Part shown: positions 1-64,000 of the stretch, piece after piece | How positions within the stretch are numbered: the stretch's first letter is position 1 | How the letters are laid out: every line of letters begins with the position of its first letter | Assembly: GCA_013298865.1 (NCBI GenBank) | Contig: JAAFJL010000006.1 | Span: forward strand, 1-64,000 | Reading direction: 5' to 3' | Length of the DNA: 64,000 nucleotides | DNA from: Cytophagales bacterium | Lineage (GTDB): Bacteria > Bacteroidota > Bacteroidia > Cytophagales > Spirosomataceae | Translations under genes and position numbers: made by a program | Notes under the pieces: model-generated | What the model was told of the DNA's origin: nothing | The model's input: the letters and a program-made list of their open reading frames with translations, nothing else | The model's database searches: none

Positions 1-1
1 A

Positions 2-1279
2 CTCCCCTTTCTAACAAATGCTCAAATCAATTTTGAGACGGGTAACTGGCAGCAGGTTTTGGCAAAATCAAGGGCTTCTGGCAAACCAATTTTCGTGGAT
101 TTTTATGCAGATTGGTGTAAGCCTTGTAAAATGTTGGACAAAAAAACTTACCTCGACCCGCAGGTGATTGCCAAAATGAATTCGACTTTTATCAATTATA
201 AAGTCAATGCAGAAGAAGGGGAAGGTCCAAAATTGGCTCGAAAATTTGAGGTTGAGGGTTTTCCGTACCTACTTTTTGTAAGCAAAGACGAACGCCGAAT
301 CTTCAATGATATGGGTTATATGCCTGCAAAGGATTTTTTGGAAATGACCGATAAAGCACTCAATATTTACAAAGAAGGTGTGATTGAAGACTTTGATATG
401 CAGTACAAAAATGGAGATAAAAGTCCTGCTTTTTTGGAAAGTTATATTGGCAAAAGAAAACGAATGATGTTGGATAATCGGGATTTGGTAGAAGAATATT
501 TGGATGTACTAAAACCCGAAGAAAGAACTTCCGAAAAAGCCCTGCAAGTGGTGGCAAATAACAACTTTACCCTCAATGGAAAAGCGATTGAAATTTTGAT
601 GAATCAGCAATTGATGTTCAAAAAATATGGTATTTCTACTGAGTATATTGTTTCTGGAACAATGCTCGAATATTTTCGTAATGCCCTGAAAAAGAAAGAC
701 TTAAATTTTTTGGAGCGACTATTTTTCTTCAATGAAAAGCTAAATCTTTTGGATGGCAAAAAACAAAATGAACAGTACCGAATGGAGTTTTACAAGAATA
801 CAAATAACCAAATTAAGTACATAGAAACGGCTACAAATTTGGCAGACAAATACCTAATGACCTTAACAAATGACGAATTAAAACGCAGAAATGTCCTTCA
901 TTTTGAAGAATTTATGCGACCTTTTCGGATGGGGAAACAGGATTCTTTGAAGATTGGAGAGCAACGGTTTAAGTCTATGAAGCAATTTCGGTCTCGGTAC
1001 GTGAGTATCAATACTGCTTCGGATTTAGAAGGTTTGGCAATGGAGTTTTTCAAAAATACGACTGATAAATCTCAATTAGAAAAGGCTTTGCGTTGGGCAA
1101 AAAGGGCAACTGAAATAGATGAAAATCCAGACAATTTAGACTCTTACGCACACGTATTGCTGAAACTCGACAGAAAAGCAGAAGCGATTATTTTTGAAGA
1201 AAAAGCACTCAATCTCGCCAAAGCCCAGAAAGTCCTCACGATGAGATATGAGGATGAATTGGCTAAGATGAAGAGGTGA
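2..1279 (+). CDS. Thioredoxin-fold protein, 5'-truncated by the window edge
   Basis: The frame is open to the first bases of the window, so the true start lies upstream. A TTG at base 59 is only an internal codon: the preceding residues (NFETGNWQQVL) are the usual lead-in to this domain family. The thioredoxin-like domain carries a CxxC redox site, WCKPC, encoded around bases 112-127. A long C-terminal part ends in a TPR-like helical stretch (ALRWAKRATEIDENPDNLD and following). The family is usually exported and acts in periplasmic thiol-disulfide exchange; the signal peptide would be in the missing part. It converges on nuoD. Family call firm, specific role unknown. Confidence 0.85.
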   Translation, partial: LPFLTNAQINFETGNWQQVLAKSRASGKPIFVDFYADWCKPCKMLDKKTYLDPQVIAKMNSTFINYKVNAEEGEGPKLARKFEVEGFPYLLFVSKDERRIFNDMGYMPAKDFLEMTDKALNIYKEGVIEDFDMQYKNGDKSPAFLESYIGKRKRMMLDNRDLVEEYLDVLKPEERTSEKALQVVANNNFTLNGKAIEILMNQQLMFKKYGISTEYIVSGTMLEYFRNALKKKDLNFLERLFFFNEKLNLLDGKKQNEQYRMEFYKNTNNQIKYIETATNLADKYLMTLTNDELKRRNVLHFEEFMRPFRMGKQDSLKIGEQRFKSMKQFRSRYVSINTASDLEGLAMEFFKNTTDKSQLEKALRWAKRATEIDENPDNLDSYAHVLLKLDRKAEAIIFEEKALNLAKAQKVLTMRYEDELAKMKR

Positions 1280-1337
1280 TTTTAGGTAGTTTTCAAAAGT
1301 GTATTTATCTGATTACCAGTAAATTATATCTAAACTC

Positions 1338-2552
1338 TCACCTATCAACCTCCCCCATGACCAAATCCATTGAGCCAATGATTGCTACTAAATCTGCTAA
1401 CATTGCTCCTTGGCTTATGGCTGGAATTATCGAAAGATTATGCAATGAACAAGCTCTTACTTTTAGTCGAGATGGTATGTCCGAACGCCCATCTGTTCTG
1501 AAAAAGAACCCTAATTCTCCTTTTGGGTTTTCGGCACGAGCATAAAAATCCATGGCTTGAGGACGAATTTTCTTCGGTACAAGTCCTTGTGGGTCAAAGT
1601 CAACAGTACGTTTATGGGCATTCGTCAGTTGCACAAGACATTGTTCAATAATCTTGATTGACTCGTCACATTCTTGTACACGTACGTAATTTCTGTCCCA
1701 ACAGTCACCCAAAGTTCCCATTTGTCCATCACCGATAGGAACATCAAAATCTATTTCTGGATATACGGAATAGGCATCAACTTTGCGGAGGTCGAACCGA
1801 AGTCCAGAACCTCTCAGAACAGGACCTGTGCAACCATAATTTATTGCCAAATCCAATGGTAAAACTCCTACATTGGCAGTACGTTGGATAAAAATTTTGT
1901 TCTCAATAACCAACTCACGAAGCTCCGTCATTTTGGGTTTGAGGTATTTGATAAATTCTGCACAACGCTCCTCAAAACCAACGGGTAAATCATAGAAAAG
2001 TCCACCAACCCAGACATAATTGTAGAGCATTCTCGCACCAGTAATCCATTCTAACAAACGCTGCAAATGTTCACGGTCACGCATCAACCACAAGAAAGCC
2101 GTATATGCTCCAATATCAAGCCCATACGTGCCTATTGCTACAAAATGAGAGGCTAAACGATTCAATTCTGCCACTAAAACACGGATATATTCAATGCGTT
2201 TTGGGAGTGTCCCCGTCAGTCCGAGCATCTTTTCCACGCCCATTACGTAGGCGTGTTCCGAGTTCATGGCAGCCATATAATCCATGCGGTCAACGTAAGG
2301 AATTATTTGGTTGAAAGGCAAAGATTCAGCGTGTTTTTCAAAGCAGCGATGCAAATAACCGAGGTGCGGCACAACATCAACGACCAATTCTCCATCAGAA
2401 ATTACCTCCATTCGCAAAACGCCATGCGTGGACGGATGCTGAGGCCCCATCGAAAGAATCATTTCTTCCGATTTCAGATTTTCCAACTTGTACTTATTGG
2501 CATCCGAAAGCCGAAAATTCTCAGGTTTATATTTGTATTGGATTTTGTTCAT
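1338..2552 (-). CDS. nuoD: NADH-quinone oxidoreductase subunit D
   Basis: This 404-residue protein is the 49-kDa subunit of respiratory complex I, which lines the quinone cavity at the membrane interface. Diagnostic segments are SMGPQHPSTHGVLRMEV near the N-terminus, GYLHRCFEKHAE, CTGPVLRGSG and the C-terminal MDLVMGEVDR, where the family normally ends. Length is normal and no key segment is missing. No other nuo gene is visible around it: the upstream same-strand neighbour, 11 bp away, is an unrelated membrane protein. The remaining complex I genes must lie elsewhere. Confidence 0.96.
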   Translation of the reverse strand: MNKIQYKYKPENFRLSDANKYKLENLKSEEMILSMGPQHPSTHGVLRMEVISDGELVVDVVPHLGYLHRCFEKHAESLPFNQIIPYVDRMDYMAAMNSEHAYVMGVEKMLGLTGTLPKRIEYIRVLVAELNRLASHFVAIGTYGLDIGAYTAFLWLMRDREHLQRLLEWITGARMLYNYVWVGGLFYDLPVGFEERCAEFIKYLKPKMTELRELVIENKIFIQRTANVGVLPLDLAINYGCTGPVLRGSGLRFDLRKVDAYSVYPEIDFDVPIGDGQMGTLGDCWDRNYVRVQECDESIKIIEQCLVQLTNAHKRTVDFDPQGLVPKKIRPQAMDFYARAENPKGELGFFFRTDGRSDIPSRLKVRACSLHNLSIIPAISQGAMLADLVAIIGSMDLVMGEVDR

Positions 2553-2563
2553 TGTTTGAATTC

Positions 2564-3403
2564 TTATGTATGTACCTCACTTTTATTGAGCATATTATAA
2601 ACATTGGTCACTAATAAAACGAAAAGTCCCGCCGAGATACTCAATAAAACATTGTAATAATTCGGTGCAGAAAGTGACAATCTGATAATAACAGTAGCCA
2701 ATGCAAAAGATGAATACCTGAACAAGTGAATGTATAAATTGCTATACCGAAGCGAGATTATCAGAATCAGTATGTCAGTGAAAATCAGGATGGTATAGAA
2801 CAAATTGAATATACTCTGAAACTGATTTTCCCAGAATAAATCTATCAAAGCATACAGGCAAAGCAACAAAAAAATGATTAATAAAATACTGGCAACAATC
2901 TTTTTTAAGATAATAAAACGGAGTTGCTCTTCTGGACTATTCGTAATTCTTATATGTCTTTGTGCTTTGTAAAATAGACCAATAATCAAAAAGATAAAAA
3001 CAGCTCCTACGGCATCTGTTAGCATGGGAAATAATTCCATTAAAGTATCGGTGTTCCAAGTATTTTCCAATGGTAAATGCCCCATTTCTTTGAAAGCATC
3101 TCTCAATAAAATCAGCGAAATTATTTCAAATTGTTTCCCCACAGAGTCTGCCACTGAATGCGTTAGGGTAAAAACTAAACTTAGAATCTCACTAATCAAA
3201 AGTACACTAAAGGCTAATTCTATGGCAAAGAATCGACCAATTTTAAAATTAAGTATCTGATAATGAGACAGTAATGTAGTAACAATGCCAATAAAAAAGA
3301 ACAGTATTACAAAATTACTTATCACTTTTGCAGTTTTGAGCGAATGCCATTTTTCTTCTGTTTTATCGTAAAAAGAAATCCAGTTTTGCAAGAATATATT
3401 CAT
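2564..3403 (-). CDS. Multi-pass membrane protein of unknown function
   Basis: I do not recognise this 279-residue protein. It has a short cytoplasm-like N-terminus followed by about seven hydrophobic segments (for example FVILFFFIGIVTTLL, VFIFLIIGLFY and ILLIIFLLLCLYALI) and a short polar C-terminus ending near NMLNKSEVHT. No catalytic motif is evident. It starts at an ATG and ends 11 bp before nuoD on the same strand, so the two may be co-transcribed, but nothing in its sequence ties it to complex I. Confidence 0.6.
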   Translation of the reverse strand: MNIFLQNWISFYDKTEEKWHSLKTAKVISNFVILFFFIGIVTTLLSHYQILNFKIGRFFAIELAFSVLLISEILSLVFTLTHSVADSVGKQFEIISLILLRDAFKEMGHLPLENTWNTDTLMELFPMLTDAVGAVFIFLIIGLFYKAQRHIRITNSPEEQLRFIILKKIVASILLIIFLLLCLYALIDLFWENQFQSIFNLFYTILIFTDILILIISLRYSNLYIHLFRYSSFALATVIIRLSLSAPNYYNVLLSISAGLFVLLVTNVYNMLNKSEVHT

Positions 3404-3437
3404 AGAAATGTGATTTAGTTAATTTTAAATTGATAGG

Positions 3438-3947
3438 CTATTCATTACTAAACAACAACTTTTTATCTTCTTCGCCAGGATATATAAAAAACTCTTTGAA
3501 AGTCATGCCAATTTTTTCTAATACTCTGATTGATAGTTGATTATCAGCATTCACAATCGCCATAATGTTAGGTAAATTGAGGGTTTCTTTGGCATAAATT
3601 ATTGTTGCATTGGCAGCTTCAAAAGCATAACCTTGTCCATTGAATTCTGGCAAAAAAGCATAGCCAATATCTGGATTTTCTAAAAAGTCCCGTTTCAGCA
3701 AACCACACATTCCTATGGGCGTTTTGTCACTTTTCAATTCAACCAAAGATAAACCAAAACCATATTCTTGGTAGCTTTTCATTGGTCCATTCAAAAGATA
3801 ATTTTTAGCATCTTCTTCGGTTTTTACATGGCGGTCACCAATGAATTTTAACCAGCCTGCCGAGTTCAACAACTCAATCACAAAAGCGGTGTCATCGAAT
3901 GTAAATTGTCTGATAACCAGTCGATTAGTTTCTAAAATAGTAGTCAT
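3438..3947 (-). CDS. GNAT-family N-acetyltransferase (RimJ/RimL-like)
   Basis: This 169-residue protein begins at the ATG at 3947 (MTTILETNRLVIRQF); a longer reading would need a TTG at 3971. It has the RimJ/RimL-type layout: the opening ETNRLVIRQFTFDD, a central segment IGMCGLLKRDFLENPDIGYAF, the GQGYAFEAA acetyl-CoA loop, and the C-terminal NQLSIRVLEKIGMTF. Such enzymes transfer acetyl from acetyl-CoA to amino groups of proteins or small molecules. The substrate cannot be deduced. It lies 34 bp from the preceding membrane-protein gene on the same strand. Confidence 0.85.
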   Translation of the reverse strand: MTTILETNRLVIRQFTFDDTAFVIELLNSAGWLKFIGDRHVKTEEDAKNYLLNGPMKSYQEYGFGLSLVELKSDKTPIGMCGLLKRDFLENPDIGYAFLPEFNGQGYAFEAANATIIYAKETLNLPNIMAIVNADNQLSIRVLEKIGMTFKEFFIYPGEEDKKLLFSNE

Positions 3948-4025
3948 TTCAAATAGTCGGTTTTTGTTCAATAGATTTTCAGATAACTTTAATCAAGATA
4001 GTTCATCTATGATTCATATGGGAAT

Positions 4026-4085
4026 CCGTGGTACGGTTGAGACATAAACTCATTTAGGTGAAATTAAACCTCAACCGTTCCACGG
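4026..4085. repeat. REP-like inverted repeat
   Basis: Two 16-bp arms, CCGTGGTACGGTTGAG at 4026-4041 and CTCAACCGTTCCACGG at 4070-4085, are complementary except for one base and separated by 28 bp. The element sits in the gap between the acetyltransferase and the M23 peptidase. No ORF explains it. It may be an intergenic repeat of the kind mobilised by RAYT transposases, although its core differs from the palindromes further downstream. Confidence 0.6.
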
Positions 4086-4159
4086 TTAGCAATGTCTTCC
4101 GACTGTGCGTCCCAGAATCAATAATAGAAGAACCATCAAGATTTCTATGTCTTTATCCA

Positions 4160-5113
4160 TTACTCAATTTTGATTTTATCATTTTTAATGGGAGAATAAT
4201 CTGTCATCTTTTTACCATTCACAATAAGTTCATGAAAATAACATTTGATTCCCGTTGCCTCAACCATATCTTCAATGTCCTGAAGATGAAAATGCAAATG
4301 AGGTTCAGTAGAGTTGCCAGAATTTCCACAAAGACCCAATAATTGACCTTGTTTCACCTTTTGCCCTTGTTTTACTACGATTGAAAATTGCTTGAAATGA
4401 GCAAAAAGCATATATTCATTTTTCTCAGTTTTCAAGAAAATGCTGTTTCCAGGCACATAAATAGGATTTTTTATCCCAGGTTGATTATCTTTTACGCCAT
4501 CAACAGCCAGAACAATTTCACCATCGCAAGGAGCAAATAATTCCTTCCCGAAGGCATAATAATCTTCATTTTTTTCTCCTTTTCCTTGGTGCGTCTCGCC
4601 TTTATTATCAGTTATGAGAAAATCAAACGCATTTTTCTGAGCCTTACTTTCCACATGATAATTAAGTTCTTTGGTATCGCCACCCCATGTTACTGTCCAT
4701 TCATTTTTAAAGGGAAGTTGCATTTGAGTTACGTTTCTTTCTGGAATTGGAACAAACTCTCCGATGTAGTATCCAGCAATTTTTGAGTCATTATCGACTG
4801 CAATATCAAGCGATAATAGAGCTTTTTCAAAATTAGTCTTGTAAGATGTTGCTCCTTTTTTATAGTTGACAAATTGTCTTTTCGTGATTTGCCCTGCGTC
4901 TTTTTTCAGACCAGACAAGAAAGTTATCGTTTTGTCTAAGGGGGAAAACTTCCTCATGCCATCAGAAAAAAGCACAAATATGCTGTCGTATTTTCCTGCG
5001 TTATAATATTTTTCAAATTTATCAGCAACAATTTTGTGCTTGGCTTTTTCTGACTGTCCGAAAATATGTCCAGAAACTACCGACATCAATAAGAGTAAAA
5101 CTATTTTTTTCAT
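4160..5113 (-). CDS. Secreted M23-family peptidase with N-terminal DUF3887-like domain
   Basis: This 317-residue protein has a signal peptide (MKKIVLLLLMSVVSGHIFGQ). An N-terminal domain of roughly residues 20-125 has the look of DUF3887. The C-terminal LytM/M23 peptidase domain of roughly residues 150-300 carries the zinc-site signature HLHFHLQ, plus FAPCDGEIV, GNSIFLK and FAHFKQFSI typical of the fold. M23 enzymes cut peptidoglycan cross-bridges or serve as regulatory domains. The first metal-site region (NYHVESKAQKNAFDFLI) is compatible with an active enzyme. It is probably a cell-envelope hydrolase. Confidence 0.85.
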   Translation of the reverse strand: MKKIVLLLLMSVVSGHIFGQSEKAKHKIVADKFEKYYNAGKYDSIFVLFSDGMRKFSPLDKTITFLSGLKKDAGQITKRQFVNYKKGATSYKTNFEKALLSLDIAVDNDSKIAGYYIGEFVPIPERNVTQMQLPFKNEWTVTWGGDTKELNYHVESKAQKNAFDFLITDNKGETHQGKGEKNEDYYAFGKELFAPCDGEIVLAVDGVKDNQPGIKNPIYVPGNSIFLKTEKNEYMLFAHFKQFSIVVKQGQKVKQGQLLGLCGNSGNSTEPHLHFHLQDIEDMVEATGIKCYFHELIVNGKKMTDYSPIKNDKIKIE

Positions 5114-5201
5114 GGATTTATGATTGTTTAGTAACCGTGAGATGTTTCAGGAAAGTTATCAGTCTTGTCCTCTATCCTTTTATATCCTTTTAGTTTTTTA
5201 A

Positions 5202-6746
5202 CTACTCCGTCACCACGTAAAAATTAAAATCTAATGGGTCAAAAATGTCTAACATTTGGGTTAAAAAATCGGGATTATTCAGATAAAAATTCAGGAAATT
5301 CTCTGATCTTTCCTGTAAACCTCCATTCGGAAAAAGTTTTTGTTTCAATGCCAAAAGCTGACTCACTTCTGTTTCTTGATTACGTTCTTCGGCTTTTTTG
5401 AGGCGTTTTTCTAAATTCTCAATACTGTTTGTTAGTTTCTGTTTTTCACCATTTACGGCTCCTTCCAAGGTTTTGTCAACCAGTATAGCTTTCTGTAAAA
5501 TTACCTCAAATATTTTTGCAAATGACTCATTTTCAGACGATAAGCTTAGAGAATTAGTAGAGTTTTTTTCTACAAATGTTTTACGCAGAGTCACTTCATC
5601 CAAAAATAAATCATTAACAGACAATCCTAATTTTTCCATTTTTTTACCAGAAGGACGATTCACCACCAAAGCAAAATTCCGAGGCATCAGAATAGGGAAT
5701 GTGATATTATTTTTATCAAAAATGCCTTTCAATTGCAACCAATAAGGTACTTCTGAAGGTCCACCGATATAGGCTAAATTTGGTAAAATTACTTCCTGAT
5801 ACACAGGACGAAGTACCACATTTGGGCTAAATTTCTCAGGAGAATTTTCTATCAATCCAATAATTTCTTCTTCTGAAAAAGTAAGATTACTATTCAAAAC
5901 TTTATACTCATTTTCTTCTTTCACGATACGCTCACGAAGCCCATTTTCAAGATAGAAAAAATTAATTTCTCTGGCTGAAATTTGTGTTTTATAGCCTAAT
6001 TTTTCTATTAATTCAGAACTTTCATTAACTATTGAAAAATTAGAATTATTTATAATATCTGTCTTTATGAAATATTCAAATTGTTTCTTTAGAATTGAAT
6101 CATCAGCATCAATACATATAAGTGACTGATTACCAAATAGTTCGTGACAGTACTGGCGAACAGCATTGGCTAAAGTATCATTTTGGAGGTATGCATTTTC
6201 AAAAACAGAAGGCTTTTCAGACATTTCGCTCAGGAGTATTTCCAGTTCTTTGGGATTCATTCTGCCCACTGCACCTTGTTGCTGAGTTTGCCATTGGTAA
6301 GATTTTCCGAATAAAGAAAAATGGTCAATTTCAGCAAAATCATGGTCTTCGGATGCCATCCAATAGATAGGAACGAAATTATAATCAGGGAAATTTTCTT
6401 TGAGTTTCTTGGCTAACTTAATGGCAGTCAGCAACTTATAAACTACATACAACGGTCCAGTGAAAATATTGAGTTGATGCCCCGTTGTGACTGTAAACGT
6501 TTTTTCGTCTAAAAGAATAGAAAAATCTGGTTTGTTGGGAAGGTCATGGTATTGTTTTTCGAGGACTGAAACTAAGGTTTTCCTGCTTTCAGAAGAAAAG
6601 TTTTTAGCTTGTATCTGTGCTTCAAATCCCTGAATATCAGGGTAATTACCATAAAATTGTTTCAGAGAATCTTTCTGCGAAATATAATCCAAGAATAGGG
6701 GAGAGAATTGGTTAATTTCTCCTAAGCTGATTTGATGAGACTGCAT
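5202..6746 (-). CDS. bshC: Putative cysteine ligase BshC, bacillithiol biosynthesis
   Basis: The 514-residue protein matches BshC, which adds cysteine to glucosaminyl-malate in the last step of bacillithiol synthesis in the cytoplasm. Recognisable segments are TVTTGHQLNIFTGPLYVVYK near residue 90, PIYWMASEDHDFAEI, RPVYQEVILPNLAYIGGPSE and the C-terminal coiled coil (KLTNSIENLEKRLKKAEERN). Length is normal. A YfiT-like DinB protein, a family containing bacillithiol transferases, is encoded at 62.1-62.7 kb and fits the use of this thiol. Confidence 0.93.
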   Translation of the reverse strand: MQSHQISLGEINQFSPLFLDYISQKDSLKQFYGNYPDIQGFEAQIQAKNFSSESRKTLVSVLEKQYHDLPNKPDFSILLDEKTFTVTTGHQLNIFTGPLYVVYKLLTAIKLAKKLKENFPDYNFVPIYWMASEDHDFAEIDHFSLFGKSYQWQTQQQGAVGRMNPKELEILLSEMSEKPSVFENAYLQNDTLANAVRQYCHELFGNQSLICIDADDSILKKQFEYFIKTDIINNSNFSIVNESSELIEKLGYKTQISAREINFFYLENGLRERIVKEENEYKVLNSNLTFSEEEIIGLIENSPEKFSPNVVLRPVYQEVILPNLAYIGGPSEVPYWLQLKGIFDKNNITFPILMPRNFALVVNRPSGKKMEKLGLSVNDLFLDEVTLRKTFVEKNSTNSLSLSSENESFAKIFEVILQKAILVDKTLEGAVNGEKQKLTNSIENLEKRLKKAEERNQETEVSQLLALKQKLFPNGGLQERSENFLNFYLNNPDFLTQMLDIFDPLDFNFYVVTE

Positions 6747-6834
6747 TGAAATGTTAATTAGAATTATTTTCGATTATCGTTTTTTGATGTTCGGGATTAC
6801 CCTTTCTCAAAAACCAATAACCAGTATCTTGCGT

Positions 6835-7056
6835 TCATTTTCTGGGTTTATATGTCTTATTTTTGGGAGGGAAAAAAGAATCTTTGAATACCAAAACTAC
6901 TCGTGCTACCAGCGTTGCAACTGCCAAGCCACCAAAGACCGCCATGATGATTCTCCGTTCTGACCTTGCATCAAAAATGAACATTAATAATCCAGCAATG
7001 ACCCCTAACACGGCGACACCAGCTAAAAAAACAAGAACTTTTGCGATTGTTTTCAT
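6835..7056 (-). CDS. Small two-helix membrane protein
   Basis: A 73-residue protein starts at the ATG at 7056. It has two hydrophobic segments (VLVFLAGVAVLGVIAGLLMFIF and IIMAVFGGLAVATLVARVVLVF, shown here only to mark their places) joined by a charged turn DARSERR, with a basic C-terminus KNKTYKPRK. No family is recognised. The hydrophobic pattern and coherent start make it more credible than the antisense frame at 6863-7063. It faces the upstream side of the phosphatase gene and shares no operon with it. Confidence 0.55.
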   Translation of the reverse strand: MKTIAKVLVFLAGVAVLGVIAGLLMFIFDARSERRIIMAVFGGLAVATLVARVVLVFKDSFFPPKNKTYKPRK

Positions 7057-7173
7057 TGAATAGATTAAATTTAACTACCTGATAATCAGAATTTTATATA
7101 AATTATTAATTTGAAATATATCTTGAAAATGATGATATTTCAAGGTAAAACTAAATTTTTAAGCTAAGAGTTT

Positions 7174-7181
7174 TATCTTTG
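7174..7181 (+). promoter_or_regulatory. Possible -7 element TATCTTTG for the phosphatase gene
   Basis: TATCTTTG fits the Bacteroidota -7 consensus TAnnTTTG and lies 23 bp before the ATG at 7205. No clear TTG -33 element is found at the right distance, so the call is tentative. Confidence 0.35.
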
Positions 7182-7204
7182 ATTTGTCTAAAACCCAATA
7201 CTCA

Positions 7205-7702
7205 ATGCTCAAAATTCTATTTGTTTGTACTGGTAATATTTGTCGTTCGCCAATTGCAGAAGAAACCTTTCGCCAACACGTAAAAAATCGGGGTTTGCAA
7301 CGAGAAATTCTATGTGATTCTGCCGCAACTCATAATTACCACATTGGTGATTTACCCGATGTTCGTACTCGCAAGAATGCCAATAACCACGGACACACGC
7401 TTACTCATAAATGTCGTAAATTGCATGGTGAAGATTTTTCTGTTTTTGATTATATCGTGGCGATGGACAAATATAACATGGAAAATATTCAATCCATTAG
7501 TTATCGTTCAATCGGGATTCATCAACCAGAAGAAACCTGTTTTTTGTATCGAAAATTTGATAAAAATATCAGTTTAACAAATATCCCAGAAGTACCAGAT
7601 CCGTATTATGGTTCAGAGGCAGATTTTGAAGAAGTATATCAAATTGTGAGCCGATGCGGAGAAGGTTTCTTAGATTTTCTGATAGAACAACATCGACTTT
7701 AA
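7205..7702 (+). CDS. Low-molecular-weight protein tyrosine phosphatase
   Basis: The protein is 165 residues from the ATG at 7205; a TTG 21 bp upstream would add seven implausible residues. The P-loop VCTGNICRSP places the nucleophile at Cys8 and the phosphate-binding Arg at 14 (C-x5-R). The general-acid segment VPDPYYG lies near the C-terminus, as in the family. Such enzymes remove phosphate from tyrosine residues, often in exopolysaccharide control, and ArsC relatives reduce arsenate. No capsule or arsenic genes are adjacent, so the physiological substrate is open. Confidence 0.92.
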   Translation: MLKILFVCTGNICRSPIAEETFRQHVKNRGLQREILCDSAATHNYHIGDLPDVRTRKNANNHGHTLTHKCRKLHGEDFSVFDYIVAMDKYNMENIQSISYRSIGIHQPEETCFLYRKFDKNISLTNIPEVPDPYYGSEADFEEVYQIVSRCGEGFLDFLIEQHRL

Positions 7703-7822
7703 GTAGTTATCAAGTTTTGAGTTATTAAGTTGCTAAGTAACGGTGAAATAATAACAATTTCCTAAAGATTACTTAGAACTATAAATTAGAAATTTACCAA
7801 CTTAAAACTTATCAACTTAAAA

Positions 7823-8605
7823 ATGTGGTTAACCAATAAAAAAATAGTTATCATCGGGGGAACAACGGGGCTGGGGCTTTCAGCTGCAAAATCTTTTATC
7901 GACAACGGTGCTAAAGTAGTAGTGGTAGGCAGAAACTCGGAAAGTTGTGAAAAAGCAGTACAAGAATTAGGTGAAAATGTTCGTGCTTTTCAAGGAGATG
8001 CTTCTCATGAAGATACCTCACGTGATGCTATTGAGCTGTGTGTCAGTGAGTTTGGAGATTTTGACGGATTGTATCATGTAGCTGGTGGTTCGGGCAGACG
8101 TATGGGAGATGGACCTTTGCACGACATTACACTGGAAGGTTGGAACTTTACTTTTGAGTTAAATCTGACCTCAATGTTTTTGTCGAATCAGGCGGCAGTT
8201 CGTAAATTTTTAGCAATGAAAAAAGCAGGAACAATCTTGAATATGGGTTCGGTTTTGGGGTATTCTCCTTCGCCTAAGTATTTCACGACTCACGCATACG
8301 CAACCACGAAAGCTGCCATTATTGGTTTCACAAAATCAACGGCGGCGTATTATGCCCCGCACAATATCAGAATTAATGTAATTGCACCAGCTTTGGTAGA
8401 AACACCGATGTCTCAACGAGCTTCCGAGGATGAAATAATTATGAATTTTATCGAAACTAAGCAACCTTTAGACGGCGGGAGAAACGGAAAACCTTCTGAT
8501 TTGGACGGTGGGGCAGTTTATTTTATGTCTGATTATTCTAAATTTACGACTGGACAAGTACTGTCGGTTGATGGTGGTTGGTCACACACAGAAGGGCAAT
8601 ATTAG
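7823..8605 (+). CDS. SDR-family NAD(P)-dependent oxidoreductase
   Basis: This 260-residue protein is a classical short-chain dehydrogenase. The N-terminal cofactor loop is GGTTGLGLSAA (TGxxxGxG type), followed by VVVVGRN. The active-site serine lies in LNMGSVLGYS and the YxxxK pair in HAYATTKAAI. The C-terminus DGGWSHTEGQY is typical. The segment RINVIAPALVETPM marks the substrate loop. Length is normal for the family. The substrate cannot be inferred from neighbours, which appear to be separate transcription units. Confidence 0.92.
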   Translation: MWLTNKKIVIIGGTTGLGLSAAKSFIDNGAKVVVVGRNSESCEKAVQELGENVRAFQGDASHEDTSRDAIELCVSEFGDFDGLYHVAGGSGRRMGDGPLHDITLEGWNFTFELNLTSMFLSNQAAVRKFLAMKKAGTILNMGSVLGYSPSPKYFTTHAYATTKAAIIGFTKSTAAYYAPHNIRINVIAPALVETPMSQRASEDEIIMNFIETKQPLDGGRNGKPSDLDGGAVYFMSDYSKFTTGQVLSVDGGWSHTEGQY

Positions 8606-8689
8606 AATTGTGATTCTTTTTATCAATAGTTCAACAAATTCTCTAATCCTTTGTTAATTTTATCAAACACAACTTCAATAAATACTACC

Positions 8690-9793
8690 ATGAGATTTAC
8701 ACATTTTTTAAAATTACTGCTCCTCACTATTTTTGCTACTGGCTTAACTTCTTGTCTTGAAGAAGTGGAAGTGGCTATCAGGAATGAAGACTTAAAATTA
8801 GTTGTTGATGGTTCAATTTCAAATCAAAAACCTCCTTATCGAGTCAAATTGAGCTATTCTGGTGACTTTCAATATGCAAATCAACTTCCAGAAGAGAACG
8901 TAATTAAGTTTGCGAAAGTCTCTATGACTGATGATTTAGGAAAGAAAATTATCTTTTATCCACAAGCTAATGGCACATATCTGACGCTTGATACCGATGA
9001 CAACCAAGCAAAAGTTGGCAGAACTTATACCCTGATTATTGAGCTACCAAGCGGAGAAATATATCAGTCTCGCCCAGAGAAAATGCCTGCTATTGTCCCA
9101 ATTGATAAAATTTATTACGAATATAGAAGTGTATCTTCAAGTTATGATTCACAAGGCTTTGTCATCAATCCAAATGGATATGATATCTTTATTGATACCC
9201 AAGACCCTGCAAATCAAACAAATTACTACCGTTGGGAAGCATCAACTGTTTCCAGAAGAAGTGCCACAGGTGTAGTTTGTGGTTTCTTTACCATCTGTAA
9301 TACTTCATGTAACCAAGAAATTAAAAGTATTGAAAGTCTGAATACTTATTCCGATCTGTATGTAAACGGAAATGCTATCAAGAAACAACAAGTGATTTTT
9401 TCTCCATTGTATGCAACGGGCTATCATTATATTGAAGTTTCGCAGCTATCACTCACACGTGAAGCCTATCAATTTTGGAAAAGATTTGAAGAACAACAAA
9501 CCAGAACGGGGTCAGTGCTTGACCCACTTCCAGCTTCGATTGAGGGAAATATTTATAGTGTAAAAGACCCTAATAAATTAGCAATAGGTTTTTTTAGTGC
9601 GGTTGGGGCTTACAAAAAACGCTTTATTTTAGACAACACACAAGACCGAGACTTGATTAGGAAACTGCCACAGCCCTCTATTTTTTATGGAAGAGTTAAT
9701 GCAGTTGGGGCTTGCACACAGAGGTTTGACAACTCATTTGCCACAGGGACTTGGCCTCCTGTGGGTTGGTTAGAAGCAGATTTGAATAAATAA
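8690..9793 (+). CDS. DUF4249-type outer-surface lipoprotein
   Basis: The 367-residue protein starts at ATG 8690 (MRFTHFLKLLLLTIFATGL) and has a lipobox LTSC about residue 20, so it is probably a lipoprotein. The body fits DUF4249: the opening LVVDGSISNQKPPYRVKLSYS, a Cys-containing loop VVCGFFTICNTSCNQE, and a C-terminal region ending RVNAVGACTQRF. These proteins are common in Bacteroidota and often lie near TonB-dependent receptors, but none is adjacent here. Function unknown. A longer reading from TTG 8651 is unlikely because the signal peptide starts at 8690. Confidence 0.82.
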   Translation: MRFTHFLKLLLLTIFATGLTSCLEEVEVAIRNEDLKLVVDGSISNQKPPYRVKLSYSGDFQYANQLPEENVIKFAKVSMTDDLGKKIIFYPQANGTYLTLDTDDNQAKVGRTYTLIIELPSGEIYQSRPEKMPAIVPIDKIYYEYRSVSSSYDSQGFVINPNGYDIFIDTQDPANQTNYYRWEASTVSRRSATGVVCGFFTICNTSCNQEIKSIESLNTYSDLYVNGNAIKKQQVIFSPLYATGYHYIEVSQLSLTREAYQFWKRFEEQQTRTGSVLDPLPASIEGNIYSVKDPNKLAIGFFSAVGAYKKRFILDNTQDRDLIRKLPQPSIFYGRVNAVGACTQRFDNSFATGTWPPVGWLEADLNK

Positions 9794-9840
9794 TTTTAGA
9801 ATTTTTAAATAGCTTTTATCTCTAATCCTTTGCCTTACTT

Positions 9841-10155
9841 TTACGTATTCCGAAATACGCAAGAAAGTGGAACAACAACGGGAGAATTATCTGGATTTGT
9901 TTCCATAATATCAGCCATGAATGCCCACCACTTTTTCATAATTGGTAAATCTGGAAGATTATCAATTGTATGTCCATCTATACGTCTTTGCACTGCGAAC
10001 AATGTACCACTGTTTTGGTCCAAATAAATAGCATAGTCTCTCACGCCAGCGTCGTACAATGCAAGGGAAAGTTCTTCCCAAATTTCATCGTGTCGTTTTT
10101 TATATTCTTGCTCAAAACCTACTTTGAGCTTCATCGTAAAAGCTATTTCTTGCAT
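9841..10155 (-). CDS. rhaM: L-rhamnose mutarotase family protein
   Basis: The 104-residue protein matches the RhaM fold (dimeric ferredoxin-like barrel) that interconverts alpha- and beta-L-rhamnose. Family features are MKLKVGFEQEYKKRHDEIW, with a conserved His near residue 21, GVRDYAIYLDQNSGTLFAV, and LPIMKKWWAFMADIME. No other rhamnose catabolic gene is present in the window, so the enzyme may act on another sugar such as fucose or serve a distant locus. Confidence 0.85.
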   Translation of the reverse strand: MQEIAFTMKLKVGFEQEYKKRHDEIWEELSLALYDAGVRDYAIYLDQNSGTLFAVQRRIDGHTIDNLPDLPIMKKWWAFMADIMETNPDNSPVVVPLSCVFRNT

Positions 10156-10196
10156 TTAAAATTATTTGTAAGTATCTGAATATCAATAAATTAAAA

Positions 10197-11138
10197 TTAT
10201 TTTTCTTTCCATTCTTGTAAATCTGGCTCAATATAAATCCACTTTACTTCTGGGGCTTTAGTTCTGATTCCTGCTTCAAGACTATTGATTAAAGTACTGA
10301 TTTGCAGGGCATTCAAATCTGATTTGCACTTAATTTTAACACACATTAGTACTTCTCCAGGTCCTTGCTGAATGGTTATACAATTGATTAATTTCAGAAT
10401 ATCAGCATGATTTTCAACTTCTTTTTCTACTAAATCATTGATTACAGGGTCTGCACTTTCGCCAATTAAAAGAGATTTTACTTTTACCGAAAGAAAGATT
10501 GCTACCAATATTAACACAACACCAATTGCGAATGAACCGTATCCGTCATAGCGACCGTCGCCTGTAAAATAAGAAGCTAACAAAGCAGCAATAGCGATTA
10601 TTAGACCAAAAACTGCGGCTGAATTTTCACCAAAAATCACAATTAAATCACTGTCTTTGGTGCTTTGGAGGTACTTGAAAAATCCAACAGAACCCCTTCT
10701 TACATTCAATTCTACAACGTTAGAATATGCTGCATAACCTTCTAAAGCTAATGAAAATAATAATATTCCGATACCCCATTCAATGTTTTCTACGGGTTCA
10801 GGGTTGTGAATTTTATGCAAACCCTCATAAATAGAGAACATTCCGCCCACCGAGAAAAGTAGCATTGCCACCATAAAAGACCAGAAATAAACTGCTCTAC
10901 CGTAGCCCAAAGGGTGTTTTTGATTAGGTGGGCGTTTAGATTGCCTTACGCCTACGAGAAGAAGTGCTTGGTTGGCACAATCAGAAAATGAGTGAATTGT
11001 TTCGGCAAGCATTGCTCCCGATGAGGTCATGAAAGCTGCAAAACCTTTAGAGCAAGCAATTAATAAATTTACAATTAAACTTTGAATGATGTGACCTGTA
11101 CCGTGGTCTTTGGCAACCTCTTTTTCTTTATTTGTCAT
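10197..11138 (-). CDS. Cation diffusion facilitator (ZnT9-like) transporter
   Basis: The 313-residue protein is a CDF-family metal/proton antiporter of the cytoplasmic membrane. About six hydrophobic segments precede a cytosolic C-terminal domain (residues about 225-313). The metal-site helix reads ETIHSFSDCANQ, keeping the HxxxD pair. The second site has FGENSAAVFG, where many CDF proteins carry HxxxD and the SLC30A9-like branch carries an acidic ENxAA form. HPLGYGRAVYFW is the family loop. Substrate is likely Zn2+ or a related divalent ion, by family only. Confidence 0.88.
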   Translation of the reverse strand: MTNKEKEVAKDHGTGHIIQSLIVNLLIACSKGFAAFMTSSGAMLAETIHSFSDCANQALLLVGVRQSKRPPNQKHPLGYGRAVYFWSFMVAMLLFSVGGMFSIYEGLHKIHNPEPVENIEWGIGILLFSLALEGYAAYSNVVELNVRRGSVGFFKYLQSTKDSDLIVIFGENSAAVFGLIIAIAALLASYFTGDGRYDGYGSFAIGVVLILVAIFLSVKVKSLLIGESADPVINDLVEKEVENHADILKLINCITIQQGPGEVLMCVKIKCKSDLNALQISTLINSLEAGIRTKAPEVKWIYIEPDLQEWKEK

Positions 11139-11203
11139 TACGAACTTAATTTTCTTCTAAAATTAGTAGTTGAGGTCTGAAATAGCAAGGGAGGGGAATA
11201 AAC

Positions 11204-11494
11204 TTACAACTCACCTCTATAAGTGCTTGACCAACCTAACATCGCCTTAAACTTTTGTGCAGGATTAAAACGGAAAGCGACAGAATCTTTATGCTCAGAA
11301 ATATAGAAATTCCCTAAATGTTCAATCGTTATTGGGTGATGTTCTTTTACTGCATCAAAAATAGTTTCGATAAAATTGCTAATTTGTTCAGATGCTTCTG
11401 TTTCTGAAATTCCTGCCTTTTGAGCATATAATTTGATAAATTCTTTATGCTTGACGGTTTCTTTTTTAGAGCCAGATTTACTAAAAAATGGCAT
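11204..11494 (-). CDS. HU/IHF-like DNA-binding protein
   Basis: The 96-residue protein has HU-family architecture. A helical N-terminal half (KHKEFIKLYAQKAGISETEA) is followed by the beta part ITIEHLGNFYISEHKDSVAF and the segment RFNPAQKFKAML, matching the HU region around the arm. It begins with a short lysine-rich extension, PFFSKSGSKKE. Such proteins bend and compact DNA. The divergence around the arm suggests a specialised paralogue rather than the main HU. Confidence 0.8.
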   Translation of the reverse strand: MPFFSKSGSKKETVKHKEFIKLYAQKAGISETEASEQISNFIETIFDAVKEHHPITIEHLGNFYISEHKDSVAFRFNPAQKFKAMLGWSSTYRGEL

Positions 11495-11585
11495 AATGAT
11501 ATGTGTTTTGATTGATTTATTTTGCGAATATCACCAAATACTTTCGCAGGAAGTCTAATAGACTACTCGCCATACTCTACAAATC

Positions 11586-12440
11586 CTACTCCCCAAATGC
11601 TCTTTTTACAATAAATCCCATGCCGAAGAATGAGATGCCAATTAGTCCAAAAAGAAGGATTTGGTAAAGACTATTGTCACTGTTTGGGTTGGTTAATGCT
11701 TGTTGAATGGCTTGTGCTTGTGTGCCTATCCAGATAGAAAGTAAGGTACGTGGTAACATACCTACAAAGCCTGCTGTGAGGAAATTTTTGAGCTTAACTC
11801 CTGAAAATGAGAAGAATACGTTTGTAACAGCAAAGGGTAATACAGGTGAAAGTCGGGCGTAAAGAATGAGTTGGAATTCGTTTTTTTGAAGATTAGCAAT
11901 TAGTTTTTTCACTTTGGGTTTCTGAGAAATAAAGCTCAGAAACTTACCTCCGTCTATGCGTTTGGCGAATCCAAAACCTATCCAAGAGGCTATCCAGTAG
12001 CTTAGGATTAAGGGTAAAACTGCATTCCAAGACAGAAAATATCCCGTCAGAATTGCCACAAAAGTAGTAGGAGTGAGGGCAAATGCCATAGTGAAACTGG
12101 CTACACAAAAGAACAAAGTCCATTCCCAAAACTGAAAATTATGAATAGTTTCTTCTTGCGTAACAACCCAATAAGTAATGCTTGAACTGGCAATCCTATT
12201 CAATTGTTGTTGTTTTCGATTAAGTTTTTTTCGCATACGAATCATCTCTTTGTCAACTTCTAATTTACTGGCTAAAGTGGAATCTTGGAGGATAAGGACT
12301 TCTCGGAAATCTTTGGTTAGTTCCTTTTGTTCTTTCCACAAATACCAATTCCCTGTCAATGAGGCACATAGCAAAAGTATCAAAATAGCAAAGCTGATTT
12401 TGACAAGATTGCTGACTTTATTTGGAGAATTTGAAGGCAA
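11586..12440 (-). CDS. VTT-domain (TVP38/TMEM64/DedA-like) membrane protein with coiled-coil lead
   Basis: This 284-residue protein has one N-terminal hydrophobic segment (SFAILILLLCASLTGNWYLW), a charged coiled-coil-like stretch (residues about 30-80, MIRMRKKLNRKQQQLNRI), and then a VTT-type domain. That domain has the family hallmark LILYARLSPVLPFAVTNVFF and the re-entrant region TAGFVGMLPRTLLSIWIG. Relatives include DedA and TMEM41B-like lipid scramblases. The coiled-coil insert is not usual in DedA proteins. Exact function unknown. Confidence 0.8.
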   Translation of the reverse strand: MPSNSPNKVSNLVKISFAILILLLCASLTGNWYLWKEQKELTKDFREVLILQDSTLASKLEVDKEMIRMRKKLNRKQQQLNRIASSSITYWVVTQEETIHNFQFWEWTLFFCVASFTMAFALTPTTFVAILTGYFLSWNAVLPLILSYWIASWIGFGFAKRIDGGKFLSFISQKPKVKKLIANLQKNEFQLILYARLSPVLPFAVTNVFFSFSGVKLKNFLTAGFVGMLPRTLLSIWIGTQAQAIQQALTNPNSDNSLYQILLFGLIGISFFGMGFIVKRAFGE

Positions 12441-12471
12441 TTTTTGAAGATTTTTGGTAATAAAATGTACT

Positions 12472-12502
12472 CAAATTTAAGGTAAAACTACGCTACAAAC
12501 AA
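12472..12502 (-). promoter_or_regulatory. Promoter for the VTT-domain gene
   Basis: Read on the minus strand, TAAATTTG (12472-12479) fits TAnnTTTG and a TTG (12500-12502) lies 20 bp upstream, the Bacteroidota spacing. The gene starts about 30 bp downstream. Confidence 0.6.
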
Positions 12503-12545
12503 CCAGAAGTATAAAAAACCTTTTTGTTTATTTCCCTAAAACCAA

Positions 12546-13925
12546 CTAAACTTTCGACTCATAACAAGGCAATCGTACCGTAAGAATGGTATTGTCTGGC
12601 AGGGGAGATTCTACATAAAGTTCTCCTCTGTGTAGTTTGATAATGCGTTCTGTTAGTGCCAAACCGATGCCGTAACCTTTGGTGTTGGCAGTGTTTTTTG
12701 CCCTGAAAAATGGTTGAAAAATTAGCTTTTCGTCTTTTGGACTAATGCCAACTCCTTTGTTTTTGAAGCGTATGAGTAGATTTTTGGGTAGAAACTCAAT
12801 CGTAACTTTTACAGAAGAAGTATTTGAAAACTTGCAACCATTTTCCATTAAATTGTTAAATGCCGTTCTGATAAGGTACGAATTTCCCAAAACCAATAAC
12901 TGTTCTTCGGTTTCCAATTCATTCTCAAAATCCACTTGAACTTCAAGATTGGGCTGCATTTTCAAGATAAAATCTCTTGCATCCCACAGAATTTCGTCAA
13001 TTCTTAGACTGGCAAATTGGTTAGGTAAATCATCATCTGAAAGTTTTGTGAGTTCCAATAAGGCATTCGATAATAATCCCAACTCTCTGACATCATCCAA
13101 AACCGACCCCATGGTCTGTTCGTATTGTTCTGTACTTCGTTTTTGTAACAAAGCCACCGAAAGCTGTGAAGTAATTTTTGTGAGTGGATTTTTTAGCTCA
13201 TGATTCACGTTGGCAATGAAAGTTCTTTGATTGAAGAAACCTTCTTCAACACGATTCAAAAGGTTGTTGAAAGTCTTGGTCAGTTGCCCCAGTTCATCAT
13301 ATTCATTCTTGATATTCAGACGTTTATCTAAATTCTTGGGGTAAATTTCGTTTACTTCCGAGATAATTTCGGTAATTGGGCGTAAGGCACGGCTGGCAAA
13401 AAACCACCCCGAAATCGTGGACAATCCGATAATGAGGAGGACAAGAGAAATCAAAAATCTGCGAAGGGTTTTCATGGTTTCGTCACCGTCCAAATCCACT
13501 GCACCAGCAATTACTACGAGTCTATTATAACCCTCATTGTAAGGGATTCCCAAACATTGTAATTCTCCCTGACGAAACTGAGTTATCTTTTCAATTCGGG
13601 CTTCATTGAGGTACTTTCGGGCAACATTGAGTTTCACGGTATCATTACTCGTAAAGATTTCATTATTCCTGAAATCAAAAATGGAAATCTTTTCTTTGAA
13701 CAAAACGTCACGGTTTTTCTTACTGATTTCCTTCAATAATTTTGGGGTAACTTCCTGTACTTTCGTGATGAGTTCTGCAGTAGTGAGGGCTTTTGATTTC
13801 AATCGTTCATAAAAACGATTTTGAATATAAGATTCGGTAAAATAGTAAATTCCCCAGAACGAAATCAGGGTAATAGTAGATACAATTATCGAGAATTGGA
13901 GGGTAAGTTTGAAGCGTATTCTCAT
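12546..13925 (-). CDS. Two-component sensor histidine kinase
   Basis: The 459-residue protein has TM1 (SIIVSTITLISFWGIYYF), a periplasmic sensor of about 120 residues, TM2 (FLISLVLLIIGLSTISGWFF) and a HAMP linker. Next come a HisKA domain with H-box NVNHELKNPLTKI and a HATPase domain with N-box NNLMENGCKF and G-box KGYGIGLAL. It is a classical OmpR-partner kinase. The regulator gene lies 7 bp upstream on the same strand. The stimulus cannot be read from the sensor domain. Confidence 0.93.
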   Translation of the reverse strand: MRIRFKLTLQFSIIVSTITLISFWGIYYFTESYIQNRFYERLKSKALTTAELITKVQEVTPKLLKEISKKNRDVLFKEKISIFDFRNNEIFTSNDTVKLNVARKYLNEARIEKITQFRQGELQCLGIPYNEGYNRLVVIAGAVDLDGDETMKTLRRFLISLVLLIIGLSTISGWFFASRALRPITEIISEVNEIYPKNLDKRLNIKNEYDELGQLTKTFNNLLNRVEEGFFNQRTFIANVNHELKNPLTKITSQLSVALLQKRSTEQYEQTMGSVLDDVRELGLLSNALLELTKLSDDDLPNQFASLRIDEILWDARDFILKMQPNLEVQVDFENELETEEQLLVLGNSYLIRTAFNNLMENGCKFSNTSSVKVTIEFLPKNLLIRFKNKGVGISPKDEKLIFQPFFRAKNTANTKGYGIGLALTERIIKLHRGELYVESPLPDNTILTVRLPCYESKV

Positions 13926-13932
13926 TAGAAAT

Positions 13933-14619
13933 CTATTCTTCGTTTTTCAAAACATAACCCATTCCATAGACATTATGGATAAGTTTTTGTGGAAAATCTT
14001 TGTCAATTTTTTTGCGTAACAGATTGATATACACCTCAATAACATTTGTGCCAGAGTCAAAATTTAAGTCCCAAACTTTTTCTGCAATTTCAGTTTTTGA
14101 GAGTACCTTTCCTTGGTTTCGGATAAACATCTCCATCAATGAAAACTCCTTTGCTGTTAGTGCTATTTTATGACCAGAACGAGTCGCAGTTTTTGTGTCA
14201 AAATTCATCTCTAAATCAGCAAAATGAATCGTGTTTTTGCTATTGGTAAAAGGCACAGTAGAACTTCTTCGACCCAAGGCACGTATCCGCATCATAAGTT
14301 CCACAAACTCGAAAGGTTTTATCAAATAGTCATCCGCCCCAGCATCGAAACCCTGTACTTTATCCTGTAAATCTCCCAAAGCCGTTAGCATCAAAATAGG
14401 CGTAGTGATACCCTCTTTGCGGAGTTCCTTGCAAAGTTCAATACCATTGATACCAGGCATAATAATGTCCGAAACAATCACATCATAAGTATCCTTTTTC
14501 GCCATGTGTAGCCCCAGTGACCCATCATAACAAAAGTCAACTTCAAAGCCATTTTCTTTCAAACCTTGGCTCAGGGATTGCACCGTTTTGGGTTCATCTT
14601 CTATCAAAAGTAGTTTCAT
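13933..14619 (-). CDS. OmpR/PhoB-family response regulator
   Basis: The 228-residue protein has a receiver domain with the phospho-acceptor Asp in VIVSDIIMPGINGIE, the conserved Lys in DYLIKPFEF, and the early acidic pair IEDE. The C-terminal winged-helix domain includes LTAKEFSLMEMFIRNQGKVL, typical of PhoB-type DNA binding. It sits just upstream of the histidine kinase gene and downstream of the disulfide reductase genes, all on the minus strand, with a REP-like repeat between it and dsbD. Confidence 0.95.
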   Translation of the reverse strand: MKLLLIEDEPKTVQSLSQGLKENGFEVDFCYDGSLGLHMAKKDTYDVIVSDIIMPGINGIELCKELRKEGITTPILMLTALGDLQDKVQGFDAGADDYLIKPFEFVELMMRIRALGRRSSTVPFTNSKNTIHFADLEMNFDTKTATRSGHKIALTAKEFSLMEMFIRNQGKVLSKTEIAEKVWDLNFDSGTNVIEVYINLLRKKIDKDFPQKLIHNVYGMGYVLKNEE

Positions 14620-14706
14620 TGGTATTGGGGTTATGTAAAAAGTCTAAAGTTGATGAGTTTAAAGTGATTGATGCCAAACAACATTGGTTTTTTGACAATT
14701 TTTGTG

Positions 14707-14772
14707 GTAGGGACGAATAGCATTCGTCCACGGTATCATTTGAGAAAATGGACGAATGCTATTTGTCCCTAC
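14707..14772. repeat. REP-like inverted repeat with 23-bp arms
   Basis: The arms at 14707-14729 and 14750-14772 are complementary with one mismatch; the core reads GTAGGGACGAATAGCATTCG. Each arm is itself nearly palindromic (CGAATAGCATTCG), giving the two-hairpin form of a REP doublet. The element lies in the 234-bp gap between the dsbD 3' end and the response regulator start, where it could affect mRNA ends. Confidence 0.75.
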
Positions 14773-14853
14773 ACCATATATTCTCCAAAACTGTCAGATG
14801 AACATAACATTGTTACTTTAAACTCATCAACTTTAAACTTTTCACAAAATCTA

Positions 14854-16500
14854 TCATTTAATTCTCTCAGCAAATAGAGCCTTTCCTTCATCAAGGAATT
14901 TGATAAATGCAGGGATGTCTTGGTTAAATGCACGGGGAACAACTAATGGTTTTGCATCATCATTCGGATTGACTAAACAATAATATGGTTGGGCATTGGC
15001 ATTAAATTTTGTGATTTCAAAATCAAGGTTTTGGTCGCCCAATGTACTTTTCTCTAAACCATCATCTTTCGACGTAAACCATTCATTTTTAGGGAGTTCA
15101 GTCTTGTCATCAACATATAAAGCTACTACCACATAATCTTCTCTTAGTCTTTTTAGAACCTCAGAATCAACCCAAACGCTTGCTTCCATTTTTCTGCAAT
15201 TCACGCAACCATGTCCTGTAAAATCTATGAAAATTGGTTTGTTCACTTTCTTAGCATAAGCTACTGCTTCTTTATAATCAAAGAAACCTTGCAATCCATG
15301 AGGTAATTTCAGAAATGAACTATACTTTACTGATTTTGGGAAATCTGAATCTTGATTTACAGATGATTCACCCGATGATTTTGAAAGTACAAAATCCTGT
15401 GTTTCAGTTGGAGGTAAAAGCCCAGACATGGCTTTCAATGGAGCTCCAAACATTCCTGGAATTAAATATACTACAAAAGAGAAGACTGCCAATGCAACCA
15501 TTAATCTTGGTACACTCAATTTCTCAACTTTATCGTCGTGTGGCATCAAAAATTTTCCTAATAAATGTAATCCCATTAAAGTAAATATGGCTATCCAGAT
15601 AGCCAAGTAGATTTCTCTGTCTAAAATTCGCCAGTGGTAAGTTTGGTCAACTGTACTGAAAAATTTGAGTGCTAAAGCCAATTCTAAAAAGCCAAAAAAG
15701 ACTTTTATGGTGTTCATCCAACCACCAGATTTTGGAATTTTTTTGAGTAATTCTGGAGACAATGCCAACAATACAAATGGCGAAGCAAGTCCTAATCCAA
15801 AGCCAAACATTCCGATAATTGGTTTGATAAATTGCCCTGAAGAACCTAAGCCCAACAATGAACCGACAAATGGACCTGTACACGAAAAAGAAACTAATGC
15901 TAAGGTAAATGCCATGAAGAAAATGCCAATCAAACCGCCTCTATCTGACTGTGCATCTACATTATTGACAAATTTGGAAGGTAATTGGATTTCAAATAAA
16001 CCAAGAAATGAAAGCCCGAAAATGATAAAAATAGTAAAGAACAGAAGATTAGGAATCCAGTGAGTACTGATAAAATTAGGAGCAGCTTGCCCCAAAGATG
16101 CAGCGACAATTGTTCCAAACAAAACATAAATCCCGATGATTGACGCACCATATAAAAATGCTTTACCGACACCACCTTTTTGTTTGATAAAAAAGCTAAC
16201 TGTCATCGGAATTAATGGATAAACGCATGGCGTAAGACAAGTTGCCAAACCAACACCAAGGGCAATTAAGAAGAATTTCCAAAGAGAATCTTCTTCTGGT
16301 TTTTTCTCTGGAGAAACACTTTCCCCACCCCCAGAAACAGCAACAGGAGCAGACGAACCTTCCGTAGCATCAGTAGTAATTGTTTCCGTTTTTGCGGGAA
16401 CTACCACTGTCGTTGGAACAGTTGTCTCCTCCTGTTTGATTTCAGGTTTTGTGTTTTCTTCCGAAGGTTTATTTACTGACTCTTCTGGCTGGTCGTCGCT
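14854..16500 (-). CDS. dsbD: DsbD-type disulfide reductase, CcdA and thioredoxin part (frame 2 of a split gene)
   Basis: This frame encodes a CcdA-like membrane domain with the redox segments CLTPCVYPLIP and SCTGPFVGSLLG, then further hydrophobic segments. A C-terminal thioredoxin domain has CxxC in HGCVNCRKM. It passes reducing power from the cytoplasm to the periplasm. The first usable start is a GTG at 16407 with no signal peptide, but the frame is open without stop up to an A10 run at 16500-16509. There it can join the upstream ORF after a one-base slip. The linker upstream of the GTG (SDDQPEESVNK and following) is acidic and Pro-rich, like a domain linker. The fused product would be about 717 residues, a normal DsbD layout. 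Confidence 0.88.
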   Translation of the reverse strand, partial: SDDQPEESVNKPSEENTKPEIKQEETTVPTTVVVPAKTETITTDATEGSSAPVAVSGGGESVSPEKKPEEDSLWKFFLIALGVGLATCLTPCVYPLIPMTVSFFIKQKGGVGKAFLYGASIIGIYVLFGTIVAASLGQAAPNFISTHWIPNLLFFTIFIIFGLSFLGLFEIQLPSKFVNNVDAQSDRGGLIGIFFMAFTLALVSFSCTGPFVGSLLGLGSSGQFIKPIIGMFGFGLGLASPFVLLALSPELLKKIPKSGGWMNTIKVFFGFLELALALKFFSTVDQTYHWRILDREIYLAIWIAIFTLMGLHLLGKFLMPHDDKVEKLSVPRLMVALAVFSFVVYLIPGMFGAPLKAMSGLLPPTETQDFVLSKSSGESSVNQDSDFPKSVKYSSFLKLPHGLQGFFDYKEAVAYAKKVNKPIFIDFTGHGCVNCRKMEASVWVDSEVLKRLREDYVVVALYVDDKTELPKNEWFTSKDDGLEKSTLGDQNLDFEITKFNANAQPYYCLVNPNDDAKPLVVPRAFNQDIPAFIKFLDEGKALFAERIK

Positions 16501-17006
16501 TTTTTTTTTACAGTTGCATCCGTAGTAGTTGCAGCTGCCGTACCAGTTTTAGCATCAAGTTTGAACGCACCTTTAATAGGTACACATTGCTGTGTAATGT
16601 CCGAACAAGCTTGTCCGTCATGCGTACCTTCGATAGAAATGTTATCTTTAAGGACTTTTATTGTTTGTCTGATTTCTCCTTTTCCTTCAAAATAGGCTAC
16701 GTTTACCTCAAAAACCTCGTCCTTTTTCTTGATAGGATTGATAGATTTTGGCTTGCCTACTAACTCATAAGAGTCATTTGGCTTGAATTTGAGCGTAGTA
16801 ATAATTGGTCCACCTTCATCAAAATCAGTAGCAAAATGATGCCATCCTTTTTCTGATTTTAGTGTAAAAACAATATCAACGGTTTCACCAACAGCAGGAT
16901 TTGGTTTTGATAATGCCCAAGACCATTTGGTAGGGTTTACTTTCTGTGCATTGGCGGCAAACGAGAGTGTTAGAATAGCCAAAAAGCAAAAAATGAGTTT
17001 CTTCAT
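16473..17006 (-). CDS. dsbD: DsbD N-terminal periplasmic domain (frame 1 of a split gene)
   Basis: The 177-residue ORF has a signal peptide (MKKLIFCFLAILTLSFAANA) and the immunoglobulin-like DsbD alpha domain with its cysteine pair in GQACSDITQQC. After the last structured residues, a TTTDATVKKK linker enters ten A residues and the frame ends eight codons later. A slip of one base at the A10 run (re-reading one A, or one extra A in the mRNA) continues into the CcdA frame. Unslipped, the ORF makes a free periplasmic domain. Either programmed slippage, a true frameshift mutation or a homopolymer sequencing error would explain it. Confidence 0.88.
   Translation of the reverse strand: MKKLIFCFLAILTLSFAANAQKVNPTKWSWALSKPNPAVGETVDIVFTLKSEKGWHHFATDFDEGGPIITTLKFKPNDSYELVGKPKSINPIKKKDEVFEVNVAYFEGKGEIRQTIKVLKDNISIEGTHDGQACSDITQQCVPIKGAFKLDAKTGTAAATTTDATVKKKATTSQKSQ
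16500..16509 (-). other. A10 homopolymer at the frame junction inside dsbD
   Basis: On the coding strand, GTA is followed by an A-run that completes three AAA codons before GCG. Ten A residues in total are visible (ten T on the plus strand). Both frames are open through it. Runs of nine or more A are known substrates for RNA polymerase slippage and A-rich heptamers for -1 ribosomal frameshifting, and the junction joins two halves of one protein family. Confidence 0.85.
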
Positions 17007-17090
17007 GGGGAGTAAGGAATAATTTGTTGAATATTAGTAGTTGACTGATAATTAGAAACTTGATTTCAAAATTATAAACGAAATATAGCA

Positions 17091-17120
17091 CAAATTTAGT
17101 TCATCACAAATAAAAAACAA
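17091..17120 (-). promoter_or_regulatory. Promoter upstream of the dsbD N-terminal gene
   Basis: On the minus strand, TAAATTTG (17091-17098) matches TAnnTTTG. A TTG at 17118-17120 lies 19 bp upstream, the expected spacing. The leader before the ATG at 17006 is about 80 bases. The -33 element touches the terminator of the upstream gene. Confidence 0.65.
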
Positions 17121-17152
17121 AAGCCTACCCAAGTACAATTTGAATAGGCTTT
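17120..17152 (-). terminator. Hairpin terminator after the 225-residue secreted-protein gene
   Basis: The stem AAAGCCTA/TAGGCTTT (17120-17127 with 17145-17152) is followed on the minus strand by a T-rich stretch. It separates the 17.2-kb gene from dsbD. Confidence 0.6.
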
Positions 17153-17189
17153 CGTTTCTAAGGATTTATTAAACTTGATATGACAAATT

Positions 17190-17867
17190 TTATAAAGAAT
17201 TTTCTTCAACTTCTTTTACAGGAATGATGTACTTCTTCTCATTTTCTCCAATTCTGATTTTGATAAAATAATTTCCTCCTTCTAAATAATATACAGGTTT
17301 TAAGACTCCCGTTTGTGTTACGTCGCTATACTCATAGTCGCAGGGAATACCCATTCCAGATTCAGTTGTTAACAAAACGGTAGTGTTCGGATTGTTTGTT
17401 TTTATTCTGAAAATATTGTTGTCGCTGGTCTGCAAACAAGACACAACTTCTTTCGGAGCAGGAGCAACAGCAATAAAAACTTTTGCTGGAGCATAATAAT
17501 AAGTTTTATTTTCAGTATCAATTTCTACAATTCTGTAATATTTTACTCCAACAGAAAGACGTACATCCTTAAATTCAAATTTAAGCCTATCTTCGTTATC
17601 ACCATCTGTTTTTTCGGTTACAGCCACTTCCTTAAAATCATAGAAAGTTTCACCGTCACGGCTTGTCTGAATGATGAATTTATTTACTTTATGTCCCTCT
17701 GGACTCATCCAAGATATTTTTACGTGGAAATCGGCATCAATTACTGCCATTAAGGAGATTTTTGAATTTACCAATGATTTGGTAGGTTCGGCGGCAACCG
17801 CCAACGATACCACAAGGCATAATGCCAATAATGTTAGGTAGGCTTTTTTCATGGGTTTTTGTTTCAA
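17190..17867 (-). CDS. Secreted protein with fibronectin-like region, unknown function
   Basis: This 225-residue protein carries a signal peptide; the start may be the ATG at 17867 or, more typically, at 17852 (MKKAYLTLLALCLVVSLA). The body begins with a domain reminiscent of fibronectin type III folds (KISWMSPEGHKVNKFIIQTS, then KYYRIVEIDTENKTYYY). It ends with a beta-rich segment resembling the sheet of a sorting or adhesion domain (GGNYFIKIRIGENEKKYIIP). No catalytic motif is seen. It has a terminator of its own and appears to be a single-gene unit. Confidence 0.6.
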   Translation of the reverse strand: MKQKPMKKAYLTLLALCLVVSLAVAAEPTKSLVNSKISLMAVIDADFHVKISWMSPEGHKVNKFIIQTSRDGETFYDFKEVAVTEKTDGDNEDRLKFEFKDVRLSVGVKYYRIVEIDTENKTYYYAPAKVFIAVAPAPKEVVSCLQTSDNNIFRIKTNNPNTTVLLTTESGMGIPCDYEYSDVTQTGVLKPVYYLEGGNYFIKIRIGENEKKYIIPVKEVEENSL

Positions 17868-18188
17868 ATTGTTATAAAAAATACATTTGGAATAACTTAG
17901 TTAAAAACCGTGCCAAAGTAGAAACAAGGGCTTTGAGAAGATTCCCCAAATTCTATTTTCGCAATCCAGCCAAAAGCATTATTTTTACATAAAAATCAAG
18001 GAATTTTATCCATTTTGTAACTATTCTAAGATTTTTTGTAAAGGAATTAGGTACAAGTAAAATGTTACAGGAATTAGTCTTCAAATCCTGCCAAATCTAA
18101 AATTATTCTATAAAATACTTAGGACTTGATACATAATACTTAGGACTCAATTCTATGTTCGTATTCAAAAAATCATTTATTTCAAAAA
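17868..18188. other. Intergenic gap upstream of glyA
   Basis: This 321-bp AT-rich gap holds no convincing ORF and no clear TAnnTTTG promoter. An imperfect direct repeat, ATACTTAGGACT, occurs twice near 18115-18150. I see no riboswitch-like fold that I recognise. Confidence 0.5.
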
Positions 18189-19481
18189 ATGGCAACAGCA
18201 ACTTTTACCCTCGAAAGAGACACCGAAATCTTCTCTCTGATTGAAGAGGAAGGTCACCGTCAGGAATACGGTATTGAATTAATTGCTTCTGAAAACTTTA
18301 CGTCTCGTCAGGTTATGGAAGCCCAAGGGAGTGTTTTGACAAATAAATACGCTGAGGGACTCCCAGGGAAGCGTTATTATGGTGGCTGTGAAGTAGTTGA
18401 TAAAGTTGAAAACATAGCAATTGAGCGTGCTAAGGCACTTTTTGGAGCAACTTGGGCAAATGTTCAACCACACTCTGGGGCTCAGGCAAATGCAGCCGTA
18501 TTTTTATCTTTCTTGAATCCTGGGGATAAAATTTTAGGTTTTAATCTTGCACATGGTGGTCACCTTTCGCACGGTTCTCCCGTGAATTTTTCTGGTAAAT
18601 ATTTCCAAGCATTCTTTTATGGTGTAGAAGAAGAAACAGGTTTGATTGATTGGGACAAAGTAGAAATAACAGCATTGAAAGAACGCCCAAGATTGATTAT
18701 TTGTGGAGCATCGGCGTATTCTCGTGACTGGGATTATGCACGTTTGAGAGGTATTGCAGATCAAGTCGGAGCAATCCTTTTGGCAGATATATCTCATCCA
18801 TCGGCATTGATTGCGAAAGGTTTATTGAATGACCCAATGCAACATTGCCATATCGTAACGACAACAACCCACAAGACGCTTCGTGGTCCACGTGGGGGAT
18901 TGATTATGATGGGAAATGATTTTGAAAATCCATTCGGACACAAGACTTTGAAAGGTGAACTCAAAATGATGTCTGCACTTTTAGACGGGGGTGTTTTCCC
19001 TGGCACACAGGGCGGTCCATTAGAACACGTAATTGCAGCAAAGGCAATTGCTTTCGGAGAAGCATTGACGGATAATTTCCAAGATTATGCCGAACAAGTG
19101 CAACGCAATGCTAAAGTAATGTCACAGGCTTTTGTTGACAAAGGTTACAAAATTATCTCTGGCGGAACAGATAACCATTTGATGCTCATTGACTTACGTC
19201 CTAAAGGATTGACTGGTAAATTGGCAGAAAATACTTTGATTAAAGCAGATATTACCATCAATAAAAACATGGTTCCGTTTGATGATAAATCTCCATTCGT
19301 GACTTCTGGTATGCGTGTAGGTACTGCTGCCATGACAACCAGAGGCATGAAAGAACCAGAAATGCAGTACATCGTAGAACTGATAGACAACGTTTTGATG
19401 AACCATGACAATGAAACTTTCTTGGCTTCGGTGAAATCAGAAGTAAATAAGTGGGTAGAGAATTTTCCATTGTATAGATAG
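18189..19481 (+). CDS. glyA: Serine hydroxymethyltransferase
   Basis: The 430-residue PLP enzyme interconverts serine and glycine with tetrahydrofolate and feeds one-carbon metabolism. Signatures are [32 protein letters not shown], the PLP-lysine segment [14 protein letters not shown], and [16 protein letters not shown]. The N-terminus [13 protein letters not shown] and length agree with the bacterial family. It is a single-gene unit closed by a strong terminator at 19519-19554. Confidence 0.97.
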
Positions 19482-19518
19482 ATTTTGCATGACTTGACAA
19501 GTTGTGTTACGAACCCCC

Positions 19519-19554
19519 AAAAGTACTCCACCCAAATTGGAGTACTTTTTTTTT
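19519..19554 (+). terminator. Rho-independent terminator of glyA
   Basis: A 12-bp perfect stem, AAAAGTACTCCA with TGGAGTACTTTT (19519-19530 and 19538-19549), has a 7-base loop and is followed by a run of T. Confidence 0.85.
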
Positions 19555-19639
19555 GAACTTTGCTGAATCTATTGTTTTATTTACTAATTTCGTAAAATGT
19601 TATGCTTGCATACTATTATTTATCTAAAATAACAAAGCT

Positions 19640-21382
19640 ATGGTACTCACAGACAGCAAGGCTTCTATTAAAGGGGGCGAATTTTTAATCAAGGACATTG
19701 AGGCTTCTCAGATTTTTATCCCAGAAGAATTTAACGAAGAACAGCAAATGATTGCTCAGACTTGTATAGATTTTCTTCGTACAGAAGTGCATCCTCGGTT
19801 AGACGAAGTTGATTATGCCAAAAATACAGATTTGATGGTGGAATTGATGGACAAAGCTGGTGAGTTAGGTTTGTTAGGAACTGCCATTCCAGAAGAATAT
19901 GGTGGGTTCGGAATGAACTTTAATACTTCAATGTTGGTAGCGGAGGCTTGCGGTGGTGGACACTCGTTTTCGGTGGCGTTATCTGCCCATACGGGTATAG
20001 GAACTTTACCGATTATGTACTATGGAAATGAAGAACAAAAATCAAAATATTTGCCAAAACTTGCCTCTGGTGAGTGGAAAGCTGCTTATTGTTTAACAGA
20101 ACCAGATTCTGGCTCTGATGCAAATTCAGGAAAAACGAAAGCTGTATTGTCTGAAGATGGGAAGAATTTTATCCTCAATGGACAAAAAATGTGGATTACT
20201 AATGCAGGTTTTGCTGACCTTTTTATCGTTTTTGCTAAAATAGATAATGATAAATCTTTAACGGCTTTTATCGTAGAAAAAACCTTCGGCGGTATCACAA
20301 TGAACGAAGAAGAACGCAAGATGGGAATCAAAGGCTCATCTACTCGTCAGGTGTTTTTTACAGATTGCGTAGTACCCGTTGAAAACCAATTATTTACACG
20401 TGAAGGTGGTTTCAAAATTGCAGTAAATATCTTAAATATTGGTCGTATCAAACTGGCATCAGCTGTAATCGGAGCTTGTAAAGGTGTTATTAGTCAGTCA
20501 GTTATCTATTCAAACGAGCGTAAACAATTCGGAACAGCCATTAGTAATTTTGGAGCAATCAAGCACAAAATTGCAGAAATGACGGCAAAATCTTTTGCCT
20601 CTGAATCTGCTTGTTATCGTGCTGGACAAAATATTGATGATGCCATTCAAGACCTTTTAGCTGGCGGAATGGACTCTGCACAAGCTAAATTGAAAGGTGT
20701 TGAGCAGTTTGCGATTGAATGTGCCATGCTGAAAGTACATGGTTCTGAAGTATTGGATTTTGTGGTGGACGAAGGTGTGCAAATTTACGGAGGAATGGGC
20801 TTTTCGGCGGAAGCACCCATGGACAGAGCATATCGTGATGCCCGAATCAATCGGATTTTTGAAGGAACAAATGAAATCAATCGTTTGCTGTCGGTAGGTA
20901 CAATTGTGAAACGTGCCATGAAAGGTGAACTCAATCTGATGCCATCCGCAATGGCAGTGGGAAAAGAAATCATGGCAATTCCTGATTTTGGTGCAGAAGA
21001 AGGCGACGGATTGTTTTTAGCAGAAAAGAAAGTTATCAAAAACATGAAAAAAGCGGTCTTGATGATTGCTGGAGCTTCTCTACAAAAATTTATGCAAAAT
21101 TTTGAACATGAACAAGAAATCATCATGAACTTGGCAGATATGTTAATTGAAACTTACATAGCTGAATCAGCACTTTTGAGAGTTGAAAAATTAACGGATA
21201 TTCGTGGCGAAGCAGCGTGTGAATTACAAAAAGATGCCGCAATGATTTACTTGCATGGTGCAGTTGATAAACTGAATTCAGCAGGAAAAACTGCTATTAC
21301 AAGTTTTGCAGAAGGAGACGAAATGAGAGTAATGCTAATGGGTCTGAAACGTTTTACTAAAATTGAATATTTTTTGGTGTAG
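19640..21382 (+). CDS. Acyl-CoA dehydrogenase family protein
   Basis: The 580-residue flavoprotein has the standard acyl-CoA dehydrogenase core: LTEPDSGSDANSGKTKA, KMWITNAGFADLFIVFAK, the RKQFGTAISNF flavin region, and a catalytic segment near IYGGMGFSAEAPMDRAYRD followed by RIFEGTNEINRLL. A C-terminal helical extension of roughly 180 residues beyond the core is as in VLCAD-like bacterial forms. It oxidises acyl-CoA in beta-oxidation and passes electrons to ETF. Substrate length cannot be told. It ends in a terminator shared with guaD. Confidence 0.93.
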   Translation: MVLTDSKASIKGGEFLIKDIEASQIFIPEEFNEEQQMIAQTCIDFLRTEVHPRLDEVDYAKNTDLMVELMDKAGELGLLGTAIPEEYGGFGMNFNTSMLVAEACGGGHSFSVALSAHTGIGTLPIMYYGNEEQKSKYLPKLASGEWKAAYCLTEPDSGSDANSGKTKAVLSEDGKNFILNGQKMWITNAGFADLFIVFAKIDNDKSLTAFIVEKTFGGITMNEEERKMGIKGSSTRQVFFTDCVVPVENQLFTREGGFKIAVNILNIGRIKLASAVIGACKGVISQSVIYSNERKQFGTAISNFGAIKHKIAEMTAKSFASESACYRAGQNIDDAIQDLLAGGMDSAQAKLKGVEQFAIECAMLKVHGSEVLDFVVDEGVQIYGGMGFSAEAPMDRAYRDARINRIFEGTNEINRLLSVGTIVKRAMKGELNLMPSAMAVGKEIMAIPDFGAEEGDGLFLAEKKVIKNMKKAVLMIAGASLQKFMQNFEHEQEIIMNLADMLIETYIAESALLRVEKLTDIRGEAACELQKDAAMIYLHGAVDKLNSAGKTAITSFAEGDEMRVMLMGLKRFTKIEYFLV

Positions 21383-21388
21383 AATGAC

Positions 21389-21419
21389 AAAAGAGGCGGA
21401 TTTTCTGCCTCTTTTTTTG
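21389..21419. terminator. Bidirectional terminator between the acyl-CoA dehydrogenase and guaD
   Basis: The stem AGAGGC/GCCTCT (21392-21397 with 21407-21412) is flanked by an A-run on one side and a T-run on the other. It sits between the convergent genes ending at 21382 and 21426, so it can stop transcription from both sides. Confidence 0.8.
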
Positions 21420-21425
21420 TGTTCC

Positions 21426-21899
21426 TCAATAATCAATTTTATCCTCTTTTTCAGCCCAAAACTGGAAGGCTTTCTGGGCTTCTTCCCGTCCTAAAGGAAT
21501 CATTTCTATCTTTCGTTCAGAAAGCGGCAAAGGGATTTCTTCGTAAATAAAAGCATCATCAAAACCAATCTCGGCGGCATCTTCACGAGTATTTCCGTAA
21601 TATACACGGGCGGGTCTTGCCCAATAAATCGCTCCGAGGCACATCGGGCAAGGTTCACAAGAGGTATAAAGCTCACAGTCTGAAAGTTGGAATGTCCCCA
21701 GATTTTTACAAGCATCACGTATTGCCACAACCTCAGCGTGTGCTGTTGGGTCGTTGGTAGAAGTTACCATATTGTGTCCCTCGCCAACAATCTTTCCATT
21801 TTTTACAACAACTGCACCAAACGGTCCACCACCTTTAACGGCTGCCATACTTTTAAAAGAAAGCTCAACTGCTCTCTGCATAAATTCTTCTTTTTCCAT
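21426..21899 (-). CDS. guaD: Guanine deaminase
   Basis: The 157-residue zinc deaminase has the signature TAHAEVVAIRDAC (zinc His and proton-shuttle Glu) and SCEPCPMCLGAIYWARPARV. The C-terminal region GFDDAFIYEEIPLPLSERKIEMIPL matches the GuaD branch of the cytidine deaminase superfamily rather than TadA. It converts guanine to xanthine and ammonia in purine salvage or degradation. A TadA-like tRNA adenosine deaminase is the main alternative, but the FIYEEIPLP tail argues for GuaD. Confidence 0.88.
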   Translation of the reverse strand: MEKEEFMQRAVELSFKSMAAVKGGGPFGAVVVKNGKIVGEGHNMVTSTNDPTAHAEVVAIRDACKNLGTFQLSDCELYTSCEPCPMCLGAIYWARPARVYYGNTREDAAEIGFDDAFIYEEIPLPLSERKIEMIPLGREEAQKAFQFWAEKEDKIDY

Positions 21900-22000
21900 A
21901 ATATCTTAATTTGAGTTTTGGGGATGTATTAATTTGGAAAGTGGTTTTGAATGGGGCTGTATTCAAAAAATCAAAATTACTAAATTTTAACTTGATATTA

Positions 22001-22031
22001 TTGCCCTAAAAACATTTAAAGCCTATATTTG
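22001..22031 (+). promoter_or_regulatory. Promoter of the Rpn-family gene
   Basis: TTG at 22001-22003 and TATATTTG at 22024-22031 are separated by 20 bp, an exact fit to the Bacteroidota consensus. The ATG follows 32 bp further on. Confidence 0.65.
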
Positions 22032-22063
22032 ATTTCTCTTATAACGACAATCACTATTCATAA

Positions 22064-22972
22064 ATGTCCGAAATCACCAATCCGCACGACAAGTTTTTCA
22101 AATCCACCTTCTCTCGTTTAGATGTTGTTCAGAATTTTATTGAGGAAGTTTTTCCAGTACAACATCGGGATAAAATCAATCTCAATTCGCTCAAATTATC
22201 GAACTCTACTTTTATTGATAATGAACTTTCAGAACATTTGGCTGATTTAGTTTATCAGGCAGAATATGCTGGTGAACCTGCCATGATTACGTTGCTATTT
22301 GAACATAAATCTTACCAAGAAGATTTTCCAGAATGGCAATTGTTACGATATATGACTAATATTTGGCGAGAAGAACAAAAACAGAAAAAAGGCAAAAAGC
22401 GTAAGAATTCAACCGTTGTAATACCAATAATTATTCATCATGGTAAATCGGCTTGGAAGAAGGTTTCAATGAAAACACAATTTGGGAATCCTCATCAAGA
22501 TTTATTAAAATTCTTGCCTGAATTCGATTATTTGCTATTTTCACTCAATGATTTTAGTGATGAACAGATTGCTAATTTTAAGAATACTTTTCTTTCTACG
22601 GCAGCTATGCTTTTGAAACATAGTCGAGATGAGAAGGCGAAGTTTCTACGATTAGAAGCATTTCTGATTGAAAAAATCAAAGTCTTAGATTTGGCTCATG
22701 AAAATGATTTTATCACTACAATTGTTTATTATTTGGAAACAGTTTCTCACTTGACAGCCAAAGAAATAATTATTATCTTTACCAAGGTTTCAATAAATGT
22801 AAATACTATTGCCATGACAGCTTACGAAGAAATTAAACAAGAGACAACATTAAACATTCTTAAAGGACTGATTCAAAATGGAGTTTCTTTGGAATTGATT
22901 GCAAAATCTTTTGGGTTATCTATTCAAAATATTGAAGAGATGGTTGCAAAGATTAAAAGTTCTAATAATTAA
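22064..22972 (+). CDS. Rpn-family (PD-(D/E)XK) recombination-promoting nuclease/putative transposase
   Basis: The 302-residue protein has the Rpn/YhgA-like layout. It opens with NPHDKFFKSTFSRLDVVQNF and carries the nuclease core HLADLVYQAEYAG and LLFEHKSYQ, giving the D...E-x-K pattern. A strand VVIPIIIHHGKSAW follows, then a helical C-terminus. Rpn proteins are DNA endonucleases that stimulate RecA-independent recombination and are spread horizontally. It has its own promoter and stands between unrelated genes, which suits a mobile cargo gene. Confidence 0.88.
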   Translation: MSEITNPHDKFFKSTFSRLDVVQNFIEEVFPVQHRDKINLNSLKLSNSTFIDNELSEHLADLVYQAEYAGEPAMITLLFEHKSYQEDFPEWQLLRYMTNIWREEQKQKKGKKRKNSTVVIPIIIHHGKSAWKKVSMKTQFGNPHQDLLKFLPEFDYLLFSLNDFSDEQIANFKNTFLSTAAMLLKHSRDEKAKFLRLEAFLIEKIKVLDLAHENDFITTIVYYLETVSHLTAKEIIIIFTKVSINVNTIAMTAYEEIKQETTLNILKGLIQNGVSLELIAKSFGLSIQNIEEMVAKIKSSNN

Positions 22973-23002
22973 TTGCCATGATAACAACCATGAGCGAAAA
23001 CC

Positions 23003-24376
23003 TCACTTCTCAATCACCTCTTGAATATCCCTTGGTACATTCGAGAGGAAATCATAGCCTGTTAATGCTTCTAATTTTTTGATGCTTGTTGTATAAAAAC
23101 TCCATTTGTCTATGCCAACCGAGTTTTTATTTGGAATATTTACGGCAATAACCTTTGTCGAGGTATTGATTCTGGCAACATCGTTTTCACCAATTGGTAG
23201 TATAATAATAATTTTCCAAAGTGATACTGGCACTACAATATTACTGTTTCGTCCAATGGTGGTTGCAAACCCTTTTTCTCCTTCACCACCTTTACCCAAA
23301 ACTCCAGCTATCACGTATAATTCATTGCCTTGCCCCAGGAGTGTTCTTTCGTATTCTTCTAAATTTTTCCAAATACCTCTGTTATGGTCGGGTGCTTGTG
23401 GTACCATGTTGGTCATAAAAAATGTTTCCTGATTGTCTTCAATTGTAGCGTCACGGTCGTCTGAGGGGCATAAATGTCCACGGTCGAAACCAGAATCTGT
23501 ATAATCTTTGGGTGTAACTTCGTACCAATTTTGGGGTAAAGATGGGTCTGGACGAAAATCATTTTGTCGAGCTGCATCACCTTTCCAAGCGGAACTCAGA
23601 TGCCAAGAAACCCAATTTGCCGTGTTCTTATTTTTATTATAAGAAAGCGAATATGTACTTTTTACCATCAAAAAATTGTCTTCGCTTGATGTATTACTCA
23701 CAGCCCTGCTCGGATTGCCCAAGGTAAGTGCATCGTCACGAGTAGCTATTGAACTCCCATTATTTGGCGGTGTTGGTTGTGGACTTGGCGTTGGATTTGT
23801 AGAACTTTCTCTTGAATAAGTCATTATCTCTAAATCATCAATGTTCAAACGGTTCTCGTCGCCTGTTACTTTTCTGATTTCTATACGAGTAGGTGCTGAA
23901 CTATTGACATTGAAAAGCCCAGACCTAAGTGATTTTTCAGCCGCAGAAATCGTTGAACCGACCTTTTGCCAAGTATTTCCACCATTGGTAGATGCCCATA
24001 ATTCAAAGCTACTTTCTTTGTCTAATTGATAGACCCCGTACTTTAATCTCACCTGCTGAATACCCGACTGAATATCAAAATTCATACGTAAAACCCCTCC
24101 ATCTTTCATTCTGACAGCCTTTAGTCCTTCTTTTTGGTCGTTTTCAGCACCACCTAAAACGGCATTGTCCAAAAACCATTCGCCCGAAGAAACCTTAATT
24201 GTTGCACCTTCATATCGAGATTTTGAAGCACCATCGAAACCTTCTGGAAAATTTGCAGCAGGGCGAGTTTGTACACTTGGTGTTGTGGGTCTGGGCGTAT
24301 TATTAGGTGGCACATAGACGCTCACACACGAGGAAATTGTTAATGAAATAGAAATGTAAGCAAGGATTTTTTTCAT
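23003..24376 (-). CDS. Secreted DNA/RNA non-specific endonuclease
   Basis: This 457-residue protein has a lipoprotein-type signal (ISLTISSCVSVYVPP) and a beta-rich region of residues about 45-190 (GGVLRMNFDIQSGIQQVRLKYG). A Pro/Thr-rich linker (NPTPSPQPTPPNNGSS) then leads to a NUC1-type beta-beta-alpha metal nuclease domain with the catalytic DRGHLCPSDDR and Mg-binding Asn in MTNMVPQAPDHNRGIW. It probably degrades extracellular nucleic acid for nutrition. Confidence 0.92.
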   Translation of the reverse strand: MKKILAYISISLTISSCVSVYVPPNNTPRPTTPSVQTRPAANFPEGFDGASKSRYEGATIKVSSGEWFLDNAVLGGAENDQKEGLKAVRMKDGGVLRMNFDIQSGIQQVRLKYGVYQLDKESSFELWASTNGGNTWQKVGSTISAAEKSLRSGLFNVNSSAPTRIEIRKVTGDENRLNIDDLEIMTYSRESSTNPTPSPQPTPPNNGSSIATRDDALTLGNPSRAVSNTSSEDNFLMVKSTYSLSYNKNKNTANWVSWHLSSAWKGDAARQNDFRPDPSLPQNWYEVTPKDYTDSGFDRGHLCPSDDRDATIEDNQETFFMTNMVPQAPDHNRGIWKNLEEYERTLLGQGNELYVIAGVLGKGGEGEKGFATTIGRNSNIVVPVSLWKIIIILPIGENDVARINTSTKVIAVNIPNKNSVGIDKWSFYTTSIKKLEALTGYDFLSNVPRDIQEVIEK

Positions 24377-24480
24377 GGGTTGGGGAAATATTATCAGGAA
24401 TTTAACCTCAAAATTACTTCAATTCTTGTAATTCTTGCCTTCACCCTACAATATCTGTTATATTTCTGAAATCAATTCTT

Positions 24481-24488
24481 TACATTTG
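24481..24488 (+). promoter_or_regulatory. Possible -7 element TACATTTG
   Basis: The match to TAnnTTTG lies 22 bp before the ATG of the gluconate-dehydrogenase-subunit-3-like gene. No good -33 TTG is seen, so this is weak. Confidence 0.3.
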
Positions 24489-24510
24489 AAAATAAAACAA
24501 AAATACATTC

Positions 24511-25029
24511 ATGCAAAGACGTACCGCAGTCAGAAATATTGCCATTGGTTTTGGCGGATTATTCGCTCTACCTACTTGGGCAAGTAATTGGAATATCAAT
24601 ACTCTTCAATCAAATAGTTTCCTGATTTTATACCAACAAAATCTATTGGCTGAAATCGCTGAGACTATCATCCCTCAAACGGCTACGCCTGGAGCAAAAT
24701 CTTTGGGTGTACATTTGTTAATTGAGAAAATCGTATCTGATTGTTTTGGGAAGGATGTTCAAGAAAAATTCACCAAAGGCTTAGGTTTGATTGATGATTT
24801 TTCAAAAAATACTACTCAAAAATCTTTTATAGAATTAGATATGACAAAGAGGTTACAGGTTTTGAAGAGTATCGAAAAATCTGAAAATAATGACCTTAAA
24901 GATGCTTTAGGGCAAATAAAATGGATGACTGTTGATGGCTATCAGAAATCAGAATATTTCATGACCAATATCGAAAAATTCGAGTGGGCTCCAGCACGAT
25001 TCAAAGGTTGTACTCCTATGAAAAAGTAA
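24511..25029 (+). CDS. Gluconate 2-dehydrogenase subunit 3-like protein
   Basis: The 172-residue protein has a Tat-like start (MQRRTAVRNIAIGFGGLFAL) and the family core LLAEIAETIIPQTATPGAKSLGV. The helical body ends in FEWAPARFKGCTPMKK. This family is the small partner of flavoprotein GMC dehydrogenases and aids their export through the Tat route. It lies 70 bp before a GMC oxidoreductase on the same strand, the usual pairing. Confidence 0.88.
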   Translation: MQRRTAVRNIAIGFGGLFALPTWASNWNINTLQSNSFLILYQQNLLAEIAETIIPQTATPGAKSLGVHLLIEKIVSDCFGKDVQEKFTKGLGLIDDFSKNTTQKSFIELDMTKRLQVLKSIEKSENNDLKDALGQIKWMTVDGYQKSEYFMTNIEKFEWAPARFKGCTPMKK

Positions 25030-25099
25030 ATATATTTTTCATAAATTACTGATTTTTAGATTCTTAGTTCAAAAATAATAAATATTACTTCAACTGAAA

Positions 25100-26812
25100 A
25101 TGGCAAATTTTAACATAGATAGTGTTCAGAATCGTACTTATGATGCCATCGTGATTGGCTCTGGAATTTCGGGTGGTTGGGCTGCAAAAGAATTAACTGG
25201 CAAAGGAATGAAAACCTTAGTCCTTGAACGTGGACGTGACGTAAAACACGTAACCGATTACCCAACTACCATGATGCAACCTTGGGAATTTGAACATCGG
25301 GGAAGGTTGAACAAAACTGTGATTGATGAAAATCCGATTATCTCAAAATGTTATGCTTTTTATGAAGGTTCAGAACATTTTTTCGTGAAAGATAAAGAAC
25401 ATCCTTACGTCCAAGAAAAACCATTTGATTGGATTCGGGGCTACCAAGTAGGAGGGAAGTCGCTCATGTGGGCAAGGCAAACGCAACGTTGGAGTGAGTT
25501 TGATTTTCAAGGTCCTGCTCGTGACGGTTTTGCGGTAGATTGGCCCATTCGTTATGCAGATTTAGCACCGTGGTATAGTTATGTAGAAAAATTTGCTGGA
25601 ATTTCGGGAAATAAAGACGGATTAGATTCTCTACCAGATGGCGAGTTTTTACCACCTCATGAAATGACCTGTGTAGAAAAATATTTTAAAGAACAAGTTG
25701 CCAAAAATTATAAAGACCGTCATGTAATTATTGGGCGTGCGGCACATATTACCAAACCCAACCCAATTCACCTTCAACAAGGACGTGGACAATGCCAAAA
25801 TCGTAATATTTGCGAGCGAGGATGTCCATTCGGAGGATATTTTTCAAGTAATTCATCGACAATTCCTTGGGCAATGAAGACGGGTAAAATGACGCTTCGT
25901 CCGCAGTCAGTTGTGCATTCAATTATTTATGATGAAAAGAAAGGCAAAGCAACAGGTGTACGTGTGATTGACGCTACAACTAATGAAATGATTGAGTTTT
26001 TTGCAAAAGTCATTTTCTTGAATGCCGCCGCTTTGAATTCTAATTTAGTATTGTTGAATTCTACTTCAAATCGCTTTCAGAATGGCTTGGGTAATGACAG
26101 TGGGACGCTCGGAAAATACATAGCTTTCCATAATTATCGAACCAGAATTCAGGCAGAATATGAAGGAGATTTAGACACTATAACTGATGGACGCAGACCA
26201 AACGCCAGTTATATTCCACGTTTTAGAAATGTCTATAAACAAGAAACGGACTTCCTCAGAGGCTATGCTTCGGGTTTATACACTGACAGAATTGAATACA
26301 GAGATAGTAATGGTTTAGGTACAGATTTGAAATCTAATCTCGAAAAAGTGAAGTATGGCAACTGGTCGGTAGGCTCGCACATGATGGGAGAGACCATTCC
26401 GAAAGAAAGTAATTTTGTTGCTTTGGACAAAAACCTGAAAGACCCGCACGGTATTCCACAACTCAGAATATCAGTAGATTACGATGAAAACGATGAGAAA
26501 ATGATTAAGGATTTTCAGGAACAATTTACCGAAATGTACACGCAGGCGGGTTTCAAGAACATTAAAATTGAAGACACTAAACAAGCAGCAGGATTAGATA
26601 TTCATGAAATGGGAGGAGTCAGAATGGGTAAAGACCCTAAAACTTCGATGCTCAATAAATGGAATCAATTGCACGCCTGTAAAAATGTTTTCGTAACAGA
26701 CGGAGCAAGTATGACTTCTACTTCAACACAAAATCCGTCGCTAACCTACATGGCACTAACCGCTCGTGCAGCAGATTATGCAGTAAAACAAATCAAAGCA
26801 GGGTTGTTGTAA
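25100..26812 (+). CDS. GMC-family FAD-dependent oxidoreductase
   Basis: The 570-residue protein has a Rossmann FAD site AIVIGSGISGGWAAKEL, the GMC segment VGGKSLMWARQTQRWSEFDF, a cysteine pair in CQNRNICERGCPFGG, and the C-terminal HEMGGVRMGKDPKTS. The last carries the active-site His common to gluconate/fructose dehydrogenase-type enzymes. With the subunit-3 partner it probably oxidises a sugar or sugar acid in the periplasm. It has no signal peptide of its own, consistent with hitch-hiking on the Tat-signal partner. The exact substrate is unknown. Confidence 0.9.
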   Translation: MANFNIDSVQNRTYDAIVIGSGISGGWAAKELTGKGMKTLVLERGRDVKHVTDYPTTMMQPWEFEHRGRLNKTVIDENPIISKCYAFYEGSEHFFVKDKEHPYVQEKPFDWIRGYQVGGKSLMWARQTQRWSEFDFQGPARDGFAVDWPIRYADLAPWYSYVEKFAGISGNKDGLDSLPDGEFLPPHEMTCVEKYFKEQVAKNYKDRHVIIGRAAHITKPNPIHLQQGRGQCQNRNICERGCPFGGYFSSNSSTIPWAMKTGKMTLRPQSVVHSIIYDEKKGKATGVRVIDATTNEMIEFFAKVIFLNAAALNSNLVLLNSTSNRFQNGLGNDSGTLGKYIAFHNYRTRIQAEYEGDLDTITDGRRPNASYIPRFRNVYKQETDFLRGYASGLYTDRIEYRDSNGLGTDLKSNLEKVKYGNWSVGSHMMGETIPKESNFVALDKNLKDPHGIPQLRISVDYDENDEKMIKDFQEQFTEMYTQAGFKNIKIEDTKQAAGLDIHEMGGVRMGKDPKTSMLNKWNQLHACKNVFVTDGASMTSTSTQNPSLTYMALTARAADYAVKQIKAGLL

Positions 26813-26830
26813 ATTGTTGAGGTTTGGGTG

Positions 26831-26867
26831 GTTGAATTGTTGACAATAGATTTATCAACAATTCAAC
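26831..26867. repeat. Inverted repeat between convergent genes
   Basis: Perfect 13-bp arms GTTGAATTGTTGA (26831-26843) and TCAACAATTCAAC (26855-26867) have an 11-bp loop. Further imperfect complementarity runs outward (TTGAGGTTTG with CAAACTTCAA). It sits between the convergent GMC and hemE genes, so it may act as a terminator or be a REP-like repeat. Confidence 0.65.
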
Positions 26868-26913
26868 AACTCAAACTTCAATAATTAGAAATAACTCAAG
26901 CTTCAACAAATAC

Positions 26914-27948
26914 CTATCTACTGCCAAATTCCTTCACGGCATCAATAAAACAACGCACATTGTCGGGGTTGGTATCTGGATAAACTCCATGTCCGAGGTT
27001 TGCAATATATCTTTGTTTCCCAAAAGCATCAATCATTATTTTAGTCTGATTACGGATTTCATCAAAAGAACCGTACAAAACACAAGGGTCAAGATTACCT
27101 TGTAGCGTTTTGTTTCCACCAATCAGTTTTCGAGATTCTGCAACGTCCATATTCCAGTCTAAACCAATTACTTCACAATTTAATTTACCCATTTCTTCTC
27201 GGGCAAAGAATGCACCTTTCGCAAAAACAGTCACTGGAACTTCCGTAATGGCATCGCAAATTTGAGTAATGTAAGGCAAGGAGTAAATTCTGTATTGTTC
27301 TGGCGAAAGAATTCCTGCCCAAGAGTCAAAAATCTGCACCAAATTAGCCCCAGCAGCGATTTGAGCTTTCAAATAAAGAATTGTGCTATCTGTTATTTTC
27401 TGCAAAAGTGCATGAGAAAGTACAGGGTCAGTATATAAAGCCTTCTTTGCTTTCGAGAAAGTCTTTGAACCACGCCCTTCAATCATGTAACAAAGCAATG
27501 TGAATGGAGCCCCCGCAAAACCAATCAAGGGAACACGCCCAGAAAGTTCTTTTTTTACAATCTTGATCGCATCCAACACATATTTTAAATCATGTTCAGG
27601 GTCAGCAATGCGTAGTTTTTCCACATCAGCCATTGACTGAATAATATTCGGGAAAATCGGACCGACACGTTCTTCCATAATATAAGGTAAGCCCATTGCT
27701 TCTGGAATAACCAAAATATCCGAAAAAATAATGGCAGCATCTACGCCCAAAATATCTACGGGCTGAATCGTAACTTCTGCTGCTAATTCAGGATTTGTTG
27801 CCAATTGAATAAAACTCCCAGCTTTTTCACGTACTGCACGATATTCTGGTAAAATTCTTCCTGCCTGACGCATCATCCATACAGGTATTCTTTCGGTTTG
27901 CTCGCCACGGGCGGCACGTAATAGTAAATCGTTTTGTAGTTTTTCCAT
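26914..27948 (-). CDS. hemE: Uroporphyrinogen decarboxylase
   Basis: The enzyme of 344 residues starts at the ATG at 27948 ([20 protein letters not shown]); a TTG at 27972 would add eight residues. It makes coproporphyrinogen III in heme biosynthesis. Signatures are [46 protein letters not shown] and [13 protein letters not shown]. Heme supply fits the many c-type and a-type hemes encoded 1-16 kb downstream, but the genes are on opposite strands and not one operon. Confidence 0.96.
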
Positions 27949-27969
27949 GAAAATCGTAAAAAATGTCCG

Positions 27970-27977
27970 CAAAGATA
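27970..27977 (-). promoter_or_regulatory. Possible -7 element for hemE
   Basis: The minus strand reads TATCTTTG 22 bp before the hemE ATG. No matching TTG -33 box is obvious. Confidence 0.4.
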
Positions 27978-28113
27978 CGACTGAATTATGAGACTGGATT
28001 TTTGAAACTTAGTAAATTCTGCTTTTTCTAATCTTTAAAATATCGTTCATAGGAGAACATGATAGTTTACGGTACTTTTTTTGTAATTTTAAGGCAAGAA
28101 AAAATCAAAAATC

Positions 28114-28509
28114 ATGAAAAAATTCTTTCTTTCAATCGCTTTATTTTCTGTCTTCTTCATTACTTCGTGCGGCAGTAAAGATTATGCTACACAAATTTTA
28201 ATTATAAATAAGTCTAACCAAGATTTGGGTAAAATAGAACTGTATGCTGTTGGGTCTTCAAAATCAGAAATTCTGTTGGTTCAAAAAAATATACTTGATA
28301 AAGATGGAAAAATTGAGAGTAGTTTTTTGCAAAGTTCACTACCAAAATCAGATGGAAGTTATTTGATAAAAATTGTAGATAAATCAAATTCGAGACAAGA
28401 AGCATTCGGATACTTTACTAATGGTCTAAGTATGGATGCAAGTATTAGTATAAGCATTGAACCTAATATAATATCAGTGAAAACTGTTACTCGTAAAGAT
28501 GGATATTAG
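28114..28509 (+). CDS. Small lipoprotein of unknown function
   Basis: The 131-residue protein has a lipoprotein signal peptide (MKKFFLSIALFSVFFITSC) with the lipobox ITSC at residue 19. The rest is beta-rich and lacks recognisable domains (ATQILIINKSNQDLGKIEL, then SYLIKIVDKSNSRQEAFGYF). It precedes the respiratory cluster by about 400 bp but is separated from it by that cluster's promoter, so it is probably independent. Confidence 0.6.
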   Translation: MKKFFLSIALFSVFFITSCGSKDYATQILIINKSNQDLGKIELYAVGSSKSEILLVQKNILDKDGKIESSFLQSSLPKSDGSYLIKIVDKSNSRQEAFGYFTNGLSMDASISISIEPNIISVKTVTRKDGY

Positions 28510-28697
28510 AAAATCTGTTTTTTTAAAATTTTACAAACAAAATCACACAACAAAAACTTCTAATTTTGTTTAAACAAAGAAGCGAAAATTTCTTTGAAAG
28601 TGTACTTCGTCACAATTCTTTATTTTATCCAATTTTTCCTTTCTAAAAACAAAATGAATAATTAGGTAAATAAAATAAAGTTAGAAGTATTCTAAAT

Positions 28698-28711
28698 AAG
28701 TAAATTTACTT
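28698..28711. promoter_or_regulatory. Palindrome upstream of the act promoter
   Basis: The 14-bp perfect palindrome AAGTAAATTTACTT ends 21 bp upstream of the -33 element of the respiratory cluster promoter. It could be a regulator site, but no regulator is encoded nearby and the region is AT-rich. Confidence 0.35.
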
Positions 28712-28732
28712 CCAATTTTGCTCAAAATTTAA

Positions 28733-28763
28733 TTGGTTGGTAAAAAATCCAATCGTACTTTTG
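28733..28763 (+). promoter_or_regulatory. Promoter of the alternative complex III/oxidase cluster
   Basis: TTG at 28733-28735 and TACTTTTG at 28756-28763 are 20 bp apart, an excellent fit to TTG-N20-TAnnTTTG. The leader before actA is about 140 bases and includes a short hairpin AAGAATA/TATTCTT close to the start. The rest of the 400-bp gap (28510-28910) holds no gene that I can support. Confidence 0.7.
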
Positions 28764-28910
28764 TGACCCGAAAGCTTGTTTATTGTGATGATTTCTGAGA
28801 GATATTTGGAAAATAATACAAAAAACTGAGTCCAACTATCTCCTCTTTCCCTCATCATTTTTTTTCGGAACAAAGAATAGGTTATTCTTAACAATAGTTT
28901 ACAAATCATT

Positions 28911-30125
28911 ATGATAATCATGAAACGCTTGAAAAATATTATCCTTTCGGCATTATTTACAGCATTTGCGTTTACTTCGGTAAATGCACAAGATGTAGCA
29001 GAAGGAGAGCAAATTTTCAAAAACAACTGTGGTGCTTGTCACAATACAAGCGATGAAGCATTAGTAGGTCCAGGTCTGAAAGGCATCCAACAACGCCGTT
29101 CTGTTGATTGGATTGTAAAATGGGTGCACAATCCACAAGCAGTAATTGCCAGTGGAGACAAATATGCTGTTGAACTTTATAATAAGTACAACAAAGCACA
29201 AATGACCGCTTATCCAAATTATACTGAAGGTCAAATCAAGAGTGTTCTTGCTTATATTGATGCTCAAGCTGCACCTCCTGCCGCTGCCGCAGGTGCTGCA
29301 CCCGTTGCGGGAGGTAGTGCTGCCCCTGCTGGAGAAACAAACGGCGGAATGATGCAGTACATTTTACTTGGATTATTGGGCGTAATGGTGTTGGTTTTAG
29401 TTGCCTTGTTATCAATTGTAACTTCCTTATCAAAACTTGCTAATTCGGATGCTGTTACGGAAAGTGGTGAAAAAGTTTCTTTCTTAACAAAACTTGCTGA
29501 TAGCGGAAAGAAAATTGCAGGAAACGGAGCTTTCAAAACTGGTGCGGCTTTATTGGTTACATTACTAATCGGAAAAGCTACTATTGATGCCGCCTACGGT
29601 ATCGGAATGCACCAAGGGTATGCACCAAAGCAACCAATTGCATTCTCACACAAACTTCATGCAGGAGAATATCAAATCAATTGTAATTATTGCCACACTG
29701 GTGTTTACAGAGGAAAAGGAGCAAACGTTCCTTCTGCAAATATTTGCATGAACTGCCATAATGTTATTAAAAGAGAATCTCCAGAAATTCAGAAAGTTTA
29801 TAAAGCAATTGAAAAAGACGAGCCAATCGAGTGGGTACGTGTACACAATCTTCCAGATTTAGCATATTTCAACCACGCACAACATACTAATGTTGGAGGT
29901 TTAGAATGTAAGAGTTGCCACGGAGAAATCGAGAAAATGGAAGTAGTTGAACAACGTTCCTCATTAACAATGGGATGGTGTATTGACTGTCACCGCAAGA
30001 CTAACGTGAATTCAGAAGGGAATGCTTATTATGATAAATTAGTAGAAGTTCATAATAAAGATAACCGTGAACCATTGAAAGTACAAAACATCGGAGGTTT
30101 GGAGTGTTCAAAGTGTCACTACTAA
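28911..30125 (+). CDS. actA: Alternative complex III multiheme cytochrome c subunit ActA, with N-terminal class I cytochrome domain
   Basis: The 404-residue protein has a signal segment, then a class I cytochrome domain with one heme motif (NCGACH, residues about 38-42). An Ala/Pro-rich linker, a membrane helix (ILLGLLGVMVLVLVALLSIV), a second hydrophobic stretch and the multiheme domain follow, with CNYCH, CMNCH, CKSCH, CIDCH and a C-terminal CSKCH. That is six CxxCH sites. ActA carries electrons from quinol within the ActABCDEF complex. The canonical form is pentaheme, so the sixth site belongs to the fused N-terminal domain. ATG at 28911 and at 28920 are both possible starts. Confidence 0.93.
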   Translation: MIIMKRLKNIILSALFTAFAFTSVNAQDVAEGEQIFKNNCGACHNTSDEALVGPGLKGIQQRRSVDWIVKWVHNPQAVIASGDKYAVELYNKYNKAQMTAYPNYTEGQIKSVLAYIDAQAAPPAAAAGAAPVAGGSAAPAGETNGGMMQYILLGLLGVMVLVLVALLSIVTSLSKLANSDAVTESGEKVSFLTKLADSGKKIAGNGAFKTGAALLVTLLIGKATIDAAYGIGMHQGYAPKQPIAFSHKLHAGEYQINCNYCHTGVYRGKGANVPSANICMNCHNVIKRESPEIQKVYKAIEKDEPIEWVRVHNLPDLAYFNHAQHTNVGGLECKSCHGEIEKMEVVEQRSSLTMGWCIDCHRKTNVNSEGNAYYDKLVEVHNKDNREPLKVQNIGGLECSKCHY

Positions 30126-30213
30126 AAGAACTTGAGAAGCGTAAAATCATAGAATAACAAATTTAGAATAGCAATAAAGAGCTTACAACCAAGAGCTAAT
30201 TATATATTGATAT

Positions 30214-33200
30214 ATGGAAAATACTAAAAAAAGGTATTGGAGAGGGATTGAGGAGTTAAAAAACGAACCAGATTTTGTTAAAAATGCACATCGTGAATTC
30301 GGCGATGCTCCTTCTGCTGATGCTAAAGGAGGAGAGATTTTTGATGGTACAGATTCAAATCGTCGTGATTTTTTGAAGGTATTAGGATTTGGGGTATCAG
30401 CAGTTTCTTTGGCGGCTTGCCAAGCACCTGTTAAAAATACAATTCCTTATTTAAACAAACCAGATGATGTTGAGCCAACTATTGCCAACTGGTACGCTTC
30501 AACTTATATTGATGGAGGAGATTGTAGTCCGATTTTAGTAAAAACTCGTGAAGGTCGTCCTGTCAAGATTGAAGGTAATGGTGTTTTCAATACTGCATTG
30601 TCTGCAAGAGTACACGCTTCATTATTGAGTTTGTATGACAATGAAAAATTAAAAAGTCCACAAATCGCTGGAAAACCTGCTGACTGGAAAGCAGTTGATG
30701 GCGAAATTATGGCTGGCTTGGCAAAAATTGCAGCCGCAGGTGGACAAATTAGAATTGTTTCAAATACAATAGTTTCACCAACTACTAAAAAAGTAATCGG
30801 TGACTTTATTTCAAAATATCCAACAGCAAAGCATATTACGTATGATGCAAATTCACTTTCAGGTTTAATCACTGCGAATGGTGGAATTTTGCCAAATTAC
30901 AATTTTGCGAATGCTAAAACGATAGTTTCAGTTGGTGCTGATTTCTTAGGAACATGGATTTCACCAGCTATATTTTCTTCTCAGTGGGCTAAAAATAGAA
31001 AATTAGACTCATCGAAAGAAGGTAATAAGCAGATGTCACGTCATTATCAGTTCGAGACAATTATGTCAACAACTGGTGCAAATGCAGATTATCGTGCTAC
31101 CTACAAACCATCTCAAGAAGGTTTAGTTGTTGCAGCACTATACAATGCGGTAGCAGCAAAAGTAGGAGGGACTACGATCTCATCTCCTGCTGTTAAAGTA
31201 GAAAATATTGAGAAAGCTGCGACTGATTTAGTTGCTTCAAAAGGAGCATCTTTAGTAGTTTCAGGTTCAAATGATGCAGAAGTTCAAAAAGTAGTAGTAG
31301 CAATTAACTCGTTACTTGGTGCTTACGGGTCAACAATTACTTCTGGCTCATCTTTGAATTATCGTCAAGGCGATGATGCCTCAATGTCTTCATTTATTAG
31401 TGAAGTAAAATCTGGACAAGTTGGTGCTGTGATTTTCTACAATGCTAACCCAGTTTATAATCATCCGAAAGGAGCAGAATTAGGAGAAGCACTTTCAAAG
31501 GTTGCACTTACAATTTCTACAAATGATAGAGCCGACGAAACAGGGATACTCTGTAAATATAATACGCCAGATTCTCACTACTTAGAATCTTGGAATGATG
31601 CGGAACCACAGTCTGGTACATACTCATTCTCACAACCAACAATTTCAACTATTTTCTTGACACGTCAGGCACAATCAAGTTTATTGAAGTGGGCAGGACA
31701 AAACGCTGATTATGCAGCTTATTTAGCAGCTAACTGGTCTTCAAAATTAAGTGGTGGATATTCAGCTTGGTCAAAAGCATTGAACGACGGTGTTGTGCAA
31801 ATGACTCCTTCTTCTTCATTCAATGTTCCTCAAACAGGATTACAAGATGCAATCGCTTCGATTGCTAAGAATTATAAATCTTCTGATAAATTAGAATTAG
31901 CTATCTACGAAAAAGTAGGTATGGGTACTGGTTCACAGGCAAATAACCCGTGGTTGCAGGAATTCCCTGAGCCAGTTTCAAAGGCTTGTTGGGCAAATTA
32001 TGCAACTGTTTCTTTAGCAACTGCAAAGAAATTGGGATTAGCACAAGAAGTTGAATTAGATACTTTAGAAGTTGAAGTTTCAATAGACGGAAAATCTGTA
32101 AAATTACCTTTCCTTGTACAACCTGGACAGGCAGATGATACAGTTGCTATTGCTATTGGTTATGGTAGAACAAAAGCTGGAAAATCAGCAGATGGTGTAG
32201 GTGTAAATATTTATCCATTTGCTTCTTTCGTGAACGGAAATATTTCATTCTCGAATGTTGGAAATGTACAAGTAAAAGCAACAGGAGAACAAGCACAGAT
32301 TGCTCGTACACAAACTCATAATACCGTAATGGCACGTGAGGCGGTAGTTCAAGAAACAGTATTGAGTGAATATCAAAAGAATGTAAAAGCTGGTCGTTAC
32401 GAACCAACGATTCTAACAGCAGAAGGTAAGAAATCTGCTATGGATGTGTCGTTGTGGAATGGTCATAAATATAACAATCATCACTGGGGAATGGTCATCG
32501 ACTTGAACTCATGTACAGGTTGTGGGTCATGCGTAGTTTCTTGTACTTCTGAAAACAATGTACCAGTAGTAGGTCGCCAAGAAGTAATCAATCGTCGTGA
32601 GATGCACTGGTTACGTATTGACCGTTACTATTCTTCAGACGCTCAAGCAGAAGATTTATCAGGATTAGAAAAAGCATCTGCAAATCCAGAAGTGGTTTTC
32701 CAACCAATGCTTTGCCAACACTGTAATAATGCTCCTTGTGAGACTGTTTGCCCTGTTTTGGCAACAACTCACTCAACAGAAGGTTTGAACCAAATGACTT
32801 ACAACCGTTGTATCGGAACACGTTATTGTGCAAATAACTGTCCATACAAAGTGCGTCGTTTCAACTGGTTCCGTTATTTCCAAACAGATGACTTTGATTT
32901 CAACTTGAATAATGACTTAGGTCGTATGGTGTTAAATCCAGACGTGACAGTTCGTTCAAGAGGAGTAATGGAAAAATGCTCATTCTGTGTTCAACGTATT
33001 CAGGCAGGTAAGTTAGAAGCTAAGAAAGAAAAGAGAAGACCAAAAGACGGAGAAATCATCACAGCGTGTGCTCAATCTTGTCCAACAAATGCGATTACTT
33101 TCGGAGATAAAAATGATCCAGAATCAGCGATTTCTAAGATTTTAGCAATAGAGAAAGAAGGACGTGCTTTTGGTGTAATTGAAGAAATCAATGTTTCTCC

Positions 33201-33288
33201 AAATATTTCTTATTTAGTAAAAGTTCGGAATAAAGACAGAGCAGCAGTAAAAGAAGAAGCAAAGGTAGAACATAAAGAACATTCATAA
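30214..33288 (+). CDS. actB: Alternative complex III iron-sulfur subunit ActB
   Basis: The 1024-residue protein fuses a molybdopterin-oxidoreductase-like part to an iron-sulfur part. A Tat-type motif SNRRDFLKVLGFGVSAVSL near residue 50 is followed by Cys in LAACQAP. Ferredoxin-type clusters are visible in CTGCGSCVVSC, CQHCNNAPCETVCPV, CIGTRYCANNCPY and CSFCVQRI, with CAQSCPTNAI near the end. In ActB the large domain is known not to bind molybdenum. The protein sits on the periplasmic side and relays electrons. It lies 88 bp after actA in the same operon. Confidence 0.95.
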   Translation: MENTKKRYWRGIEELKNEPDFVKNAHREFGDAPSADAKGGEIFDGTDSNRRDFLKVLGFGVSAVSLAACQAPVKNTIPYLNKPDDVEPTIANWYASTYIDGGDCSPILVKTREGRPVKIEGNGVFNTALSARVHASLLSLYDNEKLKSPQIAGKPADWKAVDGEIMAGLAKIAAAGGQIRIVSNTIVSPTTKKVIGDFISKYPTAKHITYDANSLSGLITANGGILPNYNFANAKTIVSVGADFLGTWISPAIFSSQWAKNRKLDSSKEGNKQMSRHYQFETIMSTTGANADYRATYKPSQEGLVVAALYNAVAAKVGGTTISSPAVKVENIEKAATDLVASKGASLVVSGSNDAEVQKVVVAINSLLGAYGSTITSGSSLNYRQGDDASMSSFISEVKSGQVGAVIFYNANPVYNHPKGAELGEALSKVALTISTNDRADETGILCKYNTPDSHYLESWNDAEPQSGTYSFSQPTISTIFLTRQAQSSLLKWAGQNADYAAYLAANWSSKLSGGYSAWSKALNDGVVQMTPSSSFNVPQTGLQDAIASIAKNYKSSDKLELAIYEKVGMGTGSQANNPWLQEFPEPVSKACWANYATVSLATAKKLGLAQEVELDTLEVEVSIDGKSVKLPFLVQPGQADDTVAIAIGYGRTKAGKSADGVGVNIYPFASFVNGNISFSNVGNVQVKATGEQAQIARTQTHNTVMAREAVVQETVLSEYQKNVKAGRYEPTILTAEGKKSAMDVSLWNGHKYNNHHWGMVIDLNSCTGCGSCVVSCTSENNVPVVGRQEVINRREMHWLRIDRYYSSDAQAEDLSGLEKASANPEVVFQPMLCQHCNNAPCETVCPVLATTHSTEGLNQMTYNRCIGTRYCANNCPYKVRRFNWFRYFQTDDFDFNLNNDLGRMVLNPDVTVRSRGVMEKCSFCVQRIQAGKLEAKKEKRRPKDGEIITACAQSCPTNAITFGDKNDPESAISKILAIEKEGRAFGVIEEINVSPNISYLVKVRNKDRAAVKEEAKVEHKEHS

Positions 33289-33372
33289 GGATTGGTTATT
33301 TTTAGAGTTGATAAATAAGTTTGTCAATATCGGAAGTTATAATTTTTAATTCAAAATTTTTAATTAGAATAT

Positions 33373-34806
33373 ATGTCTCACGTAGTATCACCAATAAGAG
33401 AAAAACTTGTGTCGGGCGGTAAATCTTACCACGATGTAACACAAGATATTTGTCGGCAAGTGGAAGGTGCTCCCACCAAAGAGTGGAAAATAGCATTTGG
33501 AATCTCTTGCGTAATTTTTACCTACGGTGCTTATTGTTTGGGCTACACTTGGTGGCAAGGAATTGGCGTTTGGGGTTTAAATAAAACCGTAGGCTGGGCA
33601 TGGGACATTACCAACTTCGTATGGTGGGTAGGTATTGGTCATGCAGGAACACTTATCTCAGCAGTATTATTGTTGTTTCGCCAGAAATGGAGAACATCAA
33701 TTAACCGTTCTGCGGAAGCAATGACAATCTTTGCGGTACTTTGTGCGGCATCATTTATTTTGGCTCACATGGGTCGTCCATGGTTATTTCACTGGGCGTT
33801 ACCATTACCAAATACTTTTGGTTCATTGTGGGTAAACTTTAACTCACCATTAGTTTGGGATGTTTTTGCTATCTCAACCTATCTTTCGGTATCATTAGTT
33901 TTCTGGTATATGGGATTAGTACCAGATTTGGCAACAATCCGTGACAGAGCTCAAACAAAGGCTTCTAAATTTTGGTACGGATTATTTAGTTTAGGCTGGA
34001 CAGGTTCTGCTAAAACTTGGGCTCGCTACGAATACGTTTCTTTGATTCTTGCGGGTATTTCAACACCATTAGTACTTTCGGTACATACAATTGTATCAAT
34101 GGACTTTGCAACGTCTGTAATTCCAGGATGGCATACTACAATTTTCCCTCCTTATTTCGTGGCAGGAGCGATTTTCTCTGGTTTTGCAATGGTACAAACA
34201 TTGTTATTGGTGACACGTGTAACTTTTAAATTAGAAGACTACATCACAATTGAACACATCGAAATGATGAACATCGTTATTACAGTAACGGGTTCAATTG
34301 TAGGTATTGCTTATTTGACAGAGTTCTTTATTGCATGGTATTCTGGAGTAGAATATGAAAGCTATTGTTTCGTAAACCGTGCAACTGGTCCTTATTGGTG
34401 GGCATATTGGATGATGATGACCTGTAACGTAATCTCTCCTCAAGTTTTCTGGTTTAAGAAAGTTCGTCAAAGTATTTTGTTATCATTTGTGATTTCGGTA
34501 GTAGTAAATATTGGTATGTGGTTCGAACGTTTTGTAATTATTGTATCATCATTACACCGTGACTACCTTCCGTCTTCATGGGCAATGTTCTCTCCAACAA
34601 GATATGACATTGGAGATTATTTGTTCTCATTTGGATTATTCTTTACGCTATTCTTCTTGTTTGCGAAGTTCTTGCCAGTAATCAATATGTTTGAGGTGAA
34701 AGCTGTAATGAAAGGAGTTTCAACAAAATATCCAAAGAAACAAGTTGCTCATAAGCAAATAGAAAAAGAAGATACAAAAATTGGTGAAGAAGTATCTGAG
34801 AGTTAA
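33373..34806 (+). CDS. actC: Alternative complex III membrane subunit ActC (NrfD-like)
   Basis: The 477-residue protein is a polysulfide reductase NrfD-type quinone-binding membrane protein with many hydrophobic segments. Characteristic pieces are [35 protein letters not shown] and [18 protein letters not shown]. It is one of two homologous integral subunits (with ActF) that shape the quinol site. Spacing of 84 bp to actB and 51 bp to actD supports one operon. Confidence 0.95.
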
Positions 34807-34857
34807 TGAGTAAAGACTTCTCGATTCAAAGATTAAAAGAACTTTAAGATTAAAATA

Positions 34858-35382
34858 ATGAATACAACAGAAAGATATTTAGTAGGAGTTTTTGATGATG
34901 ACGAGGAATTGTTGCACGCAGTAACAGACGTGAAAACAAGAGGCGTGAAAATTGAAGAAGTATATACTCCTTTTCCTATTCACGGATTAGATGTAGCTAT
35001 TGGTCACCCACGTACTCGTATTCCAATTGCAGCATTTATGTTTGGATGTTTAGGATTGGTCTGTATTTTATCTTTGATAAGTTATACTATGTACTTTGAC
35101 TGGCCAATGATAATTGGAGGTAAAGACTTCTTTGCATTACCAGATTTTATACCAGTATCTTTTGAAGGAACAGTATTATTTACAGCCTTCGGAATGGTAG
35201 GTACATTCTTGGTAACCAATGGTTTATGGCCAGGTAAAGAGCCAAAGACTTTTGATTTGAGAAGTACAGATGATAAATTTATCATGACTATCAATATGGA
35301 GGATAACAAGAAAACAGAAGCCGAAATAGAGTCTATTTTGAGAAATTCTGGAGCAATTGAAGTTAATGTAAAGCAATTTTAA
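34858..35382 (+). CDS. actD: Alternative complex III subunit ActD (DUF3341)
   Basis: The 174-residue protein matches DUF3341. A soluble N-terminal part (YLVGVFDDDEELLHAVTDV, then VYTPFPIHGLDVAIG) is followed by two membrane helices (FMFGCLGLVCILSLISYTMY and VLFTAFGMVGTFLVTNGLWPG) and a short C-terminal domain. It is a structural subunit of the complex. Position between actC and actE is canonical. Confidence 0.93.
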   Translation: MNTTERYLVGVFDDDEELLHAVTDVKTRGVKIEEVYTPFPIHGLDVAIGHPRTRIPIAAFMFGCLGLVCILSLISYTMYFDWPMIIGGKDFFALPDFIPVSFEGTVLFTAFGMVGTFLVTNGLWPGKEPKTFDLRSTDDKFIMTINMEDNKKTEAEIESILRNSGAIEVNVKQF

Positions 35383-35420
35383 ATCGTTATTAGCAAAAAA
35401 TACGACTAATATTTAAAGCA

Positions 35421-36038
35421 ATGTTGAACCAAAAAAATATAAGTTTATTGATGACAGGAGTCCTTGTTTCGGCAATGACTGCTTGTTCTGATAAACACAA
35501 TGATACAGGTACAGAATTTGCTCCGAATATGTACCATTCGGTAGCTTATGAACCAATGTCACAGTCCAAGGGTGATACAAATACTATCAATCCTTATGGA
35601 ATGAATATGCGTGAGCCTGTAAAGGGAACTGTTCCAAGAAGAGACTATGGAAAGCAAGATGGTGATAGTGTTGCTACCAAATTGAGAGAAATGGACTTGA
35701 TTTCAAGAAATATCAATAAAGATGATATGGCTGCCTCTGAGTCCTTATTGAGTAACCCTTTTCCAAATAATGCAAAAAATTTAGAAAGAGGTAAAGAGCA
35801 ATACGAGCGTTTCTGTCAGCACTGTCATGGTGAAGCAGGAAAGGGCGATGGTTTAGTAGCAAAGAAATATGCGGGTGTTCCAGTATATTCATCAGACGCA
35901 TTGAAAGATGTGAATGATGGACATATTTATCATACAATTACACACGGGAAAGGGCGTATGTGGGCTCATGGGGCACAGATTACTCCTGCAGACCGTTGGA
36001 AAATCGTAATGTATGTTCATGAATTACAAAAGCAATAG
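35421..36038 (+). CDS. actE: Alternative complex III monoheme cytochrome c ActE
   Basis: The 205-residue lipoprotein has a signal peptide ending in the lipobox MTAC at about residue 21. One class I cytochrome domain binds heme through CQHCHGEAGKGDG, with a likely Met ligand near GRMWAHG. It hands electrons from the complex to the terminal oxidase. The order and spacing within the act operon are canonical. Confidence 0.94.
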   Translation: MLNQKNISLLMTGVLVSAMTACSDKHNDTGTEFAPNMYHSVAYEPMSQSKGDTNTINPYGMNMREPVKGTVPRRDYGKQDGDSVATKLREMDLISRNINKDDMAASESLLSNPFPNNAKNLERGKEQYERFCQHCHGEAGKGDGLVAKKYAGVPVYSSDALKDVNDGHIYHTITHGKGRMWAHGAQITPADRWKIVMYVHELQKQ

Positions 36039-36107
36039 TGTTATTTGACTTGATTCACTTCAAATAATTCTCAAATAATTAAATTTTAAAATTTCAAAAT
36101 TAAAAAT

Positions 36108-37463
36108 ATGGCGGGACATTCACATTTTTCCCCAGCTAACGTCGAAGAGTATTTTGAGTTTACGGCTGAAGGTCGCAAAAAAGTACTTACAGCTTTGGTT
36201 ATTGGTATTGTAGTTTTAGGTGTAGGAATCTATATGCTTATGAACGGTAATCATGAAGAAGCACACGCTGTGGCTGGTCATGCAGCCGAACATGGAGGTC
36301 ATGCAGCCGAACATGGAAAAGAAATGTTATCTGGCGGAGCAGCATCTCATCATGAAACAGCATGGGATCCTTTGAATCGTCTTTGGGCAAATCTTTGGTT
36401 GAATGGCGTTTACTTTTCAGGCATTGCAGTGATTGGAATGTTTTTTGTATCTATTCAGTATCTTTCAAAAGCTGGTTGGTCTTCAGTTGTGAAACGTATT
36501 CCAGAAGCATTTCCTAAGTTTTTATTATTTACTGCTCCACTTTTAATAGGTCTTTTCATATTTAAAGGAGATGTGATTTTCCACTGGATGCACGAAGGTG
36601 TAACAGTAAAAGGGACTGAACACTACGATAAAATCATTGCAGGAAAGTCAGGATACTTGAATTTTACTTTCTTCTTGGTAAGGATGGTACTCATTTTTGC
36701 TGCATGGATTGGTTTATGGTTCATGATGCGTAAAAAATCAATAGAAGAGGATTTGATTGGTGGTACTGAAAACTTTACGAGTATGGTGAAATTGGGAACA
36801 GGCTTTATTGTGGCAATGGGTATCTCATCATCATTATCTGCTTGGGACTGGGTAATGTCAATTGATACTCACTGGTTCTCGACAATGTTTGGGTGGTATA
36901 TGTTCTCTTCTTGGCACGTAACAGGACTTGCGGTGATAACGCTAACAGTTCTATTGTTGCAAGATAAAGGATATATGCAATACGTAAATGCTAACCATTT
37001 ACATGATTTAGGTAAATTCATGTTTGCATTCTCTATCTTTTGGACTTACGTTTGGTTTGCTCAATTCTTATTGATTTACTATGCTAACTTTTCTGAAGAA
37101 ACAATTTATTTCTTAGAAAGATGGGAAGGGCATAATAAGATTTATAAAGCTACTGAAATCTTGAACGTGTTTTTCAACTTCTTTTTCCCATTCTTGGTAA
37201 TGATGAGCCGTGATGCAAAGAGAACGCCGATTTTCTTGAAAATCTGTTGTTTCTTCGTAATTGTTGGTCATTATTTAGATTTTTATCAAATGATTATGCC
37301 TGGTACAGTAGGTGACCATGGAGGCTATGGTTTAGTAGAATTTGGTACAATTATCGTATTTGCTTCGGCATTTATTTATGTAGTTTCACATGAATTAACC
37401 AAAGCATCTTTGATAGCAAAGAATCACCCATTTTTGGAAGAAGCATTGCACCATGATATTTAG
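36108..37463 (+). CDS. actF: Alternative complex III membrane subunit ActF
   Basis: The 451-residue membrane protein is the second NrfD-like subunit of the complex. After the first helix (VLTALVIGIVVLGVGIYMLM) comes a His- and Ala-rich segment (HAVAGHAAEHGGHAAEHGKE), which could bind metal or simply be low complexity. The following helices include SSSLSAWDWVMSIDTHWFST and MFAFSIFWTYVWFAQFLLIY, typical of the family. The cox genes follow after 99 bp. Confidence 0.93.
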   Translation: MAGHSHFSPANVEEYFEFTAEGRKKVLTALVIGIVVLGVGIYMLMNGNHEEAHAVAGHAAEHGGHAAEHGKEMLSGGAASHHETAWDPLNRLWANLWLNGVYFSGIAVIGMFFVSIQYLSKAGWSSVVKRIPEAFPKFLLFTAPLLIGLFIFKGDVIFHWMHEGVTVKGTEHYDKIIAGKSGYLNFTFFLVRMVLIFAAWIGLWFMMRKKSIEEDLIGGTENFTSMVKLGTGFIVAMGISSSLSAWDWVMSIDTHWFSTMFGWYMFSSWHVTGLAVITLTVLLLQDKGYMQYVNANHLHDLGKFMFAFSIFWTYVWFAQFLLIYYANFSEETIYFLERWEGHNKIYKATEILNVFFNFFFPFLVMMSRDAKRTPIFLKICCFFVIVGHYLDFYQMIMPGTVGDHGGYGLVEFGTIIVFASAFIYVVSHELTKASLIAKNHPFLEEALHHDI

Positions 37464-37562
37464 GAAATTAATTTCTGAAAAAAATATCAAAAAAAATAGA
37501 GTCAGTAAAAACAATTACGATTAACAAATTTTTATATAGATAGTTAACAAAATTTTAAAGTT

Positions 37563-38675
37563 ATGAACTATATCATTGGTCTCTTATCGGCAGTGTTTCT
37601 TGTTTTGGCAATTATGATTGTGAACAAGAGTATGGCACTTTCAAAAGGGCTTCAAAGAAACGAAGAAGAGGATGGGTACAGTCCAGTAGATGGAGCTAAC
37701 AAGAATAACGCATTAGGAATGCTTCTATTTTTAGTATTAGGTTCGATTGGAGCAGCTTGGTCATTTAAGGTTTCGCAACCAGATTTCTTACCAGAAGCAG
37801 CTTCAGAACATGGTTTGAAAACAGATGAAATGTTCTGGACTTCAATGGCTGTAATTACATTTGCTTTTTTCGTAACAAATGCTCTTTTATTTTATTTTGC
37901 TTTCCGTTATCAATGGAAAAAAGATAGAGTAGCTACTTTTTATCCTGTAAACCATAAATTAGAAATTATTTGGACAATTGTTCCAGCAATAGTAATGGCT
38001 GTTTTGGTTTTTACAGGTTGGAGAACATGGAGTGAAATTACCTCACAAGCACCTTCTAATGCGGTAGTTGTAGAATTAACAGGTAAGCAATTTAACTGGT
38101 TGGTTCGTTACCCAGGTAACGACGATAATAAGTTAGGAGAATATGACTGGAGATTAATAGATGATAATAATCAGTGGGGTATGAAGTTTGATGATGAAAA
38201 TTCATTTGATGATTTCACAAGTACTTCTGAGATTCATATTCCCAAAGGTGTACCTGTGCTATTGAGAATCAGAGCAAGAGATGTTTTGCACTCTGTTTAT
38301 TTATCATACCAACGTGTAAAAATGGATGCTGTGCCAGGAATGCCAACAAAGTTCTGGTTCAAGGCTACCAAAACTACGGAAGAAATGCGTGCTGAATTAC
38401 AGAAGCCTGATTTCAACTATAAGTTAAACTGTACAGAAGTTTGCGGAAGAGGTCATTTTGGTATGGCACTTACTTTAGTAGTTGACGAACCAGAAGATTA
38501 TAAAAAATGGTGTTTAGAACAAAAACCATTTTTGACAACAAATCCTGATTATTTGGCAAAAGTGCCTGAGAAATTGAAAGCTAAGGCAAGTAAGTATATC
38601 GTTGCACCAGAAGCATCTTCTGATAGTACAACTGCAAGTATTGGAGGAACGAGTACGATTGTTACAATAAAGTAA
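37563..38675 (+). CDS. coxB: Cytochrome c oxidase subunit II
   Basis: The 370-residue protein has an N-terminal membrane anchor region and two helices (MFWTSMAVITFAFFVTNALL and KLEIIWTIVPAIVMAVLVFT). The periplasmic cupredoxin domain has the CuA-binding set in NCTEVCGRGHFGM, with a conserved His earlier in RDVLHSVYLS. No C-terminal cytochrome c domain is present, so an external or complex-III-bound cytochrome must donate electrons. The aromatic KQFNWLVRYPG segment is typical. Confidence 0.95.
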   Translation: MNYIIGLLSAVFLVLAIMIVNKSMALSKGLQRNEEEDGYSPVDGANKNNALGMLLFLVLGSIGAAWSFKVSQPDFLPEAASEHGLKTDEMFWTSMAVITFAFFVTNALLFYFAFRYQWKKDRVATFYPVNHKLEIIWTIVPAIVMAVLVFTGWRTWSEITSQAPSNAVVVELTGKQFNWLVRYPGNDDNKLGEYDWRLIDDNNQWGMKFDDENSFDDFTSTSEIHIPKGVPVLLRIRARDVLHSVYLSYQRVKMDAVPGMPTKFWFKATKTTEEMRAELQKPDFNYKLNCTEVCGRGHFGMALTLVVDEPEDYKKWCLEQKPFLTTNPDYLAKVPEKLKAKASKYIVAPEASSDSTTASIGGTSTIVTIK

Positions 38676-38704
38676 GAAACAGAAAAATAAATTAAAAATA
38701 AATT

Positions 38705-40588
38705 ATGGAAACTGCTGAACTACACGTACACGATGTTCATTCACATGACGAACATGAGCATGAACATCACGAGTTAGGTTTTATCAGAAAATATATTTTC
38801 TCAGAAGACCACAAAACTATCGCTAAACAGTATTTGATTAGTGGTATTATTTGGGCGTTCTTTGGTGGTGCATTGTCAATTTTGTTTCGTCTTCAATTAG
38901 GTTTTCCTGGAGCGAAATTAGAATGGTTGAGACCAATTTTAGGAGGATGGATTAATGAATCAGGTAAACTTGACCCAGAGTTTTATCTTGCACTCGTAAC
39001 AATGCACGGTACAATCATGGTTTTCTTTGTATTGACAGCAGGACTTTCTGGGACATTTTCTAATTTTTTGATTCCTCTTCAAGTAGGAGCGAGAGATATG
39101 GCATCAGGATTTATCAATATGCTTTCGTATTGGTTCTTCTTTGTTTCTTCAGTATTGATGTTCTCATCATTGTTTATTGAGACAGGACCTGCATCTGGTG
39201 GTTGGGTTATTTATCCACCTCTTAGTGCATTACCGCAAGCAATGCCAGGTTCTGGATTGGGTATGACGCTTTGGCTATTGTCAATGACGTTCTTCATTAT
39301 ATCTTCTTTGATGGGAGGTATCAATTATATCTGTACGATTATCAACTTGCGTACACGTGGAATGACATTTACAAAACTGCCATTAACAATTTGGGCATTT
39401 TTCTTGACTGCTGTTTTGGGACTTTTATCATTTCCAGTGTTGCTTTCAGCAGCTTTATTGTTGATTTTTGACCGTAGTTTTGGTACTTCATTCTATTTGT
39501 CTGAAATCTATATTAATGGAGAAGCCCTTCCAAATGTTGGAGGATCGGCAATTTTATATCAACATTTGTTCTGGTTCTTAGGTCACCCAGAGGTTTATAT
39601 TGTTTTGTTACCAGCTTTAGGTATTACGTCTGAAGTAATTGCAACTAACTCTCGTAAACCAATTTTTGGATACCGTGCGATGATTGGTTCGATGATGGGA
39701 ATTACAGCTTTAGCATTTATTGTGTGGGCACACCATATGTTCGTTACAGGTATGAATCCGTTCTTAGGTTCTGTGTTCATGTTCTTGACATTGATTATTG
39801 CAGTTCCTTCTGCTGTAAAGGCATTTAACTATATTACAACACTTTGGAAAGGAAATATCATTTTCACCCCAGCAATGTTGTTTTCGATAGGTTTGGTTTC
39901 AATGTTTATTTCAGGAGGATTAACGGGTATCATATTAGGTAACTCTGCTTTAGATATTAATCTTCACGATACATACTTCGTAGTAGCCCACTTCCACTTG
40001 GTAATGGGTGCCGCTTCATTCTTTGGTTTGATGGCGGGTGTTTATCATTGGTTTCCGAAAATGTTTGGTAAAATGATGAATAGAACTGCAGGATATGTCC
40101 ACTTCTGGTGTACTTTCGTTGGGGTTTATTTAGTATTCTTCCCAATGCACTATATTGGAATTGCAGGTTTTCCAAGACGTTATTATGCTTGGACTCAGGT
40201 GAATGGATTTGAAGCATTTGCGGATATGAATATGTTTATCTCAATTGCAGCGATTCTGACTTTTACTTCACAAATGGTTTTTGCAGTTAACTTCTTCTAT
40301 TCAATATTTAAAGGGAAGGCAGCACCACAAAATCCTTGGAATTCAAATACTTTGGAGTGGACAGCACCAGTGAATGCTGGACATGGTAACTGGGTAGGAG
40401 AAATACCAGCAGTATATCGTTGGGCTTATGATTATAGCAAGCCAGGTTCAGCAACAGACTTTATTCCTCAGAATGTTCCATATTCTGCTACGCCAGAATC
40501 AAATTTACCAGAGGAAAATGAAGAAATTGCAACAGAAAAAGAAATAGATGGTTTGTTAGAAGCTCAAAATGAGTCTTACAACAGATAA
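38705..40588 (+). CDS. coxA: Cytochrome c oxidase subunit I
   Basis: The 627-residue protein is the catalytic heme-copper subunit. Ligand segments are TMHGTIMVFF (low-spin heme His), WFLGHPEVYIVLLPALGI (CuB His and the cross-linked Tyr), WAHHMFVTGM (CuB) and HDTYFVVAHFHLVMG (heme a3 and a His). The N-terminus is very His-rich (HVHDVHSHDEHEHEHHELG), a possible copper or proton handling tail. It starts 30 bp after coxB. Confidence 0.97.
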   Translation: METAELHVHDVHSHDEHEHEHHELGFIRKYIFSEDHKTIAKQYLISGIIWAFFGGALSILFRLQLGFPGAKLEWLRPILGGWINESGKLDPEFYLALVTMHGTIMVFFVLTAGLSGTFSNFLIPLQVGARDMASGFINMLSYWFFFVSSVLMFSSLFIETGPASGGWVIYPPLSALPQAMPGSGLGMTLWLLSMTFFIISSLMGGINYICTIINLRTRGMTFTKLPLTIWAFFLTAVLGLLSFPVLLSAALLLIFDRSFGTSFYLSEIYINGEALPNVGGSAILYQHLFWFLGHPEVYIVLLPALGITSEVIATNSRKPIFGYRAMIGSMMGITALAFIVWAHHMFVTGMNPFLGSVFMFLTLIIAVPSAVKAFNYITTLWKGNIIFTPAMLFSIGLVSMFISGGLTGIILGNSALDINLHDTYFVVAHFHLVMGAASFFGLMAGVYHWFPKMFGKMMNRTAGYVHFWCTFVGVYLVFFPMHYIGIAGFPRRYYAWTQVNGFEAFADMNMFISIAAILTFTSQMVFAVNFFYSIFKGKAAPQNPWNSNTLEWTAPVNAGHGNWVGEIPAVYRWAYDYSKPGSATDFIPQNVPYSATPESNLPEENEEIATEKEIDGLLEAQNESYNR

Positions 40589-40618
40589 TTTCAAATAGTT
40601 TCAAAATAAGTTACCCTG

Positions 40619-40674
40619 AAAACTGAGAATGTCGCAATCAAAAATTTGATTGAAACATTCTCAGTTTTCGTCTA
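40619..40674 (+). terminator. Long hairpin between coxA and ctaA
   Basis: GAAAACTGAGAATG and CATTCTCAGTTTTC form a 14-bp perfect stem around a loop that can pair further (CAATCAAA with TTTGATTG). There is only a short T-rich tail, so it may be a partial terminator or an mRNA-stability structure separating act-cox from the cta genes. Confidence 0.7.
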
Positions 40675-40729
40675 AGGGATTCTGTGAATTCTAAATTTTT
40701 AAGATTCTTTAGGATAAATCCACTATCAA

Positions 40730-41695
40730 ATGCTTTTCCGTAAACTTGGTATATTAACAATAATCACTGTGTATCTTCTGATATTAGCTGGTGGTATTGT
40801 GCGTAGTACTGGTTCTGGAATGGGTTGCCCTGACTGGCCTAAATGTTTCGGTATGATTGTCCCTCCAACCGATGCGAGTCAATTACCAGCCAATTACAAA
40901 GAGATTTATGCTGAAAAATTACATGGAGAAGTAGAGTTTAATGTTGTTAAAACTTGGATTGAATATGTAAATCGCCTTTTGGGGGCTTTCACAGGAATTG
41001 TAGTTTTTGCAGCTTTTATAGTATCAATTTTTAGTTTTTGGAAAAAAGACAAAGTAATTGTATTTCTATCTCTTCTGGCAGTAGTATTAGTCGGAGCAAA
41101 TGGGGCTTTAGGTAAATACGTTGTTGATTCATTCTTGAAACCAGGGGTAGTTACATTACACATGATGTTGGCTATTCTGGTAGTTTTTGTGCTGATTTAT
41201 GCAATTGTAAGAGCTTGGTCACAAGTTGTGCAAATAGAAAGTATCACTAATAAATCGTTTATTAATAGACTTTTAATTATTACATTAATTCTTTCTTTTT
41301 CTCAGATTCTGATAGGAACTCAAGTTAGAGAGGCGATTGATAGAGTTATTGCAGACCCAATTTTCGGATACAATAGATTTACTTGGATAGAGCAAATGGG
41401 ATTGCCTTTTTATATTCATAGGTCATATTCTCTTTTGATTTTTGGGTTACATATATACCTTATCTGGAATTTAAAGAAAAATATCACTACTCATGGCTTA
41501 ACGCATAAGTTCTTGGTGACTCTCGTAGTGATAGTAGGAATTGAAATATTGACAGGTGTAATAATGGCATATTTTGGAGTACCCGCTTTTGCTCAACCAA
41601 TTCACTTAACTTTGGCAATTGTTGCAGTTGGTATTCAATTTGTGGTTTTGATGTTGATTAATTCAGAGAGAGTTTTTAAAAAACAGGGCATATAG
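40730..41695 (+). CDS. ctaA: Heme A synthase (COX15/CtaA)
   Basis: The 321-residue integral membrane protein matches CtaA/COX15, which oxidises the C8 methyl of heme O to a formyl group. Segments include VRSTGSGMGCPDWPKCFG, a His in EYVNRLLGAFTG, and PVHLTLA-type His segments (FAQPIHLTLAIV). It is followed after 2 bp by ctaB, so the two steps of heme A formation are co-translated. Confidence 0.94.
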   Translation: MLFRKLGILTIITVYLLILAGGIVRSTGSGMGCPDWPKCFGMIVPPTDASQLPANYKEIYAEKLHGEVEFNVVKTWIEYVNRLLGAFTGIVVFAAFIVSIFSFWKKDKVIVFLSLLAVVLVGANGALGKYVVDSFLKPGVVTLHMMLAILVVFVLIYAIVRAWSQVVQIESITNKSFINRLLIITLILSFSQILIGTQVREAIDRVIADPIFGYNRFTWIEQMGLPFYIHRSYSLLIFGLHIYLIWNLKKNITTHGLTHKFLVTLVVIVGIEILTGVIMAYFGVPAFAQPIHLTLAIVAVGIQFVVLMLINSERVFKKQGI

Positions 41696-41697
41696 TA

Positions 41698-42585
41698 ATG
41701 ATTACAACTAACGAAGACATAGCTGTCAATACTACTTCAAAAATGAAAGCATATTACGAACTGCTCAAGTTTAGACTTTCGGCATTAGTAGCTTTTTCTG
41801 GAGCATTTGGTTATTCTTTAGCAATTCAAAAGATTGATTGGGAGAAAATAGTTCTGATAAGTTTAGGAGGATTCTTCATTACGGGAGCCGCCAATATCGT
41901 CAACCAAATCAAAGAAATTGAATTGGATAAACTGATGAAGCGTACACAAAACCGCCCTTTGCCAACAGGACGACTTTCTGTCAATGAAGCGGCAACCTTT
42001 TGTTTGATTTTATTCTCAATAGCTTTCTATATTTTATTTTTTGAATTTAATTACAGAGCAGGGCTTTTAGGAGTTTTATCCTTTTTGCTTTACGGGTTTG
42101 TTTATACACCACTCAAAAAAGTTGGACCGATTTCAGTATTTGTTGGAGCTTTTCCAGGAGCATTTCCTCCAATGATTGGTTGGGTGGCTGCTTCAAACCA
42201 TTTTAGTTTAGAACCTGGGATTTTGTTTGCAATTCAATTTTTTTGGCAATTCCCACACTTTTGGGCTATCGCTTGGGTAGCTGATGAGGATTACCAAAGA
42301 GCTGGGTTCAAGATGTTACCCAATAATGGACATAAAGATTTGCGTACTGCCATCACAATGATGATTTACACAATCTTCCTTGTTCCTTTGGGTTTTGTGC
42401 CACATTTGTTGCACATGACAGGCATAAACTCGGCAATGATTGCAGTAATGTGTGGAGTTTTATTTTTATCACAAACGTTTTATTTAATGTCAAAACCAGC
42501 CGATAAAGCCGCCCTGATGCTGATGTTTGGCTCGTTTATTTACTTACCAATTGTTCAGATTGCTTATTTATTGGATAAAATTTGA
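41698..42585 (+). CDS. ctaB: Heme O synthase (protoheme IX farnesyltransferase)
   Basis: The 295-residue UbiA-family prenyltransferase adds farnesyl to heme B. Its conserved loop reads NIVNQIKEIELDKLMKRTQN, followed by RPLPTGR, the hallmark of CtaB. A second loop contains DEDYQRAGFKML with the usual acidic residues. It lies between ctaA and coxC in the same operon. Confidence 0.95.
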   Translation: MITTNEDIAVNTTSKMKAYYELLKFRLSALVAFSGAFGYSLAIQKIDWEKIVLISLGGFFITGAANIVNQIKEIELDKLMKRTQNRPLPTGRLSVNEAATFCLILFSIAFYILFFEFNYRAGLLGVLSFLLYGFVYTPLKKVGPISVFVGAFPGAFPPMIGWVAASNHFSLEPGILFAIQFFWQFPHFWAIAWVADEDYQRAGFKMLPNNGHKDLRTAITMMIYTIFLVPLGFVPHLLHMTGINSAMIAVMCGVLFLSQTFYLMSKPADKAALMLMFGSFIYLPIVQIAYLLDKI

Positions 42586-42597
42586 TAACATATAATA

Positions 42598-43194
42598 ATG
42601 GTACAAGAACATTTAAAAAATTTGAATCTGGCAGATGAGCCAGATGAAACACTAAGTATGAATCCTAAAAAATTCATGCTTTGGTTGTCAATTGTGTCGT
42701 TTTTGATGATGTGGGCAGGTTGGACTTCGGGCTATTTAGTACGTAAAGCAGAAGGTAACTGGCACGAGTTTCCGCTACCTACAATCTTCTGGTGGTCAAC
42801 TGGAGTACTACTAATTAGCAGTATTTCTATGCACTGGGCATTAATCTCTGCAAAAAAAGATAATTTCAGTACGCTCAAAACAGCAATTTCTATTACTTTT
42901 GTATTCGGAATGGCTTTTTTAGTCATGCAAGTATTTGGTTTTTCTGAATTAATAGGAAAAGACATCTATTTTGTAGGAAATGACAATGCTGCTCAATGGC
43001 TTTACGTGATGGTGTTTTTTCACGGAGTTCACGTAATATCGGGATTAATAGTACTAATATTTTCTTTGATATCAGCCTTCAAATCAGATGTTCATGCAAC
43101 CAAATTGACAAGAATCGAGCTATGTGCTACGTATTGGCACTTTTTAGATTTACTTTGGCTGTATTTGTTTATCTTCCTTTTGTACAATCGTTAG
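42598..43194 (+). CDS. coxC: Cytochrome c oxidase subunit III, first copy
   Basis: The 198-residue membrane protein has five hydrophobic segments and a C-terminal ELCATYWHFLDLLWLYLFIF typical of heme-copper oxidase subunit III. The segment FFHGVHVISGLIVLIFSL marks the helix V region. It is short, as in caa3/bo3-type subunit III. The second copy follows 47 bp on. Confidence 0.93.
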   Translation: MVQEHLKNLNLADEPDETLSMNPKKFMLWLSIVSFLMMWAGWTSGYLVRKAEGNWHEFPLPTIFWWSTGVLLISSISMHWALISAKKDNFSTLKTAISITFVFGMAFLVMQVFGFSELIGKDIYFVGNDNAAQWLYVMVFFHGVHVISGLIVLIFSLISAFKSDVHATKLTRIELCATYWHFLDLLWLYLFIFLLYNR

Positions 43195-43241
43195 AAGTAA
43201 AAAATATATTAACTAATCAAACTAATAAAACTTAGTACGCA

Positions 43242-43997
43242 ATGTCTGCAATACACGCAATACCTGCTGTTCCAGAAAAAATGACTTGGTCAGGTGGTTC
43301 AGAACCTTTGAAAGCAAGTTATGGTAAATTGATGATGTGGTTCTTCCTCATCTCTGATACTTTTACATTCTCAGCTCTGTTGGTTACTTACGGAATGATT
43401 CGCTTTAGTCAGAATGCCTATGTAGGTCTTCCAGAAAATTTCCACTTTGCAACTACTCACTGGCCTGTTCCAGATAAAGTATTTGAAGCACTTCCTTTTC
43501 TAAGTGGTTCTTACCCATTATTTTTTGTAGGAATCATGACTTTTATCTTGATTTTTAGTTCAGTAACAATGGTATTGGCAGTAGAAGCAGGACACCGTGG
43601 CGACCGTGCAGATGTTGAAAAATGGATGCTTTGGACTATCGTTGGTGGTGCTACGTTCTTAGGTTCACAGGCATGGGAGTGGGGGCACTTTATTGCAGGT
43701 CCACATGATTTATCTTTGGCAGCAACTAATTTAGCTGGTGAGCCAATCGTTGGTGCTAATCTTGTTCGTAATCCTTATGGACCGCCTGCATTTGCTGATT
43801 TATTCTTTTTTATTACAGGTTTCCACGGAACACACGTATTCTCAGGTGTGATTTTGAATATCATGATTTTCTTCAATACAGCAACAGGTATGTACGAAAA
43901 ACGTGGACACTATGAAATGGTAGAAAAAGTGGGTCTTTATTGGCACTTTGTAGATTTAGTTTGGGTATTTGTATTTACCTTCTTCTATTTGGTGTAA
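43242..43997 (+). CDS. Cytochrome c oxidase subunit III, second copy
   Basis: The 251-residue protein is a paralogue with an insert relative to the first copy (KWMLWTIVGGATFLGSQAWE through FADLFFFITGFHGTHVFSGV) and the terminal VGLYWHFVDLVWVFVFTF. Tandem subunit III genes are known in Bacteroidota oxidase operons. The two may form different positions in one enzyme. The N-terminus is soluble (IHAIPAVPEKMTWSGG) before the first helix. Confidence 0.92.
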   Translation: MSAIHAIPAVPEKMTWSGGSEPLKASYGKLMMWFFLISDTFTFSALLVTYGMIRFSQNAYVGLPENFHFATTHWPVPDKVFEALPFLSGSYPLFFVGIMTFILIFSSVTMVLAVEAGHRGDRADVEKWMLWTIVGGATFLGSQAWEWGHFIAGPHDLSLAATNLAGEPIVGANLVRNPYGPPAFADLFFFITGFHGTHVFSGVILNIMIFFNTATGMYEKRGHYEMVEKVGLYWHFVDLVWVFVFTFFYLV

Positions 43998-44048
43998 TTC
44001 CCATTTCTAAGCTAAAAGATATTTTCTAATCGAAAAACAATTAATATA

Positions 44049-44375
44049 ATGGCACAACAACCATCACAAAGCACTGAACAAAAAGTTATTCCACCAGCAC
44101 AAACTGGTGCAATCTGGAAGACTTTCTTTATTCTTGTAGTACTTACAGTTATTGAGTTTATTATTGTAGCTATAATGCCTGCAAGCCAGATGAGAGTCGC
44201 AATTTTCGCAGGAATGACTATTGTAAAGGCATTCTTTATTGTAGGAGAATTCATGCACTTGAAGCACGAAGTAAAATCATTGATTTGGATGATTATCGTT
44301 CCAACAATTTTCGTAGCTTGGCTTTTATTGGCTTTGATGTACGAAGGCGGGAATTTATACAATCCTTTGAGATAA
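44049..44375 (+). CDS. Cytochrome c oxidase subunit IV family protein
   Basis: The 108-residue protein has three hydrophobic segments (ILVVLTVIEFIIVAI, FAGMTIVKAFFIVGEFM and MIIVPTIFVAWLLLALMY) with the family motif KAFFIVGEFMHLKHE. It is the small subunit IV that stabilises bacterial heme-copper oxidases. It completes the structural cox genes of the operon. Confidence 0.9.
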   Translation: MAQQPSQSTEQKVIPPAQTGAIWKTFFILVVLTVIEFIIVAIMPASQMRVAIFAGMTIVKAFFIVGEFMHLKHEVKSLIWMIIVPTIFVAWLLLALMYEGGNLYNPLR

Positions 44376-44465
44376 TATTTTAATTTGGAAATTTGAAAGT
44401 TTAATAATTTGGGAATTTAGAAAAAAACCAATCGTAAACTTTATACTTTTACAGAATATTCATTT

Positions 44466-45209
44466 ATGAAGAAATTCACAAAAGCTGGAATACTAATCGC
44501 TGTATTGGTCATTCCAGCTTTATTGTTTTATTGGGCAAGTAGTTCAATAACAAATCATTATAAATTGCCAACGTATTTTCCGATGATTGATTCTACAACC
44601 AATGAAATATTGGTAGTGAAAAATCAAGATAGAAAAGGGAAAGAGTCTGAAATGGATACAGTTTTCCATCAAGTTCCACAGTTTACCTTGACTGACCAAG
44701 ACGGAAAAGAATTTTCAAGTGAGAAACTAAAAGGCAAAGTTTTTGTAGCCGATTTTTTCTTTACGAGATGCGGTTCAATTTGCCCAAAAATGTCTTCCCA
44801 ATTAATAAGGATTCAAGATATTTTTACAAACAATTTGGATGTACAATTAGTATCATTTTCAGTAGATCCTACACATGATACGCCCGAAGAATTGGCAAAA
44901 TATGCCAAAGAATATGACGCAAAGTCAAGTCAGTGGACATTTCTGACGGGAAGTAAAAAAACGATTTATCCATTAGCAGTGAAAGGTTTCTTTTTGCCAG
45001 TAGCAGATGCATCTGAGTATGACAAAGCAGTGAAAACGCCAGACGAAACTTTTATTCATTCAGAAAAACTGATTTTGGTAGATAAAAACAAGCACATCAG
45101 AGGATTCTATGACGGAACTGACAAGAGAGACGTAGATAGATTAATTGCTGAAATTAAAGTGTTATTAGAAATTCATAAGACAGAAGGGAAAGAACGCAAA
45201 AAACGATAA
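44466..45209 (+). CDS. SCO1/SenC-family copper chaperone
   Basis: The 247-residue protein has an N-terminal membrane anchor (GILIAVLVIPALLFYWASSS) and a thioredoxin-fold domain with the copper-binding FTRCGSICPKMSS (CxxxC) and a distal His in TFIHSEKLILVD. SCO proteins help assemble the CuA site of subunit II. A conserved DPTHDTPEEL segment supports the call. Its stop overlaps the putative 5' region of the DUF420 gene. Confidence 0.94.
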   Translation: MKKFTKAGILIAVLVIPALLFYWASSSITNHYKLPTYFPMIDSTTNEILVVKNQDRKGKESEMDTVFHQVPQFTLTDQDGKEFSSEKLKGKVFVADFFFTRCGSICPKMSSQLIRIQDIFTNNLDVQLVSFSVDPTHDTPEELAKYAKEYDAKSSQWTFLTGSKKTIYPLAVKGFFLPVADASEYDKAVKTPDETFIHSEKLILVDKNKHIRGFYDGTDKRDVDRLIAEIKVLLEIHKTEGKERKKR

Positions 45210-45255
45210 AATCGTTAATATTATAGGAATCGTTATTCCAATTGTTGTAGCAATT

Positions 45256-45714
45256 TTGATTGGCGGAGTAAGGCATAAAATTGATTTAGGTGCTTGGACG
45301 AAGACTTTGCCACACATTATTGCTTTCATGAATAGCACAACTGCTTTGACATTGATTTTGGGCTTGATTTTTATTAAAAGTAAAAACTACATTGCTCATG
45401 AACGCATGATGACTGCTTCGTTTTTGCAAGGAGGCGTATTTTTGGTACTGTATATTTTGTATCATATTTCAAATGAAAGTACTTCGTCAGCTTCGATGCC
45501 AAGCCCGCAAAGAGGAATTTATTTATTTCTTTTGGCAAGCCATATTATTTTGTCGATTGGGGTAGTTTGGTTTGTGGTTCGGGCAATGTACTATTCTCTG
45601 AGTAAGCAATTCGATGCTCATAAAAAGGTAGTAAAAATTGCCTTTCCAGTTTGGTTATATGTTTCTGTAACAGGAGTTATTGTTTACTTTATGATTAGCC
45701 CGTATTATAATTAA
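45256..45714 (+). CDS. DUF420 membrane protein; true start probably upstream of the first canonical start
   Basis: From a TTG at 45256 the frame gives 152 residues, but the in-frame codons before it are open back to 45169. They encode what looks like the real N-terminus (NDKIVNIIGIVIPIVVAIL), a first membrane helix expected in the family. No ATG, GTG or TTG lies between that stop and 45256; the only near-start codons are ATA (45175), ATC (45211) and ATT (45220). The body (LPHIIAFMNSTTALTLILGL, HERMMTASFLQGG) fits DUF420. It accompanies oxidase assembly genes in many Bacteroidota. Confidence 0.8.
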   Translation: MIGGVRHKIDLGAWTKTLPHIIAFMNSTTALTLILGLIFIKSKNYIAHERMMTASFLQGGVFLVLYILYHISNESTSSASMPSPQRGIYLFLLASHIILSIGVVWFVVRAMYYSLSKQFDAHKKVVKIAFPVWLYVSVTGVIVYFMISPYYN

Positions 45715-45769
45715 TTTAAAAATTTGAAGATAGGATAATTTGAAAATTATTGCTAATTAAAATACAAAA

Positions 45770-46042
45770 ATGAAAAAAATCTTAATCATAACATTCTTAG
45801 TACTCATTGCTTGTACATTGGCAGATGCCCAATGTGCAATGTGCCGAATGACGGTAGAAAGTACAGTCTCTAACGGACGTAGTACCATAGCGAGTAACTT
45901 AAACACTGGAATTTTATATTTATTATCAGCTCCTTATTTTTTGGTTGTTGCCGTTGGTTTTTTCTGGTACAAATACAGTAAAGAAGCTACTGCTAAGAAA
46001 GCAAACATCAGAAAAAGGGTACAAGCTGCCATGAATTCTTAA
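45770..46042 (+). CDS. Small secreted/membrane protein with CxxC
   Basis: The 90-residue protein has a signal peptide (MKKILIITFLVLIACTLADA) immediately followed by QCAMCRMTVE (CxxC). A second hydrophobic helix (LLSAPYFLVVAVGFFWYK) and a basic tail follow. The CAMC motif could bind a metal or act in thiol exchange. It ends the respiratory cluster, before a strong terminator. Function not assigned. Confidence 0.65.
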   Translation: MKKILIITFLVLIACTLADAQCAMCRMTVESTVSNGRSTIASNLNTGILYLLSAPYFLVVAVGFFWYKYSKEATAKKANIRKRVQAAMNS

Positions 46043-46046
46043 AAAT

Positions 46047-46084
46047 AAAACCCTAACTGCTTGGAAGTTAGGGTTTTATTTTTT
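46047..46084 (+). terminator. Terminator closing the respiratory cluster
   Basis: A 12-bp perfect stem, AAAACCCTAACT with AGTTAGGGTTTT (46047-46058 and 46066-46077), is followed by a T-rich tail. Confidence 0.85.
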
Positions 46085-46229
46085 AATATTATTCCATGAT
46101 TCAATAGTAATATTTCCGTTTCCCCCTGCCCAAGTAGTTTAATCAATTCTTCGAGTATTCGTTTTATACGTAAAAACTCTTTTTTCAACTAATAGCCTGA
46201 GTGGTGATTTAAAGATTGTTTCACTTTAA

Positions 46230-49200
46230 ATGTTCACCGCTATGAACAAACTCTTTACCAGTATTCGTGGGCTTTTGCCCTTGATGTTAGGTTTTTGCTT
46301 GTTATTTATGAGCAAACCCGTACACGCACTCACGACAGTCATTTCGACTGATACCTCGTGGCGTGTTTATCTCCAACCCCCAGCCCCTCCAGCTTCTTGG
46401 CTTACGGCTCCAGCAGCTTCGCTTAGTCCGCTAACTTGGCGTGTACCAGGCGGTGGAAAATCCAATTGCGGTCAATTAGGAATTGCGGGTGTAAACAAAA
46501 TTTGGTATCCCAATCTTTTGCCTTACTCGCCGTACCAGACTTGTTATTTTCGGAAGAGTTTCATGGTCGATAAACTCTGTGAAGTAAAATCCTTGGTGAT
46601 TGAAGCTGCTTCAGACGATGAGTTTACACTTTATGTCAACGGAAATTATATCGGTATAGGTGGTGCAGCTGCCAAAACGATGACCATTCCTGTGTCTTAT
46701 CTCAGATGTGGCGAAAACGTTATTGCTATCAAAGCGAGAGATATTGCTGCTGTTTGCTGGTGGATGAGTGCGAGGGCAACAATGACAACTAATCCGATTG
46801 CTTTTGCTGTTTCAACAAATGCGACTGCTGCGAATCCTATCTGTGCAGGAACAAGTTTGCAATTATTTGCTACTGGAATGCCAGCAGGTACAACGTATTC
46901 TTGGACAGGACCGAGTGGATTTGTTTCTAATCTGCAGAATCCTGTAATACCTTTTGCAGCTATAACCGCAACGGGTATTTATACGGTTACGGCTTCTTAT
47001 GGGCAATGTTGCAAATACACGCTTTCTATCAAAGTAGGTGTAAAGAATTGCTGTGAAACTTCTCCTGTTGCAAATGACTGTTGTCTGGATTTTACCAGTA
47101 AAGGCATTAAATGTGTAGCTGGAGTTTATTATTTTTCTTTCTGTGTGAAAAATAACTCTGGGCATAACATTCAACAAGTAAAAGTCTTTAGTACAACGGC
47201 TGGGGTAAATTATACACCAAATATTTTCTCGGTAAGTCTTGCTCCAGGGCAAACTTATTGTAATACCGTTGTTGTATCTGGACCTAATGCTGTGGCAGGA
47301 AATACGGTTTGTATGAAGGCTGAATTGGTAGAAATTGACAAGAATAAATGCGAGGAAATATGGTTCTGTATTTCTAAAAATGAACTCTGTTTACCATTGC
47401 CATTCTGTCCAGTTGTGCAAAATTGTGATTCTGTAAAAGTAAGTCTTGCTCCGAATATCATTACTATCTGTAAAGGTGATTCGGTTCAACTCAATCCAAT
47501 TGTTTCACCAGCGTCAGGGCTAAATTATCTTTGGACACCTGCTACTGGATTAAGCTCGACAACAATCAAAAATCCTTGGGCAAAACCAATCGTAACAACC
47601 AATTATGTGTTGGTAGTCTCTTTGCCTGGAACAAACTGTCTCAGAGAATCTGGGGTTACAGTTATCGTAAAAGATTGTCCGAAACCTTGCGATTCTTTGT
47701 CAGTTGCCTTTAATCCAATCAATTTAACGATTTGTAGAGGTGATTCTGTCAAACTAAATCCGATTGTTACGCCATCTTCTGGAGTAACTTATACTTGGAC
47801 ACCACCAGCAGGATTAAGTTCGACAAGTATCAAAAATCCTTGGGCGAAACCAACCACAACTACTGCTTACACACTAACAGTAGCGATTGTTGGTACTAAT
47901 GGACAAACTTTGTGCAAACGGAACGCAACTGTAAATGTAACTGTGAAAGATTGTCCGAAACCTTGTGATTCCTTGTCAGTTGCCTTTAATCCTACAACTG
48001 TTACGATTTGTAAAGGAGATTCTGTCCAACTGAATCCGATTGTAGCACCTTCATCTGGAGTGACTTACCTTTGGACACCACCAACGGGTTTGAGTTCGAC
48101 AACGATTAAAAACCCTTGGGCAAAACCATTAGTGACTACTTCTTACGTTTTAGCAGTTGGGATTAAAGGAACTAATTGCCTAAGAGAAGCTGTGATTCAA
48201 GTGATTGTGAAAAATTGTCCAAAACCTTGCGATTCCTTGTCAGTTGCCTTTAATCCAATCAATTTAACGATTTGTAGAGGTGATTCTGTCAAACTAAATC
48301 CAATTGTTTCGCCAGCTTCTGGAGTAATTTATACTTGGACACCGCCAGCAGGATTGAGTTCGACAAGTATCAAAAACCCTTGGGCAAAACCAACCACAAC
48401 AACTGCCTATACGCTGACAGTCTCAATTGTTGATGCTACTGGACAAGTTTTATGTTCTCGGAGTGCAACAGTGACTGTAACCGTGAAAGACTGTACAAAT
48501 CCTTGTGATAAGTTGTCGGTTAATTTTACTCCAATGAGTGTTACGATTTGTAAAGGAGATTCTGTCCAATTAAATCCAAATGTAACGCCAGCAGTAGGAG
48601 TGACCTACCTATGGACACCACCAACGGGTTTAAGTTCGACAACGATTAAGAATCCTTGGGCAAAACCAATGGTCACGACTTCTTATGTTTTGGCAGTTGG
48701 GATTCCTGGAACAACTTGTCTGAGAGAAGCTGTGATTCAAGTAATTGTGAAGGATTGTACAAAACCTTGCGATTCCTTGTCGGTTGCTTTCAATCCGACA
48801 ACTCTAAATATTTGTAGAGGTGATTCTGTCCAATTGAATCCGATTGTAACGCCGTCGTCTGGAGTAACGTACCTTTGGACACCACCAATTGGTTTAAGTT
48901 CGACAACAATTAAAAATCCTTGGGCAAAACCATTGGCAACAACAACTTACGTTCTATCAGTTGGTATTAAAGGAACGACTTGTCTAAAACAGGCTGTTGT
49001 GAATGTTGTGGTGAAAGATTGTGCAAATCCTTGTCAGAATTTATCGGTAGGATTTAATCCAAATGTTGTAACTGTCTGCAAAGGCGATTCTGTCCAATTG
49101 AATCCGGTAGTAGCACCAGCAACGGGCGTAACTTATACATGGACACCGCCAACAGGATTGAGTTCAACGACAATCAAAAATCCTTGGGCAAAACCTTTGA

Positions 49201-49592
49201 CTACAACGATATATATTCTAAAAGTTTCGATTTTGAATACTGCTGGACTACCACTTTGTATTCGGGAAGCCCCTGTAACAGTTTTTGTGAAGGATTGTCC
49301 CCCTGCTACGGGAGGTAGAATAGGAACGGGAGAAGGAAATACTAATTCAAGTGAAGGAGTGAAAGTTTTCCCGAATCCTACACAAGATGAATTGACAGTG
49401 GAAATTCCTGAAAATCTTGATTGGAAAAGTGTACAACTTGTTAATCAACAAGGAGTTAGCTTTGGTCAACAAGAACGACAAGCGGGAAGTCCGAGTGTTA
49501 AATTCAATCTTCGTAAAGCTCCGATAGGCTCATATTTGATTTTAATACAAACCACAGATGGGCAAGTTGTGAAGAAAATTATGAAGGAGTGA
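46230..49592 (+). CDS. Large secreted repeat protein with T9SS C-terminal sorting signal
   Basis: The 1120-residue protein starts at 46230 or at the internal ATG at 46242 (MNKLFTSIRGLLPLML), which gives a cleaner signal peptide. Residues about 35-185 resemble a jelly-roll domain (TFYVNG-type strand FTLYVNGNYIGIGGAA). An Ig/PKD-like region and a Cys-rich domain (FCVKNNSGHNIQQVKVFS) follow. Residues 399-1022 are seven nearly identical repeats of about 88-92 residues built on ICKGDSVQLNP and GLSSTTIKNPWAKP. The tail VKVFPNPTQDELTVEIPENL and following is a type A T9SS signal. It is probably a cell-surface or secreted adhesin; function unproven. Confidence 0.88.
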   Translation: MFTAMNKLFTSIRGLLPLMLGFCLLFMSKPVHALTTVISTDTSWRVYLQPPAPPASWLTAPAASLSPLTWRVPGGGKSNCGQLGIAGVNKIWYPNLLPYSPYQTCYFRKSFMVDKLCEVKSLVIEAASDDEFTLYVNGNYIGIGGAAAKTMTIPVSYLRCGENVIAIKARDIAAVCWWMSARATMTTNPIAFAVSTNATAANPICAGTSLQLFATGMPAGTTYSWTGPSGFVSNLQNPVIPFAAITATGIYTVTASYGQCCKYTLSIKVGVKNCCETSPVANDCCLDFTSKGIKCVAGVYYFSFCVKNNSGHNIQQVKVFSTTAGVNYTPNIFSVSLAPGQTYCNTVVVSGPNAVAGNTVCMKAELVEIDKNKCEEIWFCISKNELCLPLPFCPVVQNCDSVKVSLAPNIITICKGDSVQLNPIVSPASGLNYLWTPATGLSSTTIKNPWAKPIVTTNYVLVVSLPGTNCLRESGVTVIVKDCPKPCDSLSVAFNPINLTICRGDSVKLNPIVTPSSGVTYTWTPPAGLSSTSIKNPWAKPTTTTAYTLTVAIVGTNGQTLCKRNATVNVTVKDCPKPCDSLSVAFNPTTVTICKGDSVQLNPIVAPSSGVTYLWTPPTGLSSTTIKNPWAKPLVTTSYVLAVGIKGTNCLREAVIQVIVKNCPKPCDSLSVAFNPINLTICRGDSVKLNPIVSPASGVIYTWTPPAGLSSTSIKNPWAKPTTTTAYTLTVSIVDATGQVLCSRSATVTVTVKDCTNPCDKLSVNFTPMSVTICKGDSVQLNPNVTPAVGVTYLWTPPTGLSSTTIKNPWAKPMVTTSYVLAVGIPGTTCLREAVIQVIVKDCTKPCDSLSVAFNPTTLNICRGDSVQLNPIVTPSSGVTYLWTPPIGLSSTTIKNPWAKPLATTTYVLSVGIKGTTCLKQAVVNVVVKDCANPCQNLSVGFNPNVVTVCKGDSVQLNPVVAPATGVTYTWTPPTGLSSTTIKNPWAKPLTTTIYILKVSILNTAGLPLCIREAPVTVFVKDCPPATGGRIGTGEGNTNSSEGVKVFPNPTQDELTVEIPENLDWKSVQLVNQQGVSFGQQERQAGSPSVKFNLRKAPIGSYLILIQTTDGQVVKKIMKE
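47424..49295 (+). repeat. Seven tandem protein repeats in the T9SS protein
   Basis: Seven copies of about 265-275 bp each carry CDSL-VAFNP, ICKGDSVQLNP, GLSST-IKNPWAKP and VKDC-KP. Two repeat kinds are visible: a short type ending GTxCLREA and a long type with TTTTAYTLTV. The start of copy 2 (about 47690) and copy 4 (about 48230) are almost identical in DNA over some 70 bp, 540 bp apart. This suggests duplication of a two-repeat unit. Confidence 0.9.
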
Positions 49593-49700
49593 GTTGAATA
49601 ATGAGGGAATGATTGAATGATAGAATGAAGGAATAAATTCTATCGTTCATGAAACCTCATTTTATAGGAAGTCTAATAAAATTGAATACTAAATTTTACA

Positions 49701-49736
49701 AAAAAGGCTATCAGATTAATTTCTGGTAGCCTTTTT
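49701..49736 (+). terminator. Terminator after the T9SS protein gene
   Basis: The stem AAGGCTATCAG with CTGGTAGCCTT (one G-T pair) sits between an A-run and a T-run. Confidence 0.8.
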
Positions 49737-49755
49737 TGTTCTTGAACTTGTTCCT

Positions 49756-49763
49756 TATCTTTG
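49756..49763 (+). promoter_or_regulatory. Possible -7 element TATCTTTG
   Basis: The match to TAnnTTTG lies 27 bp before the ATG of the next gene. The nearest TTG upstream is 17 bp away, slightly short spacing. Confidence 0.4.
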
Positions 49764-49790
49764 AAAGAATACTTATCAATTCAACATAAA

Positions 49791-50861
49791 ATGCTTGCAG
49801 AATTACACTATCCTTCCATTTTCTTACACGGCGAAGACTTAGACGAATACTTGGCAAAAGGTTGGTTCAGAATGGGACAGAGTATTTTTACGACGAACTT
49901 CCTCAAATTCAAAGGGTTATTCTACAATGCTATTTGGTTAAGAATTGATTTGAATACTTTTACACCATCCAAAAATCAAGAGAAATTGATTAAACTCAAT
50001 GCTCGATTTAGGGTTGAAATTAAACCACTTCTAAAGATTACAACCGAACATACAGAGCTTTTTGTAAAATACAAAACTCATATCACTTTCGATGCTGCAC
50101 CGTCTATTACCCAACTTTTGTACGATAATGATTTGAGTAATGTTTTTGATACTCAACAAGTATGTATTTATGACCAAAATAAATTAATTGCTTGTGGCAT
50201 TTTAGACTTAGGACAAACATCCTCTGCGGGTATTGTGTGTTTCTATGATTCTGATTATAAGAAACATAGCCTCGGAAAGTACCTGATGTATCTGAAAATT
50301 GATTACTGTCAGAAACGTGGAATGGAGTTTTTTTATCCAGGTTATTTTGCCCCAAATTATCCACTTTTTGATTACAAATTAGAATTAGCAAAACCATCTT
50401 TGGAATACCTTGAATTAGCGACAAATCAGTGGAAAGCTATTGGAGAATACTCCTTTTCTGATACGCCTTTGGTAGTAATGACTCAGAAATTAAATAAGTT
50501 ATCCGAGTATTTTAAGCAATGGAATTTTGAGCATAAGTTTTTCTATTATGATTTTTTTGATGCCGATTTAATAGCAAGTCTGAATGGTTTAGAACTTTTT
50601 GATTTTCCCGTTTTTCTCTATTGTCTTGAAATTGGAGATTTGAAAAATATCCCAATTATTGTCTATGATGTTCAAAGTTCGCAATACCATTTACTCCTTT
50701 GTGACGCCCCCTACACGATAGATAGACAGTTTGAAAAAGAAGATTTATTCAATAAAAATCTCCTGCGAATGACCAAGCATTTATTCGCATCAGAATCAGC
50801 CGTGGTAATGGCAAAAGTATTGGCAATGTCTTGGGAAAGAACGTCTATTTCTCAGTCATGA
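49791..50861 (+). CDS. Arginyl-tRNA-protein transferase-like protein
   Basis: The 356-residue protein begins at ATG 49791 (MLAELHYPSIFLHGEDLDEY); a TTG 30 bp upstream is less likely. It has the C-terminal GNAT-like fold of Ate1/Bpt enzymes, with the hallmark YPGYFAPNYPLFDYKLEL and WFRMGQSIFTT near the N-terminus, which matches the MGQ motif of the family. These enzymes transfer an amino acid from tRNA to protein N-termini for degradation (N-end rule). The N-terminal Cys cluster of classical Ate1 is absent, so activity and substrate are uncertain. Confidence 0.78.
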   Translation: MLAELHYPSIFLHGEDLDEYLAKGWFRMGQSIFTTNFLKFKGLFYNAIWLRIDLNTFTPSKNQEKLIKLNARFRVEIKPLLKITTEHTELFVKYKTHITFDAAPSITQLLYDNDLSNVFDTQQVCIYDQNKLIACGILDLGQTSSAGIVCFYDSDYKKHSLGKYLMYLKIDYCQKRGMEFFYPGYFAPNYPLFDYKLELAKPSLEYLELATNQWKAIGEYSFSDTPLVVMTQKLNKLSEYFKQWNFEHKFFYYDFFDADLIASLNGLELFDFPVFLYCLEIGDLKNIPIIVYDVQSSQYHLLLCDAPYTIDRQFEKEDLFNKNLLRMTKHLFASESAVVMAKVLAMSWERTSISQS

Positions 50862-51068
50862 CAAAGGATTTTTTCATGAAATTTAAGCCCATTTTAGACC
50901 TTTCCAGTAGGAGAGGAATTGGGTTAATATTTTGTAAAAGCAAGTATATATCCCCTAATTATTTCACCAAAATTGGGTTTTAAGAAAATATTTCAAAAAT
51001 AATTTTATGAATAAGTATTTGATAATCAATAAATTAAAAATATTTTACAAAAATTTAGAAAAATAAAT

Positions 51069-51101
51069 TTGGATTATTCAGATTCTTTTTTGCTACCTTT
51101 G
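51069..51101 (+). promoter_or_regulatory. Promoter of a very short transcription unit
   Basis: TTG at 51069-51071 and TACCTTTG at 51094-51101 are 22 bp apart, a near-ideal Bacteroidota promoter. It drives a transcript that seems to end at the terminator 51245-51274, about 170 nt long. The preceding gap from 50862 is AT-rich and shows no gene. Confidence 0.65.
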
Positions 51102-51126
51102 TATCACAAAAAACAAGAAAACAACA

Positions 51127-51222
51127 ATGCGAAATCGTCTTTTCAATACATCACAAGATTTATCTCTAATGTCGCAATTAGGGCATACTATCGAAAGACG
51201 GGTTTATAGTATTTTTAGGTGA
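51127..51222 (+). CDS. Small ORF (31 residues), possible leader peptide or small protein
   Basis: The ORF starts at ATG 51127 (MRNRLFNTSQDLSLMSQLGH) and ends at TGA 51220-51222. It lies between a good promoter and a terminator, in an A-rich leader of the kind used for initiation in this phylum. There is no run of one amino acid as in classical attenuators. No family recognised; it may instead be incidental to a small RNA. Confidence 0.4.
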   Translation: MRNRLFNTSQDLSLMSQLGHTIERRVYSIFR

Positions 51223-51244
51223 ATGAGATTCATCAAAATATACC

Positions 51245-51274
51245 AAAGCCCGACCGAAAAGTTGGGCTTTTTTT
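51245..51274 (+). terminator. Terminator of the first short unit
   Basis: AAAGCCCGAC (51245-51254) pairs with GTTGGGCTTT (51261-51270) with one G-T pair, followed by T. Confidence 0.75.
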
Positions 51275-51334
51275 GGTCTAATATCAGTGTAATTTTAAAC
51301 AAAAACTTAGTTAAATTTTAGGATTCAAATTATA

Positions 51335-51496
51335 ATGCTCAGAACAACCAATCAATATCTGCTGATTTCATCAAATCTAAACGGGTTACATGGCGTAAAC
51401 TCATGTTCTCGGATTGGCGATTTATTACGCCGTGATTTAGACTTGACAGTAGATTCTGATGATAAACATCTGAGGTACAGGAATTTATGCACATAA
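51335..51496 (+). CDS. Small ORF (53 residues), unknown
   Basis: ATG 51335 to TAA 51496 encodes MLRTTNQYLLISSNLNGLHG and a charged C-terminal half (IGDLLRRDLDLTVDSDDKHL). The nucleotide sequence also contains GGCGTAA/TTACGCC and ATTTATG/CATAAAT inverted repeats, so a structured RNA is an equal alternative. The next terminator shares its stem sequence with the preceding short unit. No family recognised. Confidence 0.35.
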   Translation: MLRTTNQYLLISSNLNGLHGVNSCSRIGDLLRRDLDLTVDSDDKHLRYRNLCT

Positions 51497-51521
51497 ATCA
51501 TTCTTAAATCGAATGTGCAAG

Positions 51522-51559
51522 AAGCCCGACCTCAGCCAAAAGCGAAGTTGGGCTTTTTT
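51522..51559 (+). terminator. Terminator of the second short unit
   Basis: AAGCCCGAC (51522-51530) and GTTGGGCTT (51547-51555) form a stem identical to that of the first unit, with a longer loop and a T-run. It lies 35 bp before the phosphoesterase start. Confidence 0.7.
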
Positions 51560-51593
51560 ATTTACTTCTAAATTTAGTATCAACAACAAAAAC

Positions 51594-52292
51594 ATGAAAA
51601 CAATATGGTTTACGTCCGATAACCACTTCGGACACAAAAATATCATCAAATTCAGTAATCGACCATTTGCAACAATGGAAGAAATGGATGAAGAAATGAT
51701 AAAACGCTGGAATGAAAAAGTACAGCCACAAGACGAAATTTATCATTTGGGAGACGTTGGTTTGTGTAGTTCGGGCAGATTGAAAGAAATTTTGAATCAA
51801 TTGAATGGGAAAATTTACCTCGTCAGGGGAAATCACGAAAGTGCAGCCGAAGCCTGTAAAGAACGGTTTGAATGGATTAAGGATTATTACAAACTCAAAA
51901 TCCAAGATGCTGATTTTCAGGGAGGTGAACAACAAATAATTCTGATGCACTACGCCATGAGAGTCTGGGACAAAAGCCATTGGGGAACATACCAATTGTA
52001 CGGTCATAGCCACGGAGAACTACCTGATGAAAGTGATTTATTGTCGATTGATGTAGGGGTTGATTGTCATAATTTTTATCCTATTTCTTGGGAAGAAGTA
52101 AAAGCAATTATGAAACAAAAAACATGGACTCCGCCTTTTCAGAAATTTAAACTGGAGGTAGCCCGAATGGACGAGGACGCAGTCTTGAAAACTGTCAGTC
52201 GGGAAACCCGATTTGTAGGTTCGATTCCTACTGCCTCCGCAAATAGCCCTTTAGCCCAATTGGCAGAGGCACTTGTCTTAGAAACAAGGTAG
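51594..52292 (+). CDS. Calcineurin-like metallophosphoesterase, frame running into tRNA genes
   Basis: From ATG 51594 the protein has the metallophosphatase motifs SDNHFGHKN, GDVGL, GNHES, a His in ILMHYAMRVW, and GHSHGEL, as in small phage- and bacterium-encoded phosphoesterases. The folded domain ends about residue 185 (WTPPFQKFKLE). No stop codon follows: the frame continues through the whole tRNA-Ser and into the next tRNA, ending only at TAG 52290-52292. Processing of the tRNA by RNase P would leave a non-stop mRNA. The normal end of the protein is therefore unclear. Confidence 0.85.
   Translation: MKTIWFTSDNHFGHKNIIKFSNRPFATMEEMDEEMIKRWNEKVQPQDEIYHLGDVGLCSSGRLKEILNQLNGKIYLVRGNHESAAEACKERFEWIKDYYKLKIQDADFQGGEQQIILMHYAMRVWDKSHWGTYQLYGHSHGELPDESDLLSIDVGVDCHNFYPISWEEVKAIMKQKTWTPPFQKFKLEVARMDEDAVLKTVSRETRFVGSIPTASANSPLAQLAEALVLETR
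52154..52239 (+). tRNA. tRNA-Ser(UGA)
   Basis: The acceptor GGAGGTA pairs perfectly with TGCCTCC, allowing one G-U. The anticodon stem GCAGT/ACTGT encloses CTTGAAA (anticodon TGA). A proper long variable arm (TCGGG AAA CCCGA) and a T arm GTAGG-TTCGATT-CCTAC are present, with G73. CCA is not encoded in full (GCA follows). Confidence 0.92.
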
Positions 52293-52318
52293 TGCGAGTT
52301 CGAATCTCGCAAGGGTGA
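52245..52318 (+). tRNA. tRNA-Leu-like (UAG anticodon), short variable loop
   Basis: The anticodon stem CTTGT/ACAAG is perfect with loop CTTAGAA (anticodon TAG, codon CUA). The T arm GCGAG-TTCGAAT-CTCGC is perfect. The D arm (GCCCAATTGGCAGAGGC) resembles tRNA-Leu with a 3-bp stem. The variable loop is only GTAGT, not the long arm of bacterial tRNA-Leu. The acceptor has one A-G mismatch at the end pair. A73 is present. Starts 5 bp after tRNA-Ser. Confidence 0.8.
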
Positions 52319-52325
52319 CAAAAAT

Positions 52326-52400
52326 GGTCGTGTATCCCAATCGGCAGAGGAAAATGGCTTAAACCCATTTCATGTGTGAGTTCGAATCTCACGACGACTA
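52326..52400 (+). tRNA. tRNA-Leu-like (UAA anticodon), short variable loop
   Basis: The anticodon stem AATGG/CCATT is perfect with loop CTTAAAC (anticodon TAA, codon UUA). The T arm is GTGAG-TTCGAAT-CTCAC. The D arm TCCCAATCGGCAGAGGA has the same 3-bp plan as the neighbour. The acceptor GGTCGTG with GACGACT has one mismatch (7-66). The variable loop TCATGT is short. Confidence 0.78.
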
Positions 52401-52411
52401 CAATTTTACAT

Positions 52412-52485
52412 AGGCATATACTCCAATTGGCAGAGAGCGTTGTTTCAAAAACAATGAAGTGTTGGTTCGAATCCGACTATGCTTA
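52412..52485 (+). tRNA. tRNA-Leu-like (CAA anticodon), short variable loop
   Basis: The acceptor AGGCATA/TATGCTT pairs fully (one G-U). The anticodon stem GTTGT/ACAAT has loop TTCAAAA (anticodon CAA, codon UUG). The T arm is GTTGG-TTCGAAT-CCGAC. The variable loop GAAGT is short. Same D-arm pattern (CTCCAATTGGCAGAGAG) as the two preceding tRNAs, so the three are probably paralogues. Confidence 0.82.
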
Positions 52486-52499
52486 CAATTTGTTTAAAT

Positions 52500-52573
52500 T
52501 GCTGAGTAGTTCAAAGGAAGAACATACCGCTACGGACGGTAAGGTAGAGGTTCGAGTCCTCTCTTGGTAACCA
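52500..52573 (+). tRNA. tRNA-Arg(ACG), CCA encoded
   Basis: The acceptor TGCTGAG/CTTGGTA pairs with several G-U. D arm GTTC/GAAC, anticodon stem TACCG/CGGTA with loop CTACGGA (anticodon ACG), and T arm AGAGG-TTCGAGT-CCTCT follow, then A73 and an encoded CCA, unlike its neighbours. The wobble A would normally be deaminated to inosine. Confidence 0.85.
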
Positions 52574-52595
52574 GTAATTTCTTTTTTTGGTAAAA

Positions 52596-52749
52596 GACCT
52601 CGTGAGAGGTCAAACATGATTAGCCATACGTGAAACGTATGGAATAGAGAAATGAGCGAATTCAACCCCGAATGGGGTTGAAGCCACAGATTAATTCATT
52701 TTTCCCCGAGTTTCACTCAGGGCTAATCAAATTTAATCCTTTCAGGATT
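52596..52749. repeat. Cluster of five hairpins after the tRNA array
   Basis: In order: GACCTC/GAGGTC (52596-52611), CCATACGT/ACGTATGG (52624-52642), TTCAACCCC/GGGGTTGAA (52661-52682), an imperfect CCCGAG/CTCAGGG (about 52704-52722) and AATCC/GGATT (about 52735-52749). The array is non-coding and resembles composite intergenic repeats of Bacteroidota. It may protect or end the tRNA transcript. Confidence 0.6.
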
Positions 52750-52826
52750 TCAAAAAAGAAATTGCTGCTTGGCAACTATTTCTTATCTAAATCTTTAATA
52801 ATCAAACACTTAAATTCAATACTAAA

Positions 52827-53150
52827 ATGAGAAATGACGTAATTAAGAATTTCCTTGTCAATTCTGAAGAAACAGGAAGACATATTGTAGTCTCGATAAG
52901 GACTGGACGCAAGTATTTTATTGAACCGATTGGCGATGGCAGAATGGCAGATTGGGGAAGCTATAATCCAAGCACAGGGGACATAGAAAATAAAAAAGGA
53001 GCTGGAAAATACACGGGTTCTGTTACGTCTGAAAACTCTGTGATTATTGAAAAAAACGGTTTCAGTAATATTCATTTCGTTGAAAAAGGTAGTCCTTATT
53101 CTGTCATTGATAAAATTGATGCAGACTATCCAACCATAAGTAGGAGTTAA
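52827..53150 (+). CDS. Orphan hypothetical protein (107 residues)
   Basis: The ORF starts at ATG 52827 (MRNDVIKNFLVNSEETGRHI) and encodes a small beta-rich protein (VVSIRTGRKYFIEPIGDGRM, then DWGSYNPSTGDIENKKGAGKY). No membrane segment and no motif that I recognise. It lies between the hairpin cluster and the endonuclease V gene on the same strand, so it is probably part of the same accessory block. Confidence 0.55.
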   Translation: MRNDVIKNFLVNSEETGRHIVVSIRTGRKYFIEPIGDGRMADWGSYNPSTGDIENKKGAGKYTGSVTSENSVIIEKNGFSNIHFVEKGSPYSVIDKIDADYPTISRS

Positions 53151-53226
53151 GTTTTAGGATGAAAAATTTCCAAATAAAAAATGCAAGTTTTTGATTTTCA
53201 AATACTTAAACCGATAAAAAAATAAA

Positions 53227-53727
53227 ATGATACTCGCCATAGATGTATTTTACGAACAGAATAAAGCAAAGATTATAGGCATATTTTTCAATGAATGGGC
53301 GGACGAAAAGTTCGCCCAAAAAATAGAATTGTTTCGTCATGATATTGCTGAATACGAACCAGGAGCTTTCTACAAGCGAGAATTACCCTGTATTTTGGAT
53401 GTCCTCGAACAAACCAATGTAGCAAATATCCAGTGTATCATTGTAGATGGATATGTCTATTTGGATGATGACAAAAAGTTGGGTTTGGGTGGTTATTTAT
53501 ACGATGCCATCAATCAGAAAGTTCCAGTTATTGGTGTTGCAAAAAATCATTTTGCCAACAATACAAAATACGTGATTGAGGTTCTCAGGGGTGAAAGCCA
53601 GAAGCCCTTGTATGTCACTGCCGTAGGTACAGATTTGGAAGAAGCCGCAAATAATGTCAGGAATATGCACGGTGCATTCAGATTTCCAACATTATTGAAG
53701 GAATTGGATAATCTTACAAAGCAATAA
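53227..53727 (+). CDS. Short endonuclease V-like protein
   Basis: The 166-residue protein has the endonuclease V core: AIDVFYE near the N-terminus (catalytic Asp), IVDGYVYLDDDKKLGLGGYL (the DG...LG segment) and PVIGVAKNHF (the GVAK lysine). It is about 55 residues shorter than the E. coli enzyme and lacks the usual N-terminal helices. Endonuclease V nicks DNA or RNA next to inosine. It stands between the tRNA array and the interrupted tRNA-His. Confidence 0.85.
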   Translation: MILAIDVFYEQNKAKIIGIFFNEWADEKFAQKIELFRHDIAEYEPGAFYKRELPCILDVLEQTNVANIQCIIVDGYVYLDDDKKLGLGGYLYDAINQKVPVIGVAKNHFANNTKYVIEVLRGESQKPLYVTAVGTDLEEAANNVRNMHGAFRFPTLLKELDNLTKQ

Positions 53728-53736
53728 TTGTTAGAC

Positions 53737-53974
53737 GGTGGAATTAGTGTATTGGTAGCACGACAGATTGTGATTCTGTTAGAAGCCGTTTTAAAATATG
53801 TTTTGCGTAAAGTTATTTTGTATTTTTTGATTAGTTGAATCTAATTTTTTTAAGGAATATTGGTTAATATTTCGTAAAAAATTAGGTTTAAATAGTCGAA
53901 ATAAGACAAACTAAATTTACCTGAAGATATTTTAAAACGGCTTCTAAATATTGGTTCAAATCCGATATTTCACA
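53737..53974 (+). tRNA. tRNA-His(GUG) interrupted in the variable loop
   Basis: The 5' part (53737-53780) gives G-1, acceptor GTGGAAT, D arm GTGT/GCAC, and anticodon stem ACAGA/TCTGT with loop TTGTGAT (anticodon GTG). The 3' part (53946-53974) gives T arm ATTGG-TTCAAAT-CCGAT and acceptor ATTTCAC, fully pairing with the 5' end. Between them a 165-bp insertion splits the variable loop; removing it restores TAAAT. Position 73 reads A rather than the C expected for tRNA-His. Confidence 0.82.
53780..53946 (+). mobile_element. MITE-like element inside tRNA-His, TA-flanked, perfect terminal inverted repeats
   Basis: The ends GAAGCCGTTTTAAAATAT (53782-53799) and its exact reverse complement (53927-53944) flank an AT-rich interior without ORF. 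TA occurs directly outside on both sides (53780-53781 and 53945-53946), as in Tc1/mariner/IS630-type insertion into a TA site. The inverted repeats extend one or two bases further, so the exact boundary is open. A structured RNA insertion is the alternative. Confidence 0.75.
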
Positions 53975-54048
53975 CAAAATTGATTTTGAAAATAAACCTT
54001 TCCATTTCGTGATTGTCTAAATTCTGTAAACAATCAAAAACGAATGAC

Positions 54049-54660
54049 ATGGAAACTTCAAAATCATTATTGAATGTAATTTGTGGTCTATTTTTATTGA
54101 CCATACTTTTGGCATTTATGCCTTCAGAAGCTCAGGGACATCATCACGGTCATGGCAAAGACAGAGGAGGAAGAAGAGTAAGACCTGCAGTAAAAGTAGT
54201 TGCTTTTTCAAGAACTAAAAGGGTTATTGTCCGCCCAAGAGTAGTACGAACTGTTAGAGTTTTACCAACGGGTTGCAGAACTTTTGTCCATAACAGAAAT
54301 AATTATTATGCCCATAACGGCTTATATTATGGTTTACGCAACAATGCTTATGTAGTTATGCCAGCACCTTTTGGTATTAGAATTAATATTTTGCCAGTGG
54401 GTTACAGAAATGTTCGTTGGGGAAATGCCAACTATTATTATCACAGAGGGGCGTACTATAACCGAGTGGAAAGTACAAATGAATACGAAGTAATAGAACC
54501 CAAAGTAGGAATGGTTGTGCCAGAATTGCCAGAAGATGACGTAGAAGAAGTACAAATAAATGACCAAACTTATTATGAGTATGATAACTATTTGTACAAG
54601 CAAATCCCGACAAAATCAGGATTACAGTACGAAGTTGTGGGTACATTAGAAGATAAATAG
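54049..54660 (+). CDS. Secreted basic/Tyr-rich protein (DUF6515-like)
   Basis: The 203-residue protein starts at ATG 54049 (METSKSLLNVICGLFLLTIL); an upstream TTG reading adds a poor N-terminus. After the signal peptide comes a His/Arg-rich stretch (GHHHGHGKDRGGRRVRP). Repeated short units follow (NNYYAHNGLYYGLRNNAYVV, NANYYYHRGAYYNRVESTNE, DQTYYEYDNYLYKQI), typical of DUF6515 envelope proteins. Function unknown. A strong terminator follows. Confidence 0.7.
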   Translation: METSKSLLNVICGLFLLTILLAFMPSEAQGHHHGHGKDRGGRRVRPAVKVVAFSRTKRVIVRPRVVRTVRVLPTGCRTFVHNRNNYYAHNGLYYGLRNNAYVVMPAPFGIRINILPVGYRNVRWGNANYYYHRGAYYNRVESTNEYEVIEPKVGMVVPELPEDDVEEVQINDQTYYEYDNYLYKQIPTKSGLQYEVVGTLEDK

Positions 54661-54679
54661 TGTGAGTTTTTTTGGTTGA

Positions 54680-54714
54680 AAAGCCCCGTGGAGATTCTCT
54701 GCGGGGCTTTTTTT
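54680..54714 (+). terminator. Terminator after the DUF6515-like gene
   Basis: The stem AAAGCCCCG (54680-54688) and CGGGGCTTT (54702-54710) is followed by T residues. Confidence 0.85.
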
Positions 54715-54827
54715 GTTAAGAATTGTACTTCACCATGATTTGAAATAGGGGTGAATTGAAATAGGTTTTGTTTTCTCATCAGAAAAAGTAATTTTGTTAT
54801 TGCAACCACTGTAAAAAACAAAATTTT

Positions 54828-55409
54828 ATGGAAGAAAAATATCAAGGGAAATACCGAATCCCTTCTACACGCCTTCAAAATTGGGATTATGGCTCTGATG
54901 GAGCATATTTTATAACTATTTGTTGTAAAAATAGGCTTCATTTTTTCGGAGAATGTAACGATGCAAAAATGAAATTATCTACTGAAGGAGCTATTGCACA
55001 AGGTTTTTGGTATGAAATTCCAAAACATTTCCCTTTTGTGGCATTAGGAGAATTTATCGTTATGCCGAATCATATTCACGGCATTTTGATTTTGGATAAG
55101 GAACGGGATTATATGAACGATGTAGAGACAAGGCATTGCCTTGTCTCTACCAATACAACAGAAAGAACATTTGGTCAAAATCGTTTTCAAAACCAAGGAA
55201 AAGATACTGTCTCATCAATTATTGGTTCATACAAATCTGTCTGTACGAAACATATCCGAAAGACATTTCCAGCAATAGAATTTGGATGGCAAACTCGTTT
55301 TTGGGATAATATCATTAGAGATAGCCAGTCATTTGATAATATCAGTCAGTATATCATCAACAATCCTGCAACATGGAACAAGGACAAATTTTTTAATAAT
55401 GATACGTAG
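54828..55409 (+). CDS. REP-associated tyrosine transposase (RAYT, Y1-type)
   Basis: The 193-residue protein has the HUH signature in FIVMPNHIHGILILD and the family opening GAYFITICCKNRLHFFGE. The C-terminal region has YKSVCTKHIRK and WQTRFWDNIIRDSQSFDN. The catalytic Tyr would be in the C-terminal helix (YIINNPATW). A REP palindrome lies inside the reading frame at 55122-55150, and another begins two bases after the stop codon. RAYTs mobilise REP sequences. It is a full-length, apparently intact gene. Confidence 0.9.
   Translation: MEEKYQGKYRIPSTRLQNWDYGSDGAYFITICCKNRLHFFGECNDAKMKLSTEGAIAQGFWYEIPKHFPFVALGEFIVMPNHIHGILILDKERDYMNDVETRHCLVSTNTTERTFGQNRFQNQGKDTVSSIIGSYKSVCTKHIRKTFPAIEFGWQTRFWDNIIRDSQSFDNISQYIINNPATWNKDKFFNNDT
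55122..55150. repeat. REP palindrome inside the RAYT gene
   Basis: GTAGAGACAAGGCA pairs with TGCCTTGTCTCTAC with a single unpaired centre base. The 29-bp palindrome encodes residues VETRHCLVST of the transposase. Confidence 0.9.
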
Positions 55410-55410
55410 A

Positions 55411-55439
55411 GTAGAGACAAGGCAATGCCTTGTCTCTAC
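55411..55439. repeat. REP palindrome immediately after the RAYT gene
   Basis: A second full 29-bp copy begins two bases after the stop codon and differs from the internal copy only at the centre base. Confidence 0.9.
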
Positions 55440-55471
55440 TTTCGGACAAATAGGTTTCTAATTATTGGTAT

Positions 55472-55498
55472 GCAGACAGGGCAATGCCTTGTCTCTAC
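55472..55498. repeat. Degenerate third REP copy
   Basis: The right arm TGCCTTGTCTCTAC is intact, but the left arm (GCAGACAGGGCA) has diverged. It lies between the RAYT gene and the M20 hydrolase. Confidence 0.75.
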
Positions 55499-55525
55499 CC
55501 TCTCCCAAATCTAATATAAATAAAC

Positions 55526-56992
55526 ATGAAAAAATCCCTAATCATCCTCCTAACATTAACCACCATTTCAACCTTTTCTCAGAAAAAGAGAGCAGTTGCG
55601 GCTATTCCACAAAATACTGATAAACAGACGGTTATCTCTAATATCGACAAGCGGTTTGAAGAATATGCAGGTATTTCAAAACAAATCTGGAATTATGCTG
55701 AGTTGGGATATATGGAAGAAAAATCTTCTGTTTTATTACAAGAATTATTGAAAAAAGAAGGTTTTAATGTGCAGGTTGGTGTAGCAGGAATCCCGACGGC
55801 ATTTTTGGCAACTTTTGGCGAAGGAAAACCTACGATTGGAATTTTGGGAGAATATGACGCCCTCCCAGGACTCGCACAGGAGGCAACGCCCGAAATAAAA
55901 CCAATTCCAAATCAGCGTGGGGGGCATGGTTGTGGTCATAACCTCTTCGGGACGGCTTCTGTGGCGGCGGCGCTTGAGGTGAAAAATTGGCTACAAAAAT
56001 CTGGACAAAAAGGTACTATCAAGATCTTTGGTTGTCCTGCCGAAGAAGGTGGTTCTGGCAAAGTTTATATGGTGCGAGAAGGACTTTTTAATGATGTGGA
56101 CGTGGTACTACATTGGCATCCAGGTTCTCAGAATTCGGCAGATGCAGGTACGTCTTTGGCAAATAAAAATGCTAAATTCCGTTTCAAAGGTATTGCGGCA
56201 CACGCTGCAGCATCGCCCGAACGTGGGCGTTCTGCCTTGGATGGCGTAGAGGCGATGGACATGATGGTGAACATGATGCGTGAACATATTCCGCAAGATA
56301 CCCGTATTCATTACGTAATCACGAAGGGCGGAGATGCCCCAAATGTAGTGCCAGCTTATGCTGAGGTGTATTATTACGCTCGCCATAAAGACCGTGATAT
56401 TTTGCAAAGTGTTTGGAAACGGATTGAAAATGCGGCTCAGGGTGCTGCACTTGGTACGGGTACAAAAGTAGAATGGGAAGTTTTGGGCGGAGTTTTCAAT
56501 CTTTTACCAAATGTGTCATTGGCAGAAACCATGCACAATAATTTAGCGATGGTCGGGGGTGTAACTTATACCGAAGAAGAGAAAAAGTTTGCCGAAAAAA
56601 TCAGTGAAACTTTGGGTGAACAAAAACAACCCGTAGAAAATGCAGCGAAGGTGAAAGACTTTAGAGATGCCTCGGAAAGTGCCACCAGTGGAGGTTCTAC
56701 CGATGTTGGCGATGTCAGTTGGACTGTACCAACGGTGGGTTTACAAACTGCTACTTGGGTTTCGGGTTCTGCCGCACATAGTTGGCAATCTACGGCTGCC
56801 AGTGGTATGTCGATTGGTCAAAAAGGAATGATTGTTGCCGCTAAAACATTGGCTTGCACGGCTTTAGATTTATTTAAAGACGCTGCACTAATCGAAAAAG
56901 CAAAGGCTGAATTTATGCAGAAAAGAGGAGCAAATTTCAAATACGAAGCATTATTGGGAGATAGAAAACCAGCATTGGATTACAGGAAGTAG
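55526..56992 (+). CDS. Secreted M20-family amidohydrolase (AbgB-like)
   Basis: The 488-residue protein has a signal peptide (MKKSLIILLTLTTISTFSQK) and the M20 di-metal peptidase layout. GILGEYDALPGLAQEA and GHGCGHNLFGTASVAAAL carry metal-site residues, followed by PAEEGGSGKVYMV, HWHPGS and a dimerisation domain with FRFKGIAAHAAASPERG. It resembles AbgB, which hydrolyses p-aminobenzoyl-glutamate, but export suggests an extracellular or periplasmic amide substrate. Length normal for the family. Confidence 0.88.
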   Translation: MKKSLIILLTLTTISTFSQKKRAVAAIPQNTDKQTVISNIDKRFEEYAGISKQIWNYAELGYMEEKSSVLLQELLKKEGFNVQVGVAGIPTAFLATFGEGKPTIGILGEYDALPGLAQEATPEIKPIPNQRGGHGCGHNLFGTASVAAALEVKNWLQKSGQKGTIKIFGCPAEEGGSGKVYMVREGLFNDVDVVLHWHPGSQNSADAGTSLANKNAKFRFKGIAAHAAASPERGRSALDGVEAMDMMVNMMREHIPQDTRIHYVITKGGDAPNVVPAYAEVYYYARHKDRDILQSVWKRIENAAQGAALGTGTKVEWEVLGGVFNLLPNVSLAETMHNNLAMVGGVTYTEEEKKFAEKISETLGEQKQPVENAAKVKDFRDASESATSGGSTDVGDVSWTVPTVGLQTATWVSGSAAHSWQSTAASGMSIGQKGMIVAAKTLACTALDLFKDAALIEKAKAEFMQKRGANFKYEALLGDRKPALDYRK

Positions 56993-57000
56993 TTTTAATT

Positions 57001-57119
57001 GCTCGCCCCAAATTCCAATTTGGGGTGGGCTATGGTCTTGCGTCTCTGACGCATTTTGCAATCTAAAGCGTCAGAGACGCAAAGCCATTACCGCCCCAAA
57101 TCGGAGTTTGGGGCGAGCG
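57001..57119. repeat. Nested REP doublet
   Basis: The outer arms GCTCGCCCCAAA... (57001-57030) and its inverted relative (about 57091-57119), each nearly palindromic, enclose an inner perfect inverted repeat TTGCGTCTCTGACGC (57038-57052) with GCGTCAGAGACGCAA (57068-57082). The 119-bp structure can fold into one long cruciform or several hairpins. It lies after the M20 gene. Confidence 0.8.
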
Positions 57120-57159
57120 AGATGAATAAACACAACATCTAATTTTAAATCCTACCCGT

Positions 57160-57771
57160 ATGAAACCCCTAAATGCAACCACTTTAAAAATTACCATTTC
57201 GTGTTTTATTGCTCCCTCATGTTTTATTGCTTTCTTAATTTTATTTGAGGTCTGCTTATACCGCTCTATCCATTTCAATAATTATATTGTAAGTAAATTT
57301 GGACTTCTTGGTTGTGTATTGCAGCCTTGGAAAACCTATAACCTATTGATTTTCTGGGTGTATGAGTTATTTTGGATGGGATTATCTTACAGAATTAGTA
57401 GAAAAGGATATTTGCAGAAAAACACAAATCTAAAAATATTAGGGGCATTTTTATTGTTTTCTGCCATATTTATAGCGTATAGATGGTGGCATGGAAATCC
57501 CCTATCTTTTCTTGATTATAAGGAGGGTTTAACAAAACAAGCAATGCCAATATTCTCCAATCATTACTATCTGAAATGGGCAGTTTTTATTAAAATGCTT
57601 GTTTTTTTACTTCTTCTAATAATCATATCTTACAGAACTGTTTTTAAATTTTGGGATAAAAAACTGAGAATCAAATATTTAACTATTGGTTTTATTACCA
57701 CAATAGTAGGGTATATATTTTGGGTTAAAATATTAGGGAGAATTTTTGTTTATGTAATGTCATCTTCTTAA
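57160..57771 (+). CDS. Multi-pass membrane protein of unknown function
   Basis: The 203-residue protein from ATG 57160 has about five hydrophobic segments (ISCFIAPSCFIAFLILFEVC, LLIFWVYELFWMGLS, ILGAFLLFSAIFIAYRWW, FIKMLVFLLLLIIIS and ITTIVGYIFWVKILGRIFVY). No charged active-site motif is visible and I do not recognise the family. It is flanked by REP-like repeats on both sides, and nothing around it suggests a partner. Confidence 0.55.
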   Translation: MKPLNATTLKITISCFIAPSCFIAFLILFEVCLYRSIHFNNYIVSKFGLLGCVLQPWKTYNLLIFWVYELFWMGLSYRISRKGYLQKNTNLKILGAFLLFSAIFIAYRWWHGNPLSFLDYKEGLTKQAMPIFSNHYYLKWAVFIKMLVFLLLLIIISYRTVFKFWDKKLRIKYLTIGFITTIVGYIFWVKILGRIFVYVMSSS

Positions 57772-57778
57772 AACTGAC

Positions 57779-57815
57779 CCCTCTCGCACTAAATTCCAAT
57801 TTGGAGAGAGCGAAT
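57779..57815. repeat. REP-like palindrome variant
   Basis: The sequence CTCTCGCACTAAATTCCAAT and its inverted partner are a degenerate relative of the neighbouring GCTCGCnCCAAATTCC palindromes, placed between converging genes. Confidence 0.65.
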
Positions 57816-57820
57816 TTAAG

Positions 57821-58654
57821 TTATCTAAACTGCTCCACAATCTCCGAATACTTCCGAGCAACAGGCACTATAAAATCTATTTCTTTCAAATGTAATTTAA
57901 AGCCCTGTGCATTGCCCGAAATCTTCACGACTTTATCCAAATTTACAATAAAAGAACGATGACACCTTACGATGGATTTTAGCTGAATCTGCCCTTCCAA
58001 CCTCGTTAAACTACTTCTGATTAATTCCTTAAAAATCTGTTCATCTTTCAGAAAAACAACTGTGGAATAATTATCACTTGATTCGATGTATAACAAGTTT
58101 AGGGTGGATAGTCTTAGTGTATCTTTCTCATTTTCAGCAACTAATACTAATTCTGAACTTTGCGTTTGCTCACTCGTATTTGTAGGCTGAGGAGGGGTAC
58201 TATATTGTTTTAGGTGATAAATGTAGTTGCTGAGAACTATCCCAACCATCGGAAAAATACCGAGAATAAAAGTATAGCCAACCATGTTGAAAATGGCGTA
58301 AAAATTAGAATCAATTGAAAGTGTCAATACGCTATAAAGAATATTAGACAGTGTTATCAGAGTAAAGTTCAACATAAAAAAGAAAATCTCTCGACCAACC
58401 GTCCAGTTTTCTTCTTTGAAATAATTAGGAAAAATTTTAGGAACAATAAAATATAAAAAAAGCATTGTCGCCGAGGTAATAATACCATAGCCAAACAGGA
58501 TTGAAATTTTATTGGGAGAATGGAAATCATTGATACCAAATGGTTCGAAATAAATCAAAAATAGACCAATAAAAAAGCCAGCCCCTAAAGAAAGAAAGAT
58601 TTTTCGCCTGTCAGAATCTGAATGTGGGTAGGGTTGTTGAAGAATTTTGAACAT
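57821..58654 (-). CDS. LytTR-family membrane transcription regulator
   Basis: The 277-residue protein starts at the ATG at 58654 (MFKILQQPYPHSDSDRRKIF); a TTG at 58684 is less likely. About four transmembrane helices (IFLSLGAGFFIGLFLIYF to YTFILGIFPMVGIVL) precede a LytTR DNA-binding domain. That domain has LLYIESSDNYSTVVFLKDE and IVRCHRSFIVNLDKVVKISG. It binds direct repeats in promoter DNA. It is divergent from the TonB-dependent receptor gene, with a 20-bp repeat array between them. Confidence 0.88.
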   Translation of the reverse strand: MFKILQQPYPHSDSDRRKIFLSLGAGFFIGLFLIYFEPFGINDFHSPNKISILFGYGIITSATMLFLYFIVPKIFPNYFKEENWTVGREIFFFMLNFTLITLSNILYSVLTLSIDSNFYAIFNMVGYTFILGIFPMVGIVLSNYIYHLKQYSTPPQPTNTSEQTQSSELVLVAENEKDTLRLSTLNLLYIESSDNYSTVVFLKDEQIFKELIRSSLTRLEGQIQLKSIVRCHRSFIVNLDKVVKISGNAQGFKLHLKEIDFIVPVARKYSEIVEQFR

Positions 58655-58694
58655 GGAGGTAAATGGGTGAATTTTTATGTACAAATATAATAGT

Positions 58695-58805
58695 TGGTAA
58701 GGCTTTTAGCTATTAGCTGTTGGCTTTTAGCATTATGAAAGAGATTTTCCTATTATTTTATGACAAGCTATGAGCTAACAGTCAATAGCCAAAAGCCAAT
58801 AGCCT
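58695..58805. repeat. AGCTATTAGCT-type inverted repeat
   Basis: GGCTTTTAGCTATTAGCTGT appears near 58700 and an inverted, partly degenerate relative (AGCTATGAGCTAACAG, then AATAGCCAAAAGCC) near 58765-58805. The pair encloses about 40 bp. It is a typical intergenic repeat of this phylum, lying upstream of the operator array. Confidence 0.6.
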
Positions 58806-58806
58806 C

Positions 58807-58906
58807 TTTGTCAAACATCCCAAAACCTTGTCAAAAACCCCTCTGGTTTGTTAAATAGCCCATTTCTTTGACCAATACCCCTTTGATTTGACAGTACATA
58901 ATTTAT
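58807..58906 (+). promoter_or_regulatory. Array of five 20-bp-spaced TTTG-headed repeats upstream of the TonB-dependent receptor
   Basis: The (T)TTG heads start at 58807, 58827, 58847, 58867 and 58887, i.e. exactly every 20 bp. The first three read TTTGTCAAAC, CTTGTCAAAA and TTTGTTAAAT, each followed by a C-rich patch at fixed distance; the last two diverge to TTTGACCAAT and TTTGACAGTA. The last overlaps the -33 box. A 20-bp period is two helical turns, the layout used by LytTR-type regulators, one of which is encoded divergently next door. Confidence 0.7.
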
Positions 58907-58919
58907 CGTTCTACCTTTG
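58888..58919 (+). promoter_or_regulatory. Promoter of the TonB-dependent receptor gene
   Basis: TTG at 58888-58890 and TACCTTTG at 58912-58919 are 21 bp apart, a near-ideal match. The ATG follows 29 bp downstream. The -33 element is also the last unit of the repeat array. Confidence 0.75.
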
Positions 58920-58948
58920 TCTCATTCAAAACAAAAAACAAAATCGAC

Positions 58949-61306
58949 ATGAAACGTATCCTATTTTCTCTATTATTAATCTTAACAGCAAACGGAGTTT
59001 TTGCTCAGGAATTTACTCAAACTATCAAAGGTCGCATCATCGACCAACAGTCTAAATCTCCATTGATTGGAGTAAATATCATTGTATTGGACGCTAAACC
59101 ATTTCAAGGAAGTACCACGGACACAGAAGGTCTTTTCAAAATCCCGAACGTGGCTTTGGGGAGAAATATCTTGAAAATCAGCTACTTGGGTTATAAAGAA
59201 CAAGTCATTCCAAACGTGTTGGTAACGTCAGGGAAAGAAGTTGTTTTAAACCTCGAAATGGAAGAGCAAGTAACTAATATTCAGGAAATTAGCGTAACAG
59301 CCATTGCCCAAAGAAACAATATAGACCGAGGTTTAGTAACCGTCAGTGGTAAGAGTTTTGACATTGAAGATACTCGTCGTTTTGCGGGTTCACGCAATGA
59401 CCCGGCCCGTATGGTGGCGGGTTTTGCGGGTGTAACGAGTAACAACGATTCTCGCAACGACATCATCATTCGTGGTAACACACCATCGGGTGTTTTGTGG
59501 AGATTAGAGGGTGTGGATATTCCAAATCCGAACCATTTTGGCTCGTTGGGTTCTACGGGCGGACCCGTTAGTATGCTCAATAACAATCTCTTAGGGAAAT
59601 CTGCCTTCTTGACGGGTGCATTTCCAGCGATGTACGGTAATGCTACGGCAGGGGTTTTTGACCTACAAATGCGAAATGGCAATAACGAAAAACACGAATT
59701 CATGGGTCAGATGGGCTTTAATGGCGTGGAATTGGGAGCGGAAGGACCTTTCTCCAAAAACTCAAAAGCCTCTTATCTCATCAATTATCGTTATTCGATT
59801 TTGGATTTTATTAAAAAATTTGGACTCAATTTCGGGACAGGTGCAGCCATTCCAGTCTATCAGGATTTATCTGTAAAAATCAATATTCCAACTGAACATT
59901 TTGGCACGTTTTCTATCTTTGGATTAGGAGGAAAAAGTAAGATTAAATTTAGCGATGAACAAAAAGAAAATTTTTATAGCGGAGAGGGTGAAAGTATTGA
60001 TTATCAGACCTCTATGGGAGTAATTGGTTTGTCAAACACTTATTTTTTCAATGCTAAAACTTCTGGAAAAACCACAATTTCATGGACAGGTTCAACTGAA
60101 AATATCATTAAAGATGATGTCTTGAAAGATAAAAACGGAGTCGTAAACATTCGCCCAGATTATCGGAATAATTCTTTCCAAAATCGTTTGGCATTTAGCT
60201 ATGTTTTGAATCAAAAATGGAATGCCAGAAATAGCTTTGTGGCGGGTTTTACCCATAATCAATTTAACCTTAATTACATTGACAGCACTCGTAGCGTAGA
60301 AAGTAAATTTATCACTTTACGTAATTTTAAAGGCGATGCAGGATTTGTGCAAGGCTACGGCAATTGGCAAACTCGCCCTTCGGATAAACTCACAATTAAT
60401 GCAGGAATTTATTATCAACAATTGCTTTTGAATAATACTTTTGCCATCGAACCACGGGCTGGTTTGCGTTACAATCTGTCTAATAATCAGAGTATTAGCT
60501 TTGGAATTGGTAGAAATAGCCAATTACAGGTTTTGCAATTATACTTCAATAATAAGGCAGAAAATGGTACGTATTCAGAGACGAATCGTAATTTAGATAT
60601 GACTCGTAGCGACCAAGTGGTACTGGGTTATGAAAGAAATCTCGGAGCAAAAACTCGCTTGAAATTAGAGACTTATTACCAAAGTTTAAGCAATATTCCC
60701 GTAGATAAAAAACGCTCTAATTATTCAGTTTTGAACATCGGGGCGGACTTCGGAACGAACGATAAAACTGACTTACAAAACGCAGGAACTGGTAGAAATT
60801 ATGGTGCTGAGATGACCATTGAGCGTACTTTTAGCGATGGCTATTATTATTTGGCAACGGTTTCGATTTTCGATAGTAAATACAAAGGCAGCAATGGCAT
60901 TGAACATAACACGGCTTTCAACGGTAATTACACCATCAATTTATTGGCAGGGAAAGAATTTCAGGTAAGTAAAAAAATGGTGCTATCTTTCGATACAAAA
61001 ATTACTTCGGCGGGTGGAAAACGCTTTACTCCGATAGATTTTGAGGCTTCTAAAAAAGCTCAGCGTGTAGTATTTTTCAATGATCGAGCTTATGAAAGTC
61101 AGTACAAAGATTATTTTAGAACTGATTTCAAAATTACGCTTCGTAGAAATGGAAAAAATGTAATGCAAGAATGGTTCGTGGATTTACAGAATATTTCAAA
61201 CGCACAAAATATTTTTGAACAAACTTATAAACCTGCAACCAACAGCATCACAACGACAAATCAGTTAGGTTTTTTTCCAAATATCAATTATCGAATTCAA
61301 TTTTAA
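58949..61306 (+). CDS. TonB-dependent receptor with carboxypeptidase-regulatory-like N-terminal domain
   Basis: The 785-residue protein has a signal peptide (MKRILFSLLLILTANGVFAQ). A CarboxypepD_reg-like domain of residues about 25-110 (GRIIDQQSKSPLIGVNIIVL) is followed by a plug with DIIIRGNTPSGVLWRLEGVD and a beta-barrel ending in NINYRIQF, the usual aromatic terminus. It transports a substrate across the outer membrane with energy from TonB. There is no SusD partner next to it, so a peptide, siderophore or other small ligand is as likely as a glycan. Probably controlled by the divergent LytTR gene. Confidence 0.92.
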   Translation: MKRILFSLLLILTANGVFAQEFTQTIKGRIIDQQSKSPLIGVNIIVLDAKPFQGSTTDTEGLFKIPNVALGRNILKISYLGYKEQVIPNVLVTSGKEVVLNLEMEEQVTNIQEISVTAIAQRNNIDRGLVTVSGKSFDIEDTRRFAGSRNDPARMVAGFAGVTSNNDSRNDIIIRGNTPSGVLWRLEGVDIPNPNHFGSLGSTGGPVSMLNNNLLGKSAFLTGAFPAMYGNATAGVFDLQMRNGNNEKHEFMGQMGFNGVELGAEGPFSKNSKASYLINYRYSILDFIKKFGLNFGTGAAIPVYQDLSVKINIPTEHFGTFSIFGLGGKSKIKFSDEQKENFYSGEGESIDYQTSMGVIGLSNTYFFNAKTSGKTTISWTGSTENIIKDDVLKDKNGVVNIRPDYRNNSFQNRLAFSYVLNQKWNARNSFVAGFTHNQFNLNYIDSTRSVESKFITLRNFKGDAGFVQGYGNWQTRPSDKLTINAGIYYQQLLLNNTFAIEPRAGLRYNLSNNQSISFGIGRNSQLQVLQLYFNNKAENGTYSETNRNLDMTRSDQVVLGYERNLGAKTRLKLETYYQSLSNIPVDKKRSNYSVLNIGADFGTNDKTDLQNAGTGRNYGAEMTIERTFSDGYYYLATVSIFDSKYKGSNGIEHNTAFNGNYTINLLAGKEFQVSKKMVLSFDTKITSAGGKRFTPIDFEASKKAQRVVFFNDRAYESQYKDYFRTDFKITLRRNGKNVMQEWFVDLQNISNAQNIFEQTYKPATNSITTTNQLGFFPNINYRIQF

Positions 61307-61311
61307 TATTT

Positions 61312-61369
61312 ACCGCAAAGACGCAAGGTCGCAAAGTTTTAGATTTTTGCGTCATAGCGTCTTTGCGGT
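61312..61369. repeat. REP-like inverted repeat after the TonB-dependent receptor
   Basis: The 13-bp perfect arms ACCGCAAAGACGC (61312-61324) and GCGTCTTTGCGGT (61357-61369) flank a 32-bp loop. It may end the receptor transcript. Confidence 0.75.
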
Positions 61370-61384
61370 TAAAAACTTATTCCC

Positions 61385-62065
61385 ATGCAAACATTCCTAA
61401 AACTCGCATTATACCTACACATTTTCGCAGGATTTACTGCCTTAGTAACGGGACTCGTTCCGATGATTGCTAAGAAGGGAGGGGAGGCTCATATTCTCTG
61501 GGGCAAAGTCTATTATTGGGCGATGTTCTTGGTAGCTCTTACAGCATTAATCCGTTTTCAGATGCAATTGAGATTGATTTTCCTTTCTGGAATTGCCGTT
61601 TTTAGTTTTTACAATACCTTCACAGGCGTACGTCTTATCCGTAGAAAAGAGAATCCAAAACCTGAATTTATCGACTGGTTTGGGGCAACTTTGATGATAA
61701 TTTATTCATTCGGAATGGTTTATTTTGGGTATTTGGCACTTCAAAAAAATAACGTTTTCTTCACGACCCTTTTCGCTATTTTTGGCATTTTCATGTTCGT
61801 TTTAGCCCTTGAAGATTTACGAGTTTTTATGGGCAAAAAGTTGATTGATAACGATGCCCCCGTCCCAACTCGCTACTGGTTTCAGAATCATATTTCACGT
61901 ATGGGAGGGTCTTACATTGCTACTGTGACGGCATTTTTGGTAGTCAACAATCCGCCTCAAATTCCTGGGTTAGTAGTTTGGATTGCCCCAGGGGTGATTG
62001 GTGGAATCGTTATCGGACGGACACGCAAATTTTATAGGAATAAATTTAAAAAAACATTGGGGTAA
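61385..62065 (+). CDS. DUF2306-like membrane protein
   Basis: The 226-residue protein has about seven hydrophobic segments. It opens with LALYLHIFAGFTALVTGLVP and a HILWGKVYYWAM segment with His in the pattern of DUF2306-type proteins, and contains NHISRMGGSYIATVTAFLVV in the C-terminal half. The conserved His residues may bind metal or heme, but that is inference. It lies after the receptor and ends in a REP palindrome. Function unknown. Confidence 0.7.
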   Translation: MQTFLKLALYLHIFAGFTALVTGLVPMIAKKGGEAHILWGKVYYWAMFLVALTALIRFQMQLRLIFLSGIAVFSFYNTFTGVRLIRRKENPKPEFIDWFGATLMIIYSFGMVYFGYLALQKNNVFFTTLFAIFGIFMFVLALEDLRVFMGKKLIDNDAPVPTRYWFQNHISRMGGSYIATVTAFLVVNNPPQIPGLVVWIAPGVIGGIVIGRTRKFYRNKFKKTLG

Positions 62066-62083
62066 CTCGTTTTTTATTTCCCC

Positions 62084-62114
62084 GCTCGCACCAAATTCCA
62101 ATTTGGTGCGAGCG
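62084..62114. repeat. REP palindrome between convergent genes
   Basis: GCTCGCACCAAATTC and its inverted partner (62084-62114) form a 31-bp near-perfect palindrome, same family as those at 57.0 and 57.8 kb. Confidence 0.85.
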
Positions 62115-62138
62115 AGAGTTCTGAAATAGCGTTTCTTC

Positions 62139-62666
62139 CTATACTTCTCCCAACGCAATTCTGATATGCTCATAATGGTGTTTTGCGTGCCAAAGCATCA
62201 TGTCGATTGCCTGCGGAAGATTCACACTCAATTTCCTGAATGGATGATAATAAGTTCGCTGATAATCACTTTCCGACAGTTGAGCAAACAAATACGCATA
62301 CCGCCCGTGGGTACTCGCAATCATTTGCAAAGAATCTTCAACGGGAGCTTTACTACCATCTGGCAAAGCAGCGAAGGTATTGACATTTGCCATAAAACCC
62401 ACAGGGTTTTCTTCGGTGAGGGCGTGCTTTAATCTGATAAAATGCCAAAGGTGAGTATCAGCTACATGATGTATCAATTGACGAATTGTCCAACTGCCTT
62501 CACGGTATGTTTTTTCTAAATCTTCATCCGAAAGATTGCCCGTTAAGTCCCTGTATTTCAGAGGATAAATTAATATTTCTTCAATATTTTGCTTGATTTC
62601 TTCTGCTGAATACTGGTCTTTTGCTACCCACTTTCCGTTTGGATATTGAATTTGTTCTAAAGTCAT
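62139..62666 (-). CDS. DinB/YfiT-like metal-dependent protein (possible bacillithiol S-transferase)
   Basis: The 175-residue protein matches the YfiT branch of the DinB superfamily. It opens with IQYPNGKWVAKDQYSAEEIK, and the metal-binding His residues are in LIHHVADTHLWHF and in MLWHAKHHYEHI near the C-terminus. Members of this superfamily conjugate bacillithiol or mycothiol to electrophiles. With bshC in the same window, a bacillithiol transferase role is reasonable but unproven. Confidence 0.88.
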   Translation of the reverse strand: MTLEQIQYPNGKWVAKDQYSAEEIKQNIEEILIYPLKYRDLTGNLSDEDLEKTYREGSWTIRQLIHHVADTHLWHFIRLKHALTEENPVGFMANVNTFAALPDGSKAPVEDSLQMIASTHGRYAYLFAQLSESDYQRTYYHPFRKLSVNLPQAIDMMLWHAKHHYEHIRIALGEV

Positions 62667-62762
62667 TTTTCAAATAGTTTATCGTTAAATTGCTTGAACA
62701 AAAATAGGGAATTACTTTTGAAAAACTCGCAAGAGTTTCTTGTGGGGATTTTGATTTTTAGG

Positions 62763-62798
62763 TATCTTTAAATTTATCCAAAAACTTGACTCAATCAT
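62763..62798 (+). repeat. Direct repeat, first copy, flanking a REP element
   Basis: The 36-bp sequence (TATCTTTAAATTTATCC and following) recurs at 62947-62982 with two mismatches. The copies flank the REP doublet at 62799-62946. Confidence 0.85.
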
Positions 62799-62946
62799 TA
62801 AGCTCACCCCGATTTGCAATCGGGGTGGCATGGCAATGCGACTGTGTCGCAAGCTATCAATAAATGAATTAGGCAATAATTAGGTCGATTTTAGCGACAT
62901 AGTCGCAATACCAGTCCACCCCGATTGCAAATCGGGGTGAGCTTAA
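62799..62946. repeat. REP doublet flanked by the 36-bp direct repeat
   Basis: The outer arms AGCTCACCCCGATT and AATCGGGGTGAGCT are inverted, each side being itself palindromic around TTTGCAA. Inner arms GCGACTGTGTCGC and GCGACATAGTCGC also form hairpins. The structure resembles the doublet at 57.0 kb. Confidence 0.85.
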
Positions 62947-62982
62947 TATCTTTAAATTTATCTAAAAACTTGGCTCAATCAT
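62947..62982 (+). repeat. Direct repeat, second copy, just before a start codon
   Basis: This copy ends 2 bp before the ATG of the next gene (62985), so the duplicated unit is the natural 5' flank of that gene. Confidence 0.85.
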
Positions 62983-62984
62983 CT

Positions 62985-63389
62985 ATGAAAATACTCTCTA
63001 AATATTGGTATGTAATTGTGGTTCTGATACTTATAGTTTTTCTGTATCGCTATTTTTTCGTTTATAATTTTACAGAAACAATAGAAATCAAAGACCTTTC
63101 AAAAAAATACCACTCTGAATGTGATGTTCAAATAAAAGACCCTATGTATATCTATGTTTTCATTGAAGGGGAATCTGACGGAGATTGTGAAGTCTGGATT
63201 CATCCTTATAATCAAAAACAAAAACGGATAAATGTCCCGAATCATCTTGATATCAGAAGATTTCCCATTAAAAAAGGGAGAGTGAATATTTCCTACAAAG
63301 AAGATTGGTATTCGCCCCCTTTAGTAGTTGATTATTTTAGTGAAACCGCTCAAAAAGGGAATTTGAAAATTAAAATTGGGGTAAATTAA
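62985..63389 (+). CDS. Small membrane-anchored protein, unknown
   Basis: The 134-residue protein starts at ATG 62985 (MKILSKYWYVIVVLILIVFL), which gives one N-terminal membrane anchor, then a soluble beta-rich part (ECDVQIKDPMYIYVFIEG, then YFSETAQKGNLKIKIGVN). An upstream TTG would run through the direct repeat and is not used. No family recognised. Its upstream flank is the second copy of the duplicated 36-bp sequence. Confidence 0.6.
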   Translation: MKILSKYWYVIVVLILIVFLYRYFFVYNFTETIEIKDLSKKYHSECDVQIKDPMYIYVFIEGESDGDCEVWIHPYNQKQKRINVPNHLDIRRFPIKKGRVNISYKEDWYSPPLVVDYFSETAQKGNLKIKIGVN

Positions 63390-63402
63390 ATAAACGCTGG
63401 TT

Positions 63403-63431
63403 GCTCACCCCAAATGCAAATTGGGATGAGC
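63403..63431. repeat. REP-like palindrome
   Basis: GCTCACCCCAAAT and its imperfect inverted partner ATTGGGATGAGC form a 29-bp palindrome of the same family. The remaining gap to 63683 holds only degenerate repeats and no supported gene. Confidence 0.7.
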
Positions 63432-63683
63432 AAAATACATGGCTAAAAATACCTCATATCTACTACCTCATACCTACGACCTAAAGAAAAAACCTCCTAA
63501 AAAATACTATAACTCCTACCAAACTTGTCCTCAAAATTTTGTTATTTTGCATTCCATTTCGTCATTCCTTACATTGAAGTATTTTTTTAATTGCTTCATT
63601 CTTAAAAAGTTGAGTCAGTACCGCCCAAAATTCAACACTTCAACTTACCAATACTAACCAATTTTTAACTCTACTTATCTCTG

Positions 63684-64000
63684 ATGAGCGATTCAAGTCG
63701 TCGTGCTTTTTTGAAATTAGGAGCTTTGGGCAGTACCAGTCTGAGTGCTTTTGCCCAAAACAAATCTCCTGAAGTTTTTCCGATTGAAAGCCAAAATGGT
63801 AAACTTTCTATTACTTCTCATGAAAAGGGTCAAGTTATCAAACCCCTTGATTTAGTGACAATTACGAGTACCGAAGCGGGCTATTTCTTTATCAGAGACG
63901 GGCGTTTCAGGATGTACCGCCGTGGCGATGGAAAAACTTCCAGCGTGACTTTTCGGGTGGGTGGTGCATTAGGAAATCACTTTTGTGAACTCCGCAATAA
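63684..64000 (+). CDS. Tat-exported protein, 3'-truncated by the window edge
   Basis: From ATG 63684 the N-terminus MSDSSRRAFLKLGALGSTSL is a twin-arginine signal (SRRAFLK), followed by a cleavage-like AFAQ. The visible mature part (FPIESQNGKLSITSHEKGQV, then GRFRMYRRGDGKTSSVTFRV) is beta-rich and not diagnostic. The reading frame runs open to the end of the window (105 codons seen). Function not assigned. Confidence 0.7.
   Translation, partial: MSDSSRRAFLKLGALGSTSLSAFAQNKSPEVFPIESQNGKLSITSHEKGQVIKPLDLVTITSTEAGYFFIRDGRFRMYRRGDGKTSSVTFRVGGALGNHFCELRN

Follow-up and report, generated by a model that had tools for sequence, protein, structure and literature searches.

Armless tRNA-Leu genes in a chromosomal tRNA array of a Cytophagales bacterium and their relatives in phages and RNA-repair-linked arrays

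Results

The window analyzed in this study, a 64,000-nucleotide stretch of the genome of a Cytophagales bacterium (family Spirosomataceae; assembly size 5.69 Mb), contains a compact tRNA array at 52154-52573 on the + strand. ARAGORN and the Rfam model RF00005 agreed on five genes, in the order Ser-UGA, Leu-UAG, Leu-UAA, Leu-CAA, and Arg-ACG, separated by gaps of 4-13 nt. The features of the locus are listed below.

51245..51270, + strand: terminator-like hairpin upstream of the phosphoesterase gene, found by consensus scan only
51513..52292, + strand: calcineurin-like metallophosphoesterase (PF00149, PHROG 547), motifs intact, likely start at 51594
52154..52240, + strand: tRNA-Ser(UGA), long variable arm (19 nt), G73
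52245..52319, + strand: tRNA-Leu(UAG), variable loop GTAGT (5 nt), A73, A15-U48, CCA not encoded
52326..52401, + strand: tRNA-Leu(UAA), variable loop TCATGT (6 nt), A73, A15-U48, G7.G66 mismatch
52412..52486, + strand: tRNA-Leu(CAA), variable loop GAAGT (5 nt), A73, A15-U48
52500..52573, + strand: tRNA-Arg(ACG), CCA encoded, 3'-most gene of the array
52827..53150, + strand: win107, a 107-aa protein with no assigned fold, found in six other regions at 39-75% identity as a recurrent gene of tRNA/RNA-repair islands
53227..53727, + strand: Endonuclease V-like protein (PF04493, E 3.9e-9), with a close homolog inside the array of genome G027

The three leucine genes were 75-76 nt long and had a D stem of 3 bp, with the D loop AATTGGCAGAG in two of them and AATCGGCAGAG in Leu-UAA. 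They lacked the long variable arm of type II tRNAs, although this arm is typical of bacterial tRNA-Leu. A preliminary description of the sequence had reported five tRNAs, three of them with Leu anticodons, variable loops of 5-6 nt, A73, and a 3-bp D stem, and both programs confirmed this description; neither folded a long arm in the three leucine tRNAs. The RF00005 scores of the five genes ranged from 29.9 to 56.9 bits against a cut-off of 29, with tRNA-Ser(UGA) barely above it. A degenerate pattern for armless tRNA-Leu matched the window twice, compared with 0.00 matches expected from shuffled sequences, in which none was found. The acceptor stems carried some flaws, namely an A1.G72 mismatch in Leu-UAG, the G7.G66 mismatch in Leu-UAA, and three G.U pairs in tRNA-Arg, and the anticodon stems, T stems, T loops, and tertiary motifs of the array were all intact.

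The close relatives of the phosphoesterase were nearly all from Bacteroidota. Its homologs stop near the motif WTPPF (at about 52139), whereas the frame in the window has no stop before the array and continues for about 48 codons beyond the homologs' end, overlapping tRNA-Ser and Leu-UAG; the array may have replaced the 3' end of the gene. The hairpin at 51245..51270 is a possible left border of the transcription unit. Searches of win107 against Pfam and PADLOC returned no match, and its AlphaFold model was of low confidence (pLDDT only 66); PADLOC likewise returned no match among the island proteins tested. One neighboring protein bears a Por secretion tail, and the weak PHROG matches of a PKD-repeat neighbor were to Ig-like domains. 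Neither integrase, terminase, and portal genes nor other structural or replication genes of a prophage were detected among ten flanking proteins tested, and these neighbors indicate that the locus is part of the bacterial chromosome and not of an intact prophage. RNA ligase, RtcB, PrfH, and TROVE genes were not found beside the array within the window. Mobile sequences were observed downstream. An interspersed MITE- or BIME-like element of about 190 nt at 52575-52775, bounded by 15-nt terminal inverted repeats and containing internal hairpins, was inserted 2 nt past tRNA-Arg and had about 35 near-full copies in the genome (85-97% identity), and a Y1-type (IS200-like) transposase gene was located at 54828-55409.

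The leucine identity of the armless genes was examined against the determinants of E. coli LeuRS, which comprise A73, A15-U48, G18G19, A20a, and D-loop/T-loop contacts, and tRNA-Leu variants without the long arm remain active with this enzyme (PMC9976931). All three genes in the window carried A73, A14, A15-U48, G18G19, A20a, and the U54-A58 core, with the GG of the D loop at the spacing of tRNA-Leu. Because the determinants outside the arm are retained, the sequences suggest that these tRNAs are likely to be charged with leucine. A14, A15, A20a, and U48 were built into the search pattern, and finding them conserved in pattern-selected sets therefore cannot count as evidence of identity; A73, which was not imposed, occurred in 164/165 armless tRNA-Leu of a pattern-chosen phage set versus 521/929 other type I tRNAs of that set. 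More than half of all armless tRNA-Leu were nearest to long-armed tRNA-Leu, although the latter made up 4% of the comparison set. The three genes in the window were nearest to other armless tRNA-Leu; outside this class, their nearest relatives included Lys, Glu, Ser, and Trp tRNAs and were not clearly long-armed tRNA-Leu. A tree of leucine tRNAs built from 66 columns required 22 changes between armed and armless states, and its resolution was too poor for losses to be counted.

Canonical type II tRNAs for Leu-CAA, GAG, UAA, and UAG, whose arms measure 13-17 nt, were present in the same genome, and the leucine tRNAs of the window are extra copies because their anticodons are also found among these long-armed genes. 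Two further non-canonical arrays were detected. The one on C292 comprises Pro, Lys, Cys, Phe, Ser-GCU, and Tyr and is followed immediately by a gene for an ATP-dependent RNA ligase (PF21189 and PF09414); the one on C122 comprises Gln, Glu, and Asp. Canonical tRNAs with the same anticodon were found in the genome for 13 of the 14 anticodons of the three arrays; a canonical tRNA-Asp was not found in it, perhaps owing to an incomplete assembly. Positions 32, 37, or 38 differed from the canonical copy in 8 of the 13 accessory tRNAs that could be compared. In the accessory Leu-UAG of the window and the Pro-UGG of C292, A37 replaces the G37 of the canonical copies, which is the site of TrmD methylation. 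A37 in place of G37 was considered as a rule for armless Leu-UAG and rejected, as it failed across phages, where position 37 showed no clear split between armless and long-armed tRNAs. The genome's RtcB gene lies on a contig (C94) without tRNAs, and TROVE was absent when the genome was searched.

A BLAST search retrieved similar 75-nt tRNA-Leu genes from hundreds of phage records. Lactobacillus phage Bacchae (Harbinvirus Bacchae) carries Ser-UGA, Leu-UAG, Gln, Leu-UAA, and Leu-CAA, with the Ser and Leu genes in the order seen in the window. In viral contigs chosen by their tRNA-Asn, a sample that is hence blind to leucine, 14/56 Leu tRNAs were armless, compared with 0/54 for Ser and 0/29 for Tyr (Fisher p ~1e-6). 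Armless tRNA-Leu matching the strict pattern occurred in 7/395 genomes of the phylum and 14/391 of the order. All eight Leu tRNAs found on the Nostoc plasmids of TCL26-01, PCC 7524, and HK-01 were armless; these plasmids surfaced in the plasmid BLAST only at an E-value of 10, with no match at the default. We regard their arrays as related to the Anabaena trn operon because they are large and, in two of the three plasmids, adjoin an HNH endonuclease gene. Monoglobus, Tsukamurella, and Pseudomonas plasmids from the same search were set aside, since two of the arrays lacked Leu and the third was a lone armless tRNA-Leu beside an integrase. Three loci (L258, L259, and L260, in genomes G518, G098, and G083) held Leu-dominated arrays that mixed armless and long-armed tRNAs of different anticodons, and no repair genes were found nearby. 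The idea, raised in the preliminary description, that the genes belong to a wider armless family is borne out by these phage, Nostoc, and Bacteroidota arrays, and armless tRNA-Leu is a widespread class that is apparently undescribed.

The relatives of the phosphoesterase gene in Flavobacterium and Bizionia, two of whose Bizionia loci are near duplicates, had tRNA arrays within a few kb, and the Leu tRNAs of these arrays were armless in 12/12 cases. In varying mixes, the loci held genes for an RtcB-family ligase, the peptide release factor PrfH, an RLIG1-like ligase, and an SPFH/band 7 protein, together with an exonuclease of the RNase T fold, an RNase H-like protein, and a nucleotidyltransferase whose match was weak. 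Across other Bacteroidota, repair genes were found within 10 kb of armless-Leu arrays in 8/20 regions versus 0/19 controls (p 0.003; 0.008 after the region that supplied the queries was dropped). The controls were taken elsewhere in the same genomes, had no tRNAs, and so were not matched for tRNA arrays, and the genomes are related to each other and are not independent samples. With the query set used, no repair gene was found in the other 12 of the 20 regions. TROVE was present in 19/396 genomes, and 11 of 18 regions chosen by this gene had tRNAs nearby; their Leu tRNAs were armless in 6/7 cases, and all Ser and Tyr tRNAs were long-armed. Two TROVE genes (L460 and L462, in genomes G1013 and G866) adjoined 28 and 23 tRNA genes, respectively, a near-complete second set. 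Taking together the Bacteroidota arrays chosen by a neighboring phosphoesterase or Ro60/TROVE gene, Leu was armless in 18/19.

Two genomes of the window's own family, G027 and G776, had regions combining armless Leu, Arg-ACG, win107, TROVE, SPFH, and RtcB, and the former additionally had the Endonuclease V homolog and a ligase. The window shares three recurrent neighbors with such islands, namely the phosphoesterase, win107, and the Endonuclease V-like gene, and for this reason its array looks like a dispersed piece of an RNA-repair tRNA island.

Discussion

We consider it probable that the array belongs to an accessory "backup" tRNA set distributed over at least three loci of this genome and related to both phage arrays and the repair-linked arrays of Bacteroidota. 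The best reading of the window array is a remnant of such an RNA-repair-linked set, of phage-like make-up. Anticodon nucleases or other RNA damage would deplete the normal tRNAs, and the extra copies, if expressed or induced under these conditions, would sustain translation and protect the cell while cut RNA is mended by the ligases and end-healing enzymes encoded in these islands. The armless tRNA-Leu would be leucylated, as LeuRS reads A73 and the D-loop/T-loop/15-48 core and not the arm; Ser and Tyr tRNAs would retain theirs because SerRS and TyrRS need it.

The closest functional parallel is the Anabaena trn operon, which stays silent until antibiotics that target translation induce it, contributes to survival, and is controlled by a repressor that also acts on rtcB and a slipin gene (PMC10272220). 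This operon, with 26 tRNA genes on plasmid delta in the TrcR regulon, likewise duplicates housekeeping tRNAs; its Nostoc relatives contain armless tRNA-Leu, as the window does, and its functional tie to rtcB and the slipin/SPFH gene (PMC10272220) recalls the repair genes near the Bacteroidota arrays. In contrast, it is one long operon on a cyanobacterial plasmid under the TrcR repressor, whereas the array in the window is a short one on a Bacteroidota chromosome. RNA-repair systems whose modules include RtcB, PrfH, ATP-dependent ligase, TROVE/Ro60, and SPFH are covered by a jumbo-phage survey (PMC7824862) and were reportedly described by Burroughs and Aravind in 2016. Such modules are recurrent neighbors of armless-Leu arrays in relatives, and an RNA ligase gene abuts the sister array in the same genome, but of the island genes, the phosphoesterase, win107, and the Endonuclease V-like gene alone are present in the window. 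Animal mitochondria also read tRNA-Leu without the long arm (PMC9976931); those, however, are organelle tRNAs with their own LeuRS, whereas the genes considered here are phage or bacterial and, in this genome, coexist with canonical long-armed copies.

The phage arrays of Harbinvirus Bacchae, Mycobacterium phage Faith1, and Vibrio phage KVP40 resemble the window in their clustering and in tRNA-Leu of about 75 nt with the same D arm, and it has been argued that jumbo phages counter the cleavage of tRNAs by the host with tRNAs, RNA ligases, and TROVE in combination (PMC7824862). The array could be a plain relic, a tRNA cassette left by a prophage or phage-like element, in which the arm was lost through phage genome economy and whose role is only a slight change in tRNA supply. 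The numerous phage homologs, the shared order of Ser-UGA, Leu-UAG, Leu-UAA, and Leu-CAA in Bacchae, the PHROG 547 match of the phosphoesterase, and the slight decay of the acceptor stems are consistent with this explanation. Unlike the phage arrays, however, the array lies in a bacterial chromosome, the ten surrounding proteins tested include no integrase, terminase, or portal, win107 and the Endonuclease V-like gene recur in chromosomal RNA-repair islands, and the anticodon stems, T stems, and tertiary motifs have stayed intact; we judge a plain relic fairly unlikely. The earlier suggestion of phage tRNAs is correct as to the close relatives of these genes; the locus, by its neighbors, is bacterial chromosome and not an intact prophage.

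It was also proposed that the genes form a dedicated set that escapes nucleases. Their duplication of canonical tRNAs and their grouping with RNA-repair arrays lend partial support to a dedicated set. Escape through loss of the arm, such that defense or toxin nucleases recognize long-armed tRNA-Leu and the armless ones survive, is a possible cause but, in our estimation, an unlikely one. Phage tRNAs have been proposed to evade nucleases via changes in the anticodon loop (PMC10264068), and the differences at positions 32, 37, or 38 in the accessory tRNAs fit this proposal; however, the bacterial anticodon nucleases discussed in that study cleave within the anticodon loop, no reading of the variable arm is described for them, and position 37 does not separate armless from long-armed tRNAs in phages. 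The loss is confined to Leu, with Ser and Tyr tRNAs keeping their arms. No special selection is needed for the loss, since LeuRS ignores the arm, whereas SerRS requires it and Tyr tRNAs have retained it; the best account is that the arm is not read by LeuRS. The excess of armless Leu in repair-linked arrays (18/19) over general phage arrays (14/56) leaves room for selection, but the genomes are related, kinship was not corrected for, and the enrichment may stem from shared ancestry. A broader proposal, that bacteria keep damage-resistant backup translation sets composed of near-complete tRNA arrays with RNA ligase, RtcB-PrfH, Ro60, and SPFH, of which armless Leu is the hallmark because nucleases attacking normal Leu tRNAs use the arm, is quite doubtful.

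Decay into pseudogenes would account for the A1.G72 and G7.G66 mismatches and the tRNA-Ser score just above the cut-off, but every T loop and anticodon stem is sound and the same core is preserved in three paralogs, making it improbable. It is highly improbable that the genes are recoding tRNAs of another isotype that gained Leu anticodons and would place a different amino acid at Leu codons, as the Lys, Glu, Ser, and Trp tRNAs among their nearest relatives outside the armless class might suggest, given A73, A15-U48, A20a, the Leu spacing of GG, and the proximity of most armless Leu to long-armed Leu.

There is precedent for accessory tRNA arrays, for phage tRNAs, and for RNA-repair systems. 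In our literature searches we came across no report of armless tRNA-Leu from phages or bacteria, although Burroughs and Aravind 2016 and Santamaria-Gomez 2021 may carry relevant remarks, and a 2008 phylogeny mentions briefly that charging functions of class II passed to class I structures (PMC2265525). The published rule that tRNA-Leu keeps its arm everywhere but in animal mitochondria needs revision. Because the Ser and Tyr tRNAs of the same arrays retain their arms, these arrays amount to a natural version of the arm deletion carried out in vitro in the literature on LeuRS identity. Armless tRNA-Leu is an easy sequence marker for locating such arrays, and the link to RNA repair makes it testable that some bacteria, and not only phages, store spare tRNAs against tRNA destruction.
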